Part shown: positions 1 to 45,756 of the stretch, piece after piece
How positions within the stretch are numbered: the stretch's first letter is position 1
How the letters are laid out: each line of letters opens with the position of its first letter
DNA from: a virus
Virus record (IMG/VR): IMGVR_UViG_3300036766_000833
Coordinates: 1 to 45,756 of that record
DNA length: 45,756 nt
Strand: one strand, 5' to 3'
Program-made: the position numbers and the translations under genes
Notes under the pieces: model-generated
Told to the model about the DNA's origin: nothing
Seen by the model: only the letters and a program-made list of their open reading frames with translations
Databases searched by the model: none

Positions 1-89
1 GCCTGGAGCCGTCGTGGTACGAGCCCGTCTGGATTTGCCGTTGCTCGGGGTGCGGCAAGGACAAGACGCACTTCGGAGACGGCTGGTGA
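1..89 (+). CDS. zinc-ribbon mini-protein, 3' end only
   Basis: The last 28 codons of a gene cut by the window edge; the reading frame starts at base 3 and stops with TGA at 87-89. The encoded tail carries CRCSGCGKDK, a Cys-rich knuckle. The same sequence is the 3' part of the complete gene at 44736-44951, so the full protein is known from the other end of the window. Function unknown. Confidence 0.6.
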   Translation, partial: LEPSWYEPVWICRCSGCGKDKTHFGDGW

Positions 90-126
90 CCCGCCCGGGC
101 CTGCGCCTCTCCGCCACGGTGCTCCT
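1..126. repeat. terminal repeat, left copy (matches 44863-44988)
   Basis: Bases 1-126 match 44863-44988 with only two mismatches (110 and 111), then the sequences part completely at 127. Homology returns at 942 versus 45477. The repeat marks where a circular map would close, or a duplicated locus. Confidence 0.9.
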
Positions 127-129
127 CGG

Positions 130-945
130 ATGACCAGCGTCGAGGTCGTCATCGCGCTTCGTCGGCACTATGGCGAGGCCTGGGCGCTCGTCGAGCAGGT
201 CGGGAACGGTACGGGATGGAACGCCGGCCGCTGGCTCGACGTCATCGCCTTCGGGCTCTGGCCCTCACGGGGCCTCGAAGTCCACGGCATCGAGATCAAG
301 GTGTCACGTGCCGACTGGCGCCGGGAAGTTCGTCAGCCCGCGAAGGCCGACGCGATCGCAACCCACTGTGATCGTTTCTGGATTGCCGCCCCCGCCGGCC
401 TCATCGATCCGCTCCATCTCGGGACGATTGCGCCCGCCTGGGGCCTCCTCGAAGTGGACCGTGCCGGCCGCATCCAGACGAAGCGCGCGGCCGAGCGGTC
501 CGAGGCGTTGCCACCCGATCGCGAGTTCGGCGCGGCCGTCATGCGGCGGCTCCCGACGCCCACCGATGCGCTGCGCGCCGAGGTCACCGCCATCGTCAAG
601 GCGGAGTACGAAGCCGAGGTCGAGAATGGGGTGAAGGTCGGTGTCGCCCGGGCCTCGGGCCAGTACGATCGGATCGTCCAGCGCGTCGAGCGGTTCATCG
701 AGCTTACCGGGATCGATCTGCTCGCGGAGGGTTTCGAGAGCCCCTTCGGCGCTGCGGAAGCGGGCGACATCGCCGCGGCCGTCCAGTTCGTCCTCGGCGA
801 GCGTCGCGACCGATGGACTTCCATCGCTCGGACCTTGGAGACCGCGGCCGATTCCGCCGATCGGGAGACCGGCCACCTCGCCGAGAGCGCGGTCCGGCTT
901 CGGTCAGGCGCCGCCGCCCTCGTCGCCTTGCGGGGTAAGCCGTGA
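130..945 (+). CDS. MmcB-like PD-(D/E)XK nuclease-family protein
   Basis: 271 aa. The N-terminal 100 residues show a PD-(D/E)XK pattern: RWLDVIA (Asp near 37) followed by HGIEIKVSRADW (Glu and Lys near 55-57), then a conserved-looking CDRFWIAAPAGL strand. This resembles MmcB/DUF-type DNA-repair nucleases, many of them phage-borne. The C-terminal half is helical and unrecognised. The ATG at 130 is the only good start. The stop overlaps the next GTG (942). At the equivalent place near 44989 a different gene sits between the same flanks, so this is a swappable cassette. The family call rests on motif reading only. Confidence 0.55.
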   Translation: MTSVEVVIALRRHYGEAWALVEQVGNGTGWNAGRWLDVIAFGLWPSRGLEVHGIEIKVSRADWRREVRQPAKADAIATHCDRFWIAAPAGLIDPLHLGTIAPAWGLLEVDRAGRIQTKRAAERSEALPPDREFGAAVMRRLPTPTDALRAEVTAIVKAEYEAEVENGVKVGVARASGQYDRIVQRVERFIELTGIDLLAEGFESPFGAAEAGDIAAAVQFVLGERRDRWTSIARTLETAADSADRETGHLAESAVRLRSGAAALVALRGKP

Positions 946-1493
946 GGCCCTTCGTCCGGCTGCTGCTCATCACGATCTTGGCCCTTGCCGTGGGCTTCTT
1001 CGCCGGAATCCGCGCCGCGGCCAGCATGGCCCCGAGCCATCACCGCTGGATGCCCCCGCCGCTCCCGGCCAACCTCGCGCTCTACGAACCTCCCCAATCA
1101 TCCTCCGGGGCTTCGACCCCGGCGGCCGCTCCTGACACGGGTGTTGATCTCCCACCCCCGGCCAACGGCGGCAAGGCTGGCGACGGTCAGGGTCGCCAGC
1201 CGCTCATCTCGGGGCGTGCGTCCTGGCATGCGACGGGACGTGACGGCCTCTTTGCCGCGGCCGGGCCAGCGCTCCGTTCGGCGCTGGGACCGGGCTGGCG
1301 CGGCGCGAAAGTGTCCGTCTGCCGGATGGATGGTTTCTGTCTTTCGATCACGCTCAACGATTTCTGCCGCTGTGACACGGCCGAGCCGTACAAGCTGCTG
1401 GACCTATCCATCCAGGCGTTCCGCCTCTTCGACCCGCGCGGCGGGAACGGGACGACCGACCCGGGGGTCATCGAAGTGGAAGTCCGGCCATGA
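942..1493 (+). CDS. secreted RlpA-like double-psi beta-barrel protein
   Basis: 183 aa, GTG start overlapping the previous stop. Residues 1-28 form a signal peptide or single membrane anchor (VRLLLITILALAVGFFAG). A Pro-rich linker runs to about 85. The C-terminal domain has the RlpA/expansin pattern: SGRASWHATG, a Trp-Arg-Gly turn, VSVCRMDG, an NDFC segment and a final GVIEVEV strand. RlpA-type folds act on or bind peptidoglycan outside the membrane. Here it lies in the early/accessory region rather than with the lysis genes, so a role in altering the lysogen surface is possible (inference). A diverged copy begins at 45477. Confidence 0.65.
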   Translation: MRPFVRLLLITILALAVGFFAGIRAAASMAPSHHRWMPPPLPANLALYEPPQSSSGASTPAAAPDTGVDLPPPANGGKAGDGQGRQPLISGRASWHATGRDGLFAAAGPALRSALGPGWRGAKVSVCRMDGFCLSITLNDFCRCDTAEPYKLLDLSIQAFRLFDPRGGNGTTDPGVIEVEVRP

Positions 1494-1729
1494 CGAAGAC
1501 CAAGCCGAGCACGCGCTGCCCGTGGGCCCTGCGCTATGGCGTCACGCTGGTGACGCGCTGCATCGACGGCGCCGGCCATCTCGGCTCCAGTTTCAGCCGT
1601 GAAGGGGATGGTCACATCGGCCGTGGGCTGGAGATATATCCGTTCCAGCGTGTTCGGTGGTTCCCCGGCGACCGCCGCGAGTTCACGACCGAGCGCAACG
1701 ATCGGTTCTCCTGGGAGGTTCAACCATGA
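1490..1729 (+). CDS. hypothetical protein, 79 aa
   Basis: ATG overlaps the stop of the RlpA-like gene (ATGA). Small, basic and aromatic-rich, with a central GRGLEIYPFQRVRWFPGDRR segment that looks like beta strands. No family recognised. It belongs to the coupled chain of small genes from 942 to 3134. Confidence 0.5.
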   Translation: MTKTKPSTRCPWALRYGVTLVTRCIDGAGHLGSSFSREGDGHIGRGLEIYPFQRVRWFPGDRREFTTERNDRFSWEVQP

Positions 1730-1932
1730 GCGTCTGGCAAAGCGACATCCCGCATCGCGGGTTCCGTGCCCCGGGTGCCTGTCTGTGCGTCGCCTGCCGG
1801 GTCAAGATCGGTGGGCTGCGCTGCCGCTTCCGCTTCCGCCAGGGTGGGGACTGGCACGGGGAGCGGTGCGGCAACTACCGGGGCCATCGGAGTCATCACA
1901 CACGGCTGATCGCGACGGTGTTCCTGCCGTGA
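1726..1932 (+). CDS. Cys-rich mini-protein, 68 aa
   Basis: ATG overlaps the preceding TGA; a Shine-Dalgarno (GGGAGG at 1713-1718) precedes it. Contains CLCVACRVK and further cysteines with two His clusters, compatible with a small zinc-binding fold. Function unknown. Confidence 0.5.
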   Translation: MSVWQSDIPHRGFRAPGACLCVACRVKIGGLRCRFRFRQGGDWHGERCGNYRGHRSHHTRLIATVFLP

Positions 1933-2252
1933 CCGACTGCGAACATCGCGTCATCACGACCTACGCTTATGACGATGGCGGCCCGGCTGACGTCGCGATG
2001 TGGGCCTGCGCCGATTGCCGCCTGCGGTTCGCGCCGCGGACCGAGGTGGAGGCCCTGCGCAAGCTGGAACGATCCGACGATATGAAGCAGTGGTGGGAGA
2101 CCCAAGCCGTTCGGGCCGCGCTGCATGCAGCCGCTGGTAGGTGTCGCGATGGTGTGTTTGAGCACTGTTACGACAGGTACCACACACCGCCGATCCAGGT
2201 CTTCGAGTGGTGGCCCGCCCTGCCACCGACAGCCGAAGGAGTGGAGCTGTGA
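1929..2252 (+). CDS. hypothetical protein with N-terminal zinc-knuckle
   Basis: 107 aa from GTG 1929, overlapping the stop of the gene before. The N-terminus reads CEHRV...WACADCRLRF, an H/C set of the zinc-ribbon kind. The remainder is Trp-rich (MKQWWETQ, VFEWWPALPP). No family recognised. Confidence 0.5.
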   Translation: MTDCEHRVITTYAYDDGGPADVAMWACADCRLRFAPRTEVEALRKLERSDDMKQWWETQAVRAALHAAAGRCRDGVFEHCYDRYHTPPIQVFEWWPALPPTAEGVEL

Positions 2253-2665
2253 CCGAAGCTGGGAAGCGGCTGCTGGACCTTCCAAACTGCCGACCGGAGA
2301 CGCACGCACGTCGTGGCGGCGACCACTCGATGCTCTGCTTCATTGGGGCGGTACCGGGGCTCATCACGATAAAGGAGTGGGAGCGATTGGAGCAGGAGAA
2401 AGAGATAGCCGAGGCCGTCGCCGCCGAGAAGGCCCGCATCGTGGCGGGGGTGAAGGGGCTGCGATACGAACATCCGCCCACTGGCGAGACGGCAGAGGTG
2501 GACCCGCACATCATCGCCGCCGTCCTGCACATCATCGAGGGAGAGCGGGACACCGTCCCCGCACCAGTCGAGCCGCTCGGCCATAGCGAACGGTGCCAGA
2601 TGGCCCGCAACGCACTAGGCCGCCATTACGACTGCATCTGTCAGTGCCACGGTTACGAGCGATGA
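2249..2665 (+). CDS. hypothetical protein, 138 aa
   Basis: GTG start overlapping the previous stop. The middle has a charged helix (EWERLEQEKEIAEAVAAEKA, about residues 59-78). The C-terminus has HSERCQMARN and YDCICQCHGYER, a Cys/His cluster. No known family. The alternative internal start is the ATG at about codon 28. Confidence 0.5.
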   Translation: MTEAGKRLLDLPNCRPETHARRGGDHSMLCFIGAVPGLITIKEWERLEQEKEIAEAVAAEKARIVAGVKGLRYEHPPTGETAEVDPHIIAAVLHIIEGERDTVPAPVEPLGHSERCQMARNALGRHYDCICQCHGYER

Positions 2666-2955
2666 AGCTCGGAACGCATATACGGATGAGCGATGGGCGC
2701 GTCGAGGGGCGGCGGCATCGTGAAGTGTTCCTGCCGGATGGCTCGGACATTGAAGCCGAGATCGCCCGTTTGACGATTGCCATTGATCAGCATCACTTCG
2801 GAGCTTCGCGGCATGACAAACCGTTTTGCTCCTGTGGTTGGATCGGCAAGCCGTCGGACAACTGGCTCACCGCTGAGCGGCAGTTCGGTCAGCATCTGGC
2901 GACTGCGATCACGATAGACCGCGTTGCCGCCCTCTCCCCGGAACCGAAGCCATGA
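2662..2955 (+). CDS. hypothetical protein, 97 aa
   Basis: ATG overlaps the previous TGA. Contains CSCGWIGKPSDNW with flanking His residues, similar to small phage proteins with a CxCGW knuckle. Unknown function; part of the coupled early chain. Confidence 0.5.
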   Translation: MKLGTHIRMSDGRVEGRRHREVFLPDGSDIEAEIARLTIAIDQHHFGASRHDKPFCSCGWIGKPSDNWLTAERQFGQHLATAITIDRVAALSPEPKP

Positions 2956-3134
2956 GCGAGTCGCTGGAGGCGATCCGGGCACGGCACGCTCCGACGGTTC
3001 AGTACCCGCGGTTGGGGCTCCCGACTCCGACTGGGGCCTGTGCGGGGTGCGGCAAGGACTGGCCCTGCGACACGGCGCAGGTCCTCGCCCGCCTCGACGC
3101 CGCCGAAGCCCGCAAGCGGGAGGGCGGGTCGTGA
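2952..3134 (+). CDS. hypothetical protein, 60 aa
   Basis: ATGA overlap with the previous gene. Carries GACAGCGKDWPCDT (CxxC plus a third Cys) and a basic C-terminal helix. Likely the last gene of the rightward early chain, since the next genes are convergent, 5 bp away. Confidence 0.5.
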   Translation: MSESLEAIRARHAPTVQYPRLGLPTPTGACAGCGKDWPCDTAQVLARLDAAEARKREGGS

Positions 3135-3139
3135 GTCTG

Positions 3140-3487
3140 TCAACCCTTGCGCGGCCGCCCCTGCGGTCGTGGCACCGCAATCCAGCGCTCGACGTCCGCC
3201 CAGTCCCACACGGGTCCGGCCGCGAGCGTGACGAGCGGCGCCGGGAAGTCGGCGTGGCGACGGCGCCAGCTCTGGACCGTGCTCCACGCGACGCCGGCGC
3301 GCTGCGCGATCTCGGCGACGGAGACGAGGCTGAACCACGGCTCGGCCTCGTTCTCGACGTCCACAGCGAATCGCCCATCCCCGACAGACCGGACGATTGC
3401 GCGCCAGCCGTCATGAATCTGGAGTCCCTCGGCGGCCTTTCCCGGCTCGGCTTCTTCGAGGATCCTGCGGAGTTCGTCGATGTTCAT
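3140..3487 (-). CDS. helix-turn-helix DNA-binding protein (AlpA/MerR-like)
   Basis: 115 aa. Residues 54-108 form a winged helix-turn-helix of the AlpA type: VSVAEIAQRAGVAWSTVQSW, then RRRHADFPAPL and GPVWDWADVERWI. The basic tail RPQGRPRKG fits DNA binding. It is the second gene of a leftward pair: its ATG abuts the stop codon of 3488-3724 with no gap, so the two are co-translated from the promoter at 3758-3786. Divergent from the integration genes, it could control lysogeny or excision (inference). Confidence 0.7.
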   Translation of the reverse strand: MNIDELRRILEEAEPGKAAEGLQIHDGWRAIVRSVGDGRFAVDVENEAEPWFSLVSVAEIAQRAGVAWSTVQSWRRRHADFPAPLVTLAAGPVWDWADVERWIAVPRPQGRPRKG

Positions 3488-3724
3488 CTAGAGGTCGCCG
3501 TCGCCGTATCCGCGGCCGGCCCAGAACTTGCTGTCGCGATTGAGGCGCTCCGCGGTCCGCGAGCGGCCCGGATAAGCGGTCGTGCCGCGTCCGGTGGGGA
3601 GTCCCTGCGTCGAGCAGGTCGTGTGCGACGGGGCCGTGCCACGCTGCCAGGAGATCATCGTTCCGGCCGCGAACCGTCGTCCGCACTTGCCGCAGGTCCC
3701 GGGGAACTTCGCCTGGATGGTCAT
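3488..3724 (-). CDS. zinc-ribbon protein, 78 aa
   Basis: Begins MTIQAKFPGTCGKCGRRF, followed by SHTTC, giving a CxxC-(n)-HxxxC ribbon typical of small phage DNA-binding proteins. A Shine-Dalgarno GGAGAG lies just before the ATG. First gene of the leftward pair; the promoter at 3758-3786 would give a leader of about 27 nt. Confidence 0.6.
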   Translation of the reverse strand: MTIQAKFPGTCGKCGRRFAAGTMISWQRGTAPSHTTCSTQGLPTGRGTTAYPGRSRTAERLNRDSKFWAGRGYGDGDL

Positions 3725-3757
3725 CTCGCTCTCCTTGTCTGCCTATCTGATGTGTGC

Positions 3758-3786
3758 AGTATGGGCGCTCTCCGGCCATTTGTCAA
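3758..3786 (-). promoter_or_regulatory. sigma70-like promoter for the leftward pair
   Basis: On the minus strand a perfect TTGACA (3786-3781) is followed after 17 bp by CATACT (3763-3758). Predicted start about 3751, leader about 27 nt, with a Shine-Dalgarno before the ATG at 3724. Confidence 0.65.
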
Positions 3787-3813
3787 TAGGGTATGTGCGG
3801 TTTCTGGCCCGAC

Positions 3814-3822
3814 TTATCCACA
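3814..3822 (+). promoter_or_regulatory. perfect DnaA-box-like 9-mer
   Basis: TTATCCACA, identical to the strong E. coli DnaA box, in the gap between the leftward promoter and the gene at 3838. It is a single copy; one near-match (TGGATAA with a changed first base) lies near 32980. May be chance. Confidence 0.3.
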
Positions 3823-3837
3823 ATCGGAGCCTCTCCC

Positions 3838-3987
3838 ATGACCCACATCGCCGCCTTCGCCCTCGGCGTCCTCGCCACGCTGGGCCTGCTGTGGGCCTTC
3901 TTCTACCTCTTCTCGACGCGGGAGGAGACGGCGAGCGTGCCGGCGGATCCGTATCTCGATGGGCTCTTGGCTGGAGAGGCATGGTGA
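3838..3987 (+). CDS. small membrane protein, 49 aa
   Basis: ATG 3838 begins MTHIAAFALGVLATLGLLWA, one clear membrane helix (about residues 4-25), followed by a short acidic tail. Its end overlaps the excisionase start (3981). Unknown role; sits first in the int/xis unit. Confidence 0.5.
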   Translation: MTHIAAFALGVLATLGLLWAFFYLFSTREETASVPADPYLDGLLAGEAW

Positions 3988-4370
3988 CCGAGCTGTTGAC
4001 GCTGGCCGAGGTCGCGGAGGTGCTGAAGTGCTCGAAGCGGACGGTGCAGGCTCGGATTCGGGCCGGGCAGCTCGCGGTCATCCTGCTCGGCCCGAAGCTC
4101 GTGCGCATCGCCCGCGCCGACCTCGACGCCTATCTCGCGGCCTGCCGGACGTACACTCCGGAGCGATGGGACGGCGCGGCTGGCGAGAGGGCAGCATCTA
4201 CCGGCGCGGGGACGGCTCGTGGGTCGCGGCCATCTCGCTCGGGCGGGACGGCGAAGGCCGGCGGGTCCGCAAGGAATACCGGGCGTCGACGCGTCAGGAA
4301 GCCGCCCGCAAACTCGCCGAGAACCTCCGCCGCCTCCGTGGTGGCCTTCCCCTCGAGGACGAGCGCATGA
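3981..4370 (+). CDS. xis: excisionase-family DNA-binding protein
   Basis: 130 aa from ATG 3981. Residues 5-55 are a classical excisionase winged helix-turn-helix: LTLAEVAEVLKCSKRTVQAR, then IRAGQLAVILLGPKLVRIAR and ADLDAYLAA. The frame stays open to 4370 and so overlaps the integrase by 205 bp. The C-terminal 68 residues look like low-complexity read-through (Ser/Arg/Gly-rich), so only the first 60 residues are likely functional. It directs integrase toward excision by bending attP/attL/attR DNA (family knowledge). Confidence 0.75.
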   Translation: MVTELLTLAEVAEVLKCSKRTVQARIRAGQLAVILLGPKLVRIARADLDAYLAACRTYTPERWDGAAGERAASTGAGTARGSRPSRSGGTAKAGGSARNTGRRRVRKPPANSPRTSAASVVAFPSRTSA

Positions 4371-5188
4371 CGCTCGGGGCCTACGCCGAGGGCTGGCTGG
4401 CGGGCGTCAAGCCGAACGTCCGCGCCTCCACCTGGGCGTTCTATGAGGTCCTCGTGCGGCTGCATCTGCGGGACCTCGCGCATCTGCCGCTCATCCGCCT
4501 CACGCCCGCTGCCGTCCGCTCGCTCGTCGCCGAGCGTGTCCGGGAGGGCTACGCCCCGCGCACCGTCCGGGGCGTCCTGGCGGTGCTCGGCATGGTGCTG
4601 CGCCAGGCGCAGGGCGACGGCTTCCTCGTGCGCAACCCCGCGGCCGCCGTGGCGATGCCGAAGCTCGAACAGCGCGCCGCGCGCCACTTCAGCGTGGCCG
4701 AGGCGCGGCGTTTTCTCGCCGCGGTCGCCGGGGAGCCGCTCGAGGCGCTCTACGTCACCGCCCTTGGCACGGGACTCCGTAGAGGTGAGCTACTCGGGCT
4801 GCAGTGGGGCGACGTGGACCTCGATGGCGGCCTGCTCCGCGTCCGGGCTGCGAAGACGCCGAGCGGCATCCGCGACGTGCCGCTGCCCGCTTTCGTCGTC
4901 GAGGCACTGCGCCGCCAAGGCCGCGGCGTCGGGCCGCTCTGGCGCGCCTCGCCGAGCCACGTGAGCCGCCGCTTCACAGTCGTCTGCGCCCGTGCGGGGC
5001 TGCCCCGCCTGACGTTCCACGAACTGCGCCATTCCTGCGCCAGCCTGCTCCTGGCCGAAGGCGTGGAGCCGCTCGTGATCGCGAGCATCTTGGGGCACTC
5101 CAAGGTTGTGATGACGGCTCGATATGCTCACGTGATCCGCGACTCTCAGGTAGCCGCGATGTCGAAGCTCGGGGAGGTGCTGGGATGA
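4166..5188 (+). CDS. int: tyrosine site-specific integrase
   Basis: 340 aa from ATG 4166. The N-terminal arm-binding domain starts GSIYRRGDGSWVAAI; the SAM-like core-binding domain spans about 65-165. The catalytic domain has Arg205 (GTGLRRGELL), Lys230, the HELRH box (His285, Arg288), His311 (ILGH) and nucleophile Tyr320 (TARYAH): all residues are present. It recombines attP with a host tRNA-Pro site; the attP core lies 231 bp downstream. The start is chosen because the SIYRR segment begins these integrases. It lies inside the xis reading frame. Overlaps the next gene by ATGA. Confidence 0.95.
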   Translation: MGRRGWREGSIYRRGDGSWVAAISLGRDGEGRRVRKEYRASTRQEAARKLAENLRRLRGGLPLEDERMTLGAYAEGWLAGVKPNVRASTWAFYEVLVRLHLRDLAHLPLIRLTPAAVRSLVAERVREGYAPRTVRGVLAVLGMVLRQAQGDGFLVRNPAAAVAMPKLEQRAARHFSVAEARRFLAAVAGEPLEALYVTALGTGLRRGELLGLQWGDVDLDGGLLRVRAAKTPSGIRDVPLPAFVVEALRRQGRGVGPLWRASPSHVSRRFTVVCARAGLPRLTFHELRHSCASLLLAEGVEPLVIASILGHSKVVMTARYAHVIRDSQVAAMSKLGEVLG

Positions 5189-5385
5189 CCGAACGTTGGC
5201 AGCGCGAGTTCATCCGTCGGGCCTTCGAGATCGACCCGGAGACGGGCGACTTTCGCCTGCGGCTTATGGTCATGGTGACTCCGCGGCGTCCGTGGCCGTC
5301 GCTGCCGCAGGTCCTGGCGATCCTACGGCGGCGAGACATGGCTGGCGGAATGGCTGGCGCCGACGATGAAGCCGAGCCAGAGTAA
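5185..5385 (+). CDS. hypothetical protein, 66 aa
   Basis: Coupled to int by an ATGA overlap. Begins MTERWQREFIRRAFEIDPET. Its 3' part contains one of the attP-flanking repeats (5338-5359), so the C-terminal MAGGMAGADD may reflect DNA-site constraint rather than protein function. No family recognised. Confidence 0.45.
   Translation: MTERWQREFIRRAFEIDPETGDFRLRLMVMVTPRRPWPSLPQVLAILRRRDMAGGMAGADDEAEPE
5338..5359. repeat. left attP-flanking tandem repeat (putative integrase arm site)
   Basis: Two direct copies of ATGGCTGGCG spaced 12 bp apart. An identical 22-bp block occurs at 5560-5581 on the other side of the tRNA-like core. Placement 60-100 bp either side of the core is what arm-type integrase sites look like (inference). 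Confidence 0.6.
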
Positions 5386-5418
5386 CCGTTCACGATGAGC
5401 CATTCCGTGCGTGAAAGC

Positions 5419-5462
5419 TGGTCGGGGCGACTGGATTCGAACCAGCGACCTCTTGAACCCCA
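5419..5462 (-). other. attP: attP core: 3' part of tRNA-Pro(GGG)
   Basis: On the minus strand this 44-nt segment reads as the 3' half of a proline tRNA. In order: anticodon loop ending TGGGGT, stem TCAAG, variable AGGTC, T arm GCTGG-TTCGAAT-CCAGT, acceptor CGCCCCG, discriminator A, CCA. The matching 5' half (D arm, CGGGGCG) is absent upstream, so it is not a working tRNA but the segment that restores the host gene on integration. It lies just downstream of int. Confidence 0.85.
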
Positions 5463-5495
5463 TTCAGGAGCGGTTGTGCTGGGCCCGATTCCGCT

Positions 5496-5514
5496 GAGCG
5501 TGCAGGAGCGTGCA
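5496..5514. repeat. 9-bp direct repeat, 10-bp spacing, beside attP
   Basis: GAGCGTGCA occurs at 5496-5504 and 5506-5514. The one-helical-turn spacing fits cooperative binding by excisionase or a host bending protein (inference). Confidence 0.4.
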
Positions 5515-5559
5515 ACATGAGGGCTGACGGGAAGCTCGGGGAAAGGTCGCGCAGCGAGA

Positions 5560-5581
5560 ATGGCTGGCGGAATGGCTGGCG
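5560..5581. repeat. right attP-flanking tandem repeat (putative integrase arm site)
   Basis: Second copy of the 22-bp block of 5338-5359, same orientation, about 100 bp beyond the core. Confidence 0.6.
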
Positions 5582-5596
5582 GTATCGGTGCTCCTG

Positions 5597-5812
5597 ATGA
5601 CCGTCCCCGGGAGTCCGCTGACCGTCCGGGAGCTGGAGGTCCTCCGCGCCGTCTGCCGCCCGGGCGCCTCGATCCGCTCCGCCGCCCACGAGCTTGGCAT
5701 CACGCCCGGCACGACGCGGAACCATCTGCGCTCGCTCTACCGCACGCTCGGGGTGAACAGCGCCGCCCAGGCGGCCTACGTCGTGTGGGGCGGGCGGCGG
5801 CCCGCGGCGTAA
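5597..5812 (+). CDS. LuxR/GerE-type helix-turn-helix regulator
   Basis: 71 aa (74 if the GTG at 5588 is used). Nearly the whole protein is a GerE domain: LTVRELEVLRAVCRPGASIR, then AAHELGITPGTTRNHLRSLY and RTLGVNSAAQA. There is no receiver or ligand domain, so it is a bare DNA-binding unit. Position at the head of the rightward late region makes it a candidate late-gene or lysogeny regulator (inference). Confidence 0.75.
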   Translation: MTVPGSPLTVRELEVLRAVCRPGASIRSAAHELGITPGTTRNHLRSLYRTLGVNSAAQAAYVVWGGRRPAA

Positions 5813-5813
5813 G

Positions 5814-5987
5814 ATGGAGGTCGGTTTCGACAACGGGGAGTGGTTCGCCGAGGTGGAGATGCGTCATCCGATCGATCTCGGCTGGTCCAAGCGCCTGGTG
5901 AGGAGCGTGTCGCTCGCTGATGCCCTACATCCCGAAGAGGCCCTCCGTGCTCTCGTCGAGGCTGTCGAGCGAGACGAGCCCGTCTGA
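5814..5987 (+). CDS. hypothetical protein, 57 aa
   Basis: ATG 5814, one base after the stop of the GerE gene. Acidic; MEVGFDNGEWFAEVEM looks like a beta hairpin followed by a helix (EEALRALVEAVER). Too short for family assignment. The next ATG follows its TGA directly. Confidence 0.4.
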   Translation: MEVGFDNGEWFAEVEMRHPIDLGWSKRLVRSVSLADALHPEEALRALVEAVERDEPV

Positions 5988-6284
5988 ATGATCCCGGAGA
6001 CGCTCGCCACACTCGAGACGGCCGCGACGGCAGGGCCCTGGACGGCCGAGCCGATGGGCCCGGAGGCTCAATGGCAAAGCGACAACTGGTGCGTCATGGC
6101 CGGCGAGTATCGGATCGTCGAAAACGTCGCCGAGGATGATGCGCATCTGATCGCGGAGAGCCGGACGATCCTGCCGCTCCTGATCGGCCTCTGGCGCGCC
6201 ACCCGCCACGAGATCTTCGGCGTGGACGACGCGGCGTGCGGTATCCCGGACGACTGGCTCTACGATCTCGAGGGCCGCGCGTAG
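5988..6284 (+). CDS. Ead/Ea22-like phage protein
   Basis: 98 aa. The pattern LATLETAATAGPW, a middle Trp/Cys strand region, then EDDAHLIAESRTILPLLIGL matches the small Ea22-like proteins of temperate phages, whose function is not known. Followed by a 14-bp palindrome in the gap. Confidence 0.5.
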   Translation: MIPETLATLETAATAGPWTAEPMGPEAQWQSDNWCVMAGEYRIVENVAEDDAHLIAESRTILPLLIGLWRATRHEIFGVDDAACGIPDDWLYDLEGRA

Positions 6285-6288
6285 TCCC

Positions 6289-6302
6289 AGGGCACGTGCC
6301 CT
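6289..6302. promoter_or_regulatory. 14-bp perfect palindrome (possible operator)
   Basis: AGGGCACGTGCCCT lies in the 95-137 bp gap before the lysis genes. A short inverted repeat (AGCCG-AATC-CGGCT, about 6312-6325) follows. This gap is one of the few true intergenic spaces, so it may hold late-region control signals. Confidence 0.35.
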
Positions 6303-6421
6303 TCGTGACGTAGCCGAATCCGGCTGCCCGCAGCTACGCTGGCCGTCGTGGACCTCGTCTGCGCCGCGCCGCGCCGTCTGTGCCTCCCCTCCTCCCTGGC
6401 TCGGACGGTTCGGCACGGCCT

Positions 6422-6637
6422 GTGAGCGGCGATGCGGCGACACCCGAACATCGTGTGCTGGTGACGGAGCGCGAGATGCTGCTCGACCACGACACGAAGC
6501 TCGACGCGCTCATCGCCTGGCAGAACGAGCTCAAGGGCGCGTTTGCCTTCATGAAGGTCGCCTTCGGCACCTCGATCCTATCGGCCATCGTGTCGATCGT
6601 GGCGCTCGTCGTGATGCTCGGGACGGGTGCCCGATGA
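6422..6637 (+). CDS. holin-like small membrane protein (XhlA-like layout)
   Basis: 71 aa from GTG 6422 (an upstream GTG at 6380 would give 85). A charged helix (TEREMLLDHDTKLDALIAWQ) is followed by one membrane helix (SILSAIVSIVALVVMLG). This is the order found in XhlA/hemolysin-type accessory holins. It lies two genes before the endolysin. The stop overlaps the next ATG. Function inferred from layout only. Confidence 0.5.
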   Translation: MSGDAATPEHRVLVTEREMLLDHDTKLDALIAWQNELKGAFAFMKVAFGTSILSAIVSIVALVVMLGTGAR

Positions 6638-6765
6638 GGTTCCTCATTCACGCCTGCGTCGCCCTGGTCCAGAATGTCCTCTACCAGTGCGAGGCGTGTC
6701 CCTGGCGCGGATCGCTCGCGGAGGCGGTCGAGCATGCCGTCGCGAACCAGTGGGACGAGCGATGA
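6634..6765 (+). CDS. zinc-knuckle mini-protein, 43 aa
   Basis: MRFLIHACVALVQNVLYQCE continues CEACPWRG and ends in a helix with His, resembling small phage C-x2-C...H-type proteins (YxCxxCxWxG...AxxHA). Coupled on both sides by ATGA overlaps. Confidence 0.5.
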   Translation: MRFLIHACVALVQNVLYQCEACPWRGSLAEAVEHAVANQWDER

Positions 6766-7115
6766 ACGCCCCGCCCGCCTTGGGGATGATGAAGCGCTCG
6801 GGGCGCTCGCGGCCGACCGGCCCGGGCTCTCGTGGCGGGCGCTACCACGAGCCCGAGTGGCGGAACGGGTACAAATCAGCCTGGGTGGCCGCACATCCCG
6901 AGTACCGCGAACGGGAGCAGCTCTCCCACGCACGCAGCCGCGCTCGGAAGCGTGGCGAGGACCCGGATCTCGTCATCGTCCCGCCGACCTTCCCCCGAGC
7001 GCTGCCCGAGCCGGCCGCCTTCTGCGGCCATGCGTGTGGCTGCCGCGAGGCTGTCGTCATGGTCTGCGGATTCTGTCGCGAGGGGCTTTGTGAGCCCGAG
7101 GAGGGTGTGAGATGA
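6762..7115 (+). CDS. hypothetical protein with C-terminal Cys cluster
   Basis: 117 aa. A basic N-terminal half (WRNGYKSAWVAAHPEYRERE) is followed by CGHACGCREAV and CGFCREGLCE, a possible double zinc site. The SAWVAAHPEYRER block resembles the helix preceding small HNH-like folds, but no HNH triad is visible. Overlaps the endolysin gene start. Confidence 0.45.
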   Translation: MNAPPALGMMKRSGRSRPTGPGSRGGRYHEPEWRNGYKSAWVAAHPEYREREQLSHARSRARKRGEDPDLVIVPPTFPRALPEPAAFCGHACGCREAVVMVCGFCREGLCEPEEGVR

Positions 7116-7948
7116 GCGCGCCGTCCGGCCACAAGCACGTCTCCGAGCGCCAGAGCGGCAAGTGGGAGGACTGCCTCTGGATGAGCGCGGTCGAATGGCT
7201 CCGTCAGGTCCACGATCCGACCATCCCAGCTACCCATGCCGAGGGTGACGCGCTCCGGCTGGCGTCCGGCGACCTCGGTTTCAGCAACTTCTGGAACCTC
7301 GAAGCCGGTGTGCAGGTCCGGTACAAGTGGACGCTGCCCGACCCAGTGCCCGCCAGCGCCCTGTGGGCCACGCTGGCACCCGGCACCGCGGCCGTCGTCA
7401 TCGGCAATACCGGAGCCTGGCCATCCGGTTCGCGCTGGCGCCGCTGGTCCCCGGGCAGCGTCGTCGACCACGCCGTCTTCGTCTACCGCTTCGATGGCAC
7501 CGATGCCGTGTGGTGGTGCGACCCGCTGGCGCCGGAGGGCGCGTACAACGGCGAGCCCATGCCGAAGGCGGAGCTGCTGCGCTTCGTCGCGAAAGCCGGA
7601 GTGGCGCAGCTCGTCGCTCCCACGTTGGAGGGACTCATGACCCCCGCCGCCATCACCGACGAAACTCCGGTCCTCATGGATACCACTGCCGGCGCGCAGG
7701 TCTTCGAGCTGGACGGCGTGACCGCGCTGACCACGCTCTCCGCGGCCCTCACGAATCGCCTCAGCCCTTACCGGGTGGGCGGCAAGCGGGCGATCTATGT
7801 GACCACCGGCGGGATTCGTCGTGTGGCGCTCGTCCACCCGAGCGCGACACGGCCGGCGCCAACCGCGGACTGCGCCGCGGCCATCTTCGCGGCGACCGCG
7901 CCGCTCATCGCCAAGATCCAGAACGCGAAAGCCGCGCTCGGATCGTAG
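7112..7948 (+). CDS. putative endolysin, papain-like (C39/CHAP-like) cysteine peptidase
   Basis: 278 aa. The N-terminal 160 residues show a papain-type triad: Cys21 in WEDCLWMSAVEWL, His120 in VDHAVFVYRF and Asp137 in WWCDPLAP. The C-terminal 110 residues (a beta-rich segment GGKRAIYVTTGGIRRVALVH) may bind the wall. There is no signal peptide, as expected for a holin-released endolysin. The holin gene follows after 15 bp. Role: cleavage of host peptidoglycan at lysis. Enzyme class from motif spacing only. Confidence 0.65.
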   Translation: MSAPSGHKHVSERQSGKWEDCLWMSAVEWLRQVHDPTIPATHAEGDALRLASGDLGFSNFWNLEAGVQVRYKWTLPDPVPASALWATLAPGTAAVVIGNTGAWPSGSRWRRWSPGSVVDHAVFVYRFDGTDAVWWCDPLAPEGAYNGEPMPKAELLRFVAKAGVAQLVAPTLEGLMTPAAITDETPVLMDTTAGAQVFELDGVTALTTLSAALTNRLSPYRVGGKRAIYVTTGGIRRVALVHPSATRPAPTADCAAAIFAATAPLIAKIQNAKAALGS

Positions 7949-7963
7949 GAAGGGAGAAACGTG

Positions 7964-8296
7964 ATGCCCGACTTCATCAACCTGCCGCTCGGGTCAATCG
8001 TCGGCCTGCTGGCCCTGCTGGGGGCCATCGATACCGGCGGCTCGATCCTCGTGGCGCTCGCGGCCAAGACGTTCAGCGCCGAGTACGTCACTGCGTTCCT
8101 CGCGAGCCACGTGTCCAAGGTCTGGTTCCCGATCTTCGGCCTCGGCTTGCTCGGGCACGGCGTCGAGGCGCTCACGATCCCGGCCCTGCCGCCGTTCGGC
8201 TTCGCCGCTTCCGTCGCCCTGGTGGCTTATGCGGTCGCGACGCTCGGCTCGCTGAAGGGCTCGATCGGGGACCGCTCGATCGTGCCGGGCGGGTAG
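7964..8296 (+). CDS. holin (three membrane helices)
   Basis: 110 aa, three hydrophobic segments (about 10-30, 48-65, 72-92) separated by short polar turns. Directly follows the endolysin. Start: ATG 7964 lies 7 nt after GGGAG; a GTG at 7961 would be too close. Holins open the inner membrane so endolysin can reach the wall. Confidence 0.65.
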   Translation: MPDFINLPLGSIVGLLALLGAIDTGGSILVALAAKTFSAEYVTAFLASHVSKVWFPIFGLGLLGHGVEALTIPALPPFGFAASVALVAYAVATLGSLKGSIGDRSIVPGG

Positions 8297-8302
8297 ACGG
8301 CC

Positions 8303-8463
8303 ATGGCTGACGAACCGCTCTATGCGTTGGTCCAGGGCAACCGGCTGCACCGCTACCCCGCGTTCGAGGAGGACAACCTCGATGACGCCACGGTCGTCCA
8401 GCGCAACCTGAGGAGTCCGGCCCCTTCGAGCGCTGCGAGCGCTGCTTCCGCATGGAGGGCTGA
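8303..8463 (+). pseudogene. small zinc-finger gene with apparent frameshift
   Basis: From ATG 8303 the frame reads MADEPLYALVQGNRLHRYPA and on to QRNL, then turns to Ala/Ser filler and stops at 8480-8482, inside the next gene. One base over, the end reads EESGPFERCERCFRMEG and stops at 8461-8463, overlapping the next ATG as neighbouring genes do. The Cys-x2-Cys end and the neat TGATG junction suggest the second frame is the original, with one base lost near 8405-8411 (CTGAGGAG for CTGGAGGAG). Sequencing error is equally possible. Confidence 0.5.
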
Positions 8464-8882
8464 TGCCGACGTCACCGCCTAGCGCCTGCTCCGTGTCCCG
8501 GTGCCCGTACATGGCGGTACCTGGGGGGCGGGGCCGCTGCGCCCGGCACCGGCTGACCGAAGCCGAGCGCGGGTACGGCCGAGCCCATCGCATCGACCGG
8601 GCGGTGCATCGCCCCGGGGCGTACTGCGAGGCTTGTGGCTGCACGCGGAACCTCCAGCGCGACCACCGCATCCCGCACAGCCTCGGCGGTGGGGAGGAGC
8701 CGGCCAACAAGCGCTGGCTCTGCCGCTGCCCGGAGCACCGCTGCCACGATCGGCTCGGGGTGCGGCGGGACATGGTAGGGGGGAGGGGCTTCGACGGGAT
8801 CGTGGGTCGATCCCAGGACACCCGCGCAACCCTTTACGCGCACCGCCAGTTGGTGAATCCCGAAGTCGGCGGCCTCGGATGA
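8463..8882 (+). CDS. HNH endonuclease
   Basis: 139 aa. Zinc cysteines CEACGC, the core NLQRDHRIPHSLGG (His of HNH), then ANKRWLCRCPEHRCHDRLG (Asn/His). An upstream CSVSRCP...C...H cluster adds a second zinc site. HNH proteins beside the terminase small subunit stimulate DNA cleavage during packaging in HK97-like phages (family knowledge). Overlaps the TerS gene by ATGA. Confidence 0.9.
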   Translation: MPTSPPSACSVSRCPYMAVPGGRGRCARHRLTEAERGYGRAHRIDRAVHRPGAYCEACGCTRNLQRDHRIPHSLGGGEEPANKRWLCRCPEHRCHDRLGVRRDMVGGRGFDGIVGRSQDTRATLYAHRQLVNPEVGGLG

Positions 8883-9472
8883 GCAACCTGCCGAAGCCGA
8901 CTGCGCTCAAGATGCTCCAGGGCACGGACCGTCGCGACCGTGCGAACCCCGCCGAGCCGCAGCCGTCGGCACTCGTCCCCGGAACGCGTCCGCCCCCGTG
9001 GTTGCACGGAGCGCGTCGTCGTCGCGCCTGGGCGACGCTCGTCGAGCTCCTGACTGCGCAACGTCTCCTGACCGTCATGGATCAGGCGGCTCTGGCTGTT
9101 CTCGTCGATGCCTACGGCGACTACCTCGAGGCCGGCGATCTCATCACGGGCATCGCGTGCGGCCTCTGCGGGCTGCCGGTCGCATCGAAGAAGCGGTGCA
9201 CGGCGCCGCCCGAGTTCGTGGAGGACAAGGCCACTGGCGAGCGCCATCTCGTCCGGCCCGGCCACGAGCCGGGCCGGCGGTACTACACGACGACGACCGA
9301 GAACGGGTCGCTCATGATCCGCCCGCATCCCGCGATGGCGATCCGGTCCGATGCGTGGAAGCGGGTCGTGGGCATGCTCGACCGCTTCGGGATGACCCCG
9401 TCGTCGCGGACGAAGGTCTCCGCGCTGGCGGCCGTTGAGATCGACCCGCTGGCCGAATGGGCTGCCCGATGA
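8879..9472 (+). CDS. terS: terminase small subunit, P27 family
   Basis: 197 aa. The start MSNLPKPTALKMLQGTD followed by RANPAEPQP is the P27-type signature. Helices 50-90 would form the oligomer and DNA-binding region. Unusual: residues about 92-125 hold a CGLCGLPVASKKRC zinc-ribbon-like insertion that splits the helical domain. It recognises phage DNA for packaging with TerL; the genes overlap (ATGA at 9469). Confidence 0.85.
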   Translation: MSNLPKPTALKMLQGTDRRDRANPAEPQPSALVPGTRPPPWLHGARRRRAWATLVELLTAQRLLTVMDQAALAVLVDAYGDYLEAGDLITGIACGLCGLPVASKKRCTAPPEFVEDKATGERHLVRPGHEPGRRYYTTTTENGSLMIRPHPAMAIRSDAWKRVVGMLDRFGMTPSSRTKVSALAAVEIDPLAEWAAR

Positions 9473-11175
9473 CCATCTCGACGCTCGCTCCACGCGCCCG
9501 CCACAGGATGGTGCCGCCGCCGCCCGCGGACCCGGTCACGCAGTACGCGCTCGATGTCGTGAGCGGTCGGATCGTCGCGGATCTCCTCGTCCGGAAGGCG
9601 TGCGAGCGTCACTTGTCCGATCTCGCCACGGGTCACGAGCGCGGCCTGCGGTTCGACGTGAAGCAAGCGGAGAAGGACATCGACTTCTATCACCTGCTGC
9701 ACCACTACAAGGGCCGCGACGACCTGATCGTCTTGGAGCCCTGGCAGAAGTTCATCGTGGGCTCGGTGTTCGGCTGGAAGCGTGAGAACGGCACGCGGCG
9801 GTTCCGCTACGTCTACGTCGAGTGCGCGAGCAAGCAGGGCAAGTCGACGATGGCTGGCGGGGCCGGGCTCCGGCTCGCGTTCTTCGATGGCGAGCCCGGG
9901 GCCGAGGTCTACGCCGCGGCGACGAAGCGTGAGCAGGCCAAGATCCCGTGGAACGCCGCCGTGGAGATGGTGCGCAAGAGCCCGAGCCTCCAGAGGGCCA
10001 TCCAGATCAACGCGGGCAGCCTGTCGCAGACGAGTTCGGCCAGCTTCTTCAAGCCACTCGGCCGGGACTCCGACTCCGACCAGGGCATCAACGCCAGCGG
10101 CGCGATCATCGACGAACTCGCCTACCACGACGCCCGAGACCTGCTCGACAATATCGAGAAATCGGCGTCCGTGCGGAGCCAGCCGATGATCTGGAAGCTC
10201 ACCGTGGCTGGGAGGAGGCGCGTGTCCGTGTGGGCAGACGAACGCGCCGACGCCGTGGCGATCCTCGAGGGCCGCGCGACCGACGATTCCACCTTCGCGA
10301 TCATCTACACCCTCGACGAAGGCGACGATCCATTCGACGAGGCCGTCTGGCCGAAGGCCAATCCGAACCTCGGCGTGAGTGTCCAGCTCGACTTCCTGCG
10401 CGAGCGGGCCGCCAAGGCGCAGCGATCGCCGGCCGCGCTAACCGTCTATCTGCAGCAACACATGAACGTCCCGACGCAGGTCTCTACCCGGGCGATCGAC
10501 ATGGCCGAGTGGGATCATCCGGACAATGCCGCGGAGCCGGTCATTCCCGACGGGGCGACGGTCTATGCGGGCCTCGACCTCGCTTCCGTCCTCGACCTTA
10601 CTGCGCTCATCATCATCCACCGCGACGCCGACGGCTTCCTCAATGTCGAGTGCCGCTTCTACTGTCCGAAGAAGGGCATCGAGCAGCGCTCGCGCGTCGA
10701 TGGCGTGCCCTATGCCGACTGGGTCCGCGACGGCTGGCTCGTCGCGACGACTGGCGATACGACTGACTACGACTTCGTCCGCGAGGATGCGAAGGCGATC
10801 GCCGAGCGCGTCGACGTCGGTGAGATCGGGTATGACCGCTGGAACGCCTCGCAGCTCGTCACCGACCTCCAGGCCGACGGCGCGAACCTCGTCGCGATCA
10901 GCCAGAACCACGCCGGCCTCAGCGCCGGCTGGCGGGAGCTGGAGAAGGCCATCCTCGATCACAAGCTCCGCCATGGCGGGCACCCGATCCTGCGCTGGAT
11001 GGCGGGCAATGTCGAGGTCGAGACGGATGCGGCGGGTAACCAGAAGCCCAGCAAGGCCCACAGCACGGAGCGCATCGACGGCATCACCGGCCTGACGATG
11101 GCGATCGGGCGTCTGATCGTCCACATCGAGGCCGAAGAGGCCGAGCCTGCGGTTCTCTACGGAAGGGCGCGATGA
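9469..11175 (+). CDS. terL: terminase large subunit
   Basis: 568 aa. The ATPase domain has Walker A-like CASKQGKST (residues 119-127) and Walker B AIIDEL (212-217). The nuclease domain begins with VYAGLDLASVLDLTAL (Asp370) and contains VGEIGYDRWNASQLV near its end. It powers DNA packaging through the portal and cuts the concatemer. Start at ATG 9469, overlapping the TerS stop; a GTG/ATG further up is not needed. No intein here, in contrast to the portal. Confidence 0.95.
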   Translation: MTISTLAPRARHRMVPPPPADPVTQYALDVVSGRIVADLLVRKACERHLSDLATGHERGLRFDVKQAEKDIDFYHLLHHYKGRDDLIVLEPWQKFIVGSVFGWKRENGTRRFRYVYVECASKQGKSTMAGGAGLRLAFFDGEPGAEVYAAATKREQAKIPWNAAVEMVRKSPSLQRAIQINAGSLSQTSSASFFKPLGRDSDSDQGINASGAIIDELAYHDARDLLDNIEKSASVRSQPMIWKLTVAGRRRVSVWADERADAVAILEGRATDDSTFAIIYTLDEGDDPFDEAVWPKANPNLGVSVQLDFLRERAAKAQRSPAALTVYLQQHMNVPTQVSTRAIDMAEWDHPDNAAEPVIPDGATVYAGLDLASVLDLTALIIIHRDADGFLNVECRFYCPKKGIEQRSRVDGVPYADWVRDGWLVATTGDTTDYDFVREDAKAIAERVDVGEIGYDRWNASQLVTDLQADGANLVAISQNHAGLSAGWRELEKAILDHKLRHGGHPILRWMAGNVEVETDAAGNQKPSKAHSTERIDGITGLTMAIGRLIVHIEAEEAEPAVLYGRAR

Positions 11176-11327
11176 CGCCCGGCCGGATCCTCCTCGTCGA
11201 GCGTTTCCTCTGGCTCGTCGGATTCGCTGCGATCGTGGTGGCCGTCGGCGCCTTCGACTGGCGGATCGGCCTCTTTACCGCCGGCCTCGTCCTCCTGGGC
11301 TCGACCATCGACTGGAAGCGGCCATGA
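11172..11327 (+). CDS. small membrane protein between terminase and portal
   Basis: 51 aa with two hydrophobic stretches (LLVERFLWLVGFAAIVVAVG and IGLFTAGLVLLG). ATGA overlaps at both ends. Small membrane proteins at this spot occur in many HK97-like phages; role unknown. Confidence 0.55.
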   Translation: MTPGRILLVERFLWLVGFAAIVVAVGAFDWRIGLFTAGLVLLGSTIDWKRP

Positions 11328-13963
11328 GCCTCATCCGCTCGCTCCTCTCGCCGCCCCAGCTCCGAGCGACGGGCTCGTATACGGTCGAGGATCTCTACGG
11401 CTGGCTCATGGCTGCGGGCGCCCCGCTCCTCAACCAGACATGGCCGGCGAACGAGGAGAAGGTCGAGGGCGATTTCGGGGGCCTTGTGCGGACCGCCTAC
11501 CAGGCGAACGGCGTCGTCTTCGCCTGCCTCATGACCCGCTTCCTCCTCTTCAGCCAGGCGCGGTTCCAGTTCCAGCAGCTCCGCGGTGGGGTGCCCGGCG
11601 ACCTCTTCGGGACGCCCGAGCTCCGCATCATCGAGCGGCCGGAGCCGGGCGAGACGACGGCCGATCTGCTCTCGGTCGCGATGCTCGACGCCGACCTCGC
11701 GGGCGACTGGTTCGGGGTCCGGCGGCCGGGCCGGATCAAGCGCCTGCGCCCGGACTGGACGGTCATCCTCGTGGGCTCGCCGAACCGTGGCATCGCCTAC
11801 CCGGCGTGGGATCCCGACGCCGAGGTGGGGGGCTTCTCGTACTCCCCGAACGGTCCGTATGGCGCGGGTGAGACGTGGTCGTTCGCACGGGAGGAGGTGG
11901 CCCACTGGGCGCCGATCCGCGACCCCCTCATGCGTTACCGGGGGATGCCCCTGCCGACGGCGGTCCTGCGCGAGATCCGGGGCGATTCTGCGATGACGAC
12001 GCACAAGGGCAAGTTCATGGAGCTCGCGGCGCCTCAGCCGCTCGATGCGCGGGTGCTAACCCCGGCCGGCTGGACAACGATGGGCTCGATGGAGATCGGC
12101 GACCGGGTCATCGGTCGCGATGGCCGGCCGCATGACGTGCTCGGCGTCTACCCGCAGGGTGAACGGGACATCTTCCGGGTGACATTCTCCGACGGCGCGG
12201 TGACCGAGTGCACGGCCGATCACCTGTGGGAAGTCGCCTCGGCCTACGATCGCGAGCGCGGCGTGACCCGGACACTGCCGCTCTCGGCGATCATGGCGGA
12301 TGGCCCGGCCTCTCGGAGCGGTGGGCTCCGATGGTCGGTCCCGTTGCCGGAGCCGATCGCCTTCGACGATCCTGGCCCGCTCGCGATGGAGCCCTATCTA
12401 CTCGGCGTCATGCTCGGGGACGGCAGTTTCCGCAATGGTGCCGTGACCTTCTCGACCGCCGACCCCGAAATCGTCGAATCGGTGCGGGCGCTCGTTCCCG
12501 TTGGCGTCGAGGTTATCCACCAGAAGGAATACAGCTACCATCTGCGCGGCGGGGCGCGTGGTGATGCATGGCGCGGCCGATCCGGGGCCGGTCTTCCGCG
12601 CGGTCAGCGCGCAGGGACCTATGTCCACCCGATGATCGCGCTCGCCAAATCGCTCGGGCTGTGGAACGTAATCGGTTACGAAAAGGCGGTCCCCGAGCCG
12701 TATCTGCGGGCGTCGGTCTTCGACCGCGAGGCGCTCCTGCAGGGGCTGATCGATACGGACGGCCACGTCGCGGGTTCCGTGGTCCGGTTCACGAACACGA
12801 GCGAGATCCTGGCCCGTCAGGTGGCCGAGCTGGCGCGGAGCCTCGGCGCTCGGGCATCGGTGAAGCCGGTGAAGGATCGTCCGGGCGAGCCGAACCGGCG
12901 CCCGCAATGGACCACGACGATCAATCGCCTGCCCGCTTGGCTCATGCCGTGTCGCCTCGAGCGGAAGGTCGCTGCCTATCGGGTCCCGTCCAGCCGTTCG
13001 CCGCGACATCGGTACATCGCGGTGATCGAGCCGGCTGGCCGGAAGTTCGCCCAGTGCATCTATCTCGATGGCCCGGAGCACCTGTACGTCACCGACGATT
13101 ACATCGTCACGCACAACACGCCCAACATGGTCGTCAAGTTCCCGCCGACGCTCACGAAGGCGAAGGCGCAGGAGACCATCGACGTCTTCGAGCAGGAGCA
13201 CCGCGGGGCGTACAACGCCTACCGGACGATGTACCTCCTCGGTGGAGCCGAAGCGCAGGTCGTCGGCAAGGATCTCCAGCAGCTCGACTTCAAGGTCGTC
13301 CAGGGTTCCGGCGAGACACGGATCGCCGCGGCGATGAACGTCCACCCGACGATCGTCGGGCTCTCCGAGGGGATGCAGGGCTCGGCGCTCAACGCCGGCA
13401 ACTTCAACGCGACCCGGCGATTGCAGGCCGACAAGATGCTGCGCCCGAGCTGGGGGAGCTTCGCCGGCTCACTCGAGATGATCGTCCCGCCGGTGCCCGG
13501 CAGCCGGCTCTGGTACGACGAGCGGAACATCCCGTTCCTCGCCGAGGACGTGAAGGATGCCGCCGAGGTCCTCTCCATCCAGACGCAGGCGATGCGGACG
13601 CTCGGCGACGGCGGCTGGGAGCACGACGCGGTCGTGGACGCGGTCACGTCGGGCGACCTGCGCCGCCTCTCCGGCCGGCACTCGGGCCTCGTGCCGGTCC
13701 AGCTCCAAGCCCCCGGAACGATGGCCTTCGCCGCCAAGCGGGACTTCTGGCCGGCCAGCGGCGACTGGACGGGCTCTCAGGTCGCGCGTGACGATGTCTT
13801 CGCGGCGGACCACCCGCTCGTCGCCGCGTTCCCGAGCCTCTTCGATCCGATCGCTCACCTCAATGGCGAGACGCCCCGGTCGTGGACGCCTCGCTCGACT
13901 TGGAAAGAGCCCACCTGGCAACTAGCGGCGCTCACGGCGCCACACCCCAATGGAGGGCAGTGA
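11324..13963 (+). CDS. portal protein interrupted by an intein
   Basis: 879 aa precursor; about 516 aa after splicing. N-extein (1-235/236): helical and beta portal region with FARE-EVAHWAPIRDPLMRY and MTTHKGKFMELA. C-extein (599-879): TPNMVVKFPPTLTKAKAQET, GAEAQVVGKDLQQLDFK and the HPTIVGLSEGMQGSALNAGN block of HK97-type portals. The joined site gives ...ELAA-TPNMVV, matching uninterrupted portals, where a Thr/Pro-Asn follows. The portal forms the dodecameric ring at the capsid vertex for packaging and exit. Start overlaps the previous stop. Confidence 0.93.
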   Translation: MSLIRSLLSPPQLRATGSYTVEDLYGWLMAAGAPLLNQTWPANEEKVEGDFGGLVRTAYQANGVVFACLMTRFLLFSQARFQFQQLRGGVPGDLFGTPELRIIERPEPGETTADLLSVAMLDADLAGDWFGVRRPGRIKRLRPDWTVILVGSPNRGIAYPAWDPDAEVGGFSYSPNGPYGAGETWSFAREEVAHWAPIRDPLMRYRGMPLPTAVLREIRGDSAMTTHKGKFMELAAPQPLDARVLTPAGWTTMGSMEIGDRVIGRDGRPHDVLGVYPQGERDIFRVTFSDGAVTECTADHLWEVASAYDRERGVTRTLPLSAIMADGPASRSGGLRWSVPLPEPIAFDDPGPLAMEPYLLGVMLGDGSFRNGAVTFSTADPEIVESVRALVPVGVEVIHQKEYSYHLRGGARGDAWRGRSGAGLPRGQRAGTYVHPMIALAKSLGLWNVIGYEKAVPEPYLRASVFDREALLQGLIDTDGHVAGSVVRFTNTSEILARQVAELARSLGARASVKPVKDRPGEPNRRPQWTTTINRLPAWLMPCRLERKVAAYRVPSSRSPRHRYIAVIEPAGRKFAQCIYLDGPEHLYVTDDYIVTHNTPNMVVKFPPTLTKAKAQETIDVFEQEHRGAYNAYRTMYLLGGAEAQVVGKDLQQLDFKVVQGSGETRIAAAMNVHPTIVGLSEGMQGSALNAGNFNATRRLQADKMLRPSWGSFAGSLEMIVPPVPGSRLWYDERNIPFLAEDVKDAAEVLSIQTQAMRTLGDGGWEHDAVVDAVTSGDLRRLSGRHSGLVPVQLQAPGTMAFAAKRDFWPASGDWTGSQVARDDVFAADHPLVAAFPSLFDPIAHLNGETPRSWTPRSTWKEPTWQLAALTAPHPNGGQ
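12029..13117 (+). mobile_element. class 3-type intein with LAGLIDADG endonuclease
   Basis: Precursor residues 236/237-598. There is no Cys/Ser/Thr at the first residue (Ala236 or Pro237), which excludes ordinary class 1 splicing. Block A is DARVLTPAGW; block B has T297-x-x-H300 with Trp302 (CTADHLWEV). Block F has Cys578 (KFAQCIYLDG); block G is DDYIVTHN with Thr596, His597 and Asn598, followed by Thr599 (+1). Trp302-Cys578-Thr596 is the WCT set of class 3 inteins. The homing endonuclease domain has LLGVMLGDGSF (359-369) and LLQGLIDTDGHV (471-482), both with their acidic residues, so it may still be mobile. Exact first residue is uncertain by one. Confidence 0.9.
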
Positions 13964-13964
13964 G

Positions 13965-15497
13965 ATGCCGCCGCTCAACCGAACGATGCTCGAGACCTTC
14001 CGCGACCCCTGGGCCATCCTGCCGGGCGCGCTGTCTGATCCCCGCTGGTCCAAGGCGAAGGTCGAGATCGTCGCCCAGGGCATGGAGCACGGCGGCGCGA
14101 GGCGCGTCGGCTCGGTCTCGATCGTCCCGATCTACGGGATCATCGAATACCGCTGCGACTGGCTGCTCGAATACTTCGGCGGGACGAGCGTTGAGACGAT
14201 CCGCGAGGCCCTCATGTCCGAGCTGGCCGACCCGACCGTCAAGGCGATCATCCTCGACATCCATTCGCCCGGCGGCACGGTGGCAGGCATCACCGAGTTC
14301 GCGGCCGAACTCCGCGGCGCCCGTGGGGGAACCAAGCCGATCGTGGCGGTCACGAACACCCTGGCCGCCTCGGCCGCCTGCTGGCTGGGTGTCCAGGCCG
14401 ACGAGTTCGTCGTCACCCCATCCGGCCACGTCGGCGGCATCGGCGTCTACGCCATCCACCAGGAAATGAGTCGGATGCTCGAGGAGATGGGCATCGGGAC
14501 GACGATCATCAGCGCCGGCCCCTACAAGACCGAGGGCAACGAGTACGAGCCGCTGACCGAGGCCGCCAAGGCCGACCTCCAGGCCCGGGTGGACGTGACC
14601 TACGACCAGTTCCGCGCCGATGTCGCGGCCGGCCGGCGGGTGCCGGTCAACACGGTCGAGCCGCAGTATGGCGGCGGTCGGATGCTCGATGCCAAGGATG
14701 CCCTCGCGGCCGGGCTGGTCGACCGCATCGAGCCGCTGGCGCAGACGGTGCAGCGGCTCGGGCGGGCGATCGAGGGCGGCGGGCGACGGATCCGGGCGGG
14801 CTCCCTGCTGATCGACCTCTCGGCGAGCGCCATCCGGCGCCACAAGACCGAGACCGACAACAGTGCCTGGGACGGCGCGATGATGGAGAAGAACTGCCCG
14901 GCCGAGGAGGCGCCGCTCCGCGCCGCGCACGCCTGGATGGACGACGACGGCGATCCCAACGCGAAGGCGTCCTACAAGTTCATCCACCACATGGTCGACA
15001 GCGACGGCGTGGTCGGGGCGGCCAACCTGACCGCCTCCTCAACCGGCATCGGCTATCTCAACCGCCCAGCCGGCTCGACCGGCCGACCAGACATCTCCGA
15101 CGCGGATCGGTCAGGGGTCTACGACCATCTCGCCGGGCACCTCCGGGATGCCAACCGCGAGCCGCCGCCGCTCGTCGGCCAGGCGCCGTTCACCGAGCGG
15201 CTCGTGGCCGTCGCCATCGAGGCCACCGAGCTCGTTGCCCACGCCCGGGAGCGGGCGCGCCTGCGGGCCAAGGAAGGCCGGCCCGCCTTCTCAACGACCA
15301 CCGAACGGTCCTTGCGGGCGATCCGCGAGGCCGCCGACGACCTGCTCGAGCCGGGCGATCCGGAGCCGAGCATCGCCACCGAACCTGCGGTCGATCCGCC
15401 GGTCGTGGCGTCCGTCCCGCCGCTTGTGGCGGCATCCACCGCAAGGCGGTTCCGTTCCGATGAGGAATGGCTCGCCTATCTGCAGGAGAACCAATGA
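13965..15497 (+). CDS. S49/SppA-type capsid maturation protease
   Basis: 510 aa. ATG 13965 has GGAGGG 8-13 nt upstream (an ATG at 13950 overlaps that site). The SppA fold spans about 50-265: IILDIHSPGGTVAG, NTLAASAACWLG with candidate nucleophile Ser136, SGHVGGIGVY, and AGPYKTEGNE with Lys188. Residues 310-400 hold a domain with HAWMD and KFIHHMVDSDG, often attached to such proteases. The C-terminal 100 residues are helical and Pro-rich and may act as scaffold. It would cleave the capsid N-terminal arm and itself during prohead maturation. Confidence 0.85.
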   Translation: MPPLNRTMLETFRDPWAILPGALSDPRWSKAKVEIVAQGMEHGGARRVGSVSIVPIYGIIEYRCDWLLEYFGGTSVETIREALMSELADPTVKAIILDIHSPGGTVAGITEFAAELRGARGGTKPIVAVTNTLAASAACWLGVQADEFVVTPSGHVGGIGVYAIHQEMSRMLEEMGIGTTIISAGPYKTEGNEYEPLTEAAKADLQARVDVTYDQFRADVAAGRRVPVNTVEPQYGGGRMLDAKDALAAGLVDRIEPLAQTVQRLGRAIEGGGRRIRAGSLLIDLSASAIRRHKTETDNSAWDGAMMEKNCPAEEAPLRAAHAWMDDDGDPNAKASYKFIHHMVDSDGVVGAANLTASSTGIGYLNRPAGSTGRPDISDADRSGVYDHLAGHLRDANREPPPLVGQAPFTERLVAVAIEATELVAHARERARLRAKEGRPAFSTTTERSLRAIREAADDLLEPGDPEPSIATEPAVDPPVVASVPPLVAASTARRFRSDEEWLAYLQENQ

Positions 15498-17173
15498 ACC
15501 CCAACGCCCTGTTGCGCTATCAGGGGGCGGTTTCGCCGCCACTGATGGCGACCCTTGTCGCCCTCGGCATCTCGCCGATCGGGCTCCGTAAGAACGGCGC
15601 ACCGATCTGGCCGATGGCCGGCGGCTCGCCGTTCGCACTGACCGATCTCGACGCCCTCAAGACCGTCGAGGAGTACGCCACCTACATCGCCGCCGTGGCC
15701 GCCCGCATCACGGAGCTCGACACCGAATGGGCGGGCAAGCAGTTCGACGACGCCGCCCGTACCGAATGGGCGGCGCTCGGGGAGATCAAGAAGAAGGCGC
15801 TCGGCGTCAAGGCCGAGCTCGAGGCCCGACGCACCGTCGTCGAGGATCTCGTGAAGCAGGGCGAAGGGGTCGCCGAGCGTCCCTTCGCCGGCCGTACCGT
15901 CCTCACCGCGCCGCGTCATGTGCCCGAGGACATCTTCGCCCTCGAGCAGTACCGCAACCTCTCCGGCTCCGAGTCGGAGATGCACCAGGCGTACCGCGAT
16001 GGCGCCATGTTCGCCGTCGAGCGGGCCCGCTACCCGCATCCTCAGTCCAAGGACGACGTCGAGCGGGCGCATATCGCCACGCTGCTGGACCACGCCGACC
16101 AGCCCAGCCAGTACAACCCGACCCGCGAGCTCGCCCGCCTGGTCATCGCGACGGGCTCGCCGGAGTACCTCCGCGCCTTCACGAAGTACATCCAGGGACG
16201 CCCCCTCAGCTCGACTGAGCAGTTCCGCGCCGCTGCGCCCCTCACCGTCCAGACGGACGCCACGGGCGGCTTCGCCGTCCCGTTCTACTTCGATCCGACC
16301 CTGCTTCATGTCGGGGCCTGGACCAACGTCAACCCCTATCGGGCTGCCGGCACGGTCAAGACGATCGTCGGGACCGACACGTACAACGGCGCCACCGTCG
16401 CGGCATTCACGGTCGGGCGAGCCGCCGAGGCTGCCGCCCCCGTCGAAGGTCCGGGGGCTGTCGGCCAGATCAGCGCCATCGTGGGCAAGGTCCACGGCTT
16501 CGGCGGGCTCTCGCTCGAGCTGCTCTCCGATCGCCCGGACATCGTGTCCGAGCTGGCGTCCCTCATCGCCGAGGCGAAGGACACCGAGGAGGAGTCGATC
16601 TTCTCCCTCGGCGTCGGTGATGCCCTCGGTGCGGGCTTCAACCCCATCGGCGTGTTCGCCGCGAAGGCGACCTCCGGTGCCTATACCGAGCTCGAGACGA
16701 TCGGCAACAACGTCCTCGCCATCGGCGACGCCTACGCCGTCGAGGCGGCCCTGCCGATCCGCCACCGCGCCAGCGCGGCGTGGTTCATGGGTCGGGCCGA
16801 GATCCGGGCCTTCCAGGCCCTCGAGACGGCCGGCGGCCAGCTCTTCGGCGGCCAGAACTACGCCTCCGTCGGCTACCCGGTGAACTCCCCCGTGGGGAAC
16901 ACCGGCCTGCGGATGCTCCAGTACCCGATCTGGGAGGTTCCCTCGGCCCCGACCGGCACGACGAGCAACTACGTCGTGGCGGTCCTGGCCAACGGCTCCA
17001 GCTTCTACATCATCGAACGTGCCGGCATGACCGTCGAGGTCATCCCCCACATCTTCGATGGCTCCAATCCGTCGATGCCTCTGGGTCGCCGTGGCATTTA
17101 CGCCTGGTGGCGCAACACCGCCAAGCCCGCGAGCGTGGATGCCGGCCGCCGGCTCACCATCAACGCCCCGTAG
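15494..17173 (+). CDS. HK97-fold major capsid protein
   Basis: 559 aa. Residues 1-210 form a helical, charged N-terminal delta-like region (KKKALGVKAELEARRTVVED). The HK97 core begins about 255 with TVQTDATGGFAVPFYFDP, an N-arm to E-loop (VGRAAEAAAPVEGPGAVGQI), GFGGLSLELLSDRPDIVSEL, and ends with the A domain and P-domain strands to RLTINAP. Overlaps the protease gene by ATGA. The long N-terminal part probably serves as scaffold removed by the protease. Confidence 0.93.
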   Translation: MNPNALLRYQGAVSPPLMATLVALGISPIGLRKNGAPIWPMAGGSPFALTDLDALKTVEEYATYIAAVAARITELDTEWAGKQFDDAARTEWAALGEIKKKALGVKAELEARRTVVEDLVKQGEGVAERPFAGRTVLTAPRHVPEDIFALEQYRNLSGSESEMHQAYRDGAMFAVERARYPHPQSKDDVERAHIATLLDHADQPSQYNPTRELARLVIATGSPEYLRAFTKYIQGRPLSSTEQFRAAAPLTVQTDATGGFAVPFYFDPTLLHVGAWTNVNPYRAAGTVKTIVGTDTYNGATVAAFTVGRAAEAAAPVEGPGAVGQISAIVGKVHGFGGLSLELLSDRPDIVSELASLIAEAKDTEEESIFSLGVGDALGAGFNPIGVFAAKATSGAYTELETIGNNVLAIGDAYAVEAALPIRHRASAAWFMGRAEIRAFQALETAGGQLFGGQNYASVGYPVNSPVGNTGLRMLQYPIWEVPSAPTGTTSNYVVAVLANGSSFYIIERAGMTVEVIPHIFDGSNPSMPLGRRGIYAWWRNTAKPASVDAGRRLTINAP

Positions 17174-17183
17174 TCGTAGCTGG

Positions 17184-17213
17184 GTTGAGGGGCGGGGCAA
17201 CTCGCCCCTCAAC
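17184..17213 (+). terminator. perfect 11-bp hairpin after the capsid gene
   Basis: GTTGAGGGGCG and CGCCCCTCAAC pair perfectly around an 8-nt loop. No U-run follows, and the next gene's AGGAGG site comes 7 bp later. It is therefore more likely a weak terminator, RNA-stabilising or processing element that adjusts capsid expression than a strong terminator. Confidence 0.6.
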
Positions 17214-17235
17214 TCCCAAAAGGAGGTTCCAACCG

Positions 17236-17457
17236 ATGGCGACGAAGCCCCTCGAACAGCCCACCGTCCAGGTCGTCACCGAATCGTTCGTCATCGAGGT
17301 TGACGGTGCGCCGGTCGCCTACCTCAAGGGCGAACCCGTCGAGGCCGACGATCCGATCCTGCGCAGGCACCCGCACCACTTCGGCCCGCTCGTCTTCCCG
17401 CATCCGGTCAGGCGGCGCGCCCACATCATCAGCGCGCCCGAAGTGAGGGCTGAGTGA
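17236..17457 (+). CDS. hypothetical head protein, 73 aa
   Basis: ATG 17236 with AGGAGG 9 nt upstream. A beta-rich start (VVTESFVIEVDGAPVAYLKG) followed by RRHPHHFGPLVFP. Short proteins with a final HP.lF.P motif after the capsid gene are common in such phages; function unknown. Overlaps the next gene. Confidence 0.55.
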   Translation: MATKPLEQPTVQVVTESFVIEVDGAPVAYLKGEPVEADDPILRRHPHHFGPLVFPHPVRRRAHIISAPEVRAE

Positions 17458-18056
17458 TGGCCAACTCGCACACGAACATCGCCGCCGCTCCGGCCGCTGA
17501 CGCCGACGGCTACAAGACGAGCGTGGACATGGCGAACGGCGCCTATGCGCTCGATGCCCTGGTGCCGACGTTCGGGGCACGCCACGTGACCATGACCCGG
17601 ACGGTTGTCAACGCCGCCGACACGCCGGGCACGATCACGATCGTCGGCAAGGATCTGTCCGGGCAGACGATCACCGAGGTCCTCATCCCGGGCGCCCATA
17701 CGGTCCTCGTCACCGGGGCGAAGTTCTTCGCGTCGGTCGCCAGCGCGACGCAGGCCGGATGGGTCCTCGGAGCCGCCGCCGCAGACACGATCGTCATCGG
17801 CTGGGACGCGCAGAACGCCGTCGCTACCGGCAGCGGCACATTCCACGGCATCGTCGTCAACACGACGGCGGCTGGGGCCATCGTCATAGCCGATTCCGGC
17901 GGGACGATCGCGACGCTGAAGGCCAGCATCGCCGAGGGCTTCTACGGACCGTTCGATGTCGCGTTCTCGGGCTACCTGCGGGTCGAGCCGGCGGCCGCGT
18001 CGGACATCACCGTCATCCACTCCGGCTCGATGCCGGCTAGCTACGCGATGGCGTAA
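17457..18056 (+). CDS. putative head decoration or virion protein
   Basis: 199 aa, Ala/Thr/Val-rich, almost all beta (TITIVGKDLSGQTITEVLI, TVLVTGAKFFASVAS). Location right behind the capsid genes and the lack of charged helices fit a capsid-surface protein. No specific family recognised. ATG 17457 overlaps the previous TGA; a GTG at 17454 is a less likely start. Confidence 0.45.
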   Translation: MANSHTNIAAAPAADADGYKTSVDMANGAYALDALVPTFGARHVTMTRTVVNAADTPGTITIVGKDLSGQTITEVLIPGAHTVLVTGAKFFASVASATQAGWVLGAAAADTIVIGWDAQNAVATGSGTFHGIVVNTTAAGAIVIADSGGTIATLKASIAEGFYGPFDVAFSGYLRVEPAAASDITVIHSGSMPASYAMA

Positions 18057-18068
18057 AGGAGCAAACCG

Positions 18069-18494
18069 ATGGCCGCCGGCGCATGGGTTTTTACCAACAC
18101 CGCGAGAACGAAGTTCCTCACCGGGCAGTTCCTCACGGCCGATTCATACAAGATGGCGCTGTTCACCTCCGCCTCAAACCTGACCGTGGCGTCCACGACG
18201 TTCGCCGGGGTCACCAGTGAGGTCGGGGTCACGAGCACGGGCTACACCGCGGGCGGAATCGCCCTCGCAATGACGGACTCGGGCACCACCACGGTCACCC
18301 ACGTCATGACCACGGCGCCCGTCTGGACGGCGGGAACGGCCAACCTGACCGCCAAGTGGGCCGCGATCTACGAAGTCGGCGGGGACATCATGGCCTTCGC
18401 CCTGCTCGACTCGGGCGGCGCGGATGTCACGGCTACCAACGGCAACACCATGACCGTCGGCAGCAACGGCGCGACGGTCTTCACCCTGGCCTAG
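18069..18494 (+). CDS. putative virion protein, 141 aa
   Basis: Good Shine-Dalgarno (AAGGAG) before ATG 18069. The sequence KMALFTSASNLTVASTTFAG, then GYTAGGIALAMTDSGT and AKWAAIYEVGG, follows a pattern shared by small beta-rich structural proteins of HK97-like phages. Exact role unknown; probably on head or tail surface. Confidence 0.45.
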   Translation: MAAGAWVFTNTARTKFLTGQFLTADSYKMALFTSASNLTVASTTFAGVTSEVGVTSTGYTAGGIALAMTDSGTTTVTHVMTTAPVWTAGTANLTAKWAAIYEVGGDIMAFALLDSGGADVTATNGNTMTVGSNGATVFTLA

Positions 18495-18497
18495 CCG

Positions 18498-19292
18498 ATG
18501 GCCCTGACCGTTACCAGCCGGGGTACGGGCACCCATAATACGGGCGCCACTACCCTCGTTCCCGACGGGCGTTCGGCCACGCTTGCAGTCGGGTCGATGG
18601 GCGTGTTGTGCATCGCCCTCGACAACTCCGGCGCGTCGGGTTCGACGATCATCGCGCCGACCTCGTGGACCGACGCCAAGAGCAACGTCTGGACCCGGCG
18701 GATCAGCGCCCTGTACGACAACGGCGCTGCGTCCGCGGGCATCGAGATGGTGATCTACACCGCGCCCATCGTCACGGCTCTCCTGACGACACCGACGGTC
18801 GTGTCCCTCGTGACTGCGCTGGCGACGCCGAGCGTGAGTGTGACGAGCGGATCGAACGTCGTCGCGACGCCATCGGCGGCAGCCCTCACCGCGACAGGCG
18901 CCGTGCCGATTGTCCTGGCACCCGCGCTGTCCATTCCGGCTGGCGTCTCGCTCACGCTCACGGCGGCCACGCCCAGCGTCACCGCGACGGCCAACGTGCA
19001 ACTGCTCCCGACAGCGGCGAGCATCAGCGCCACGGGTGCCGTTCCCGCCGTTTGGACCCCGGTTGCCCTCGATCCGGCGGCCATCGCGCTCTATCTCGCG
19101 TTCGCGACGCCGACGGTCGTCGTCAGCGCGAACGTGGCGGTCGTGCCCGGACCGTTAGGGCTCACGCTGACGCCCGGCATGCCCGATGTGAGCGTGTCGG
19201 TGCTCCCGTCCGGCGATGTGGTCGCCTCGCGGGTCGTCGCGGCGTTCCATTACGCCCCAGTCATCGCCAACGGCCGGAGGGTCGCGCCGTGA
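18498..19292 (+). CDS. repeat-rich virion surface protein
   Basis: 264 aa. Residues 1-90 look like a lectin-like/beta-sandwich start (ATLAVGSMGVLCIALDNSGA, WTRRISALYDN). The rest (about 95-245) consists of about six units of about 23 residues with the pattern P-x-x-x-x-L-x(4)-A-x-P-x-V (e.g. PAGVSLTLTAATPSVTATAN). The N-terminal domain appears cut short where repeats begin, suggesting a recombined gene. Likely displayed on the virion. Confidence 0.45.
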   Translation: MALTVTSRGTGTHNTGATTLVPDGRSATLAVGSMGVLCIALDNSGASGSTIIAPTSWTDAKSNVWTRRISALYDNGAASAGIEMVIYTAPIVTALLTTPTVVSLVTALATPSVSVTSGSNVVATPSAAALTATGAVPIVLAPALSIPAGVSLTLTAATPSVTATANVQLLPTAASISATGAVPAVWTPVALDPAAIALYLAFATPTVVVSANVAVVPGPLGLTLTPGMPDVSVSVLPSGDVVASRVVAAFHYAPVIANGRRVAP

Positions 19293-20098
19293 TTCACCTG
19301 GAAGTCGTCGTCGAGAACACCGCCGACCTGCTCGCGCCTGAGGCTTACGGCGCCGGGGCCTTGCTGCGCTGGGAGTCGAGCGCGACGGTCGATGGGGTCT
19401 ACGTCGAGGGCGGGACGGAGCCGCTCGTGACGCTTGTCAGCCTGTACGACATCTGGGACGCCGCCGGGACCGCCGGGACGTGGTACCGGACGCGCATCTC
19501 GGACGCCGGGGCCACGACGTTCTCGGCCTATTCCACGCCCTTCCAGACCGCGATCCACCGGCTCTATCTGTCCACCGATCAGTACCGGGCATTCGATCCG
19601 GTGCCGCAGCTCTCCGATCCGGCGCTGCTGATCCTGCTCGACGCGGCGGCCGAGGCCATCGCACAGGCTGCCGGCGACCCGGGTGAGCGGACCGACCTCC
19701 TGGGGCCGGTGTCGGGTGACCTGCTGCCGCTGCCCCGATCGGCACTCAGCGTCACGGCGGTCATCGAGGACGTCCGCTGGGCTGCCCTCGCCCTCGCCGC
19801 CGATGACTACGAACTCAGCGCGTCCGGGTCGGTGCTGCGCCGGCTGTTCGATGGCACGAACCCGCGGCGGTACTGGTACGGCCGCACCAGCGTCAAGTAT
19901 CTGCCCCGCGACGACACCGCGGAACGCCAGCGCGTCCAGCGCGCCCTCGTGCAGCTCGACCTCGCCTACATGCCCGGCCTCGCGAGCCAGACGATCGGGA
20001 CGTGGAGCGAGACGTACCAGGGCGGTTCGTCGATGTCCTACGCCGAGCAGCGGGCGGCGATCCTCGCGAGCCTCGGCGAGAGCGTGGGGATCTACTGA
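19289..20098 (+). CDS. head-tail connector (adaptor), gp6-like
   Basis: 269 aa from GTG 19289, overlapping the previous stop. The N-terminal beta part resembles an Ig-like module (LLRWESSATVDGVYVEGG ... TWYRTRISDAG). The C-terminal half is helical with LSDPALLILLDAAAEAIAQA and DLAYMPGLASQTIG, as in adaptor proteins that sit below the portal. The Ig-like front is an addition to the usual connector. Confidence 0.6.
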   Translation: MIHLEVVVENTADLLAPEAYGAGALLRWESSATVDGVYVEGGTEPLVTLVSLYDIWDAAGTAGTWYRTRISDAGATTFSAYSTPFQTAIHRLYLSTDQYRAFDPVPQLSDPALLILLDAAAEAIAQAAGDPGERTDLLGPVSGDLLPLPRSALSVTAVIEDVRWAALALAADDYELSASGSVLRRLFDGTNPRRYWYGRTSVKYLPRDDTAERQRVQRALVQLDLAYMPGLASQTIGTWSETYQGGSSMSYAEQRAAILASLGESVGIY

Positions 20099-20274
20099 TG
20101 GGCTACGTGCCGCCGCGCGTCCCTTCGCCTCCCCTGAATCTCGATCGGTTCGGGATGCCGCGGGACTACACGAGCTATGTCTGGCTGCTGTATGGCCGTT
20201 ATGTCGAAGACGGATCGCCGGCACGTCGCGCATTCCTTCGTCGGAGTCTCCAGCCGAGCAGGGACACGAGATGA
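20098..20274 (+). CDS. hypothetical protein, 58 aa
   Basis: TGATG junction with the connector and ATGA junction with the head-closure gene. PPRVPSPPLNLDRFGMPRDY then a Tyr-rich helix. Conserved position between connector and closure genes suggests a small virion or assembly part, but no family is recognised. Confidence 0.45.
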   Translation: MGYVPPRVPSPPLNLDRFGMPRDYTSYVWLLYGRYVEDGSPARRAFLRRSLQPSRDTR

Positions 20275-20861
20275 GCATCGAGTCCCGTTACCGCCACACG
20301 CTCGTCGTCAAGCGACTGGTCGCCTCCGCCGGGACCGCCGCCGAGACGGCAGGCGGCGCCAACACGACCCTGACCGCCGACGTACTGGCAGCCTCGCTCA
20401 CGCTCGCGGTCGCCTCCGCCGTGGGCGTGAGCGACGGCAACTGGCTGCGCGTCGGCGACACGGGCGAGACGGAGATCCGCCAGGTCGCGGTCGGGGGCGT
20501 GGTCGGGCTCGTCGTGACACTCACCGCCCCGCTCACCATGAACCACGACTCTGGCGACCAGGTCCGCGAGGTCGATGACGCCGGCACCCCGACGCTCGAC
20601 GCCTACGGCCAGCCGGTCAGCTCTCCGATCACCGTGGCCACCGTCGCCGGGCTCATCCAGCCGCGAAGCGCCCGCGAGATCGCACTGACGAGCCAGGCGG
20701 GCGCCGTCATCGGCGATCACATCGCCTACATGGCCCCGCTCGCCGGGCTCTCGACGGACTGCTGGATCGAACGCGACGGTAACCGCTTCGACATCCTCAG
20801 CATGCCCGATGCAGCCGGTCTCGGCCATCATCTCGAAGTCGCCCTGAAGGCGGTGACCTGA
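20271..20861 (+). CDS. head closure (stopper) protein with inserted beta module
   Basis: 196 aa. The two ends make up a stopper-type fold: MSIESRYRHTLVVKR at the start and DAYGQPVSSPITVATVAGLI with CWIERDGNRFDILSM at the end. Between them, residues 31-101 form an extra beta module (TTLTADVLAASLTL ... NWLRVGDTGETEIRQV ... APLTMNHDSGDQVREV). The same module occurs twice in the tail-tube protein. It seals the capsid after packaging and joins the tail. Confidence 0.6.
   Translation: MSIESRYRHTLVVKRLVASAGTAAETAGGANTTLTADVLAASLTLAVASAVGVSDGNWLRVGDTGETEIRQVAVGGVVGLVVTLTAPLTMNHDSGDQVREVDDAGTPTLDAYGQPVSSPITVATVAGLIQPRSAREIALTSQAGAVIGDHIAYMAPLAGLSTDCWIERDGNRFDILSMPDAAGLGHHLEVALKAVT
20361..20573 (+). 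repeat. inserted beta module, copy 1 (head closure)
   Basis: Codes for residues 31-101 of the head-closure protein. Shares with copies 2 and 3 the order T-x-L-x-A, a hydrophobic strand pair, (G/N)DxxRIG-like WLRVG, E-x-x-V, and PL-x-x-(D/N)H-x-x-G-D-x-V-x-E-V. Confidence 0.6.
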
Positions 20862-20866
20862 TGATG

Positions 20867-21116
20867 GCCTCACCCCGCCATACCCCGCTCGACCCCGCCG
20901 TGCCCTGCCTAGCCATGCCGCGTCTCGCCAAGCCGCTCCGCGGCCGGGCTTGCCAGACCGTTCCCGTGCCCCACCAGGGCACACCGCGCCAGGCCCTGCC
21001 TCGCCTCGCTCGACCACGCCGCGTCGGCTCCCGGCCCAGTCGCGCTTGGCCGCGCCATACCCCGCCTCGGCCTAGCTGGCCCAGCCCCGCCACGTCCGGT
21101 CTCACCACGTCCTGCC
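20867..21116 (-). repeat. pentanucleotide-periodic tract, 50 x 5 nt (GRYNN)
   Basis: Fills the whole gap between the head-closure stop (20861) and the stop of the leftward gene at 21119. Read on the minus strand, it divides into exactly fifty 5-nt steps. The core G-R-Y (mostly GGC, also GGT, GAC) recurs every 5 nt, the other two bases vary, and two one-base phase changes lie within the tract (near 21030 and 20958). It starts 2 nt behind the leftward stop codon, so it would be the 3' part of that transcript. Because 5 is not a multiple of 3, it is unlikely to be coding, though both strands have open frames through it. Confidence 0.8.
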
Positions 21117-21118
21117 GT

Positions 21119-21721
21119 CTAGATGAACTCGGTGACCGCAAAGCGGCCGTAGGTCGGCCGGAAGTCGCCGACGCCGATGAGACGGCCGGCCGAGCCGATG
21201 ATGTCCAGCAGCGTCGTGCGGTCGATGTACTCGGGGAGCAGCACCATCAGTTCGATGGTCGCTTCCCAGCCTTCGCGGAGCGCGGGCCGCTCGCGGGTAA
21301 TGGCCTGTCGCTGAATGAGGACGCGGCGCCGGTCGATGTACTCGGGCTCGGCGATGCCGAGGTCGGCCAGCTCAGTGATGGAGACGATGCCGGCCTTGAA
21401 CAGGTCCATGGCCGACTTGCGCGGAGAGCGCGGGTCCTGACGGAAGCGGGCCGCGCCGATGATCGATTGGCGCAGGTACTCGCCGGGCAGCCCGAGATGG
21501 CCGTTGTCGCAGCGGTAGACGTAGGACGCGAGGTCGTCCGTCTTCTTGGCCTTCGAGTTCTTCGCGGCTGCGGCCTTCGCCGCGACCGACTCGTTGGACC
21601 AACGATGGAACAGGATCGCGGCGCTGCCGCGAATGCTGACGCGAACCGTATATGGCTCGGTCGTGGAGACGGCTTCTTCGCCATCGTTGCTCACCGGATG
21701 GAGAGCGGTTGCGGTTGCCAT
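21119..21721 (-). CDS. leftward RAMP/Cas7-like protein of unknown role
   Basis: 200 aa, ATG at 21721 preceded by AGGAGG (21737-21732). The strand-first layout YTVRVSIRGSAAILFHRW (24-41), then GHLGLPGEYLRQSIIGAAR (74-92), SAMDLFKAGIVSI (103-115), RRRVLIQRQAITRERPALRE (131-150) and a Gly-rich end GSAGRLIGVGDFRPTYGRF (176-194) recalls the ferredoxin-like RAMP/Cas7 fold. There, a 'P-G-x-x-L-R-x-x-(I/L)' segment and a terminal G-rich loop contact RNA. No cas genes are nearby. The gene lies opposite to all neighbours, with its own promoter and leader, and is followed at once by the 5-nt periodic tract. The CDS is confident; the fold assignment is inference. Confidence 0.6.
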   Translation of the reverse strand: MATATALHPVSNDGEEAVSTTEPYTVRVSIRGSAAILFHRWSNESVAAKAAAAKNSKAKKTDDLASYVYRCDNGHLGLPGEYLRQSIIGAARFRQDPRSPRKSAMDLFKAGIVSITELADLGIAEPEYIDRRRVLIQRQAITRERPALREGWEATIELMVLLPEYIDRTTLLDIIGSAGRLIGVGDFRPTYGRFAVTEFI

Positions 21722-21724
21722 GGA

Positions 21725-21827
21725 GACAGAACCTCCTGTGGTACCCCGGTTAGCCCGGCCGTAAACGGGAAAGCCCCGAACGCCGGTTCTGTCGACGCCC
21801 GGGGCATGAAAAACCGGCGACAGAACC
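21725..21827 (-). promoter_or_regulatory. leader with exclusive hairpins that can hide the ribosome site
   Basis: Three related segments on the leftward transcript: GGTTCTGTCG (21827-21818), its complement CGACAGAACC (21794-21785), and GGTTCTGTC (21733-21725), which overlaps the AGGAGG ribosome site. The middle segment can pair with either outer one, not both; pairing with the last blocks translation. A GCCCCG/CGGGGC stem (21805-21800 with 21778-21773) encloses the middle segment and is a third option. This is the form of an RNA switch or autoregulatory site. Confidence 0.6.
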
Positions 21828-21839
21828 ACCGTTGGAATG

Positions 21840-21868
21840 ACGATAGCAGGCTCACCGTTGCCATGCAA
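21840..21868 (-). promoter_or_regulatory. sigma70-like promoter of the leftward unit
   Basis: On the minus strand TTGCAT (21868-21863), 17 bp, TATCGT (21845-21840). Predicted start about 21833, just ahead of the first switch segment, giving a leader of about 110 nt. Confidence 0.55.
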
Positions 21869-21879
21869 GGGGCGTTCTG

Positions 21880-22353
21880 ATGGCCCGCGGAGCGAGTGGC
21901 GCCAGAAGGATTGTCTTGAATAGGCAGGCCTTCGACGCGATCACGCTCGCCGTGGCCGATGGGGCCTTTGAGCTGGCGAAGGCCGTCGTGCTTGGCGCCA
22001 ACGTCCCCGACGCCACGCCGCTCGGGCAGGGCCTCATCCAGGGCGGCGGCGTCCTCGCCTACGTCGGCCGGAAGCGCGTCGGGGTAGCGAGCACGGGCGG
22101 CCAGACGTCGGTCAAGAAGCCGCGCGCCGCGAAGCTGTCCAAGGGCATCACCGTCATCGGCGGCTTCGGCTTCCCCGGGCGCTTCGTCGAGGAAGGCACG
22201 GTCAACATGGCCGCCCAGCCCTTCCTGACGCCCGAACTGATGGCGACGTTGCCCGATGCCGAGGGCTACATCCGCGCCGCGGCCATCAAGCACCGCGTCG
22301 TCTCGGCCAGTCGTCGGGCCGCCGGGGATGTCTTCGGAGCGAAGCGGCCATGA
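21880..22353 (+). CDS. HK97 gp10-like neck/tail-completion protein
   Basis: 157 aa. N-terminal helix followed by LGANVPDATPLGQGLIQGGG, VGRKRVGV, and GFGFPGRFVEEGTVNMAAQPFL, the block that marks the HK97-gp10 family (FYxRFxExGT...APPRPFLxPA). The family joins head and tail. It resumes the rightward late genes after the leftward insert and overlaps the next gene by ATGA. Confidence 0.8.
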   Translation: MARGASGARRIVLNRQAFDAITLAVADGAFELAKAVVLGANVPDATPLGQGLIQGGGVLAYVGRKRVGVASTGGQTSVKKPRAAKLSKGITVIGGFGFPGRFVEEGTVNMAAQPFLTPELMATLPDAEGYIRAAAIKHRVVSASRRAAGDVFGAKRP

Positions 22354-22775
22354 GCCTCGTGGACCCGCTCGGCCGCATCCTCACGGAGATCCGCGACGAT
22401 CCGACCGTGGCTGCCCTCACGGGGGCCCGCGTGCGCGGTGGCGAGCCGGCGAAGGGCGATGCCCTGGGGCCTGGGTCGTATCAGCCGTTCGTCGTCCTGT
22501 CGCGGCTCGGGACGTCGCGTCTCCGGCGGGCTCCGGTGCAGGAAGTGCGGATTTCGGCCCGGTGCTATGCGGTCACGTACCAGGGCGCTGCGGCGCTGGC
22601 GGGCGCCGTCTCCGACGCCATCCACGCCACGGGCCACCGGATCAGCCCGACGTCCGGGTCGATCTTCGGCTCCTTCGACGATGGTGGGGGTGAGGCGACG
22701 AAGGACCCCGATACGGGTCAGCCCTACGAATCCGTCGTCATCGCGGTCAACGCCGGCACGGAGTTGCTCCCGTGA
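22350..22775 (+). CDS. tail terminator protein
   Basis: 141 aa. MSLVDPLGRILTEIRDDPTV start, QPFVVLSRLGTSRLRRAPVQEVRISARCYAVTY split by a short turn, and a final SVVIAVNAG strand match the gpU/DUF3168-like terminators that cap the tail tube. Position between gp10-like and tube genes supports this. Confidence 0.75.
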   Translation: MSLVDPLGRILTEIRDDPTVAALTGARVRGGEPAKGDALGPGSYQPFVVLSRLGTSRLRRAPVQEVRISARCYAVTYQGAAALAGAVSDAIHATGHRISPTSGSIFGSFDDGGGEATKDPDTGQPYESVVIAVNAGTELLP

Positions 22776-22803
22776 TGCCTATCGCCTAACCCCTCTCCAC
22801 CGT

Positions 22804-22849
22804 TGCCGCCCAGGCGGCACGTCATCAGCAGCGGCCGCCACGGCGGCCG
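22804..22849 (+). terminator. two GC hairpins before the tail-tube gene
   Basis: TGCCGC-CCAG-GCGGCA (22804-22819) and CGGCCG-CCACGG-CGGCCG (22832-22849). No U-run follows. Probably RNA stability or processing elements in the 94-bp gap ahead of a highly expressed gene. Confidence 0.4.
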
Positions 22850-22869
22850 GGAAGCGAAAGGACAGGATC

Positions 22870-23889
22870 ATGGCCACGACCATCGACGCGAGCGCCATCT
22901 TCAGCGGCGCTCCGGTCAGCCTCACCTACGACGGCGTCGAATGTGGCGCCACCATCAGCGCCCCGAAGTTCGGCATCGAGGTCGAATCCGGGGCACCCGT
23001 CTTCACGAACGCCGGCGGCCCCGTCAAGGGCACGGCGATCAACCGCAAGGCGGTCCCCTCGGTCGAGTTCGAGGTGAACGAGATCACCGCGCAGAAGCTC
23101 GCCTGGGCGCTCCCGGGCTGCACCGCGACCTCGTCGGCATCGGTCGGCCAGCCCAGGGCCGGACTCACCACGACGCTCGCCGCCGACCCCGCCCTCGGGG
23201 CGACCATCATCAGCTTGACCAGCGTCACGACCGTCAACGTCAACGACTTCATCCGCATCGGCACCACGCTGACCGAGGCTGCCTGCGAGGTCGTGAAGGT
23301 CACGACGGTCGGCACCGCGGGCGGTGGGAACACCGTCGTCGAGAACAGCGCCGGTGGCGGCCTGCTCATCGATCATGCCAACGGTGAAGATGTCAAGACC
23401 GTCACCGGGACGGTTCTCGCCGCTCCGTCTGTCGCCGGGGCCACGAACATCAAGATCGACAGCGTCACCGCTCTCAGCATCGGGGACTTCGTCCGCATCG
23501 GCTACGTCGGCCACTACGAGACCCGCGTCCTCACCGCGGTCGGGACGACCGGACCCGCGGGCACCGGCCTCGACTTCGCCATCCCGCTCACCCGCGATCA
23601 TGGGCTCGACGAGTGGGTCATCGAGGTCACGGGCCTCGGCGGGACGACGATCGCGTGGACGCTCGGGCGCATCGACTCGTCGGCCTATCAGGACCTCGTC
23701 CTGACCGACATCGGCGCCGACGGCCGCACGCTCATCCTCACGATCACCGATGCCATGAGCGCCGAATCCCAGGCGATGGAGTTCAGCGACGACCCGGCGG
23801 CGCCGCTCGGACTGGCGATGAAGTTCAGCGGCTACTACGACCCCGCCGCGCCGCGCGTCGTGCCGTTCACCATCGTGTTCAGCAACTGA
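22870..23889 (+). CDS. major tail (tube) protein with two inserted beta modules
   Basis: 339 aa. The tube-protein fold is formed by residues 1-98 (SAIFSGAPVSLTYDGVECGA, GTAINRKAVPSVEFEVNEIT) and 254-339 (WTLGRIDSSAYQDLVLTDIG, APRVVPFTIVFSN). Between them lie two tandem copies of a module (100-178 and 180-253) related to the one in the head-closure protein. Each has L-AA/TLAA, GAT-x-I, NDFIRIG or GDFVRIG and a DH...V ending. These domains would project from the tube surface. Shine-Dalgarno AAAGGA upstream. Confidence 0.75.
   Translation: MATTIDASAIFSGAPVSLTYDGVECGATISAPKFGIEVESGAPVFTNAGGPVKGTAINRKAVPSVEFEVNEITAQKLAWALPGCTATSSASVGQPRAGLTTTLAADPALGATIISLTSVTTVNVNDFIRIGTTLTEAACEVVKVTTVGTAGGGNTVVENSAGGGLLIDHANGEDVKTVTGTVLAAPSVAGATNIKIDSVTALSIGDFVRIGYVGHYETRVLTAVGTTGPAGTGLDFAIPLTRDHGLDEWVIEVTGLGGTTIAWTLGRIDSSAYQDLVLTDIGADGRTLILTITDAMSAESQAMEFSDDPAAPLGLAMKFSGYYDPAAPRVVPFTIVFSN
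23167..23403 (+). repeat. inserted beta module, copy 2 (tail tube)
   Basis: Residues 100-178 of the tube protein: TTLAADPALGATIISLTSVT, NDFIRIG, EVVKVTTVG and LLIDHANGEDVKTV align in order with copies 1 and 3. Confidence 0.65.
23407..23628 (+). repeat. inserted beta module, copy 3 (tail tube)
   Basis: Residues 180-253: GTVLAAPSVAGATNIKIDSV, GDFVRIG, ETRVLTAVGTTG and IPLTRDHGLDEWVIEV. Closest to copy 1 at its end (PL-x-x-DH). Confidence 0.65.
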
Positions 23890-23890
23890 G

Positions 23891-24379
23891 ATGGACACCC
23901 GTAGCCCGGAGGATCGTCTCGCGATGGTCCTTCGGATCGCGGTGGGCGGCGTCGAGAAGATCGTCCCGACGCTGCCCCTCCGCGCCGGTCGCGAATGGCT
24001 AGCCGCGATCTATGCGGATCGGCCGAGCGGCTTTTCCGTGCCCGCAACCGTTGACACCTGGACGCTGGGGGATGTCTCGGAGTTCACCAACCTGTCGGAC
24101 GATGTGCTCCTCGACGTCATCACCAGTTACGACCGCACCGGGGCGCTCGGTGATCGCGCATGGCTCGAGGACAACGCCGACTCGATGCAGCTCGGCCACG
24201 CCGCCGAGCAGATGATCGCGGCGGCGTCCTATTTCGCCGAGAGCCCGTGGCTGCTTCTGGTCGCCCTGGTCGCCCGGAGGGTCGCCGGATCGAGCTCCCC
24301 GAGCTCTACGAATGGGCCCTCGCCCACTGGGGCCTCGACCCCCAAGCGCTCGAAGCGCGCCTCGACGCGGCCGCGCTAG
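23891..24379 (+). CDS. tail assembly chaperone (gpG-like)
   Basis: 162 aa ATG 23891, directly behind the tube gene, as expected. Helical core LTLPLRAGREWLAA-like and SEFTNLSDDVLLDVITSY; AASYFAESPWLLLVALVARR is a conserved-looking final helix. After about residue 136 the frame becomes Ser/Pro-rich junk, while the -1 frame becomes protein-like (IELPELYEWALAHW), as in G/GT programmed frameshifting. Chaperones of this kind coat the tape measure during tail assembly. Confidence 0.75.
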   Translation: MDTRSPEDRLAMVLRIAVGGVEKIVPTLPLRAGREWLAAIYADRPSGFSVPATVDTWTLGDVSEFTNLSDDVLLDVITSYDRTGALGDRAWLEDNADSMQLGHAAEQMIAAASYFAESPWLLLVALVARRVAGSSSPSSTNGPSPTGASTPKRSKRASTRPR

Positions 24380-24630
24380 AGATGCTCTGGGACGCGGGCC
24401 AGCAGCGCGTCACGCGGGAGGGCCGGGAACGGCTCGCCGAGCTGTACGTCGGCGTCCGTGACGGTTACCTCGCGGGTGAGGTGGCCATCGGTCGGGCGAA
24501 GGTGCGCGGTGACGCCCTGCCGGCCTATGCCCGGGGGCCGGAGCTGGTCCGCGATCCCGCTGCGCGAACAGCGACGCTCGCCCGCCTCGCCGCGATGTTC
24601 CCGGGTGCCGTGAGAGAAGGGAGGGCCTGA
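24160..24630 (+). CDS. tail chaperone -1 frame extension (gpT-like)
   Basis: The -1 frame relative to the gpG-like gene is protein-like from about 24285: RRIELPELYEWALAHWGLD, LYVGVRDGYLAGEVAIGRAK. It ends just before the tape measure gene. Whether it is made as a GT fusion by -1 slippage or from its own ATG (24160) is not settled. No canonical X-XXY-YYZ heptamer is evident; the triplicated GGTCGCC stretch at 24269-24296 is the likeliest region. Confidence 0.6.
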   Translation: MARGQRRLDAARPRRRADDRGGVLFRREPVAASGRPGRPEGRRIELPELYEWALAHWGLDPQALEARLDAAALEMLWDAGQQRVTREGRERLAELYVGVRDGYLAGEVAIGRAKVRGDALPAYARGPELVRDPAARTATLARLAAMFPGAVREGRA

Positions 24631-24633
24631 GCC

Positions 24634-27156
24634 ATCCAGATCGGGGACATCTTCTTCGCGCTCCGCGGTGAGGACGGCCAGCTCGTCGTCGATGCCCAGA
24701 AGGCCGGGCAGAAGGCCGGGCAATCCTTCAACCAGACCTTTGGCGCGTCGCTCAAGCGCGCCTCCGGCGGTGCCTTGGGCGCGGGCATCGGCGCGGCCGT
24801 CGTCGGCGGTCTCGCGAGTTCAGCGATCGCATTCGGGCACTTCCAGGAGCGGATGAACGAGGTCTTCACGCTCCTTCCGGATTTGAGCCAGTCGGCGATG
24901 GGCCAGATGACCGAGGACGTGAAGGCCTTTGCCCGCGAGACCGGCAGGACGACCGACGAGGTGATCCCCGCGCTCTACCAGGCGATCTCCGCCGGCGTCC
25001 CGCCCGAGAACGTGTTCGATTTCCTACGGACTGCGAACGAGGCGGCGGTCGCGGGAGCTGCTTCGACACAGGACTCGGTCAACCTGCTTTCGGCCGTGAC
25101 GAAGGCCTACGGCGACACGTCGGCCGAGGCCGTCAAGAAGGTCGCTGACCTCGCTTTCACGACGGTCAAGCTCGGCCAGACAACGTATCCCGAACTGGCC
25201 GCCTCGATCGGCAAGGTCACGCCGCTCGCGGCTGCCCTCGGCGTCCAGCAGGAGGAGCTGTTCGGGATCACGGCGACCCTCTCGGGCGTCACGGGCAACA
25301 CGGCCGAGGTGATGACGCAGCAGAAGGCCGTCATGACCGCGCTCATCAAGACCAATCCGCAGATGGCGGCTGGGCTCAAGGCCATGGGCTTCGAATCTGG
25401 CCAGGCGGCAGTCCAGTCGCTCGGGCTCATGGGCACCTTGGACGGCCTGACGAAGGTCACCGGCGGTAGTACGCAGCAGCTCGCCGAGATGCTCGGCTCG
25501 GCCGAGGCACTAACCGCGGTTCTCGCTCTGACCGGAGCGCAGTCTGATGTCGCTGCGGACAAGATCGGCCAGATGGGCGAGGCGACGGGCAGCGTCAATG
25601 CGGCCTTCAAGACGATGGACGAGGGCGTCGCCGCGAGTGGCCGAAAGTTCCTCGCTTCGCTGGAGACGTTCGGACTGGGGGTCGGCGAGATGCTCGCCAA
25701 GTTCGGCCCCCTGCCGCAAATCATCGCCATGACCTTCGGGCCGGGACTCACGCGGGCCATCGGGGGCGCGCTCGGGGGCCTCGCCGGCTTCTTCGGCCCG
25801 AAGCTTCTCGCGCTCATCCTGCCCCCGGCCATCGCGTCGGGGGCGACCACCGGCGCGGCGATGGGCGGGGCGACGGCCTCGACCGCGGTCGCTGTCGAAG
25901 GGGCAGGAGTCGCGGCCGGCCAGGCTGTCGTGGCGGCAGAGGCGGCGCCGGCCGCGATCGCCGCCGGCACGACGCTCGGTGGGATCCTGGGACGGGCGCT
26001 GGGGCTCGCTGCAGCGCTGGCTATCCCGGCGGCGATCCTCGCGGCGGGCGTGGTAATCGGGACGGAGTTCAGGAAGCTCCTCCCCGAGGCATTCAGGTCA
26101 CCCGGCGGGATCCATTCCCTGACACAGCAGGCGAAGGCGGATGCGAAGGCCGCTGGCGAGAGCGTCCCCGTCGCGTTCGCATCCGGGCTCACGCGGGGCT
26201 CGCTCGGCATGGGCGACTCGGTCACGGCCGCCGGCGCGGCCGCGACGACGGGCTTCGCCACCGGCGTCGAGACGGGGCTGCCGGCCGTCGAGGTCGCCGC
26301 GGCGGACGTCGTCACCACCTTCGGCACGGCGATGACGTACCTGGGCATCGACAAGGTGGCGACCCAGACCGGCATCGACGGGATGACCGCGCTGGCCGCG
26401 GGCATCGAGTCGGCGCGCCAGCAGCCGCTCGACGCCTTCGCCACCCTCCAGGGGATGCTCAAGAATCAGATGAGCAGCACGCAGGAAGCCGCCCGGCTCG
26501 CCGGCCAACTGACGAGCACGGACCTCGCGAAGGGTCTCCGCTCGAAGGATCCTGCCGTGAAGGCCCAGGCCATCGCGACGCAGAAGATCATCCTCGAGCG
26601 CCTCGCCGAGCTCCGAAGCGCCCACGGCCTCGGGCAGGTCGCGATGGACAAGCTGGCGGCCGGGATGCGCTCGAAGGATCCGACGATCCGCGCGTCGGCG
26701 GCGGCGGCGGTGGCAGCCGTGAGCGCCGTGCTGGAGTCGCTGAAGGTCCCCGCCGCCAAGGCTGGTGCCGATGCCGGAGATGCGTTCGCGGCGGCCGTGA
26801 AGGCCTCCGCGCTGGCGTCGCTGAAGGGGTCCGAGATCTGGGCCCTCCACATGAACTCGCCGACCCCAGCCCCCAAGCCGCTCCCCGGGCACCACAGTGG
26901 TGCATGGAACATCCCCCTGACGGGTCCCGCCTTCCTCCAGGCTGGCGAGATGGTTATCCGGGCTGCGGACGCGGCCGCCGTTCGGCAGGGTAGCGCCGTC
27001 GTCACCGCAGCGGGGCCCAAGGCGACCGGCGACAACACCTACAACATCACGGTTCCCGTGACCGGCCTCCTGAAGGCCGTGACGCCGGAGGACGTGGCGC
27101 GGCCGATGCGACGCCTCGCTTCGCTCGGCTACCTCGGAGGGGTGAGCAGTGGCTAA
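24634..27156 (+). CDS. tape measure protein
   Basis: About 840 aa. The expected N-terminus (IGDIFFALRGEDGQL, AQKAGQKAGQSF) starts at 24634-24640, but no ATG/GTG/TTG precedes it in frame after the chaperone stop at 24628. The first ordinary candidate is TTG 24775, which would lose 47 conserved-looking residues. AAGGGAGG (24617-24624) sits 9 nt before ATC 24634. The TMP core is 60-250 (TEDVKAFARETGRTTDEVIP, TTYPELAASIGKVTPLAAAL), followed by hydrophobic helices 270-420 and Ala-rich coiled regions. It sets tail length. Confidence 0.85.
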   Translation: MQIGDIFFALRGEDGQLVVDAQKAGQKAGQSFNQTFGASLKRASGGALGAGIGAAVVGGLASSAIAFGHFQERMNEVFTLLPDLSQSAMGQMTEDVKAFARETGRTTDEVIPALYQAISAGVPPENVFDFLRTANEAAVAGAASTQDSVNLLSAVTKAYGDTSAEAVKKVADLAFTTVKLGQTTYPELAASIGKVTPLAAALGVQQEELFGITATLSGVTGNTAEVMTQQKAVMTALIKTNPQMAAGLKAMGFESGQAAVQSLGLMGTLDGLTKVTGGSTQQLAEMLGSAEALTAVLALTGAQSDVAADKIGQMGEATGSVNAAFKTMDEGVAASGRKFLASLETFGLGVGEMLAKFGPLPQIIAMTFGPGLTRAIGGALGGLAGFFGPKLLALILPPAIASGATTGAAMGGATASTAVAVEGAGVAAGQAVVAAEAAPAAIAAGTTLGGILGRALGLAAALAIPAAILAAGVVIGTEFRKLLPEAFRSPGGIHSLTQQAKADAKAAGESVPVAFASGLTRGSLGMGDSVTAAGAAATTGFATGVETGLPAVEVAAADVVTTFGTAMTYLGIDKVATQTGIDGMTALAAGIESARQQPLDAFATLQGMLKNQMSSTQEAARLAGQLTSTDLAKGLRSKDPAVKAQAIATQKIILERLAELRSAHGLGQVAMDKLAAGMRSKDPTIRASAAAAVAAVSAVLESLKVPAAKAGADAGDAFAAAVKASALASLKGSEIWALHMNSPTPAPKPLPGHHSGAWNIPLTGPAFLQAGEMVIRAADAAAVRQGSAVVTAAGPKATGDNTYNITVPVTGLLKAVTPEDVARPMRRLASLGYLGGVSSG

Positions 27157-27607
27157 CGCGCTCGCGGTGATCGGGCTCACCTACGGGGGCACGGACATCC
27201 AGAACTCGTCGATCGGGACCTTCCTGGAGATCCGGCGCGGGCTCAACGAGATCCCGGAGGTCCGAGGCATCGACACGATCATCCCCAGCGCGGTCGGGCG
27301 GCGTCTTCGGAACCGCGTGAAGGATCGGCGGATCATCGAGCTTTTCGGCTACGTGGCGGGCACGGGATCGGGCGAGGCGGCGCAGCGGAGCAGCTTCCGG
27401 ACCCAGGTCGCGGCGCTGAAGGCGCTCTTCGACCCGACGGTCAGCCGGAGCCTCGTAGCAACGCTGGAGAACGGCGGGACGGGGACCATCGCAGCGCGGA
27501 CGTTGACGATGATCTGGGGCGATGCATGGAGCGAAGATCTGAGCCCCTCGTTCGCGAGCGTGTCGATCGAGCTTGAGAGCGTCGCCCCCGAGTGGACCAT
27601 CACCTAA
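27149..27607 (+). CDS. distal tail protein-like
   Basis: 152 aa from GTG 27149, overlapping the tape-measure stop. Beta-rich: LTYGGTDIQNSSIGTFLEI, GIDTIIPSAVGRR, RIIELFGYVAG, then a second sheet ending SVSIELESVAPEW. Position after the tape measure and before the hub matches Dit-type proteins that start the baseplate. Family by position and size. Confidence 0.6.
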   Translation: MANALAVIGLTYGGTDIQNSSIGTFLEIRRGLNEIPEVRGIDTIIPSAVGRRLRNRVKDRRIIELFGYVAGTGSGEAAQRSSFRTQVAALKALFDPTVSRSLVATLENGGTGTIAARTLTMIWGDAWSEDLSPSFASVSIELESVAPEWTIT

Positions 27608-29689
27608 ATGGGCGCGCTCTACTTCGACCTGTGGCCCGCCAATGGCCTGAAGGGGACGGCGACCGGGGAGCTGACCAGCGCCTTCGGCAAGACGATGCGC
27701 GTCGAGCACGACGCGCTGGGCTCGGGCAAGTTCAGCATCAACCGCCACGACGCGCAGGCCGCCTGGGTCGTCACCGGCGCCCTGATCCGCGTCCGGCTCG
27801 TCGCCGGTGGTCCCTTCGCCTACAACGACGCGCGCTACGTCTTCGCCTTCTTCATCGACGAGGGCGAGGATGTCACCGTCAGCCCCGACGAGGAGGGCGG
27901 TGAGGACTACCTGCGCGGCGGGCGCGGCATCCTGACCTACGTCCAGCGGGCGATCATGTACCACGTCAACACGCTCGGCCCGGATCAGCCGGTCGACGGC
28001 GAGTGGCGCTGGACGAACAGCAAGTACGGCGCGATCCTCAACCGCATCTACGACGAGGCCGCGGCGCGGACGCCCTCCCCGATCGCCGACGCGACCCAGG
28101 ACTTCACGGCGACCCTCGACTCGGCAGGCGTCGCCTGGCCGAGCTTCACGGGCGACTTCGCCCTGCCGGTCGGCCTCGACCACCTCAGCGCCATCGCGAA
28201 GCTCCAGGACGTCGGGCTCCAGGTACGGATGACGCCCGCGCTCGTGCTCCAGGCGTACAACGACTACAGCCGCGACATGACGGCCTCGATCACGTTCAAC
28301 AAGGGCGTGAACATCCGCGAAGCGGCAACCCGCGCGATCCACGCGTCGCCCGTGAAGAGCCGGATGCTCGTGCAGGGCAAGACGAAGGCCGGCGTGATGA
28401 TCTTCACCGAGGTCATCGACGCGGCCATCGAGGCCGACCCAAAGATCGGCCGGCGCGAGGGGTTCGTGCAGTACGAGGCGACGGCCACGACTTCGGAGCT
28501 GACGAAAGCGGGCCAGCAGGCGCTGAAGCGCCTGAAGAACCGGGCGGACGGTCCGCAGACGATCGGCGTGACCTACGGGGCCGACGACGGGTCCGAGGTC
28601 GGCGCCGGGCACTACCGGCCCTTCACCGACTACCGCGAGGGCGACAAGGTCATCGTCAACATCCCCGGCGAGTACAGCAGCTCGCCGGCGCAGATCAAGG
28701 CCATCCAGCTCGACGAGACGGAGGGCGGCGAGGCCGATCCCACGATCGAGTTCACCGACATCCCCTTCGATCCGCTGGCGACGCTGGACACGCTCACGGG
28801 CACGCTCACGGGGAAGAAGGGTGCGCAGCCCTGCATCGTGACCTGTGAGGACCTGGCACAGGTCACCGGACGCGCCCCCGTCACCGCGGGCGCATCCTGC
28901 TCCGGCACCCCGGAGCCGCATTTCGCTCGGCGCCGGGACGGCGAGGACAGCGTTTCGGGCATCGCGGCCGCGACCAGTGAGTTCGGCTCGTGGGTCTGGT
29001 TCAACAGCGCCTATACCACGGTCGGCTGCCTCCCCGGCGGTGGCGGTTGGTCCGGCTATAACGACGAGGATCTCGGTTTCAAGTTCACCGCACCCGCCGA
29101 CGCCGTGACGAACCTCGGGCTGCTCGTGACCATCAACGCCAGCGCCATCAGCAAGACGACCTACACCGGCGGCTGGGAGATTCGCCTCCTGCAGGGCGCC
29201 ATGACGAAGTTCGGCCAGGGCAGCCCCATCGCGGGCGGTCCCGAGTCCGGCAGCACGACCATCTACCTCCCGCGCTCCCTGGTCTCGTGGGGCGGCGAGA
29301 ACTGGCTCATCTTCCATCCCCGCTGGCTCTGCGCCCGCGACGCGTTCTTCTGCAACGCGGCGGCCTACTTCGGCAACCCCCACGATGACGGCCGCGGTCA
29401 GAGCGGCGCCTACAGCAACCTCGGCATCTCGACGGTCTGCGTCGCGCAGTTCGCGAGCGGGGTAACGGGCATGGCGCCGGGCGTGGCGGGCTACGGCGCG
29501 GTGGACGGCCTCAACCGGCTCTTCACGCTCATCGGCTGGACCGGTGCCGGGCCGGTGAACTACAGCATCAACGGCCTCGAACAGCCGACCGGCGGCCTGG
29601 TGCTCGACGGCACGGCGAAGACGGCGACGCTCGATGCCCCGCCGCCCTCGGGCTCCGTCACACTGTTCACGTATCCGGTAAGCGCTTGA
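27608..29689 (+). CDS. tail hub (Tal-like) protein with C-terminal adhesin-like part
   Basis: 693 aa. Residues 1-410 resemble a phage hub: FGKTMRVEHDALGSGKFSIN, RLVAGGPFAYNDARYVFAFF, KTKAGVMIFTEVIDAAI. Residues 410-693 differ: Cys-rich (CIVTCEDL, ASCSGTPEP) and then a beta-sandwich (TYTGGWEIRLLQGAMTKFG, GGENWLIFHPRWLCARD) like a receptor-binding or carbohydrate-binding domain. A joint hub plus adhesin would contact the host surface. Confidence 0.6.
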   Translation: MGALYFDLWPANGLKGTATGELTSAFGKTMRVEHDALGSGKFSINRHDAQAAWVVTGALIRVRLVAGGPFAYNDARYVFAFFIDEGEDVTVSPDEEGGEDYLRGGRGILTYVQRAIMYHVNTLGPDQPVDGEWRWTNSKYGAILNRIYDEAAARTPSPIADATQDFTATLDSAGVAWPSFTGDFALPVGLDHLSAIAKLQDVGLQVRMTPALVLQAYNDYSRDMTASITFNKGVNIREAATRAIHASPVKSRMLVQGKTKAGVMIFTEVIDAAIEADPKIGRREGFVQYEATATTSELTKAGQQALKRLKNRADGPQTIGVTYGADDGSEVGAGHYRPFTDYREGDKVIVNIPGEYSSSPAQIKAIQLDETEGGEADPTIEFTDIPFDPLATLDTLTGTLTGKKGAQPCIVTCEDLAQVTGRAPVTAGASCSGTPEPHFARRRDGEDSVSGIAAATSEFGSWVWFNSAYTTVGCLPGGGGWSGYNDEDLGFKFTAPADAVTNLGLLVTINASAISKTTYTGGWEIRLLQGAMTKFGQGSPIAGGPESGSTTIYLPRSLVSWGGENWLIFHPRWLCARDAFFCNAAAYFGNPHDDGRGQSGAYSNLGISTVCVAQFASGVTGMAPGVAGYGAVDGLNRLFTLIGWTGAGPVNYSINGLEQPTGGLVLDGTAKTATLDAPPPSGSVTLFTYPVSA

Positions 29690-29691
29690 CC

Positions 29692-31305
29692 ATGTTGCTC
29701 ATCGACCTCGTAGCGCAGGTTCAGCGGCTCTTGCCGATCCGCTTCGGCGGCACGGGCAACGACCAGGGCCTCGGTCGCGGCGTGGTCCTGCTCTACTCGA
29801 ACGTCAGCGGCGCGACCATCGCCCTCTACTCGCTCGTGAAGCTGAAGAGCACCAACGACGACACGCGCGTCATCCTGACCAGCGCGGCCAACAGCCGCGA
29901 TACCCTCGGCGTCGTCGTGGGGCGCGTCATCACGACGGGCGCGCTCGCGGGAGAGTGGGAGGCCGTGGCGCCCGCCGACGGCGACGGCGCAGCGGTCATG
30001 GTGAGCGGGCGGACGCTGGTCCTCGTCGCCGCGGCCGTGACGCGCGGCCAGTTCGCATCGAGTTCCGCGACGGCGGGCAAGGCGCAGGGCACCTCGACCC
30101 TGCCGCCGATCGGGACCTTCGGGATCTTCGAGGCTGGCGGCTCGACGCAGGCGATCGTCCGGCTCTCCGGCGGTGCGACGAGCACCGCGCCCGAGGCCGT
30201 CAAGCAGCAGGGCACGAGCAAGGTCACCGACCTCACGACGCTCGACTTCACGGACTCGCTGCGCGTCCATGCCTCCGGCGGCATCGCGGCGGTCGAACTG
30301 GAGCCGTCCCGCGCCTTCCTCGATGCGTTGCAGGTCAAGGTCGCCGATGCCGGGGCGCTGTTCACGGCCCCCTCGCCCGCGTCGGGCACCGAGACGCTGC
30401 GCCCGACGAGCGACGCCGAGACGCTCGCGGCCATCACCTACGTCCCGTCCGGCTCCACGGGCTGGAATCTCGTGGACGAGGCGGTCCTCGACACGACCGA
30501 CTATTACGTGGCGACGGCTGACAACACGCCCTGGTACGTCATCCACGGCCTCGCGGCCACGGCGCTCGACGCGAGCAAGCGCATCACGAGCATCACGCTC
30601 TACGCGAACTGCAGCGCGCCCAACCCGCACAGCGACGCGTTCATCAAGATGCGCGACCCGCAAACCGGCGTCATCTCCAATGTCCACCAGTTCAATCCGG
30701 TGGATGCCCCCACGCCGGATACCGTGACGCTCACCACGCGGCCCTGGGACTCGCTGCCCTGGACGCTCGATGACCTTCGGCATCTCCAGGCCGGCGTCGG
30801 CCAGGATGGTTCCAACTACCTCAACACGAAGGTCCGCCAGGTCTACCTAGAGGTCAACTGGACGGCGCCGAAGACCGTCGAGAGCGTGCTTCAGCAGGTC
30901 GCGACGACTGTGGGCCTGGACCATGGCGGCCTTGTCGGTCTGGCCGACGACGACCACACGCAATATCAGAAGGAATCCGAGAAGGCGGCGGCCTCCGGCT
31001 ACGCCTCGCTCGACTCCGGGACGAAGGTGCCAGCGGCGCAGATCGCGACCGGCACTCCCGATGGGACGAAGTTCCTCCGCGATGACCGCACGTGGCAGAC
31101 CGTGGCCGCCGGCAGCATCACCGTCGAGGAGGCCGACGGGACACCCTCGGTCGGGGGCATCAGCAAGATCAAGGTCGGCAACAGCGACCTGACCGACGAG
31201 GGCGGGGGCGTCGTGCGCATCAAGACAGCAGCCGACGCGGCCGGCGGCGCCGACGCGCGCGCTTTGCGGATCGCGAAGGTCTACGCCGCACTCACCTTCC
31301 GCTGA
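29692..31305 (+). CDS. tail fibre protein
   Basis: 537 aa; ATG 29692 (a TTG at 29686 is less likely). LLPIRFGGTGNDQGLGRG at the start is typical of fibre shafts. The end holds HGGLVGLADDDHTQYQKESE and GYASLDSGTKVPAAQIATG with KFLRDDRTW, the repeat-like trimer segments of phage fibres. Residues 245-400 form a separate beta domain. Probable host-recognition fibre. Confidence 0.8.
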   Translation: MLLIDLVAQVQRLLPIRFGGTGNDQGLGRGVVLLYSNVSGATIALYSLVKLKSTNDDTRVILTSAANSRDTLGVVVGRVITTGALAGEWEAVAPADGDGAAVMVSGRTLVLVAAAVTRGQFASSSATAGKAQGTSTLPPIGTFGIFEAGGSTQAIVRLSGGATSTAPEAVKQQGTSKVTDLTTLDFTDSLRVHASGGIAAVELEPSRAFLDALQVKVADAGALFTAPSPASGTETLRPTSDAETLAAITYVPSGSTGWNLVDEAVLDTTDYYVATADNTPWYVIHGLAATALDASKRITSITLYANCSAPNPHSDAFIKMRDPQTGVISNVHQFNPVDAPTPDTVTLTTRPWDSLPWTLDDLRHLQAGVGQDGSNYLNTKVRQVYLEVNWTAPKTVESVLQQVATTVGLDHGGLVGLADDDHTQYQKESEKAAASGYASLDSGTKVPAAQIATGTPDGTKFLRDDRTWQTVAAGSITVEEADGTPSVGGISKIKVGNSDLTDEGGGVVRIKTAADAAGGADARALRIAKVYAALTFR

Positions 31306-31315
31306 GAGGAGCACG

Positions 31316-31723
31316 ATGGCCGCCAACATCGACCCGATCTACGTCCTTGCCTCGAACTGCAAGGGCGTGACGTTCGTCAACGCCGACGGCACGGCGAAGA
31401 AGACGCTCTTCACCGCCGGGGCGAACGGCTCGCTGCTCACCGACCTCAACATCACGTCCGATGACACCGCGCTGATGAACCTCGACCTGTTCCTGAAGGA
31501 CGGCACGACCTCGTTCGCGCTCGGGACGATCCCGGTCGCCATCGGCGCTGGTACTACCGCGGCCTCGAACGCGGTGAACGGGCTCGACGCGGCGAAGCTG
31601 CCGGGGCTCGCGGCCGACGGGACGCTCTGGCTGCCGACCCTCTGGACGCTGGAGGGTGCGGTCAAGGTCGCCGTCACCGCCGCGAAGACTGTGACCGTCC
31701 TCGCGCTCGGTGGAGATTATTGA
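31316..31723 (+). CDS. fibre-associated protein, 135 aa
   Basis: Good GAGAGGAG site before ATG. Beta-rich: GVTFVNADGTAKKTLFTAG, GSLLTDLNITSDDTALMNL, WTLEGAVKVAVTAAKTVTVL. Small proteins of this kind lie beside fibre genes in many tailed phages and may be part of the tail tip. Family not assigned. Overlaps the next ATG. Confidence 0.5.
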   Translation: MAANIDPIYVLASNCKGVTFVNADGTAKKTLFTAGANGSLLTDLNITSDDTALMNLDLFLKDGTTSFALGTIPVAIGAGTTAASNAVNGLDAAKLPGLAADGTLWLPTLWTLEGAVKVAVTAAKTVTVLALGGDY

Positions 31724-32391
31724 TGCCCGGACTCGGTCGGGACAGGCAAGGACCATTTGGACTATCCGGTCGGGGTGGTGGTGGCAGCGGGGCGGGCGTG
31801 CTCATCACGCCGCCATCGTCCGACACCTATATCAACCAAGCTGCCACGACGACGAACTACGGCAGCGCCACGGAACTCGGCATCGCCAACTCATGGGCAG
31901 AGGCTGCCTGGAGTCAGCACCCGCTGCTGGCCTTCGACATCTCGGCTCTCACCGGGAAGTCCGTGGGCCTCGCACGGCTCGTCATGCGGATATCGAGCTT
32001 GGGGAACGCCCTCACGGCCGGCATCAACGAGGCGAGCTGGATGCGGCTGGAGGCCCGACGGCTGCGGCTGGCGTTCGTCGCCGGCCAGGCGACGTGGAAC
32101 ATCTGGTCCACCGGCAACAACTGGACGACGGCCGGTGCTCGGTCAGACGGCAACGATGTGGACACCGAAAAGTACGCCGGACTCCTCGTCACGAACCTCA
32201 TCGCCGGCAGCCCGCTCGTCCTCGACATCACCGGGCTGGTGCGAGACGCGCTCGCCGCAGGCGACACGACGCTGCGCCTCATCCTCGGGGGTCACACAGG
32301 CAAGACCGGCGGCCAGAACCCCTATGGCATCTACAGCGTGGATCACGCGACGACGGCCTACCGCCCGTCGCTCCAGGTCATCTATGGCTGA
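31723..32391 (+). CDS. DNRLRE-domain tail protein
   Basis: 222 aa from ATG 31723. After a Gly-rich linker, SDTYINQAATTTNYGSATEL is the DNRLRE (CBM96-like) signature, continuing with HPLLAFDISALTGKSV, TWNIWSTGNNWTTAG and LDITGLVRDALAAGDTTLRL to the end. These domains bind surface polysaccharide. The last gene of the rightward late region, probably part of host adhesion. Confidence 0.75.
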   Translation: MPGLGRDRQGPFGLSGRGGGGSGAGVLITPPSSDTYINQAATTTNYGSATELGIANSWAEAAWSQHPLLAFDISALTGKSVGLARLVMRISSLGNALTAGINEASWMRLEARRLRLAFVAGQATWNIWSTGNNWTTAGARSDGNDVDTEKYAGLLVTNLIAGSPLVLDITGLVRDALAAGDTTLRLILGGHTGKTGGQNPYGIYSVDHATTAYRPSLQVIYG

Positions 32392-32438
32392 GAGGAGAAC
32401 CACCGATGCCCAAGACGAAGTCCCCCCGCCTCGCGGCG

Positions 32439-32909
32439 CTAGCGGGCGGGCGCGCCTGTGACAGTCGTGCAATCGGGGACGGGCCGCGTCACGACGGCAC
32501 CCGCCCCGACCACCGCGCCGTCGCCGACATCACAACCGGCCAGGACGATCGCGCCGATACCCACGAAACCGAAGGCGCCGATGTGCGTCGGCCGATGGAA
32601 TGTCGGGACGCGTCTCGTCGTGGGACTCGCATGCGCGGAGCCGGCATCCTGATGGGTCAACACCGATACCCGCGCTGCCAGCACGGCGCCGCGGCCGATC
32701 ACGAGACCATCCGCGAGGTCCAAGAGCGTATCCGGCCCCAGGTAGCAGTCATCCTCGATGGTCAGGTTCCGCCATGCGGCGTTCATCACGCGGATCGGGT
32801 GCACGCGGACGTTGTGCCCGACCCTCGCGCCGAAGCGACGCATGAGGATGCCGCGAGCCCGCGGCGGCATGGGTAGCATCAGGAGCCAAGGACGGAAGCC
32901 GAACTCCAT
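32439..32909 (-). CDS. hexapeptide-repeat acyltransferase (NodL/Maa-like)
   Basis: 156 aa, ATG 32909 with GGGGAGGGGGA upstream. Left-handed beta-helix repeats (LTIEDDCYLGPDTLLDLADG, VIGRGAVLAARVSVLTHQD, HIGAFGFVGIGAIVLAGCDV, GDGAVVGAGAVVTRPVPD), with the catalytic His in VLTHQDAGS and the ending GAPAR. Transfers acetyl or similar groups to sugars. Leftward at the lysogeny end of the late region, it is a likely lysogenic-conversion gene altering host surface glycans (inference). Confidence 0.8.
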   Translation of the reverse strand: MEFGFRPWLLMLPMPPRARGILMRRFGARVGHNVRVHPIRVMNAAWRNLTIEDDCYLGPDTLLDLADGLVIGRGAVLAARVSVLTHQDAGSAHASPTTRRVPTFHRPTHIGAFGFVGIGAIVLAGCDVGDGAVVGAGAVVTRPVPDCTTVTGAPAR

Positions 32910-33074
32910 GTCCCCCTCCCCTTCGTCTATCGCCGGAGTCTCCCGGACCTTCCTCCGGTGCCCACGGTCACCGTCGGTGGATAAGCCCGGTGACAGACCG
33001 CTGGCACGAGTCCATCCTCACTTGACCGCCCGACGGCCCCGCCGCATCGAGGGACCACGCCGAGGGGGTGCCCC

Positions 33075-33278
33075 ATGTCCGTCACCGATCCGGAGTCGCC
33101 ACGCGACCGCGCCATCATCCGCGTCCTGCTTCGGTATCGCGAACAGGTAGCCGTGGCAACCGAGTGGGCTTACTTGGAGCTGGCGCGGCTCGGCGTTTCC
33201 GACCCCGCCGCGTCCCTTCTTCCACAGCAGATTCGGCCGTCGGGACGAGGTACTCCGCGATCGGGTCGGCAGGAATAG
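33075..33278 (+). CDS. hypothetical protein, 67 aa
   Basis: ATG 33075 with GAGGGGG upstream. A helical segment RDRAIIRVLLRYREQVAVAT; the last third becomes Arg/Ser-rich. It overlaps the 3' end of the repressor (other strand) by 164 bp, so either the two genes truly overlap or only one is real; the repressor has better support. Confidence 0.35.
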   Translation: MSVTDPESPRDRAIIRVLLRYREQVAVATEWAYLELARLGVSDPAASLLPQQIRPSGRGTPRSGRQE

Positions 33279-33498
33279 GCGGAAGCTCGGCGAAGATGCG
33301 GGGCTCGACGCTGAGGGCAGCGCAGAGCGGACCGAGGTCGACGAGACTCGGGGTAGACCGCTCGGCCTCCCAATCGTTCACCGTTCCCCGCCCCCGCCCG
33401 ACCTTGTCCGCCAACTGCGGCGGTGTTAGGCCACGGTGCTCCCGCGCCATCCTGATGACGTAGGCGATCCGTGCCTTCCGCTCTTCCTCCGACAGCAT
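33115..33498 (-). CDS. XRE-family repressor (CI-like)
   Basis: 127 aa from ATG 33498; an upstream ATG (33582) would add 28 residues. The helix-turn-helix domain at about 5-65 reads KARIAYVIRMAREHRGLTPP, QLADKVGRGRGTVNDWEAER, PSLVDLGPLCAALSV. A basic tail follows, with no LexA-type peptidase, so induction is not by self-cleavage. Divergent from the gene at 33636; the palindrome at 33604-33631 lies between them and is its likely operator. Confidence 0.85.
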   Translation of the reverse strand: MLSEEERKARIAYVIRMAREHRGLTPPQLADKVGRGRGTVNDWEAERSTPSLVDLGPLCAALSVEPRIFAELPPIPADPIAEYLVPTAESAVEEGTRRGRKRRAAPAPSKPTRLPRLPVRDTEAGRG

Positions 33499-33598
33499 CG
33501 CGGCCAGCCTAACCGCGCGCAAACCCTCACTGACGCGGGTGTCCCGCACTCTGCCTGGCAGGGCCGTCAACGTCGGAATCATGGCCGAATGTTGGGGC

Positions 33599-33631
33599 TT
33601 GACAGCATTGTGGGGAATACCCTACAGTGCT
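33599..33631 (+). promoter_or_regulatory. early promoter with overlapping operator
   Basis: TTGACA (33599-33604), 18 bp, TACAGT (33623-33628). A near-palindrome with half-sites AGCATTGTGGGG (33604-33615) and CCCTACAGTGCT (33620-33631), 10 of 12 symmetric positions, covers the spacer and -10, so bound repressor would block polymerase. The predicted start (about 33635-33636) falls on the ATG at 33636: a leaderless transcript. Confidence 0.75.
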
Positions 33632-33635
33632 GGCG

Positions 33636-33863
33636 ATGGCCGACACCGAATATCCGGCGGTGCTCAAGAGTCGAGCGGAGCAGATCATCGAGGCACGTCT
33701 CGGGCGTGACATTCGCGACGTGCTCCGCGACCTCTACCAGGACAGGGGCCTGACGCAAGAGCAGATCGCCGTCGAGCTGGGCATTACCCGCTCCACCGTC
33801 GTCGAGTGGATGAAGCGGCACCAGATTCCGACCGGTTACAACCGGGCCGAGGCAACCGCCTGA
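33636..33863 (+). CDS. Cro-like helix-turn-helix protein
   Basis: 75 aa from ATG 33636. VLRDLYQDRGLTQEQIAVEL, GITRSTVVEWMKRH is a clean helix-turn-helix. First gene of the rightward early chain and divergent from the repressor, the place of Cro or an early activator. It has no leader and no Shine-Dalgarno if transcription starts as predicted. An upstream GTG (33627) lies inside the -10 and is unlikely. Confidence 0.75.
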   Translation: MADTEYPAVLKSRAEQIIEARLGRDIRDVLRDLYQDRGLTQEQIAVELGITRSTVVEWMKRHQIPTGYNRAEATA

Positions 33864-34141
33864 TGGCCACCGCCACCCTCGTTCCGCTCGGCCGCGGCCG
33901 CCCGACGGTCGCCACGCTCTCGCAGTCGCTCGACGGCGCGCGCCGCGTCAACGCCAACCTCCGCGACGAGGTCCGGGCGCTCCGGCACGAAGGGGCGGCC
34001 TTCGCCGTCGACGTGCGCGCCCACGCCTACCGCGTCTACCTCGCCGCACAGTCGGACCGCCCGGACCTCGCCCTCCATGAGGCCGGGGCCATCGTCATGG
34101 CCGCCGACCGCCACCTGCGCCAGCGGGGAGGGACGGCATGA
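33863..34141 (+). CDS. hypothetical protein, 92 aa
   Basis: TGATG junction with the Cro-like gene. A coiled helix ARRVNANLRDEVRALRHEG and a second helix (AVDVRAHAYRVYLAAQSDRP). No family recognised. Confidence 0.5.
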   Translation: MATATLVPLGRGRPTVATLSQSLDGARRVNANLRDEVRALRHEGAAFAVDVRAHAYRVYLAAQSDRPDLALHEAGAIVMAADRHLRQRGGTA

Positions 34142-34569
34142 CCCGCCAGCAGCTGCCGTGGCAGGCGGGAACCGCCCTAATAGCTGCGCAGGGGGCAGGG
34201 GTCGTGTCCATGACCACGTCGGCCCGCTCAGAGGCTCCTGGGCGCTCTGAGACGGTCACGACCGCTGTCGCCGAGTTGAACGACATGCTGGCCGCCGCGG
34301 GCGCCATCGCGGCGGGGGGCCTGGAGGTCCGCGACCCGTGCGACCTCGCGACCGTGCGCCGCTGCGTCCCCCCGGCGGTGCTCACGCTGGCCCTCCTCAT
34401 GGCCGAGGTCGACGTCGAGTACGCCGAGCGCTGGGCGGCCGCGGGGACCGACTGGTACGCGCGCGGCGCGCTGCTCCACGAGGCGCTGCTGTTCCTCCTG
34501 ACGCCCGAACGAAGGACCGACGGTCCGATGACCGAGCTTGAGCTGCGCTACGCCTGGGGCGACCGCTGA
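34138..34569 (+). CDS. hypothetical protein, 143 aa
   Basis: ATGA overlap. Helical: TTAVAELNDMLAAAGAIAAG, AVLTLALLMAEVDVEYAERW, ARGALLHEALLFLLTPER. The hydrophobicity is moderate, so a soluble helical protein. Unknown. Confidence 0.5.
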   Translation: MTRQQLPWQAGTALIAAQGAGVVSMTTSARSEAPGRSETVTTAVAELNDMLAAAGAIAAGGLEVRDPCDLATVRRCVPPAVLTLALLMAEVDVEYAERWAAAGTDWYARGALLHEALLFLLTPERRTDGPMTELELRYAWGDR

Positions 34570-34709
34570 TGCAGTTCGTCGCCTGGTTCCTCGTGACGCT
34601 TGCCCTGCTCGGCGTGGCCTTCGCCATCGGCTTCGCGGCGGAATGGCTCAGCGGCACGCGCGAGCGGCGCGACGCCCGACGGCGCAACACATCGAGACGG
34701 CTGCAATGA
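34569..34709 (+). CDS. small single-helix membrane protein, 46 aa
   Basis: MQFVAWFLVTLALLGVAFAI then a basic tail (TRERRDARRRNTSRR): one membrane helix, cytoplasmic tail. TGATG and ATGA junctions to both neighbours. Unknown role. Confidence 0.5.
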   Translation: MQFVAWFLVTLALLGVAFAIGFAAEWLSGTRERRDARRRNTSRRLQ

Positions 34710-34903
34710 GGACGGCCCGCACCTGGACGCCGTGCTGGTGCCGCTGTAACTGCCACACGCCTCCGGATGTCTGGTACGCGCAGCCCTCCCCGCGGCCGGA
34801 TACCGGCGATGTCATCTGCGCCTCCGAAACGCGACAGGGCAAGTGCTCCGATTGCCGGAAGGGGTGCCATCCCAACAGCAGGCTGGCGAAGGCGGCGTCA
34901 TGA
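34706..34903 (+). CDS. Cys-rich mini-protein, 65 aa
   Basis: CWCRCNCHTPPDVWY and CSDCRKGCHPNS make two Cys/His clusters, probable zinc sites. Coupled to both neighbours by ATGA. Confidence 0.5.
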   Translation: MRTARTWTPCWCRCNCHTPPDVWYAQPSPRPDTGDVICASETRQGKCSDCRKGCHPNSRLAKAAS

Positions 34904-35112
34904 GGTGCCAGTACCGCGACTGCCGCCGGGCAGCCGTGGACCTGTTCCGGGCCTTCCCATCGAGGCACGTTCGGTCCCTCTGCGCCGACTGCCGCGCGAG
35001 CATCGAGAGCACGGGCCTCGCCCTCACCCCCATTGAGGGCTGGGCCGGCCGCGCCGTGCGCAACGAGCTGCCGACCAGCGTGGTGGGCGGCATCCAGGTC
35101 ATCGGCCGATGA
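34900..35112 (+). CDS. zinc-ribbon protein, 70 aa
   Basis: MRCQYRDCRRAAVDLF and SLCADCRASIES give a C-x4-C...C-x2-C ribbon. Unknown DNA- or RNA-binding role. Confidence 0.5.
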   Translation: MRCQYRDCRRAAVDLFRAFPSRHVRSLCADCRASIESTGLALTPIEGWAGRAVRNELPTSVVGGIQVIGR

Positions 35113-35267
35113 CGCTTTCCGACTCCGAGCGAGCCTCCGCGTGGCTTCCCCCGGTCTCACGGGGGCTCGCTCGTGGCCGCATGGCGTCCGCAGTCGCCCC
35201 GTCCGGCGGGGCTGGCGGACCGGATACGAAGCCGGGAGAGATCGCCGCCGGGGCGGCCACGACCTAA
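35109..35267 (+). CDS. hypothetical protein, 52 aa
   Basis: ATGA overlap with the previous gene, but the composition (Ser/Ala/Gly/Arg) is protein-poor. The DNA holds a GAGCGAGCC/GGCTCGCTC inverted repeat (35127-35135 with 35164-35172), so the stretch may act as an RNA hairpin ahead of the recombination genes rather than as a gene. Confidence 0.3.
   Translation: MTLSDSERASAWLPPVSRGLARGRMASAVAPSGGAGGPDTKPGEIAAGAATT
35127..35172 (+). promoter_or_regulatory. hairpin ahead of the exonuclease gene
   Basis: A 9-bp perfect stem (GAGCGAGCC with GGCTCGCTC) with an alternative inner stem CCCCC/GGGGG sharing bases. No U-run. Could tune expression of exo and annealing genes. Confidence 0.35.
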
Positions 35268-35294
35268 CTCAGGTCTAAGGAGGAGCAGGGGAAG

Positions 35295-36230
35295 ATGGTG
35301 ATCGCGCAGACATCGCCCGAATGGGAGGCGTATCGGCAGTCCCTCAAGGGCATCGGTGCGAGCCAAGCATCCGTGGTGCTCGGCCTCTCGCCGTTCGAAA
35401 CGCCCTACGACCTCTGGCGGCGCCTGACCGGGCGCGCGCCGGCGAAGGTGGAGACGCCCGCCATGGCGCGCGGCAAGCGCCTCGAGCAGGTGGCGGCGGA
35501 CTGGACGGCCGAGGAACTCGGCGTCCGGCTGCGGCGCGTCAACCGGACGGTCCGGGATCCGCGCTGGCCCAATCTGTTCTGCCATCCCGACCGGGCGGTC
35601 ATCGGCCAGCGCCGGCTCGTGCAGATCAAGACGAAGGGCCGCGCCTATGACGAGCGCGACGAGCTCGGCGAATATGGCGTGCCACTCCACGTCGAGGCCC
35701 AGGTGCAGACCGAGCTCGCCCTGACGGGCTACGCCGTGGCCACGGTGGCCCTCATGACGTTTCAGGACCTCCACCTCTACGAAGTCCCGGCGGTGCGACT
35801 GGTGGCCGCGGCGATGTGCGACCGGCTCAATGAATGGTACGAGCGCCACATCGTGCAGGGCGAGCCGGTGTCGCCCTACGGCCCGATCCGCGAGGCCGTC
35901 GACCAGGCCACCACGGAACAGGAGGAGCTCGTGGCGGCGCTGCGCGCGCTCCGCATGCGCCTCTCCTCACTGGAGCTCGACGAACAGCGCGTGACGGACC
36001 TCCTCAAGGACTCGATGGCCGGCGGGCTCGCGCTCGTGGGCGGCGGCTGGCGCGTCACGTGGAAGCCGACGAAGGATCGGGTCCTCACCGACTGGAAGGC
36101 CGCGCTCGATGCGGCGGAGGCCAATGGTCTGGACGTCAGGTCCTACGTCGAGGCACAGACGACGACGGTGCCCGGTAGCCGGCCGTTCCGGCTCACCTAC
36201 AGCGGAGGAGGAACCGACCGTGGCGAGTGA
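35295..36230 (+). CDS. YqaJ-type recombination exonuclease
   Basis: 311 aa; AAGGAGGAG before ATG 35295. Motifs in order: GIGASQASVVLGLSPFETPY (19-38), Glu64 in GKRLEQVAAD, Asp99 in CHPDRAV, and VQIKTKG with Gln110 and Lys112. This is the lambda-exonuclease/YqaJ core that degrades one strand of double-stranded ends. The C-terminal 100 residues form a helical extension. The annealing-protein gene overlaps its end. Confidence 0.88.
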   Translation: MVIAQTSPEWEAYRQSLKGIGASQASVVLGLSPFETPYDLWRRLTGRAPAKVETPAMARGKRLEQVAADWTAEELGVRLRRVNRTVRDPRWPNLFCHPDRAVIGQRRLVQIKTKGRAYDERDELGEYGVPLHVEAQVQTELALTGYAVATVALMTFQDLHLYEVPAVRLVAAAMCDRLNEWYERHIVQGEPVSPYGPIREAVDQATTEQEELVAALRALRMRLSSLELDEQRVTDLLKDSMAGGLALVGGGWRVTWKPTKDRVLTDWKAALDAAEANGLDVRSYVEAQTTTVPGSRPFRLTYSGGGTDRGE

Positions 36231-37017
36231 ACTCATGGTCAAGGATGGGCGGGCCGAGCTGCTCGAGCAGGTCGTCATCGGAGGCGACCTCAGCAAGCTG
36301 AGCGCCGCTGACCGCGTGGCCTACTACCGGACGGTCTGCGAATCGATCGGGCTCAACCCGTTCACCAAGCCGTTCGACTACCTGATGCTCAATGGCAAGC
36401 TCGTGCTCTACGCGAAGCGGGACGCCACGGATCAGCTCCGCACCATCCGGGGGATCAGCGTCACGACGCTGGGGAGTCAAGTCCTCGACGAGATCTACGT
36501 CGTCACGGCCTGTGGCACCGATCGCACGGGACGGACGGACAGCGCCACGGGTGCCGTGGCCATCGCGGGCCTCAAGGGCGAGGCCAAGGCGAACGCGATG
36601 ATGAAGGCGGAGACGAAGGCCAAGCGACGCCTGACGCTCTCACTGGCGGGTCTCGGCTGGCTCGACGAGGTCGAGGTCGAGTCGGTCACCGGCGCCCAGC
36701 GCGTCGACGTCGACACCGAGACGGGCGAGATCGTCGTACCGCCCAAGCCGCGGACACTCGCCGATGCCGTCGCCGCAACCGAGCCCCGCCTTGGGAGTGA
36801 CTCGGCCACGGTCGCCCCCGGACTGAGCGGTGATGCCCTGGCCGCCTGGCTCGCCGAGAACCGGGTCGAGAACGATGTAGCCCAGGCGACCGCGAAGGCC
36901 CTGTTCCCCAATCATCCGCGCAACGAGCGCCTGAGCGATGCGCAGCGTCTGCTGTTGCGCGACGAGCTGGCCAAGAGCCTGGCGGACGAGCAGACAGTCG
37001 CAGACCTCCCCTTCTGA
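36220..37017 (+). CDS. putative single-strand annealing recombinase
   Basis: 265 aa from GTG 36220, GGAGGAGG upstream. Core GLNPFTKPFDYLMLNGKLVL, YAKRDATDQLRTIRGISV, ANAMMKAETKAKRRLTLSLA GLGWLDE (split here) forms a family found next to phage exonucleases. The KAETKAKRR helix resembles the equivalent of RecT/Erf annealing proteins. The partner exonuclease upstream makes a two-part recombination system likely. Assignment is by context plus resemblance. Confidence 0.6.
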   Translation: MASELMVKDGRAELLEQVVIGGDLSKLSAADRVAYYRTVCESIGLNPFTKPFDYLMLNGKLVLYAKRDATDQLRTIRGISVTTLGSQVLDEIYVVTACGTDRTGRTDSATGAVAIAGLKGEAKANAMMKAETKAKRRLTLSLAGLGWLDEVEVESVTGAQRVDVDTETGEIVVPPKPRTLADAVAATEPRLGSDSATVAPGLSGDALAAWLAENRVENDVAQATAKALFPNHPRNERLSDAQRLLLRDELAKSLADEQTVADLPF

Positions 37018-37322
37018 TGAGCCGCGACGTCGTCTCGCCCGAGCTGCATCGCGCCGTGCTTCGGCGCGATGCCTGCTGTTTTGCGTACCGCCTCGACCGG
37101 ACCCACATCTGTCGGGACATGTGGGGCCGCTCCCATGGGCCGGGCGACCTCGCGAAGCTCACCGTCGATCACGTCCACGACGCGCCGACGATGGGCAGAC
37201 GGGCGCCCAGCGATCCCGCCCATCTCGTCGCGCTGTGCTGGTGGGCGAACGTCGGGGGCTGGGCGTCGGCGCACCGGGATGAGGAGCGCGAATACCTCGC
37301 GGGTTTCGCACCGATCGCATAG
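37017..37322 (+). CDS. HNH-like nuclease, 101 aa
   Basis: TGATG junction. RRDACCFAYRLDRTHICRDM with LTVDHVHDAP and HLVALCWWANVGG match the arrangement of small phage HNH proteins (C...C, DH, H/N). The last catalytic position (Asn in ANVGG) is plausible. Role in recombination or packaging unknown. Confidence 0.6.
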   Translation: MSRDVVSPELHRAVLRRDACCFAYRLDRTHICRDMWGRSHGPGDLAKLTVDHVHDAPTMGRRAPSDPAHLVALCWWANVGGWASAHRDEEREYLAGFAPIA

Positions 37323-37334
37323 GAGGAGGTCGTC

Positions 37335-38039
37335 ATGCCCCGAGGATCAGCAGCCCGGCGCCGGCGCGAGGCCGAGCCGAAGGCCCCCACGGTTTACGAG
37401 GTGAGCCCTGAAATCGAGACTGTCATGGCGCGCGTCGTGCGCCTCTTCCCCGACCACTTCGGCTGGTCGCTCAACTTCAAGCTCGGCGGCGTCATCGTGC
37501 GCGGCTCCACGCCGAAGGACGAGGGCGGCTGCAACATCCTGGCGCGCTTCGTCAAGGTGCCGCCGCTCTGGCACGGCCTCACCGGCTACGACGCGATCGT
37601 GCGCGTCGAGGAGTGGGCCTGGGGCCGCCTCGGGCCCTCGGAGCAAGAGGCGCTGATCGCCCACGAGCTCTCCCATGGCGCGATGTCCGACAAGGGCGCC
37701 CTGCGCGTCGAGAAGCACGATCTTGAGGAGTTCAGCTTCGTCGTCCGCCACTACGGCGCCTGGCAGGAAGGCATCGCGCTCTTCGACCGCCAGCTGGAGC
37801 TGTTCGAGCCGGGCCTCGGGCGCCAGGAGCCGGCGCAGGCCGTCGTGCTGCCCTTCGAGCGCCCGAAGAGCACGACCTGCCCCTACCCCGAATGCACCCT
37901 CGCCACCGCGCACGCGGGCCCCCACTTCCTCGCCCACAGTCCCGCGCCGGCCGCCGACAGCACACGGAAGCGGCAGCGGCGAGGCGCCGGCACCGTCGCG
38001 GATGGGAGCGAGGGCATGCAGCGCGGGCCGACGCCATGA
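37335..38039 (+). CDS. putative phage metallopeptidase
   Basis: 234 aa. The zinc motif HELSHG at 110-115 (His110, Glu111, His114) plus KHDLEEF (His128, Asp129) fit the phage metallopeptidase family. The C-terminus (CPYPECTLATAHAGPHFLAH) is a separate zinc knuckle. Substrate unknown; a DNA-protein crosslink or host target is possible. AGGAGG before ATG 37335. Confidence 0.7.
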   Translation: MPRGSAARRRREAEPKAPTVYEVSPEIETVMARVVRLFPDHFGWSLNFKLGGVIVRGSTPKDEGGCNILARFVKVPPLWHGLTGYDAIVRVEEWAWGRLGPSEQEALIAHELSHGAMSDKGALRVEKHDLEEFSFVVRHYGAWQEGIALFDRQLELFEPGLGRQEPAQAVVLPFERPKSTTCPYPECTLATAHAGPHFLAHSPAPAADSTRKRQRRGAGTVADGSEGMQRGPTP

Positions 38040-38281
38040 TGGTTCGGCTCGATGACGTCATCACCGTCGCGGCCTTCGTCGCCTTCATGGGCTTCGTCGC
38101 CGGTGTGCTCATCCTCTCGCAGTCCCTCGCAAAGCCACCTGAGCACCGAGGCCCAGCGGACAGGACGACCGACCATGAGATCTGGACCGGAGCAGGCTGC
38201 GCGCTGACCGCCGTGGGCACGCTCGTTCTGGTGAGCGTCATTCTCCTATGGGTCGCCGTCCACCTGGCGTGGCTGCCGTGA
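38036..38281 (+). CDS. membrane protein with two helices, 81 aa
   Basis: ITVAAFVAFMGFVAGVLILS and GCALTAVGTLVLVSVILLWV, separated by a polar loop. ATGA overlaps on both sides. Two-helix proteins in early regions may exclude other phages or alter the membrane; no family recognised. Confidence 0.5.
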   Translation: MMVRLDDVITVAAFVAFMGFVAGVLILSQSLAKPPEHRGPADRTTDHEIWTGAGCALTAVGTLVLVSVILLWVAVHLAWLP

Positions 38282-38472
38282 CCCGCTCCCACACCGTCGC
38301 CGACGTGAGCTTCCGCCGCGGCCAGCTTCGGTGCAGCTGCGGGGCCGCCATGACTGAGAAGGGCGCTCTGCCAGCCGAGCTGGCGGCCACGTTCCAGGCC
38401 CACCGCCGCGAGGCGGGCGAGCGGCCGCTGTCGGTGGCCCAGGCGATGGGCAATCACCGGGAGTACTCGTGA
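38278..38472 (+). CDS. hypothetical protein, 64 aa
   Basis: GTG overlaps the previous stop. LRCSCGAAM, a C-x-C knuckle, and a helix rich in His/Arg follow. Unknown. Confidence 0.45.
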   Translation: MTRSHTVADVSFRRGQLRCSCGAAMTEKGALPAELAATFQAHRREAGERPLSVAQAMGNHREYS

Positions 38473-38780
38473 TGGGCGCTGACGAGCGCCGGCCGCTGCT
38501 CGATATCGGCTCGGTCCGCAACCTCGTCTGCGCCGCACATGAACGGGCGCTCGCCCTCGACGAGACGGTCAATGCGATTGCATTTCCCCTCGAGATTCTC
38601 AACGCCGCGGTCCGGGACGAACGAGCCCAGAGGGCCTGTGCTGCGGGGACGGCGGGCGACATCGAACGGCTGGGGGCCTTCCTGCGGTCCGTCGCGCCCG
38701 TCTGCGAGTGGCTCCCCGCCGACGCCGTAGCTGGCGCCTGGCGAGCCGCCCGCGAACTCGGCAAAGCGAGTCGGGCATGA
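38472..38780 (+). CDS. hypothetical protein, 102 aa
   Basis: ATG overlaps the previous TGA (a GTG at 38469 also exists). Helical; IGSVRNLVCAAHERALALDE and GDIERLGAFLRSVAPVCEWL. Unknown. Confidence 0.45.
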   Translation: MGADERRPLLDIGSVRNLVCAAHERALALDETVNAIAFPLEILNAAVRDERAQRACAAGTAGDIERLGAFLRSVAPVCEWLPADAVAGAWRAARELGKASRA

Positions 38781-39106
38781 GCCCGGCGGAGCGCGTCCTC
38801 ATGCTCCTGACCATCTCGGGCGAGACGTGGACGATCGACGAGCTCCGGCGCGCCCTCGACCTTCCCCGCAGGGCTGTCGAGGAGGCGATCCAGGAACTCC
38901 GGCTCGCGGAGAACCCGATCGCGACCGGGCAGCAGGGCGTGCAGCTGGCCCGGACGGCGGATGAGCTGGCGGTTAGCAACCGTGTCCTGGGGCATCGGCT
39001 CAGTGAGCAGTCCGCCACGCTCGAAGCGCAGGAGCGGGCCGAGGCGACGCTGCGACGGGCTGAGGCCGTGCGGCCGCGATGGCCCGCGTGGGACGTGGCC
39101 TCATGA
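38777..39106 (+). CDS. winged-helix protein, 109 aa
   Basis: MLLTISGETWTIDELRRALD with LPRRAVEEAIQELR and a beta turn (ENPIATGQQGVQLA) looks like a winged helix, followed by a long coiled helix (SATLEAQERAEATLRRAEAV). Possibly DNA-binding. It precedes the methyltransferase and overlaps it. Confidence 0.5.
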   Translation: MSPAERVLMLLTISGETWTIDELRRALDLPRRAVEEAIQELRLAENPIATGQQGVQLARTADELAVSNRVLGHRLSEQSATLEAQERAEATLRRAEAVRPRWPAWDVAS

Positions 39107-40617
39107 GCCTCGATATCACCGTCACCGACCTCTTCTGCGGCGCGGGCGGCTCGTCGATCGGCGCGGAGGCCTCGGGCGCGCGCCTCGTCATGGCCGCGAA
39201 CCACTGGCGCCTCGCGATCGAGACCCACAACTCGAACTTCCCCGATGCCGACCACGACTGCGCCGATGTCAGTCAGGTCAACCCGCGGCGCTACCCGCGA
39301 ACCGACGTCCTGATCGCGTCGCCCGAGTGTACGAATCACAGCTCGGCGAAAACGCGCAAGGCCCGCTCGACGATTTGGGACCCCGACGCCGATGCTGCCG
39401 AGGAGCGCAGCCGGGCCACGATGTGGGACGTCCCGCGGTTCGCCGAGGTCCACCGCTACGCGATCATCATCGTCGAGAACGTCGTCGAGGTCCGCCGCTG
39501 GGAGCCATTCGACGCCTGGCTCGCGGCGATGCAGGCGCTCGGTTACGAGCATCGGGCGCTCTACATCAACAGCTTCGTCGCCCATCCGACACCCCAGAGT
39601 CGCGACCGGCTGTACGTCGTCTTCTGGCGTCGCGGCAACCCCGCGCCAGACCTCGACTTCCGACCGGTCGCTTGGTGCCCGAGCTGCCTGGCCGACGTCG
39701 AGGCGATCCAGAGCTGGAAGGACCCGACACGGCCGTTCGGCAAGTACCGGAGCCAGTACGTCTACCGCTGCCCGGTCTGTGCCGAGGTCGCGACGCCCTA
39801 TGCCTGGCCGGCCGCAGCGGCAATCGATTGGTCGCTCCCGGCGCCGCGGATCGGCGACCGCAAGCGGCCGCTTGCCGAGGCGACGCTTCGGCGGATCCAG
39901 GCCGGCCTCGAGCGGTATGGGCCGGCCGCCATCGTGCAGGCGGCCGGGCACACGTTCGAGCGGCCGGGCTACTACCGGACGTGGCCGCTCTGGCGACCGC
40001 TCGCGACGCAGACCGCGACAGCCCAGCATGCCCTCGTCGTCGAGACGGCGTATAGCGGTCGGGGCGACGCGAGGCGGGTCAGGCCGGCCTCTGAACCGAT
40101 TGGCACGCAGACCGGCCAACAGAGCCAAGCACTCGTCGTGCCGCTTCGCACGAACGGAAAGGCGGTCCCAGCGGACCTCGCTCCGGTGCCGACCGTCGTC
40201 GCCGGCAACGCTGGCCACGCGCTCCTGATCCGCCAGTACAGCGGCGGGCCCGAGATGACGCGGCCCGTCACCGACCCCGCCGGGACCATCACGGCTATCG
40301 ACCATCACAGCCTCGTCGTGCCTTTCCTCACGGCCTATCACCACGAAGGCGGCCAGCTCTCGTCCGTCACCGACCCTCACCGCACCGTCGATACCCGCGA
40401 CCGGACGGCGCTGGTCGAACCGGCGATCGACGTCGAGGACTGCGGGTTCCGGATGCTGGAGCCGCACGAGATCGGGCGGGCGATGGCGTTCCCCGACACG
40501 TACCTCGTCCTCGGCAACAAGCGCGACCGGGTCCGCCAATACGGCAACGCCGTCACGCCGCCAGTCATGCACCGGATCCTCGAACGGGCCATTGGATCCC
40601 TGGCGGGGCGGGCATGA
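39103..40617 (+). CDS. DNA (cytosine-5) methyltransferase
   Basis: 504 aa. Motif I DLFCGAGGSS (10-19); motif IV ASPECTNHS with the catalytic Cys76 (Glu in place of the usual second Pro); motif VI VENV (124-127, Glu125); motif VIII region PQSRDRLYVVF; and motif X QYGNAVTPPV near the end. Between VIII and IX lies a zinc ribbon (CPSCLADVEA ... YRCPVCAEV), then a long target-recognition part. There is no restriction enzyme beside it, so it probably shields phage DNA. Target sequence unknown. Confidence 0.92.
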   Translation: MSLDITVTDLFCGAGGSSIGAEASGARLVMAANHWRLAIETHNSNFPDADHDCADVSQVNPRRYPRTDVLIASPECTNHSSAKTRKARSTIWDPDADAAEERSRATMWDVPRFAEVHRYAIIIVENVVEVRRWEPFDAWLAAMQALGYEHRALYINSFVAHPTPQSRDRLYVVFWRRGNPAPDLDFRPVAWCPSCLADVEAIQSWKDPTRPFGKYRSQYVYRCPVCAEVATPYAWPAAAAIDWSLPAPRIGDRKRPLAEATLRRIQAGLERYGPAAIVQAAGHTFERPGYYRTWPLWRPLATQTATAQHALVVETAYSGRGDARRVRPASEPIGTQTGQQSQALVVPLRTNGKAVPADLAPVPTVVAGNAGHALLIRQYSGGPEMTRPVTDPAGTITAIDHHSLVVPFLTAYHHEGGQLSSVTDPHRTVDTRDRTALVEPAIDVEDCGFRMLEPHEIGRAMAFPDTYLVLGNKRDRVRQYGNAVTPPVMHRILERAIGSLAGRA

Positions 40618-40967
40618 CGATGCCTGAGCTGCACGAGTTCGTGCCCTACCCGCTGACGCCCCAGGACAAGCCGGGCCACGTCTGCAATGGCTCCTGCGCA
40701 TGCGCGGTCTGCAGCCAGAACCGCAGCGTCCGTGCCGTCCACTACCAGGCCCGCGATCGCCGCCGGCCGAAGGCGGCCTGGTACCGCGCCGATCGCGGCC
40801 GTGGTGGCGGCTGGAGCTTCGCCCACCTCTTCGCCACCGTCGATGGGCCGATCGTGCAGAGCGCCTGCGGCTACCAGCCCGGACGCGCCGGCCAGCGCGT
40901 CATCTACGCCCCGGCGCTGCCCACCGACCCGCGCTGCTCGCGCTGCGAGCGCCTGGAGGCGATGTGA
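40614..40967 (+). CDS. Cys-rich protein, 117 aa
   Basis: ATGA overlap. CNGSCACAVCSQN and RCSRCERLEAM at the two ends, with a basic middle (QARDRRRPKAAWYRA). Possible zinc protein. Unknown. Confidence 0.5.
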   Translation: MTMPELHEFVPYPLTPQDKPGHVCNGSCACAVCSQNRSVRAVHYQARDRRRPKAAWYRADRGRGGGWSFAHLFATVDGPIVQSACGYQPGRAGQRVIYAPALPTDPRCSRCERLEAM

Positions 40968-41173
40968 CCGTCCGACGTCGAGCTGACATCACGAGCGGCA
41001 TGGACCGCGGCGAGCGGGCGGCGAACCTCACACTCCGGGCGTTCGCCGAGTTCGAGGCATCCGGGCGGGGGTGGCCCGGGCACGGCATCTGTGTCGGGCA
41101 CCTGTGCGGTTGCAAGGTCCGCCGTGGTGGTCGTGACCGCATCCACGCCCGACGTGATGAGTGCCACGGATGA
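40964..41173 (+). CDS. hypothetical protein, 69 aa
   Basis: GTG overlap. Contains HGICVGHLCGCKV, a His/Cys cluster in a basic background. Unknown. Confidence 0.45.
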   Translation: MTVRRRADITSGMDRGERAANLTLRAFAEFEASGRGWPGHGICVGHLCGCKVRRGGRDRIHARRDECHG

Positions 41174-42015
41174 CCTACACCATCCCGCCCGACTCGCCCA
41201 AGGCCGTCAGGGCGGCCGCCTTCGGCCGCGAGCTCGTCAAGGCCTGCGCCCGGCGCCGCATCCCGCTGAAGGAGCTCGAGCGCGTCACCGGGGTCGGGCA
41301 CACGTCGCTCGACAACTACCGGCGGGGCCTGATCCTGCCCAAGGTCGAGGTCGCACTCTCGCTCGCGACGGCGCTCGCGTGGCCGCGGCTGGGCCAGATG
41401 ATCGTGGCCGCCCGGACCTTCGTCTGCGCGCGGGCGGGTTGCGGGCGGACCTTCCGCAACGATACCGGGGCGCCGCGTCGCTACTGCTCCGAGACCTGCC
41501 AGCGTATCGCCGGGAACCTCCGGCTCGCGAGTCGGCGGACCCGCCGGGCCGGCCAGACCGGCGACGGCCGGACGGCGGAGGCCGCGAGGCGCCAGTTGCG
41601 CTCGGGCCTGGCGCTCGCCGACGAGCGGGCGAGGCTGCTCGAGAGCGCCATCGGCGCGATGTGCCACGACTGCGAGCCCGAGGGCCTCTGCCGAACCGCG
41701 GCCTGCGCGCTGCGGCCGTTCAGCCCGCTGCCGCTCGAGGTCCACGGCAACCGGCGCCCGGCGAGGATCGAGTTCGCGATCCGCTCGGCCTCCTGGACAC
41801 CGGAGCGGCGCCGCCTCCAGAGCGAGCTGACCGTCCGCATGCACGCGGACCCCGAGGTCGGTCCACGGATGCACGCCGGCTGGCCTGCGGCCGCGAGCGC
41901 CAAGGGCCGGGCGAAGGCCCATGCCCGGACGCCGGCGCAGCTCTCGGAGGCCGCGGTGAAGGCGCAGGCGACGCGCCGGCGGATGCGCCAGCAACGGCTG
42001 GGGGTACCCGTATGA
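41170..42015 (+). CDS. XRE helix-turn-helix protein with zinc fingers
   Basis: 281 aa. Residues 14-70: FGRELVKACARRRIPLKELE, RVTGVGHTSLDNYRRGLI form a helix-turn-helix. From 82 a zinc finger of the CGRTF...RRYCSETCQR kind follows, then a Cys cluster (CHDCEPEGLCRTAAC) and a basic tail. A regulator or replication protein, possibly binding two DNA sites; role unknown. Confidence 0.6.
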   Translation: MTYTIPPDSPKAVRAAAFGRELVKACARRRIPLKELERVTGVGHTSLDNYRRGLILPKVEVALSLATALAWPRLGQMIVAARTFVCARAGCGRTFRNDTGAPRRYCSETCQRIAGNLRLASRRTRRAGQTGDGRTAEAARRQLRSGLALADERARLLESAIGAMCHDCEPEGLCRTAACALRPFSPLPLEVHGNRRPARIEFAIRSASWTPERRRLQSELTVRMHADPEVGPRMHAGWPAAASAKGRAKAHARTPAQLSEAAVKAQATRRRMRQQRLGVPV

Positions 42016-42242
42016 GGACGATCACGGGCACCTTCGGCACCAGCGCTGCCGAGACCTACACCTGTGGCCTGTGCCTGGCCCAGTTCGCGGTCGCCGAGGG
42101 CAAGGCGCTCCACCTCGTCAACCAGCACGGCGCGCGCCTGGTGCACCCGGGCGGCGGGGCCTATCGCTACGAGGCCGAGGTGCCCGAGACGCACCGCCTG
42201 GCCGTGGCGCGGCCGCCGATCTACCGGGAGGCCCTGCGGTGA
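42012..42242 (+). CDS. C2H2-type zinc finger protein, 76 aa
   Basis: TYTCGLCLAQFAVAEGKALH with LVNQHG gives C-x2-C-x13-H-x4-H, a classical finger. ATGA overlaps at both ends. Such single-finger proteins are rare in bacteria but known in phages. Confidence 0.55.
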   Translation: MRTITGTFGTSAAETYTCGLCLAQFAVAEGKALHLVNQHGARLVHPGGGAYRYEAEVPETHRLAVARPPIYREALR

Positions 42243-42439
42243 CCGTCCTCATCGAGGTCGAGTCCGTGCCCCAGCTCATGCGCCGCCACGCGACGGTCAG
42301 CCGCGATTGCGCTTGTGGCTCGCCCGTGGTGGCGGACAGCCTGCTTGCGTCCGACGTCTGGCTCGCGGTCCGGCGGCACAACGTCGGCGTCAGTCACCAG
42401 GCGTTCAGCGCCGCGGGCGGCTGTCGGAGGGTGCCATGA
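42239..42439 (+). CDS. hypothetical protein, 66 aa
   Basis: GTG overlap. SRDCACGSPVVADSLLASDV and a Val-rich segment then HNVGVSHQ. Possible CxC...H site. Unknown. Confidence 0.45.
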   Translation: MTVLIEVESVPQLMRRHATVSRDCACGSPVVADSLLASDVWLAVRRHNVGVSHQAFSAAGGCRRVP

Positions 42440-42663
42440 TCTGCGAGGACTGCCTCCGCTCTGCGCCCTGCATGTTCCACCAGGCGCGCGACGCGCTCGC
42501 TCTGTCGCTAGGTCGCCGCTACAGCGGCGACCATCTGGGGGGTCGTGTCTACTGTCGGTCATGTCGGGTGGCCGCCGACGTGATCCTCGCCGACATTCCG
42601 GGCTGGCGACTGACCACCGATGTTGCGCAGAACGAGCTGGTCGAGCGCTGGGCGCACGCATGA
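42436..42663 (+). CDS. Cys-rich protein, 75 aa
   Basis: ATGA overlap. MICEDCLRSAPCMFH and VYCRSCRVAADV, two CxxC pairs flanking a helix, like a double zinc knuckle. Unknown. Confidence 0.5.
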   Translation: MICEDCLRSAPCMFHQARDALALSLGRRYSGDHLGGRVYCRSCRVAADVILADIPGWRLTTDVAQNELVERWAHA

Positions 42664-43370
42664 GCCGGGATGACGGGTTCGCGGTCATGGACGTGTCGAC
42701 GGGGTACGTCGACGACCCGAAGTGGCGGAAGCTCGCGCGATATGCCCCTGACCAGCTCGGCCCGGCATTCATCGCCTACACCGCGCTGTTGGCCGAGTCG
42801 TGGCGGGCAGGCCGGCGGCTGACGATCGACGACGCCTGGCCGGCTCTGATCCCCGTCTCGCAACCCGCAATCGATGCCCTCCGACACGTCGGACTGCTCG
42901 ATTCGCATGGCCTCGTGCAGTCGCGAGCATGGCGCGGGTGGTTCGGACCAGCGAAGGGACGTCGCGACGCGTTCCGCGAGCGATGGGCCCGTGCGAACGA
43001 GAAACGCCGCGCGGCTACAGAGCAGTTACCGCGCGGTAGCAGCGCGGTTACCGCGTCCCCCGAACCGTCCGAACCGTCCGAACCGTCCGAACCGTCCGAA
43101 CCGTCCGTAGATTCTAGAGATACTCCCCCTCCCCCCGCCGAGCGGGGGCGGCGGTCGAAGGGCACGAACCCTCGTTCCAACGGCACGGCACCACGCGATC
43201 AGGCGACGAACCCGAGGTCGACGGGAACGAGCGTGCGCCAGGTCCGTGCCGACCAGAAGCGGGGGCCGACGAAACTCGCGGAGGTGCTCCGCGCGGCAGC
43301 GACAGTCAGATCGCCATCGGATGACGACGAGGCGACGCGGTTCGACAGCCCGGCCGAGGCCCCGGCATGA
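42660..43370 (+). CDS. replisome organizer / replication initiator-like protein
   Basis: 236 aa. The N-terminal 120 residues (DVSTGYVDDPKWRKLARYAP, AYTALLAESWRAGRRLTIDD, AIDALRHVGLLDSHGLV) form a winged helix of the phage replication-initiator kind. There follows a run of five EPS triplets, then a disordered basic linker and a short helical end (TKLAEVLRAAATV), which could recruit a host helicase loader. The five triplets come from perfect 9-bp DNA repeats, so the origin may lie in this gene as in lambda O. Confidence 0.6.
   Translation: MSRDDGFAVMDVSTGYVDDPKWRKLARYAPDQLGPAFIAYTALLAESWRAGRRLTIDDAWPALIPVSQPAIDALRHVGLLDSHGLVQSRAWRGWFGPAKGRRDAFRERWARANEKRRAATEQLPRGSSAVTASPEPSEPSEPSEPSEPSVDSRDTPPPPAERGRRSKGTNPRSNGTAPRDQATNPRSTGTSVRQVRADQKRGPTKLAEVLRAAATVRSPSDDDEATRFDSPAEAPA
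43024..43059. promoter_or_regulatory. palindromes before the iterons
   Basis: ACCGCGCGGT (perfect 10-bp palindrome, from 43028) and CGCGGTTACCGCG (near-perfect, 43043-43055) sit immediately upstream of the iterons. They may help form or bind the origin complex. Confidence 0.35.
43062..43106 (+). repeat. five perfect 9-bp iterons (putative origin)
   Basis: GAACCGTCC repeated five times without interruption, each adding Glu-Pro-Ser to the host protein. A relatively A/T-rich spot (GTAGATTCTAGAGATACT, 43107-43124) follows. Iterons plus an easily melted stretch inside the initiator gene is the arrangement of lambdoid origins. Confidence 0.6.
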
Positions 43371-43642
43371 TGCACCGCCTAACCAGCTTGAGCTGCTTGA
43401 TTTGTGGCCACGAGTCCGATGACCGCCGCATCGTGGCCGTCTCGATCGCCTGCTACCGCGAGGCCGTCGAGGGCCGGACGTTCGCCACCGTGCCGCGCTG
43501 CCTCGACGCCCGGGCCTGCCGGGAGCGCACCGAGGCCGCTGGCGAGCCGTGGCCGCTCGACGACGCCACCCCGGGGCCGGTTGCGGGCCGAGGGTCCGAC
43601 TGGGCAACGTCACGGGTAGCGGACGACGACCGATGGGGCTGA
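43367..43642 (+). CDS. hypothetical protein, 91 aa
   Basis: ATG 43367 (another at 43370). CLICGHESDDRRI, RCLDARACRERTE: a CxxC-x-H and further cysteines, likely zinc-binding N-terminal half, acidic tail. Overlaps the RuvC-like gene by 10 bp. Confidence 0.5.
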   Translation: MMHRLTSLSCLICGHESDDRRIVAVSIACYREAVEGRTFATVPRCLDARACRERTEAAGEPWPLDDATPGPVAGRGSDWATSRVADDDRWG

Positions 43643-44106
43643 CGGTGATCCTCGCCATCGACCCCGGGACCGCGCAGTCAGCGTGGGTTGCCTTTGACGC
43701 CGAGCAGCAGGTCGTCATCGACTCCGGGATCCAGCCGAATGAAGAACTCGTCGCCCAGCTCCGCATCGGCCTCTTCCCAGACCGTCGCGTCGCCGTCATC
43801 GAGAAGATCGAGTCCTACGGCATGGCCGTCGGGGCGGAGGTCTTCGAGACGGTCTGGTGGTCCGGCCGCTTCGCCGAGGCGCTCCACCCGCTGCCGGTCA
43901 TCCGGCTCCCGCGCCGGGCAGTGAAGCTCGCCATCTGCGGCGACACGAGGGCGAAGGACCCGAACATCCGCCAGGCGCTCCTCGACCGCTTCGGGGGCAA
44001 GGCCGCCCAGGGCACGAAACGCGCGCCGGGCCCGCTCTACGGCATCCACGGCGACCTGTGGGCCGCCCTCGCGGTCGCCGTCACCTATGCGGAGACACTG
44101 CGATGA
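43633..44106 (+). CDS. RuvC-like Holliday junction resolvase
   Basis: 157 aa from ATG 43633. The RNase H fold shows VILAIDPGTAQSAWVAF (Asp10), VAVIEKIESYGMAVG (Glu57/Glu60), KDPNIRQALLDRFGG and GIHGDLWAALAVAV with an Asp near the end. All acidic positions of a RuvC-type active site are accounted for. It would resolve branched DNA before packaging, working with the exonuclease and annealing protein. Confidence 0.8.
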   Translation: MGLTVILAIDPGTAQSAWVAFDAEQQVVIDSGIQPNEELVAQLRIGLFPDRRVAVIEKIESYGMAVGAEVFETVWWSGRFAEALHPLPVIRLPRRAVKLAICGDTRAKDPNIRQALLDRFGGKAAQGTKRAPGPLYGIHGDLWAALAVAVTYAETLR

Positions 44107-44210
44107 CCCGCCGGCTCCCGTGGCGCACGAGGCTCCGTCGGTTCTGGCGCCGCCTGACCGGCCGCGCCATTCCCTATCGCGACGACTGGCCCGGAGAGGA
44201 GTCGACATGA
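44103..44210 (+). CDS. basic mini-protein, 35 aa
   Basis: MTRRLPWRTRLRRFWRRLTG then RAIPYRDDWPGEEST. Very basic, Trp-rich. Overlaps both neighbours by ATGA. Unknown; too small to be sure. Confidence 0.4.
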   Translation: MTRRLPWRTRLRRFWRRLTGRAIPYRDDWPGEEST

Positions 44211-44482
44211 CCGACCCCATCGACCTGCTCGACGAAGCCTGGTGGCTCATGGAGCTGGTGCCGCCCCTCCGCGACAGCGAGCCAATCCAAATCCGAAGAG
44301 GCCGCACCGTGGGCGACCTGCGCCGCCTCCTCGCCCTGGCCCGGGACGCGGAGCGGCTGCGAGAGGCGGTGCTGAGTGTCCATGACGATCTCGCGGAACG
44401 CCATGGGGAGTCCTGTGACTGTGAGCGATGTCTGGTGGTCCAGCCTCTCGCTGATGTCGCCCTCGAAGGCACCGACCGATGA
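44207..44482 (+). CDS. hypothetical protein, 91 aa
   Basis: Acidic start (IDLLDEAWWLMELVPPLRDS), helical middle, CDCERC near the end, like a half zinc knuckle. Unknown. Confidence 0.45.
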   Translation: MTDPIDLLDEAWWLMELVPPLRDSEPIQIRRGRTVGDLRRLLALARDAERLREAVLSVHDDLAERHGESCDCERCLVVQPLADVALEGTDR

Positions 44483-44739
44483 CCGATTTGCTCGCCGAAG
44501 CGCTCGCCGAGGCTGACCCAAAGACAGAGGGCGGTTTCTATCTCGTAACTGCTGAACGTCTCCGCGTCGCCCTCCGCGAGCGCGGCGTCCACTTCGTGAC
44601 GGTGGAGGGGCTGGCGAAGGCCATCCTCGACGCGACAACCGTCTACGGGATGCCCGAGAACTGGTACACCGTCTGGCGGCGAGCATGGCCCGAAGGATTG
44701 GCCGCCGCCATCCTCGCTGCGCTGGAGCGTGAGGCGTGA
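44479..44739 (+). CDS. hypothetical protein, 86 aa
   Basis: ATGA overlap. LLAEALAEADPKTEGGFYLV then helix-loop-helix (RLRVALRERGVHFVTVEGLA, LAAAILAALEREA). Unknown. Confidence 0.45.
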   Translation: MTDLLAEALAEADPKTEGGFYLVTAERLRVALRERGVHFVTVEGLAKAILDATTVYGMPENWYTVWRRAWPEGLAAAILAALEREA

Positions 44740-44951
44740 CCATCTTCACCGGCGCCATCTGCGGGTCTGGCAACGACACGCTGCTCAAGTCGGAGCCCGC
44801 CATCGAGCGCTGGTGCTTCGCCGAACGGAAGCGGCTGCCGCACACGTGGGAGCTGTGGGGCAGCCTGGAGCCGTCGTGGTACGAGCCCGTCTGGATTTGC
44901 CGTTGCTCGGGGTGCGGCAAGGACAAGACGCACTTCGGAGACGGCTGGTGA
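44736..44951 (+). CDS. zinc-ribbon protein, 71 aa (complete copy)
   Basis: GTG start overlapping the previous stop. CRCSGCGKDK near the end; middle Trp-rich (RLPHTWELWGSLEPSWY). The last 28 codons are identical to the partial gene at 1-89. Confidence 0.55.
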   Translation: MTIFTGAICGSGNDTLLKSEPAIERWCFAERKRLPHTWELWGSLEPSWYEPVWICRCSGCGKDKTHFGDGW

Positions 44952-44988
44952 CCCGCCCGGGCCTGCGCCTCCTCGCCACGGTGCTCCT
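44863..44988. repeat. terminal repeat, right copy (matches 1-126)
   Basis: Covers the 3' part of the 44736 gene plus 37 bp; breaks off exactly at the next gene. Same-strand repeat of the window start. Confidence 0.9.
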
Positions 44989-45480
44989 GTGAGGCTCTAC
45001 GTCGCGTCGAGCTGGCGAAACTGTCTCCAGCCGTCGCTCGTCGGCGACCTGCGGGCCCAGGGCCACGAGGTCTACGACTTCCGGCATCCCCCGGACGGTG
45101 ACCACCTCGGCTTCTCGTGGTCCGACGTCGATCCCGCATGGGCGGCTTGGACGGCGGAGGAGTACCGCGCCGCCCTCGACCATCCGATCGCCGTCGCCGG
45201 CTTCGAGTCCGACTACGGCGCGATGGCCTGGGCTGAGGGCTGCATCCTCGTCCTGCCCTGCGGCCGCTCGGCGCACCTCGAAGCGGGCTGGTTCGTCGGC
45301 GCCGGCAAGCCGCTCTGGATTCTGCTCGACCCCGACGAGTTCGGCCACGACGTCGGGCATCACGTCACCGAGCTCATGTACCGCATGGCGACGGGGATCT
45401 TCACGACAGTCGATGAGCTCATGCACGCGGTCTGGCCATTCAGCGAGGGCCATGCCGCGGCCGCCAGAGGCGTCCCGTGA
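44989..45480 (+). CDS. nucleoside 2-deoxyribosyltransferase-like protein
   Basis: 163 aa from GTG 44989. RLYVASSWRN at the start, then the MAWAEGCILVLPCGRSAHLE AGWFVGAGKP block (split here), match the NDT/DUF4406 fold, where the acidic residue after 'RSAHLE' is catalytic. Members exchange bases on deoxynucleosides or cleave NAD-type bonds. It occupies the place taken by the nuclease-like gene at 130-945 at the other end, so it is a replaceable cassette. Confidence 0.65.
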   Translation: MRLYVASSWRNCLQPSLVGDLRAQGHEVYDFRHPPDGDHLGFSWSDVDPAWAAWTAEEYRAALDHPIAVAGFESDYGAMAWAEGCILVLPCGRSAHLEAGWFVGAGKPLWILLDPDEFGHDVGHHVTELMYRMATGIFTTVDELMHAVWPFSEGHAAAARGVP

Positions 45481-45756
45481 CGCCCTTCCTCCGCCTGCTC
45501 CTCGTCACCGTCCTCGCCCTCGCCGTGGGCTTCATGACCGGACTCCGCGCCGCGGCCAGCATGGCCCCGAGCCATCACCGCTGGATGCCTCCGCCGCTCC
45601 CGGCGAACCTCGCGCTCTACGAACCTCCCACCATATCCGTCACGGCTTCGACCGTGGCGCCGGCCCTGACAGCGGTGGCCGAGATGCCGTCCACGCCGGT
45701 TCGTCCTGTAGCGGGTCAGGCGCTGCGGGGTTACGTCTCGGGGCGTGCGTCCTGGC
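45477..45756 (+). CDS. RlpA-like secreted protein, 5' part (cut by window end)
   Basis: GTG start at 45477, overlapping the stop before. Signal/membrane helix and the MAPSHHRWMPPPLPANLALY block are almost identical to those of 942-1493. The linker is diverged, and the window ends at SGRASW, where the barrel domain begins. Confidence 0.65.
   Translation, partial: MTPFLRLLLVTVLALAVGFMTGLRAAASMAPSHHRWMPPPLPANLALYEPPTISVTASTVAPALTAVAEMPSTPVRPVAGQALRGYVSGRASW

Follow-up and report, generated by a model that had tools for sequence, protein, structure and literature searches.

The closest described system to the locus analysed here is VIPR (Viral Interference Programmable Repeat), which a 2026 preprint presents as an ancestor-like CRISPR relative with a gapped DNA code (PMC13142463, bioRxiv 2026.04.26.720920). 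According to the main text of that preprint, a phage-encoded RAMP protein, Vipr, works with RNAs of 9-16 GGY/NN repeats carrying a 3' tail, the NN dinucleotides recognise DNA with a 1-nt skip, and competing phages are silenced. In Escherichia phage SUSP1 this mechanism was demonstrated experimentally, Vipr binding and silencing DNA through the NN code. The same text also describes the system of a Pseudomonas fulva prophage (type II), distinguishes seven types in all, reports staggered arrays as well as other VIPR loci among the targets, and presents an accessory gene, vap, as typical but not universal (PMC13142463).

The window, that is the whole stretch of DNA analysed here (45,756 nucleotides), is a 45.8-kb IMG/VR virus record in which one unit lies on the minus strand against the plus-strand head-closure gene. 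We read this unit as a VIPR locus with a guide array and a switch leader, organised as a single-transcript antisense cassette, and give this full reading a probability of about 0.85. The first-pass annotation of the sequence had described a leftward unit opposed to the neck genes, and all four of its parts are indeed found on the minus strand. It had also stated that no system of such a make-up was known, which no longer stands since the preprint describes one (PMC13142463). Given that the unit belongs to VIPR, the finding is not categorically new. The features are as follows, in the order of the predicted leftward transcription.

21840-21868, minus strand: promoter-like sequence TTGCAT-17-TATCGT (TTGCAT at 21868-21863, 17-nt spacer, TATCGT at 21845-21840)
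21722-21833, minus strand: leader RNA with an H-type pseudoknot and an exclusive pairing over the Shine-Dalgarno sequence, from covariation in seven homologous leaders
21818-21827, minus strand: strand A (GGTTCTGTCG), 5' side of helix P1, covarying with A'
21800-21816, minus strand: invariant core CGGTTTTTCATGCCCCG, comprising loop 1 and the 5' pseudoknot strand, identical in 7/7 leaders
21785-21794, minus strand: strand A' (CGACAGAACC), partner of A or A2, from three-strand covariation
21773-21782, minus strand: 3' strand of the pseudoknot (CGTTCGGGGC), 97.1% of cells paired and 3/10 pairs changed on both sides
21725-21737, minus strand: Shine-Dalgarno AGGAGG overlapping strand A2 (GGTTCTGTC), from A':A2 covariation
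21119-21721, minus strand: vipr gene, 200 aa, RAMP (Cas7-like), from PDB, PHROG, AlphaFold, Foldseek and VIA-align
20867-21116, minus strand: vrRNA-type guide array of 50 GGYNN units, from lag identity, decoding and the like arrays in relatives and in phage SUSP2

The 200-aa open reading frame (21721-21119) is a real gene, with 195 relatives in IMG/VR and 32 residues invariant across the 68 that were aligned, and the window copy retains these invariant residues. The family profile, run at E up to 10, matched a single PDB chain, the SUSP1 Vipr protein (36pp, E=5.4e-12), over a span that includes the GVGD(F/W)RPxxGRF loop; the glycine-rich loop of the window protein, GVGDFRPTYGRF, aligns with GVGDWRPRFGRF of SUSP1. 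The protein also matches PHROG 4652 (E=2e-19), while Pfam, NCBIfam and PADLOC do not recognise the clade. Its AlphaFold model (pLDDT 91.6) is closest among solved folds to type VII Cas7 and to Csm3 (Foldseek E=3e-7; VIA-align Z 11.8), with an rmsd of 3.9 over 160 residues at only 12-16% sequence identity. The fold comparison proposed in the first-pass annotation has thus been made, and its RAMP/Cas7-like assignment agrees with both the modelled fold and the homology to 36pp. On this homology we identify the 200-aa protein as Vipr.

The comparison with Cas7 and Csm3 of class 1 CRISPR-Cas (types III and VII) extends to the single RRM-type RAMP fold with its glycine-rich loop but not to the repeats, which are 5-nt GGY/NN units here whereas CRISPR has contiguous spacers. 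No cas model was matched by Vipr, by its neighbours or by two other window genes (ten proteins in all), and no CRISPR-like repeat-spacer array was seen in the window. With the VIPR loci of SUSP1 and the P. fulva prophage, as far as these are described in the main text of the preprint, the unit shares a homologous RAMP protein, same-strand GGY/NN arrays adjacent to the gene, NN positions that are hypervariable, phage encoding and a minimal locus. The differences are of several kinds. The window Vipr shares only 26% identity with the SUSP-type protein (in its SUSP2 copy), its guides form one continuous 50-unit array without tails where SUSP-type phages have separate RNAs of 9-16 units with pseudoknot tails, a covarying leader precedes vipr, there is no vap, and the cassette is antisense within a head operon. 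Regarding vap, no supported open reading frame lies beside vipr on the minus strand, the array directly following the vipr stop. In one relative (L204:1287-1810) a second open reading frame of roughly 180 aa stands between vipr and the GGYNN array and is a candidate vap gene. A cultured-phage record, Phage DSL-LC04 (OR003939; L214:3650-4585), carries a Vipr 59.5% identical to that of the window, annotated as a helix-turn-helix regulator, with 40 and 10 GGYNN units upstream.

The sequence upstream of vipr was examined in an alignment of seven distinct leaders, the window's included. The promoter named in the first-pass annotation is present as a sequence and a TAnnnT (-10-like) element occurs 5-10 nt before the conserved leader start in 7/7 leaders, but the match to a sigma-70 promoter is weak (7/12 consensus bases) and the consensus scan lists no promoter there. 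The switchable leader of about 110 nt with exclusive pairings, claimed in the same annotation, agrees well with the alignment, as A:A' and A':A2 both covary. The A':A2 helix is paired in 98.4% of cells (62/63) with 5/9 pairs changed on both sides, and its covariation score of 0.624, against 0.182 in shuffles, was reached by no shuffle. The set formed by P1, the pseudoknot and P3 is 97.4% paired with 21 doubly changed cells, and here again no shuffle reached the observed score. Hence, the three-strand covariation over the seven leaders describes a mutually exclusive pairing pattern in which one helix covers the ribosome site, and vipr is under apparent riboswitch-like control. An ATG followed by CCCCG (Met-Pro-Arg) lies within the core (21808-21800) in 7/7 leaders and could be an upstream start codon; in three of the leaders (L001, L003 and L205) it shares the reading frame of vipr.

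The leader might, on the other hand, be merely a stable pseudoknot or an attenuator in which the A2 copy is a by-product and nothing is switched. P1 and the pseudoknot alone covary well and the predicted folding energies favour neither state consistently, in keeping with this idea. However, A' and A2 pair in all but one of the 63 cells, and in the leader of L204, where A is AGTTTGGTT, A2 is GGTTTGGTC and A' is AGACCAAACC, A' tracks A2 even where A differs. Neither chance nor a recent duplication would remain matched over seven divergent sequences without selection, and we therefore regard the absence of a switch as unlikely.

The scan of IMG/VR with the core 17-mer gave seven stretches on six contigs, all preceding Vipr-family (PHROG 4652) genes, and the leader-bearing genes include three Viprs only 22-28% identical to that of the window. 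A covariance model search did not find the leader at the other Vipr loci among 149 sources. Six exact core matches in bacterial genomes all lacked the pairing strands and were taken as chance. When 17 window proteins were compared with the leader-bearing phages, matches were limited to late structural proteins of the record of L204 and of L003. Since these phages otherwise share little with the window phage, the leader seems to travel with vipr. It resembles pseudoknot riboswitches in its H-type pseudoknot, conserved loop and exclusive pairing over the Shine-Dalgarno sequence, but differs from them in matching no Rfam family and in being found only before vipr genes. Moreover, the main text of the preprint mentions no leader, riboswitch or autoregulation (PMC13142463). 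On balance we favour the view that VIPR has in this leader a dedicated cis-regulatory RNA of a new class, one that would switch Vipr translation and would have been passed between lineages 22-28% identical in largely unrelated phages. What it senses may be free Vipr itself, an autoregulation that would match the protein to the guide RNA. This is a natural idea given that the H-type pseudoknot plan recurs in the vrRNA tail of SUSP-type phages, but as an analogy it is put forward tentatively.

Downstream of the gene, the tract 21116-20867 is the only one of its kind in the window and ends 5 nt beyond the stop of the plus-strand head-closure gene. Identity at lags of 5, 10, 15, 20 and 25 is 0.48-0.50 within it, compared with a genome-wide lag-5 mean of 0.28 (sd 0.035). 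Read on the gene strand, an exact GGY is found in 33/50 units, the remaining 17/50 departing from it, and among the five-base units the two G positions are kept in 44/47 and 36/47 respectively. Only two 1-nt insertions, at the units starting at 21031 and 20965, interrupt the phase and divide the array into blocks of about 17, 13 and 19 units. The decoding score of 74.9 far exceeds that of 300 dinucleotide shuffles (mean 1.4, sd 2.3, maximum 14.6). The fifty 5-nt steps reaching up to the head-closure stop, as first annotated, are thus recovered as 50 units, although the GGY/NN code within the steps had been missed. A microsatellite was ruled out, as neighbouring units do not resemble each other and the autocorrelation stays level between lags 5 and 30, and so was a coding repeat, as the array begins after the vipr stop and is crossed by spurious frames only. 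At E up to 1 no Rfam family matched this region, and in 20 relatives none did at the gathering threshold, so that hammerhead-spaced arrays were not seen in these. As a positive control, the decoder was applied to SUSP2, whose vipr is identical to that of SUSP1 over the matched region, and found four arrays of 9-14 units with pseudoknot-like tails, which is the published layout. The window thus has tandem GGY/NN units beside the gene, 50 in number at 21116-20867, in a continuous array with two phase slips, and discrete arrays occur in relatives such as L013 and L064. No 3' tail was recognised after the continuous array of the window.

The association of tract and gene was followed in both directions. 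Starting from the gene, a decoded tract lies within 2.5 kb in 80/80 IMG/VR relatives (53-78% identical) and adjoins the gene upstream, downstream or on both sides in at least 78 of these 80, the tracts of L021 and L032 being further off; the homologue check suggested in the first-pass annotation therefore finds gene and periodic tract together over a diverse set of phages. Starting instead from the repeat, ten GGYNN units were used as a blind query against 2.9 million viral contigs and matched at least 120 stretches. The vipr profile found a relative in 73 of the 120 listed and in 85 of the 120 after iteration, many at E near 1e-8, and tract and gene are on one strand in 73/73 of the first-round matches. 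In the arrays of the relatives all 16 NN dinucleotides occur, each at 4-9%, so the NN positions are hypervariable while GGY, including the pyrimidine at position 3, is kept. Furthermore, two relatives with 99.7% identical genes (L067 and L069) have different guides. The arrays themselves vary in layout. Discrete arrays in L013, L050, L062 and L064 end in short shared AT-rich tails such as ATACTTTGTTGATTT after the final GG, two of the four arrays of L077 are followed by GC-rich hairpins, L044 has more than 100 units on either side of vipr, and very long arrays are found in L105 and in L128, the latter with 268 units in one decoded stretch.

Targets were sought in IMG/VR with exact 8-unit tiles read with a 1-nt skip. 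The tiles covering units 3-10, 21-28, 33-40 and 40-47 gave 11, 14, 34 and 0 matches respectively, none of which extends by more than one unit; these are only chance matches, and no natural target was found in IMG/VR with these tiles. A candidate in L265, where units 1-13 mostly match antisense to a structural-looking phage gene, is best explained by selection from many matches. In the window phage's own genome the best self-match reaches only 19/24 bases over 12 units. In a pooled 1-nt-skip test, the top matches all came from one guide of 18 units, G012, which forms a single array divergent from vipr in the record of L021 (L288:19056-19152). Its reading falls on a conserved stretch, KKTDNIESYVY, in the vipr genes of other phages, and the skipped base is the codon wobble position. 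Shuffled guides equalled its best score in 7/25 runs, so this reading is suggestive only; the core of the decoded site has no exact match in IMG/VR. As an anti-VIPR guide, G012 would be in line with the targeting of other VIPR loci reported in the preprint's main text (PMC13142463).

The lack of matches in the tile search would also be expected of a decayed VIPR with an intact gene and an array that has drifted until it guides nothing useful, as would the 17/50 units without exact GGY and the missing tail or terminator after the array. Drift of this kind is improbable, however, since only two phase slips have occurred in 250 nt, the GG positions are strongly kept and the gene retains the invariant residues of its family; moreover, equally loose units are present in the close relatives L001, L002 and L004, which makes looseness a trait of the clade. 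Still less probable is a RAMP protein that only coats or packages its own periodic RNA without targeting DNA. The fold and the 5-nt period would suit a filament on RNA, and the window guides have no target found for them, but NN is hypervariable while GGY is kept, as would be the case for guides, and in SUSP1 the homologous protein uses the NN code to bind and silence DNA (PMC13142463). The GG found every 5 nt on the RNA strand would also be accounted for if the tract were a row of two-layer G-quadruplexes, or if it served a host GG-binding protein as a sponge or regulatory RNA, its link to vipr being only positional. This is highly implausible, as the blind scan (120 listed stretches) joins the repeat, on one strand, to vipr-family genes that are themselves very divergent, and as the pyrimidine kept at position 3 is needed by neither idea.

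In the preferred reading of a VIPR guide array, the first-pass proposal that the protein coats or reads the periodic RNA without other cas genes holds for the RAMP fold, the linked tract and the absence of cas genes among the proteins scanned; the tract is better understood from the published system as a guide RNA that would store a DNA target in its NN positions rather than being merely coated. Its suggestion of defence, exclusion or control of host RNA is narrowed by the published work (main text of PMC13142463), which supports interference between phages at the level of DNA.

Building on the observed gene family, fold, repeat anatomy, same-strand linkage and leader pairings, we propose that the unit, as an antisense accessory VIPR cassette within a temperate tailed phage's head/neck operon, would function as follows. 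A leftward transcript would start near 21833 and carry the switch leader, vipr and the guide array as its 3' part, all presumably on one RNA. The leader would set the output of Vipr. With A' paired to A within the pseudoknot the ribosome site would be free, presumably the ON state, and with A' paired to A2 over the Shine-Dalgarno sequence the state would presumably be OFF, this direction of the switch being our assumption. By analogy with the published system (PMC13142463, main text), the array RNA would be covered by a row of Vipr subunits spaced 5 nt apart, each holding GGY with its glycine-rich loop and thumb and so presenting the NN to double-stranded DNA. The series of NN would then read the target with a 1-nt skip and, as in SUSP1, the complex would silence a competing phage or prophage by blocking transcription.

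The preprint's seven types may include the clade of the window (PMC13142463). As far as could be found in its main text, the switch leader, its place before distant Viprs and the long continuous array without tails are undescribed. The window represents an independent recovery of VIPR made from sequence only, and it adds a large clade of metagenomic-phage VIPR that Pfam, NCBIfam and PADLOC had missed, together with the continuous array layout and a first sign of possible control of vipr expression. A switch travelling with the gene makes the timing of VIPR activation by phages a testable question, and long tail-less arrays do the same for guide maturation.

The window further encodes a tyrosine integrase-type protein, the large terminase, portal, major head protein, tail terminator, tape measure and a RecE-like exonuclease. 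The integrase-type and structural genes point to a temperate tailed phage, probably a siphophage; nucleotide comparison with known phages gave no match. The cassette of L003 has the same place and orientation as that of the window, between the head-closure gene and the next neck gene, in the record of L204 it adjoins a homologous head-closure gene on the opposite strand, and in L203 it faces a major capsid-like gene, while in L002 it runs with the neck genes. The cassette thus mostly lies against late genes. Accessory genes that prophages express typically have a promoter of their own directed against late transcription, and by this analogy the cassette is likely to act in the lysogen, where it would oppose superinfecting or co-resident phages. 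Elsewhere in the window, in the portal gene (11324-13963), residues 467-519 match a LAGLIDADG homing endonuclease domain (Pfam PF14528 and PF05204) within an intein-like insert, and the portal domain is at residues 598-684. Finally, a perfect 9-nt tandem repeat, CCGAACCGT, is present in 5.3 copies at 43060-43107 and adjoins a 22-nt tandem repeat at 43007-43055, the whole (43007-43107) being possible replication or regulatory repeats.
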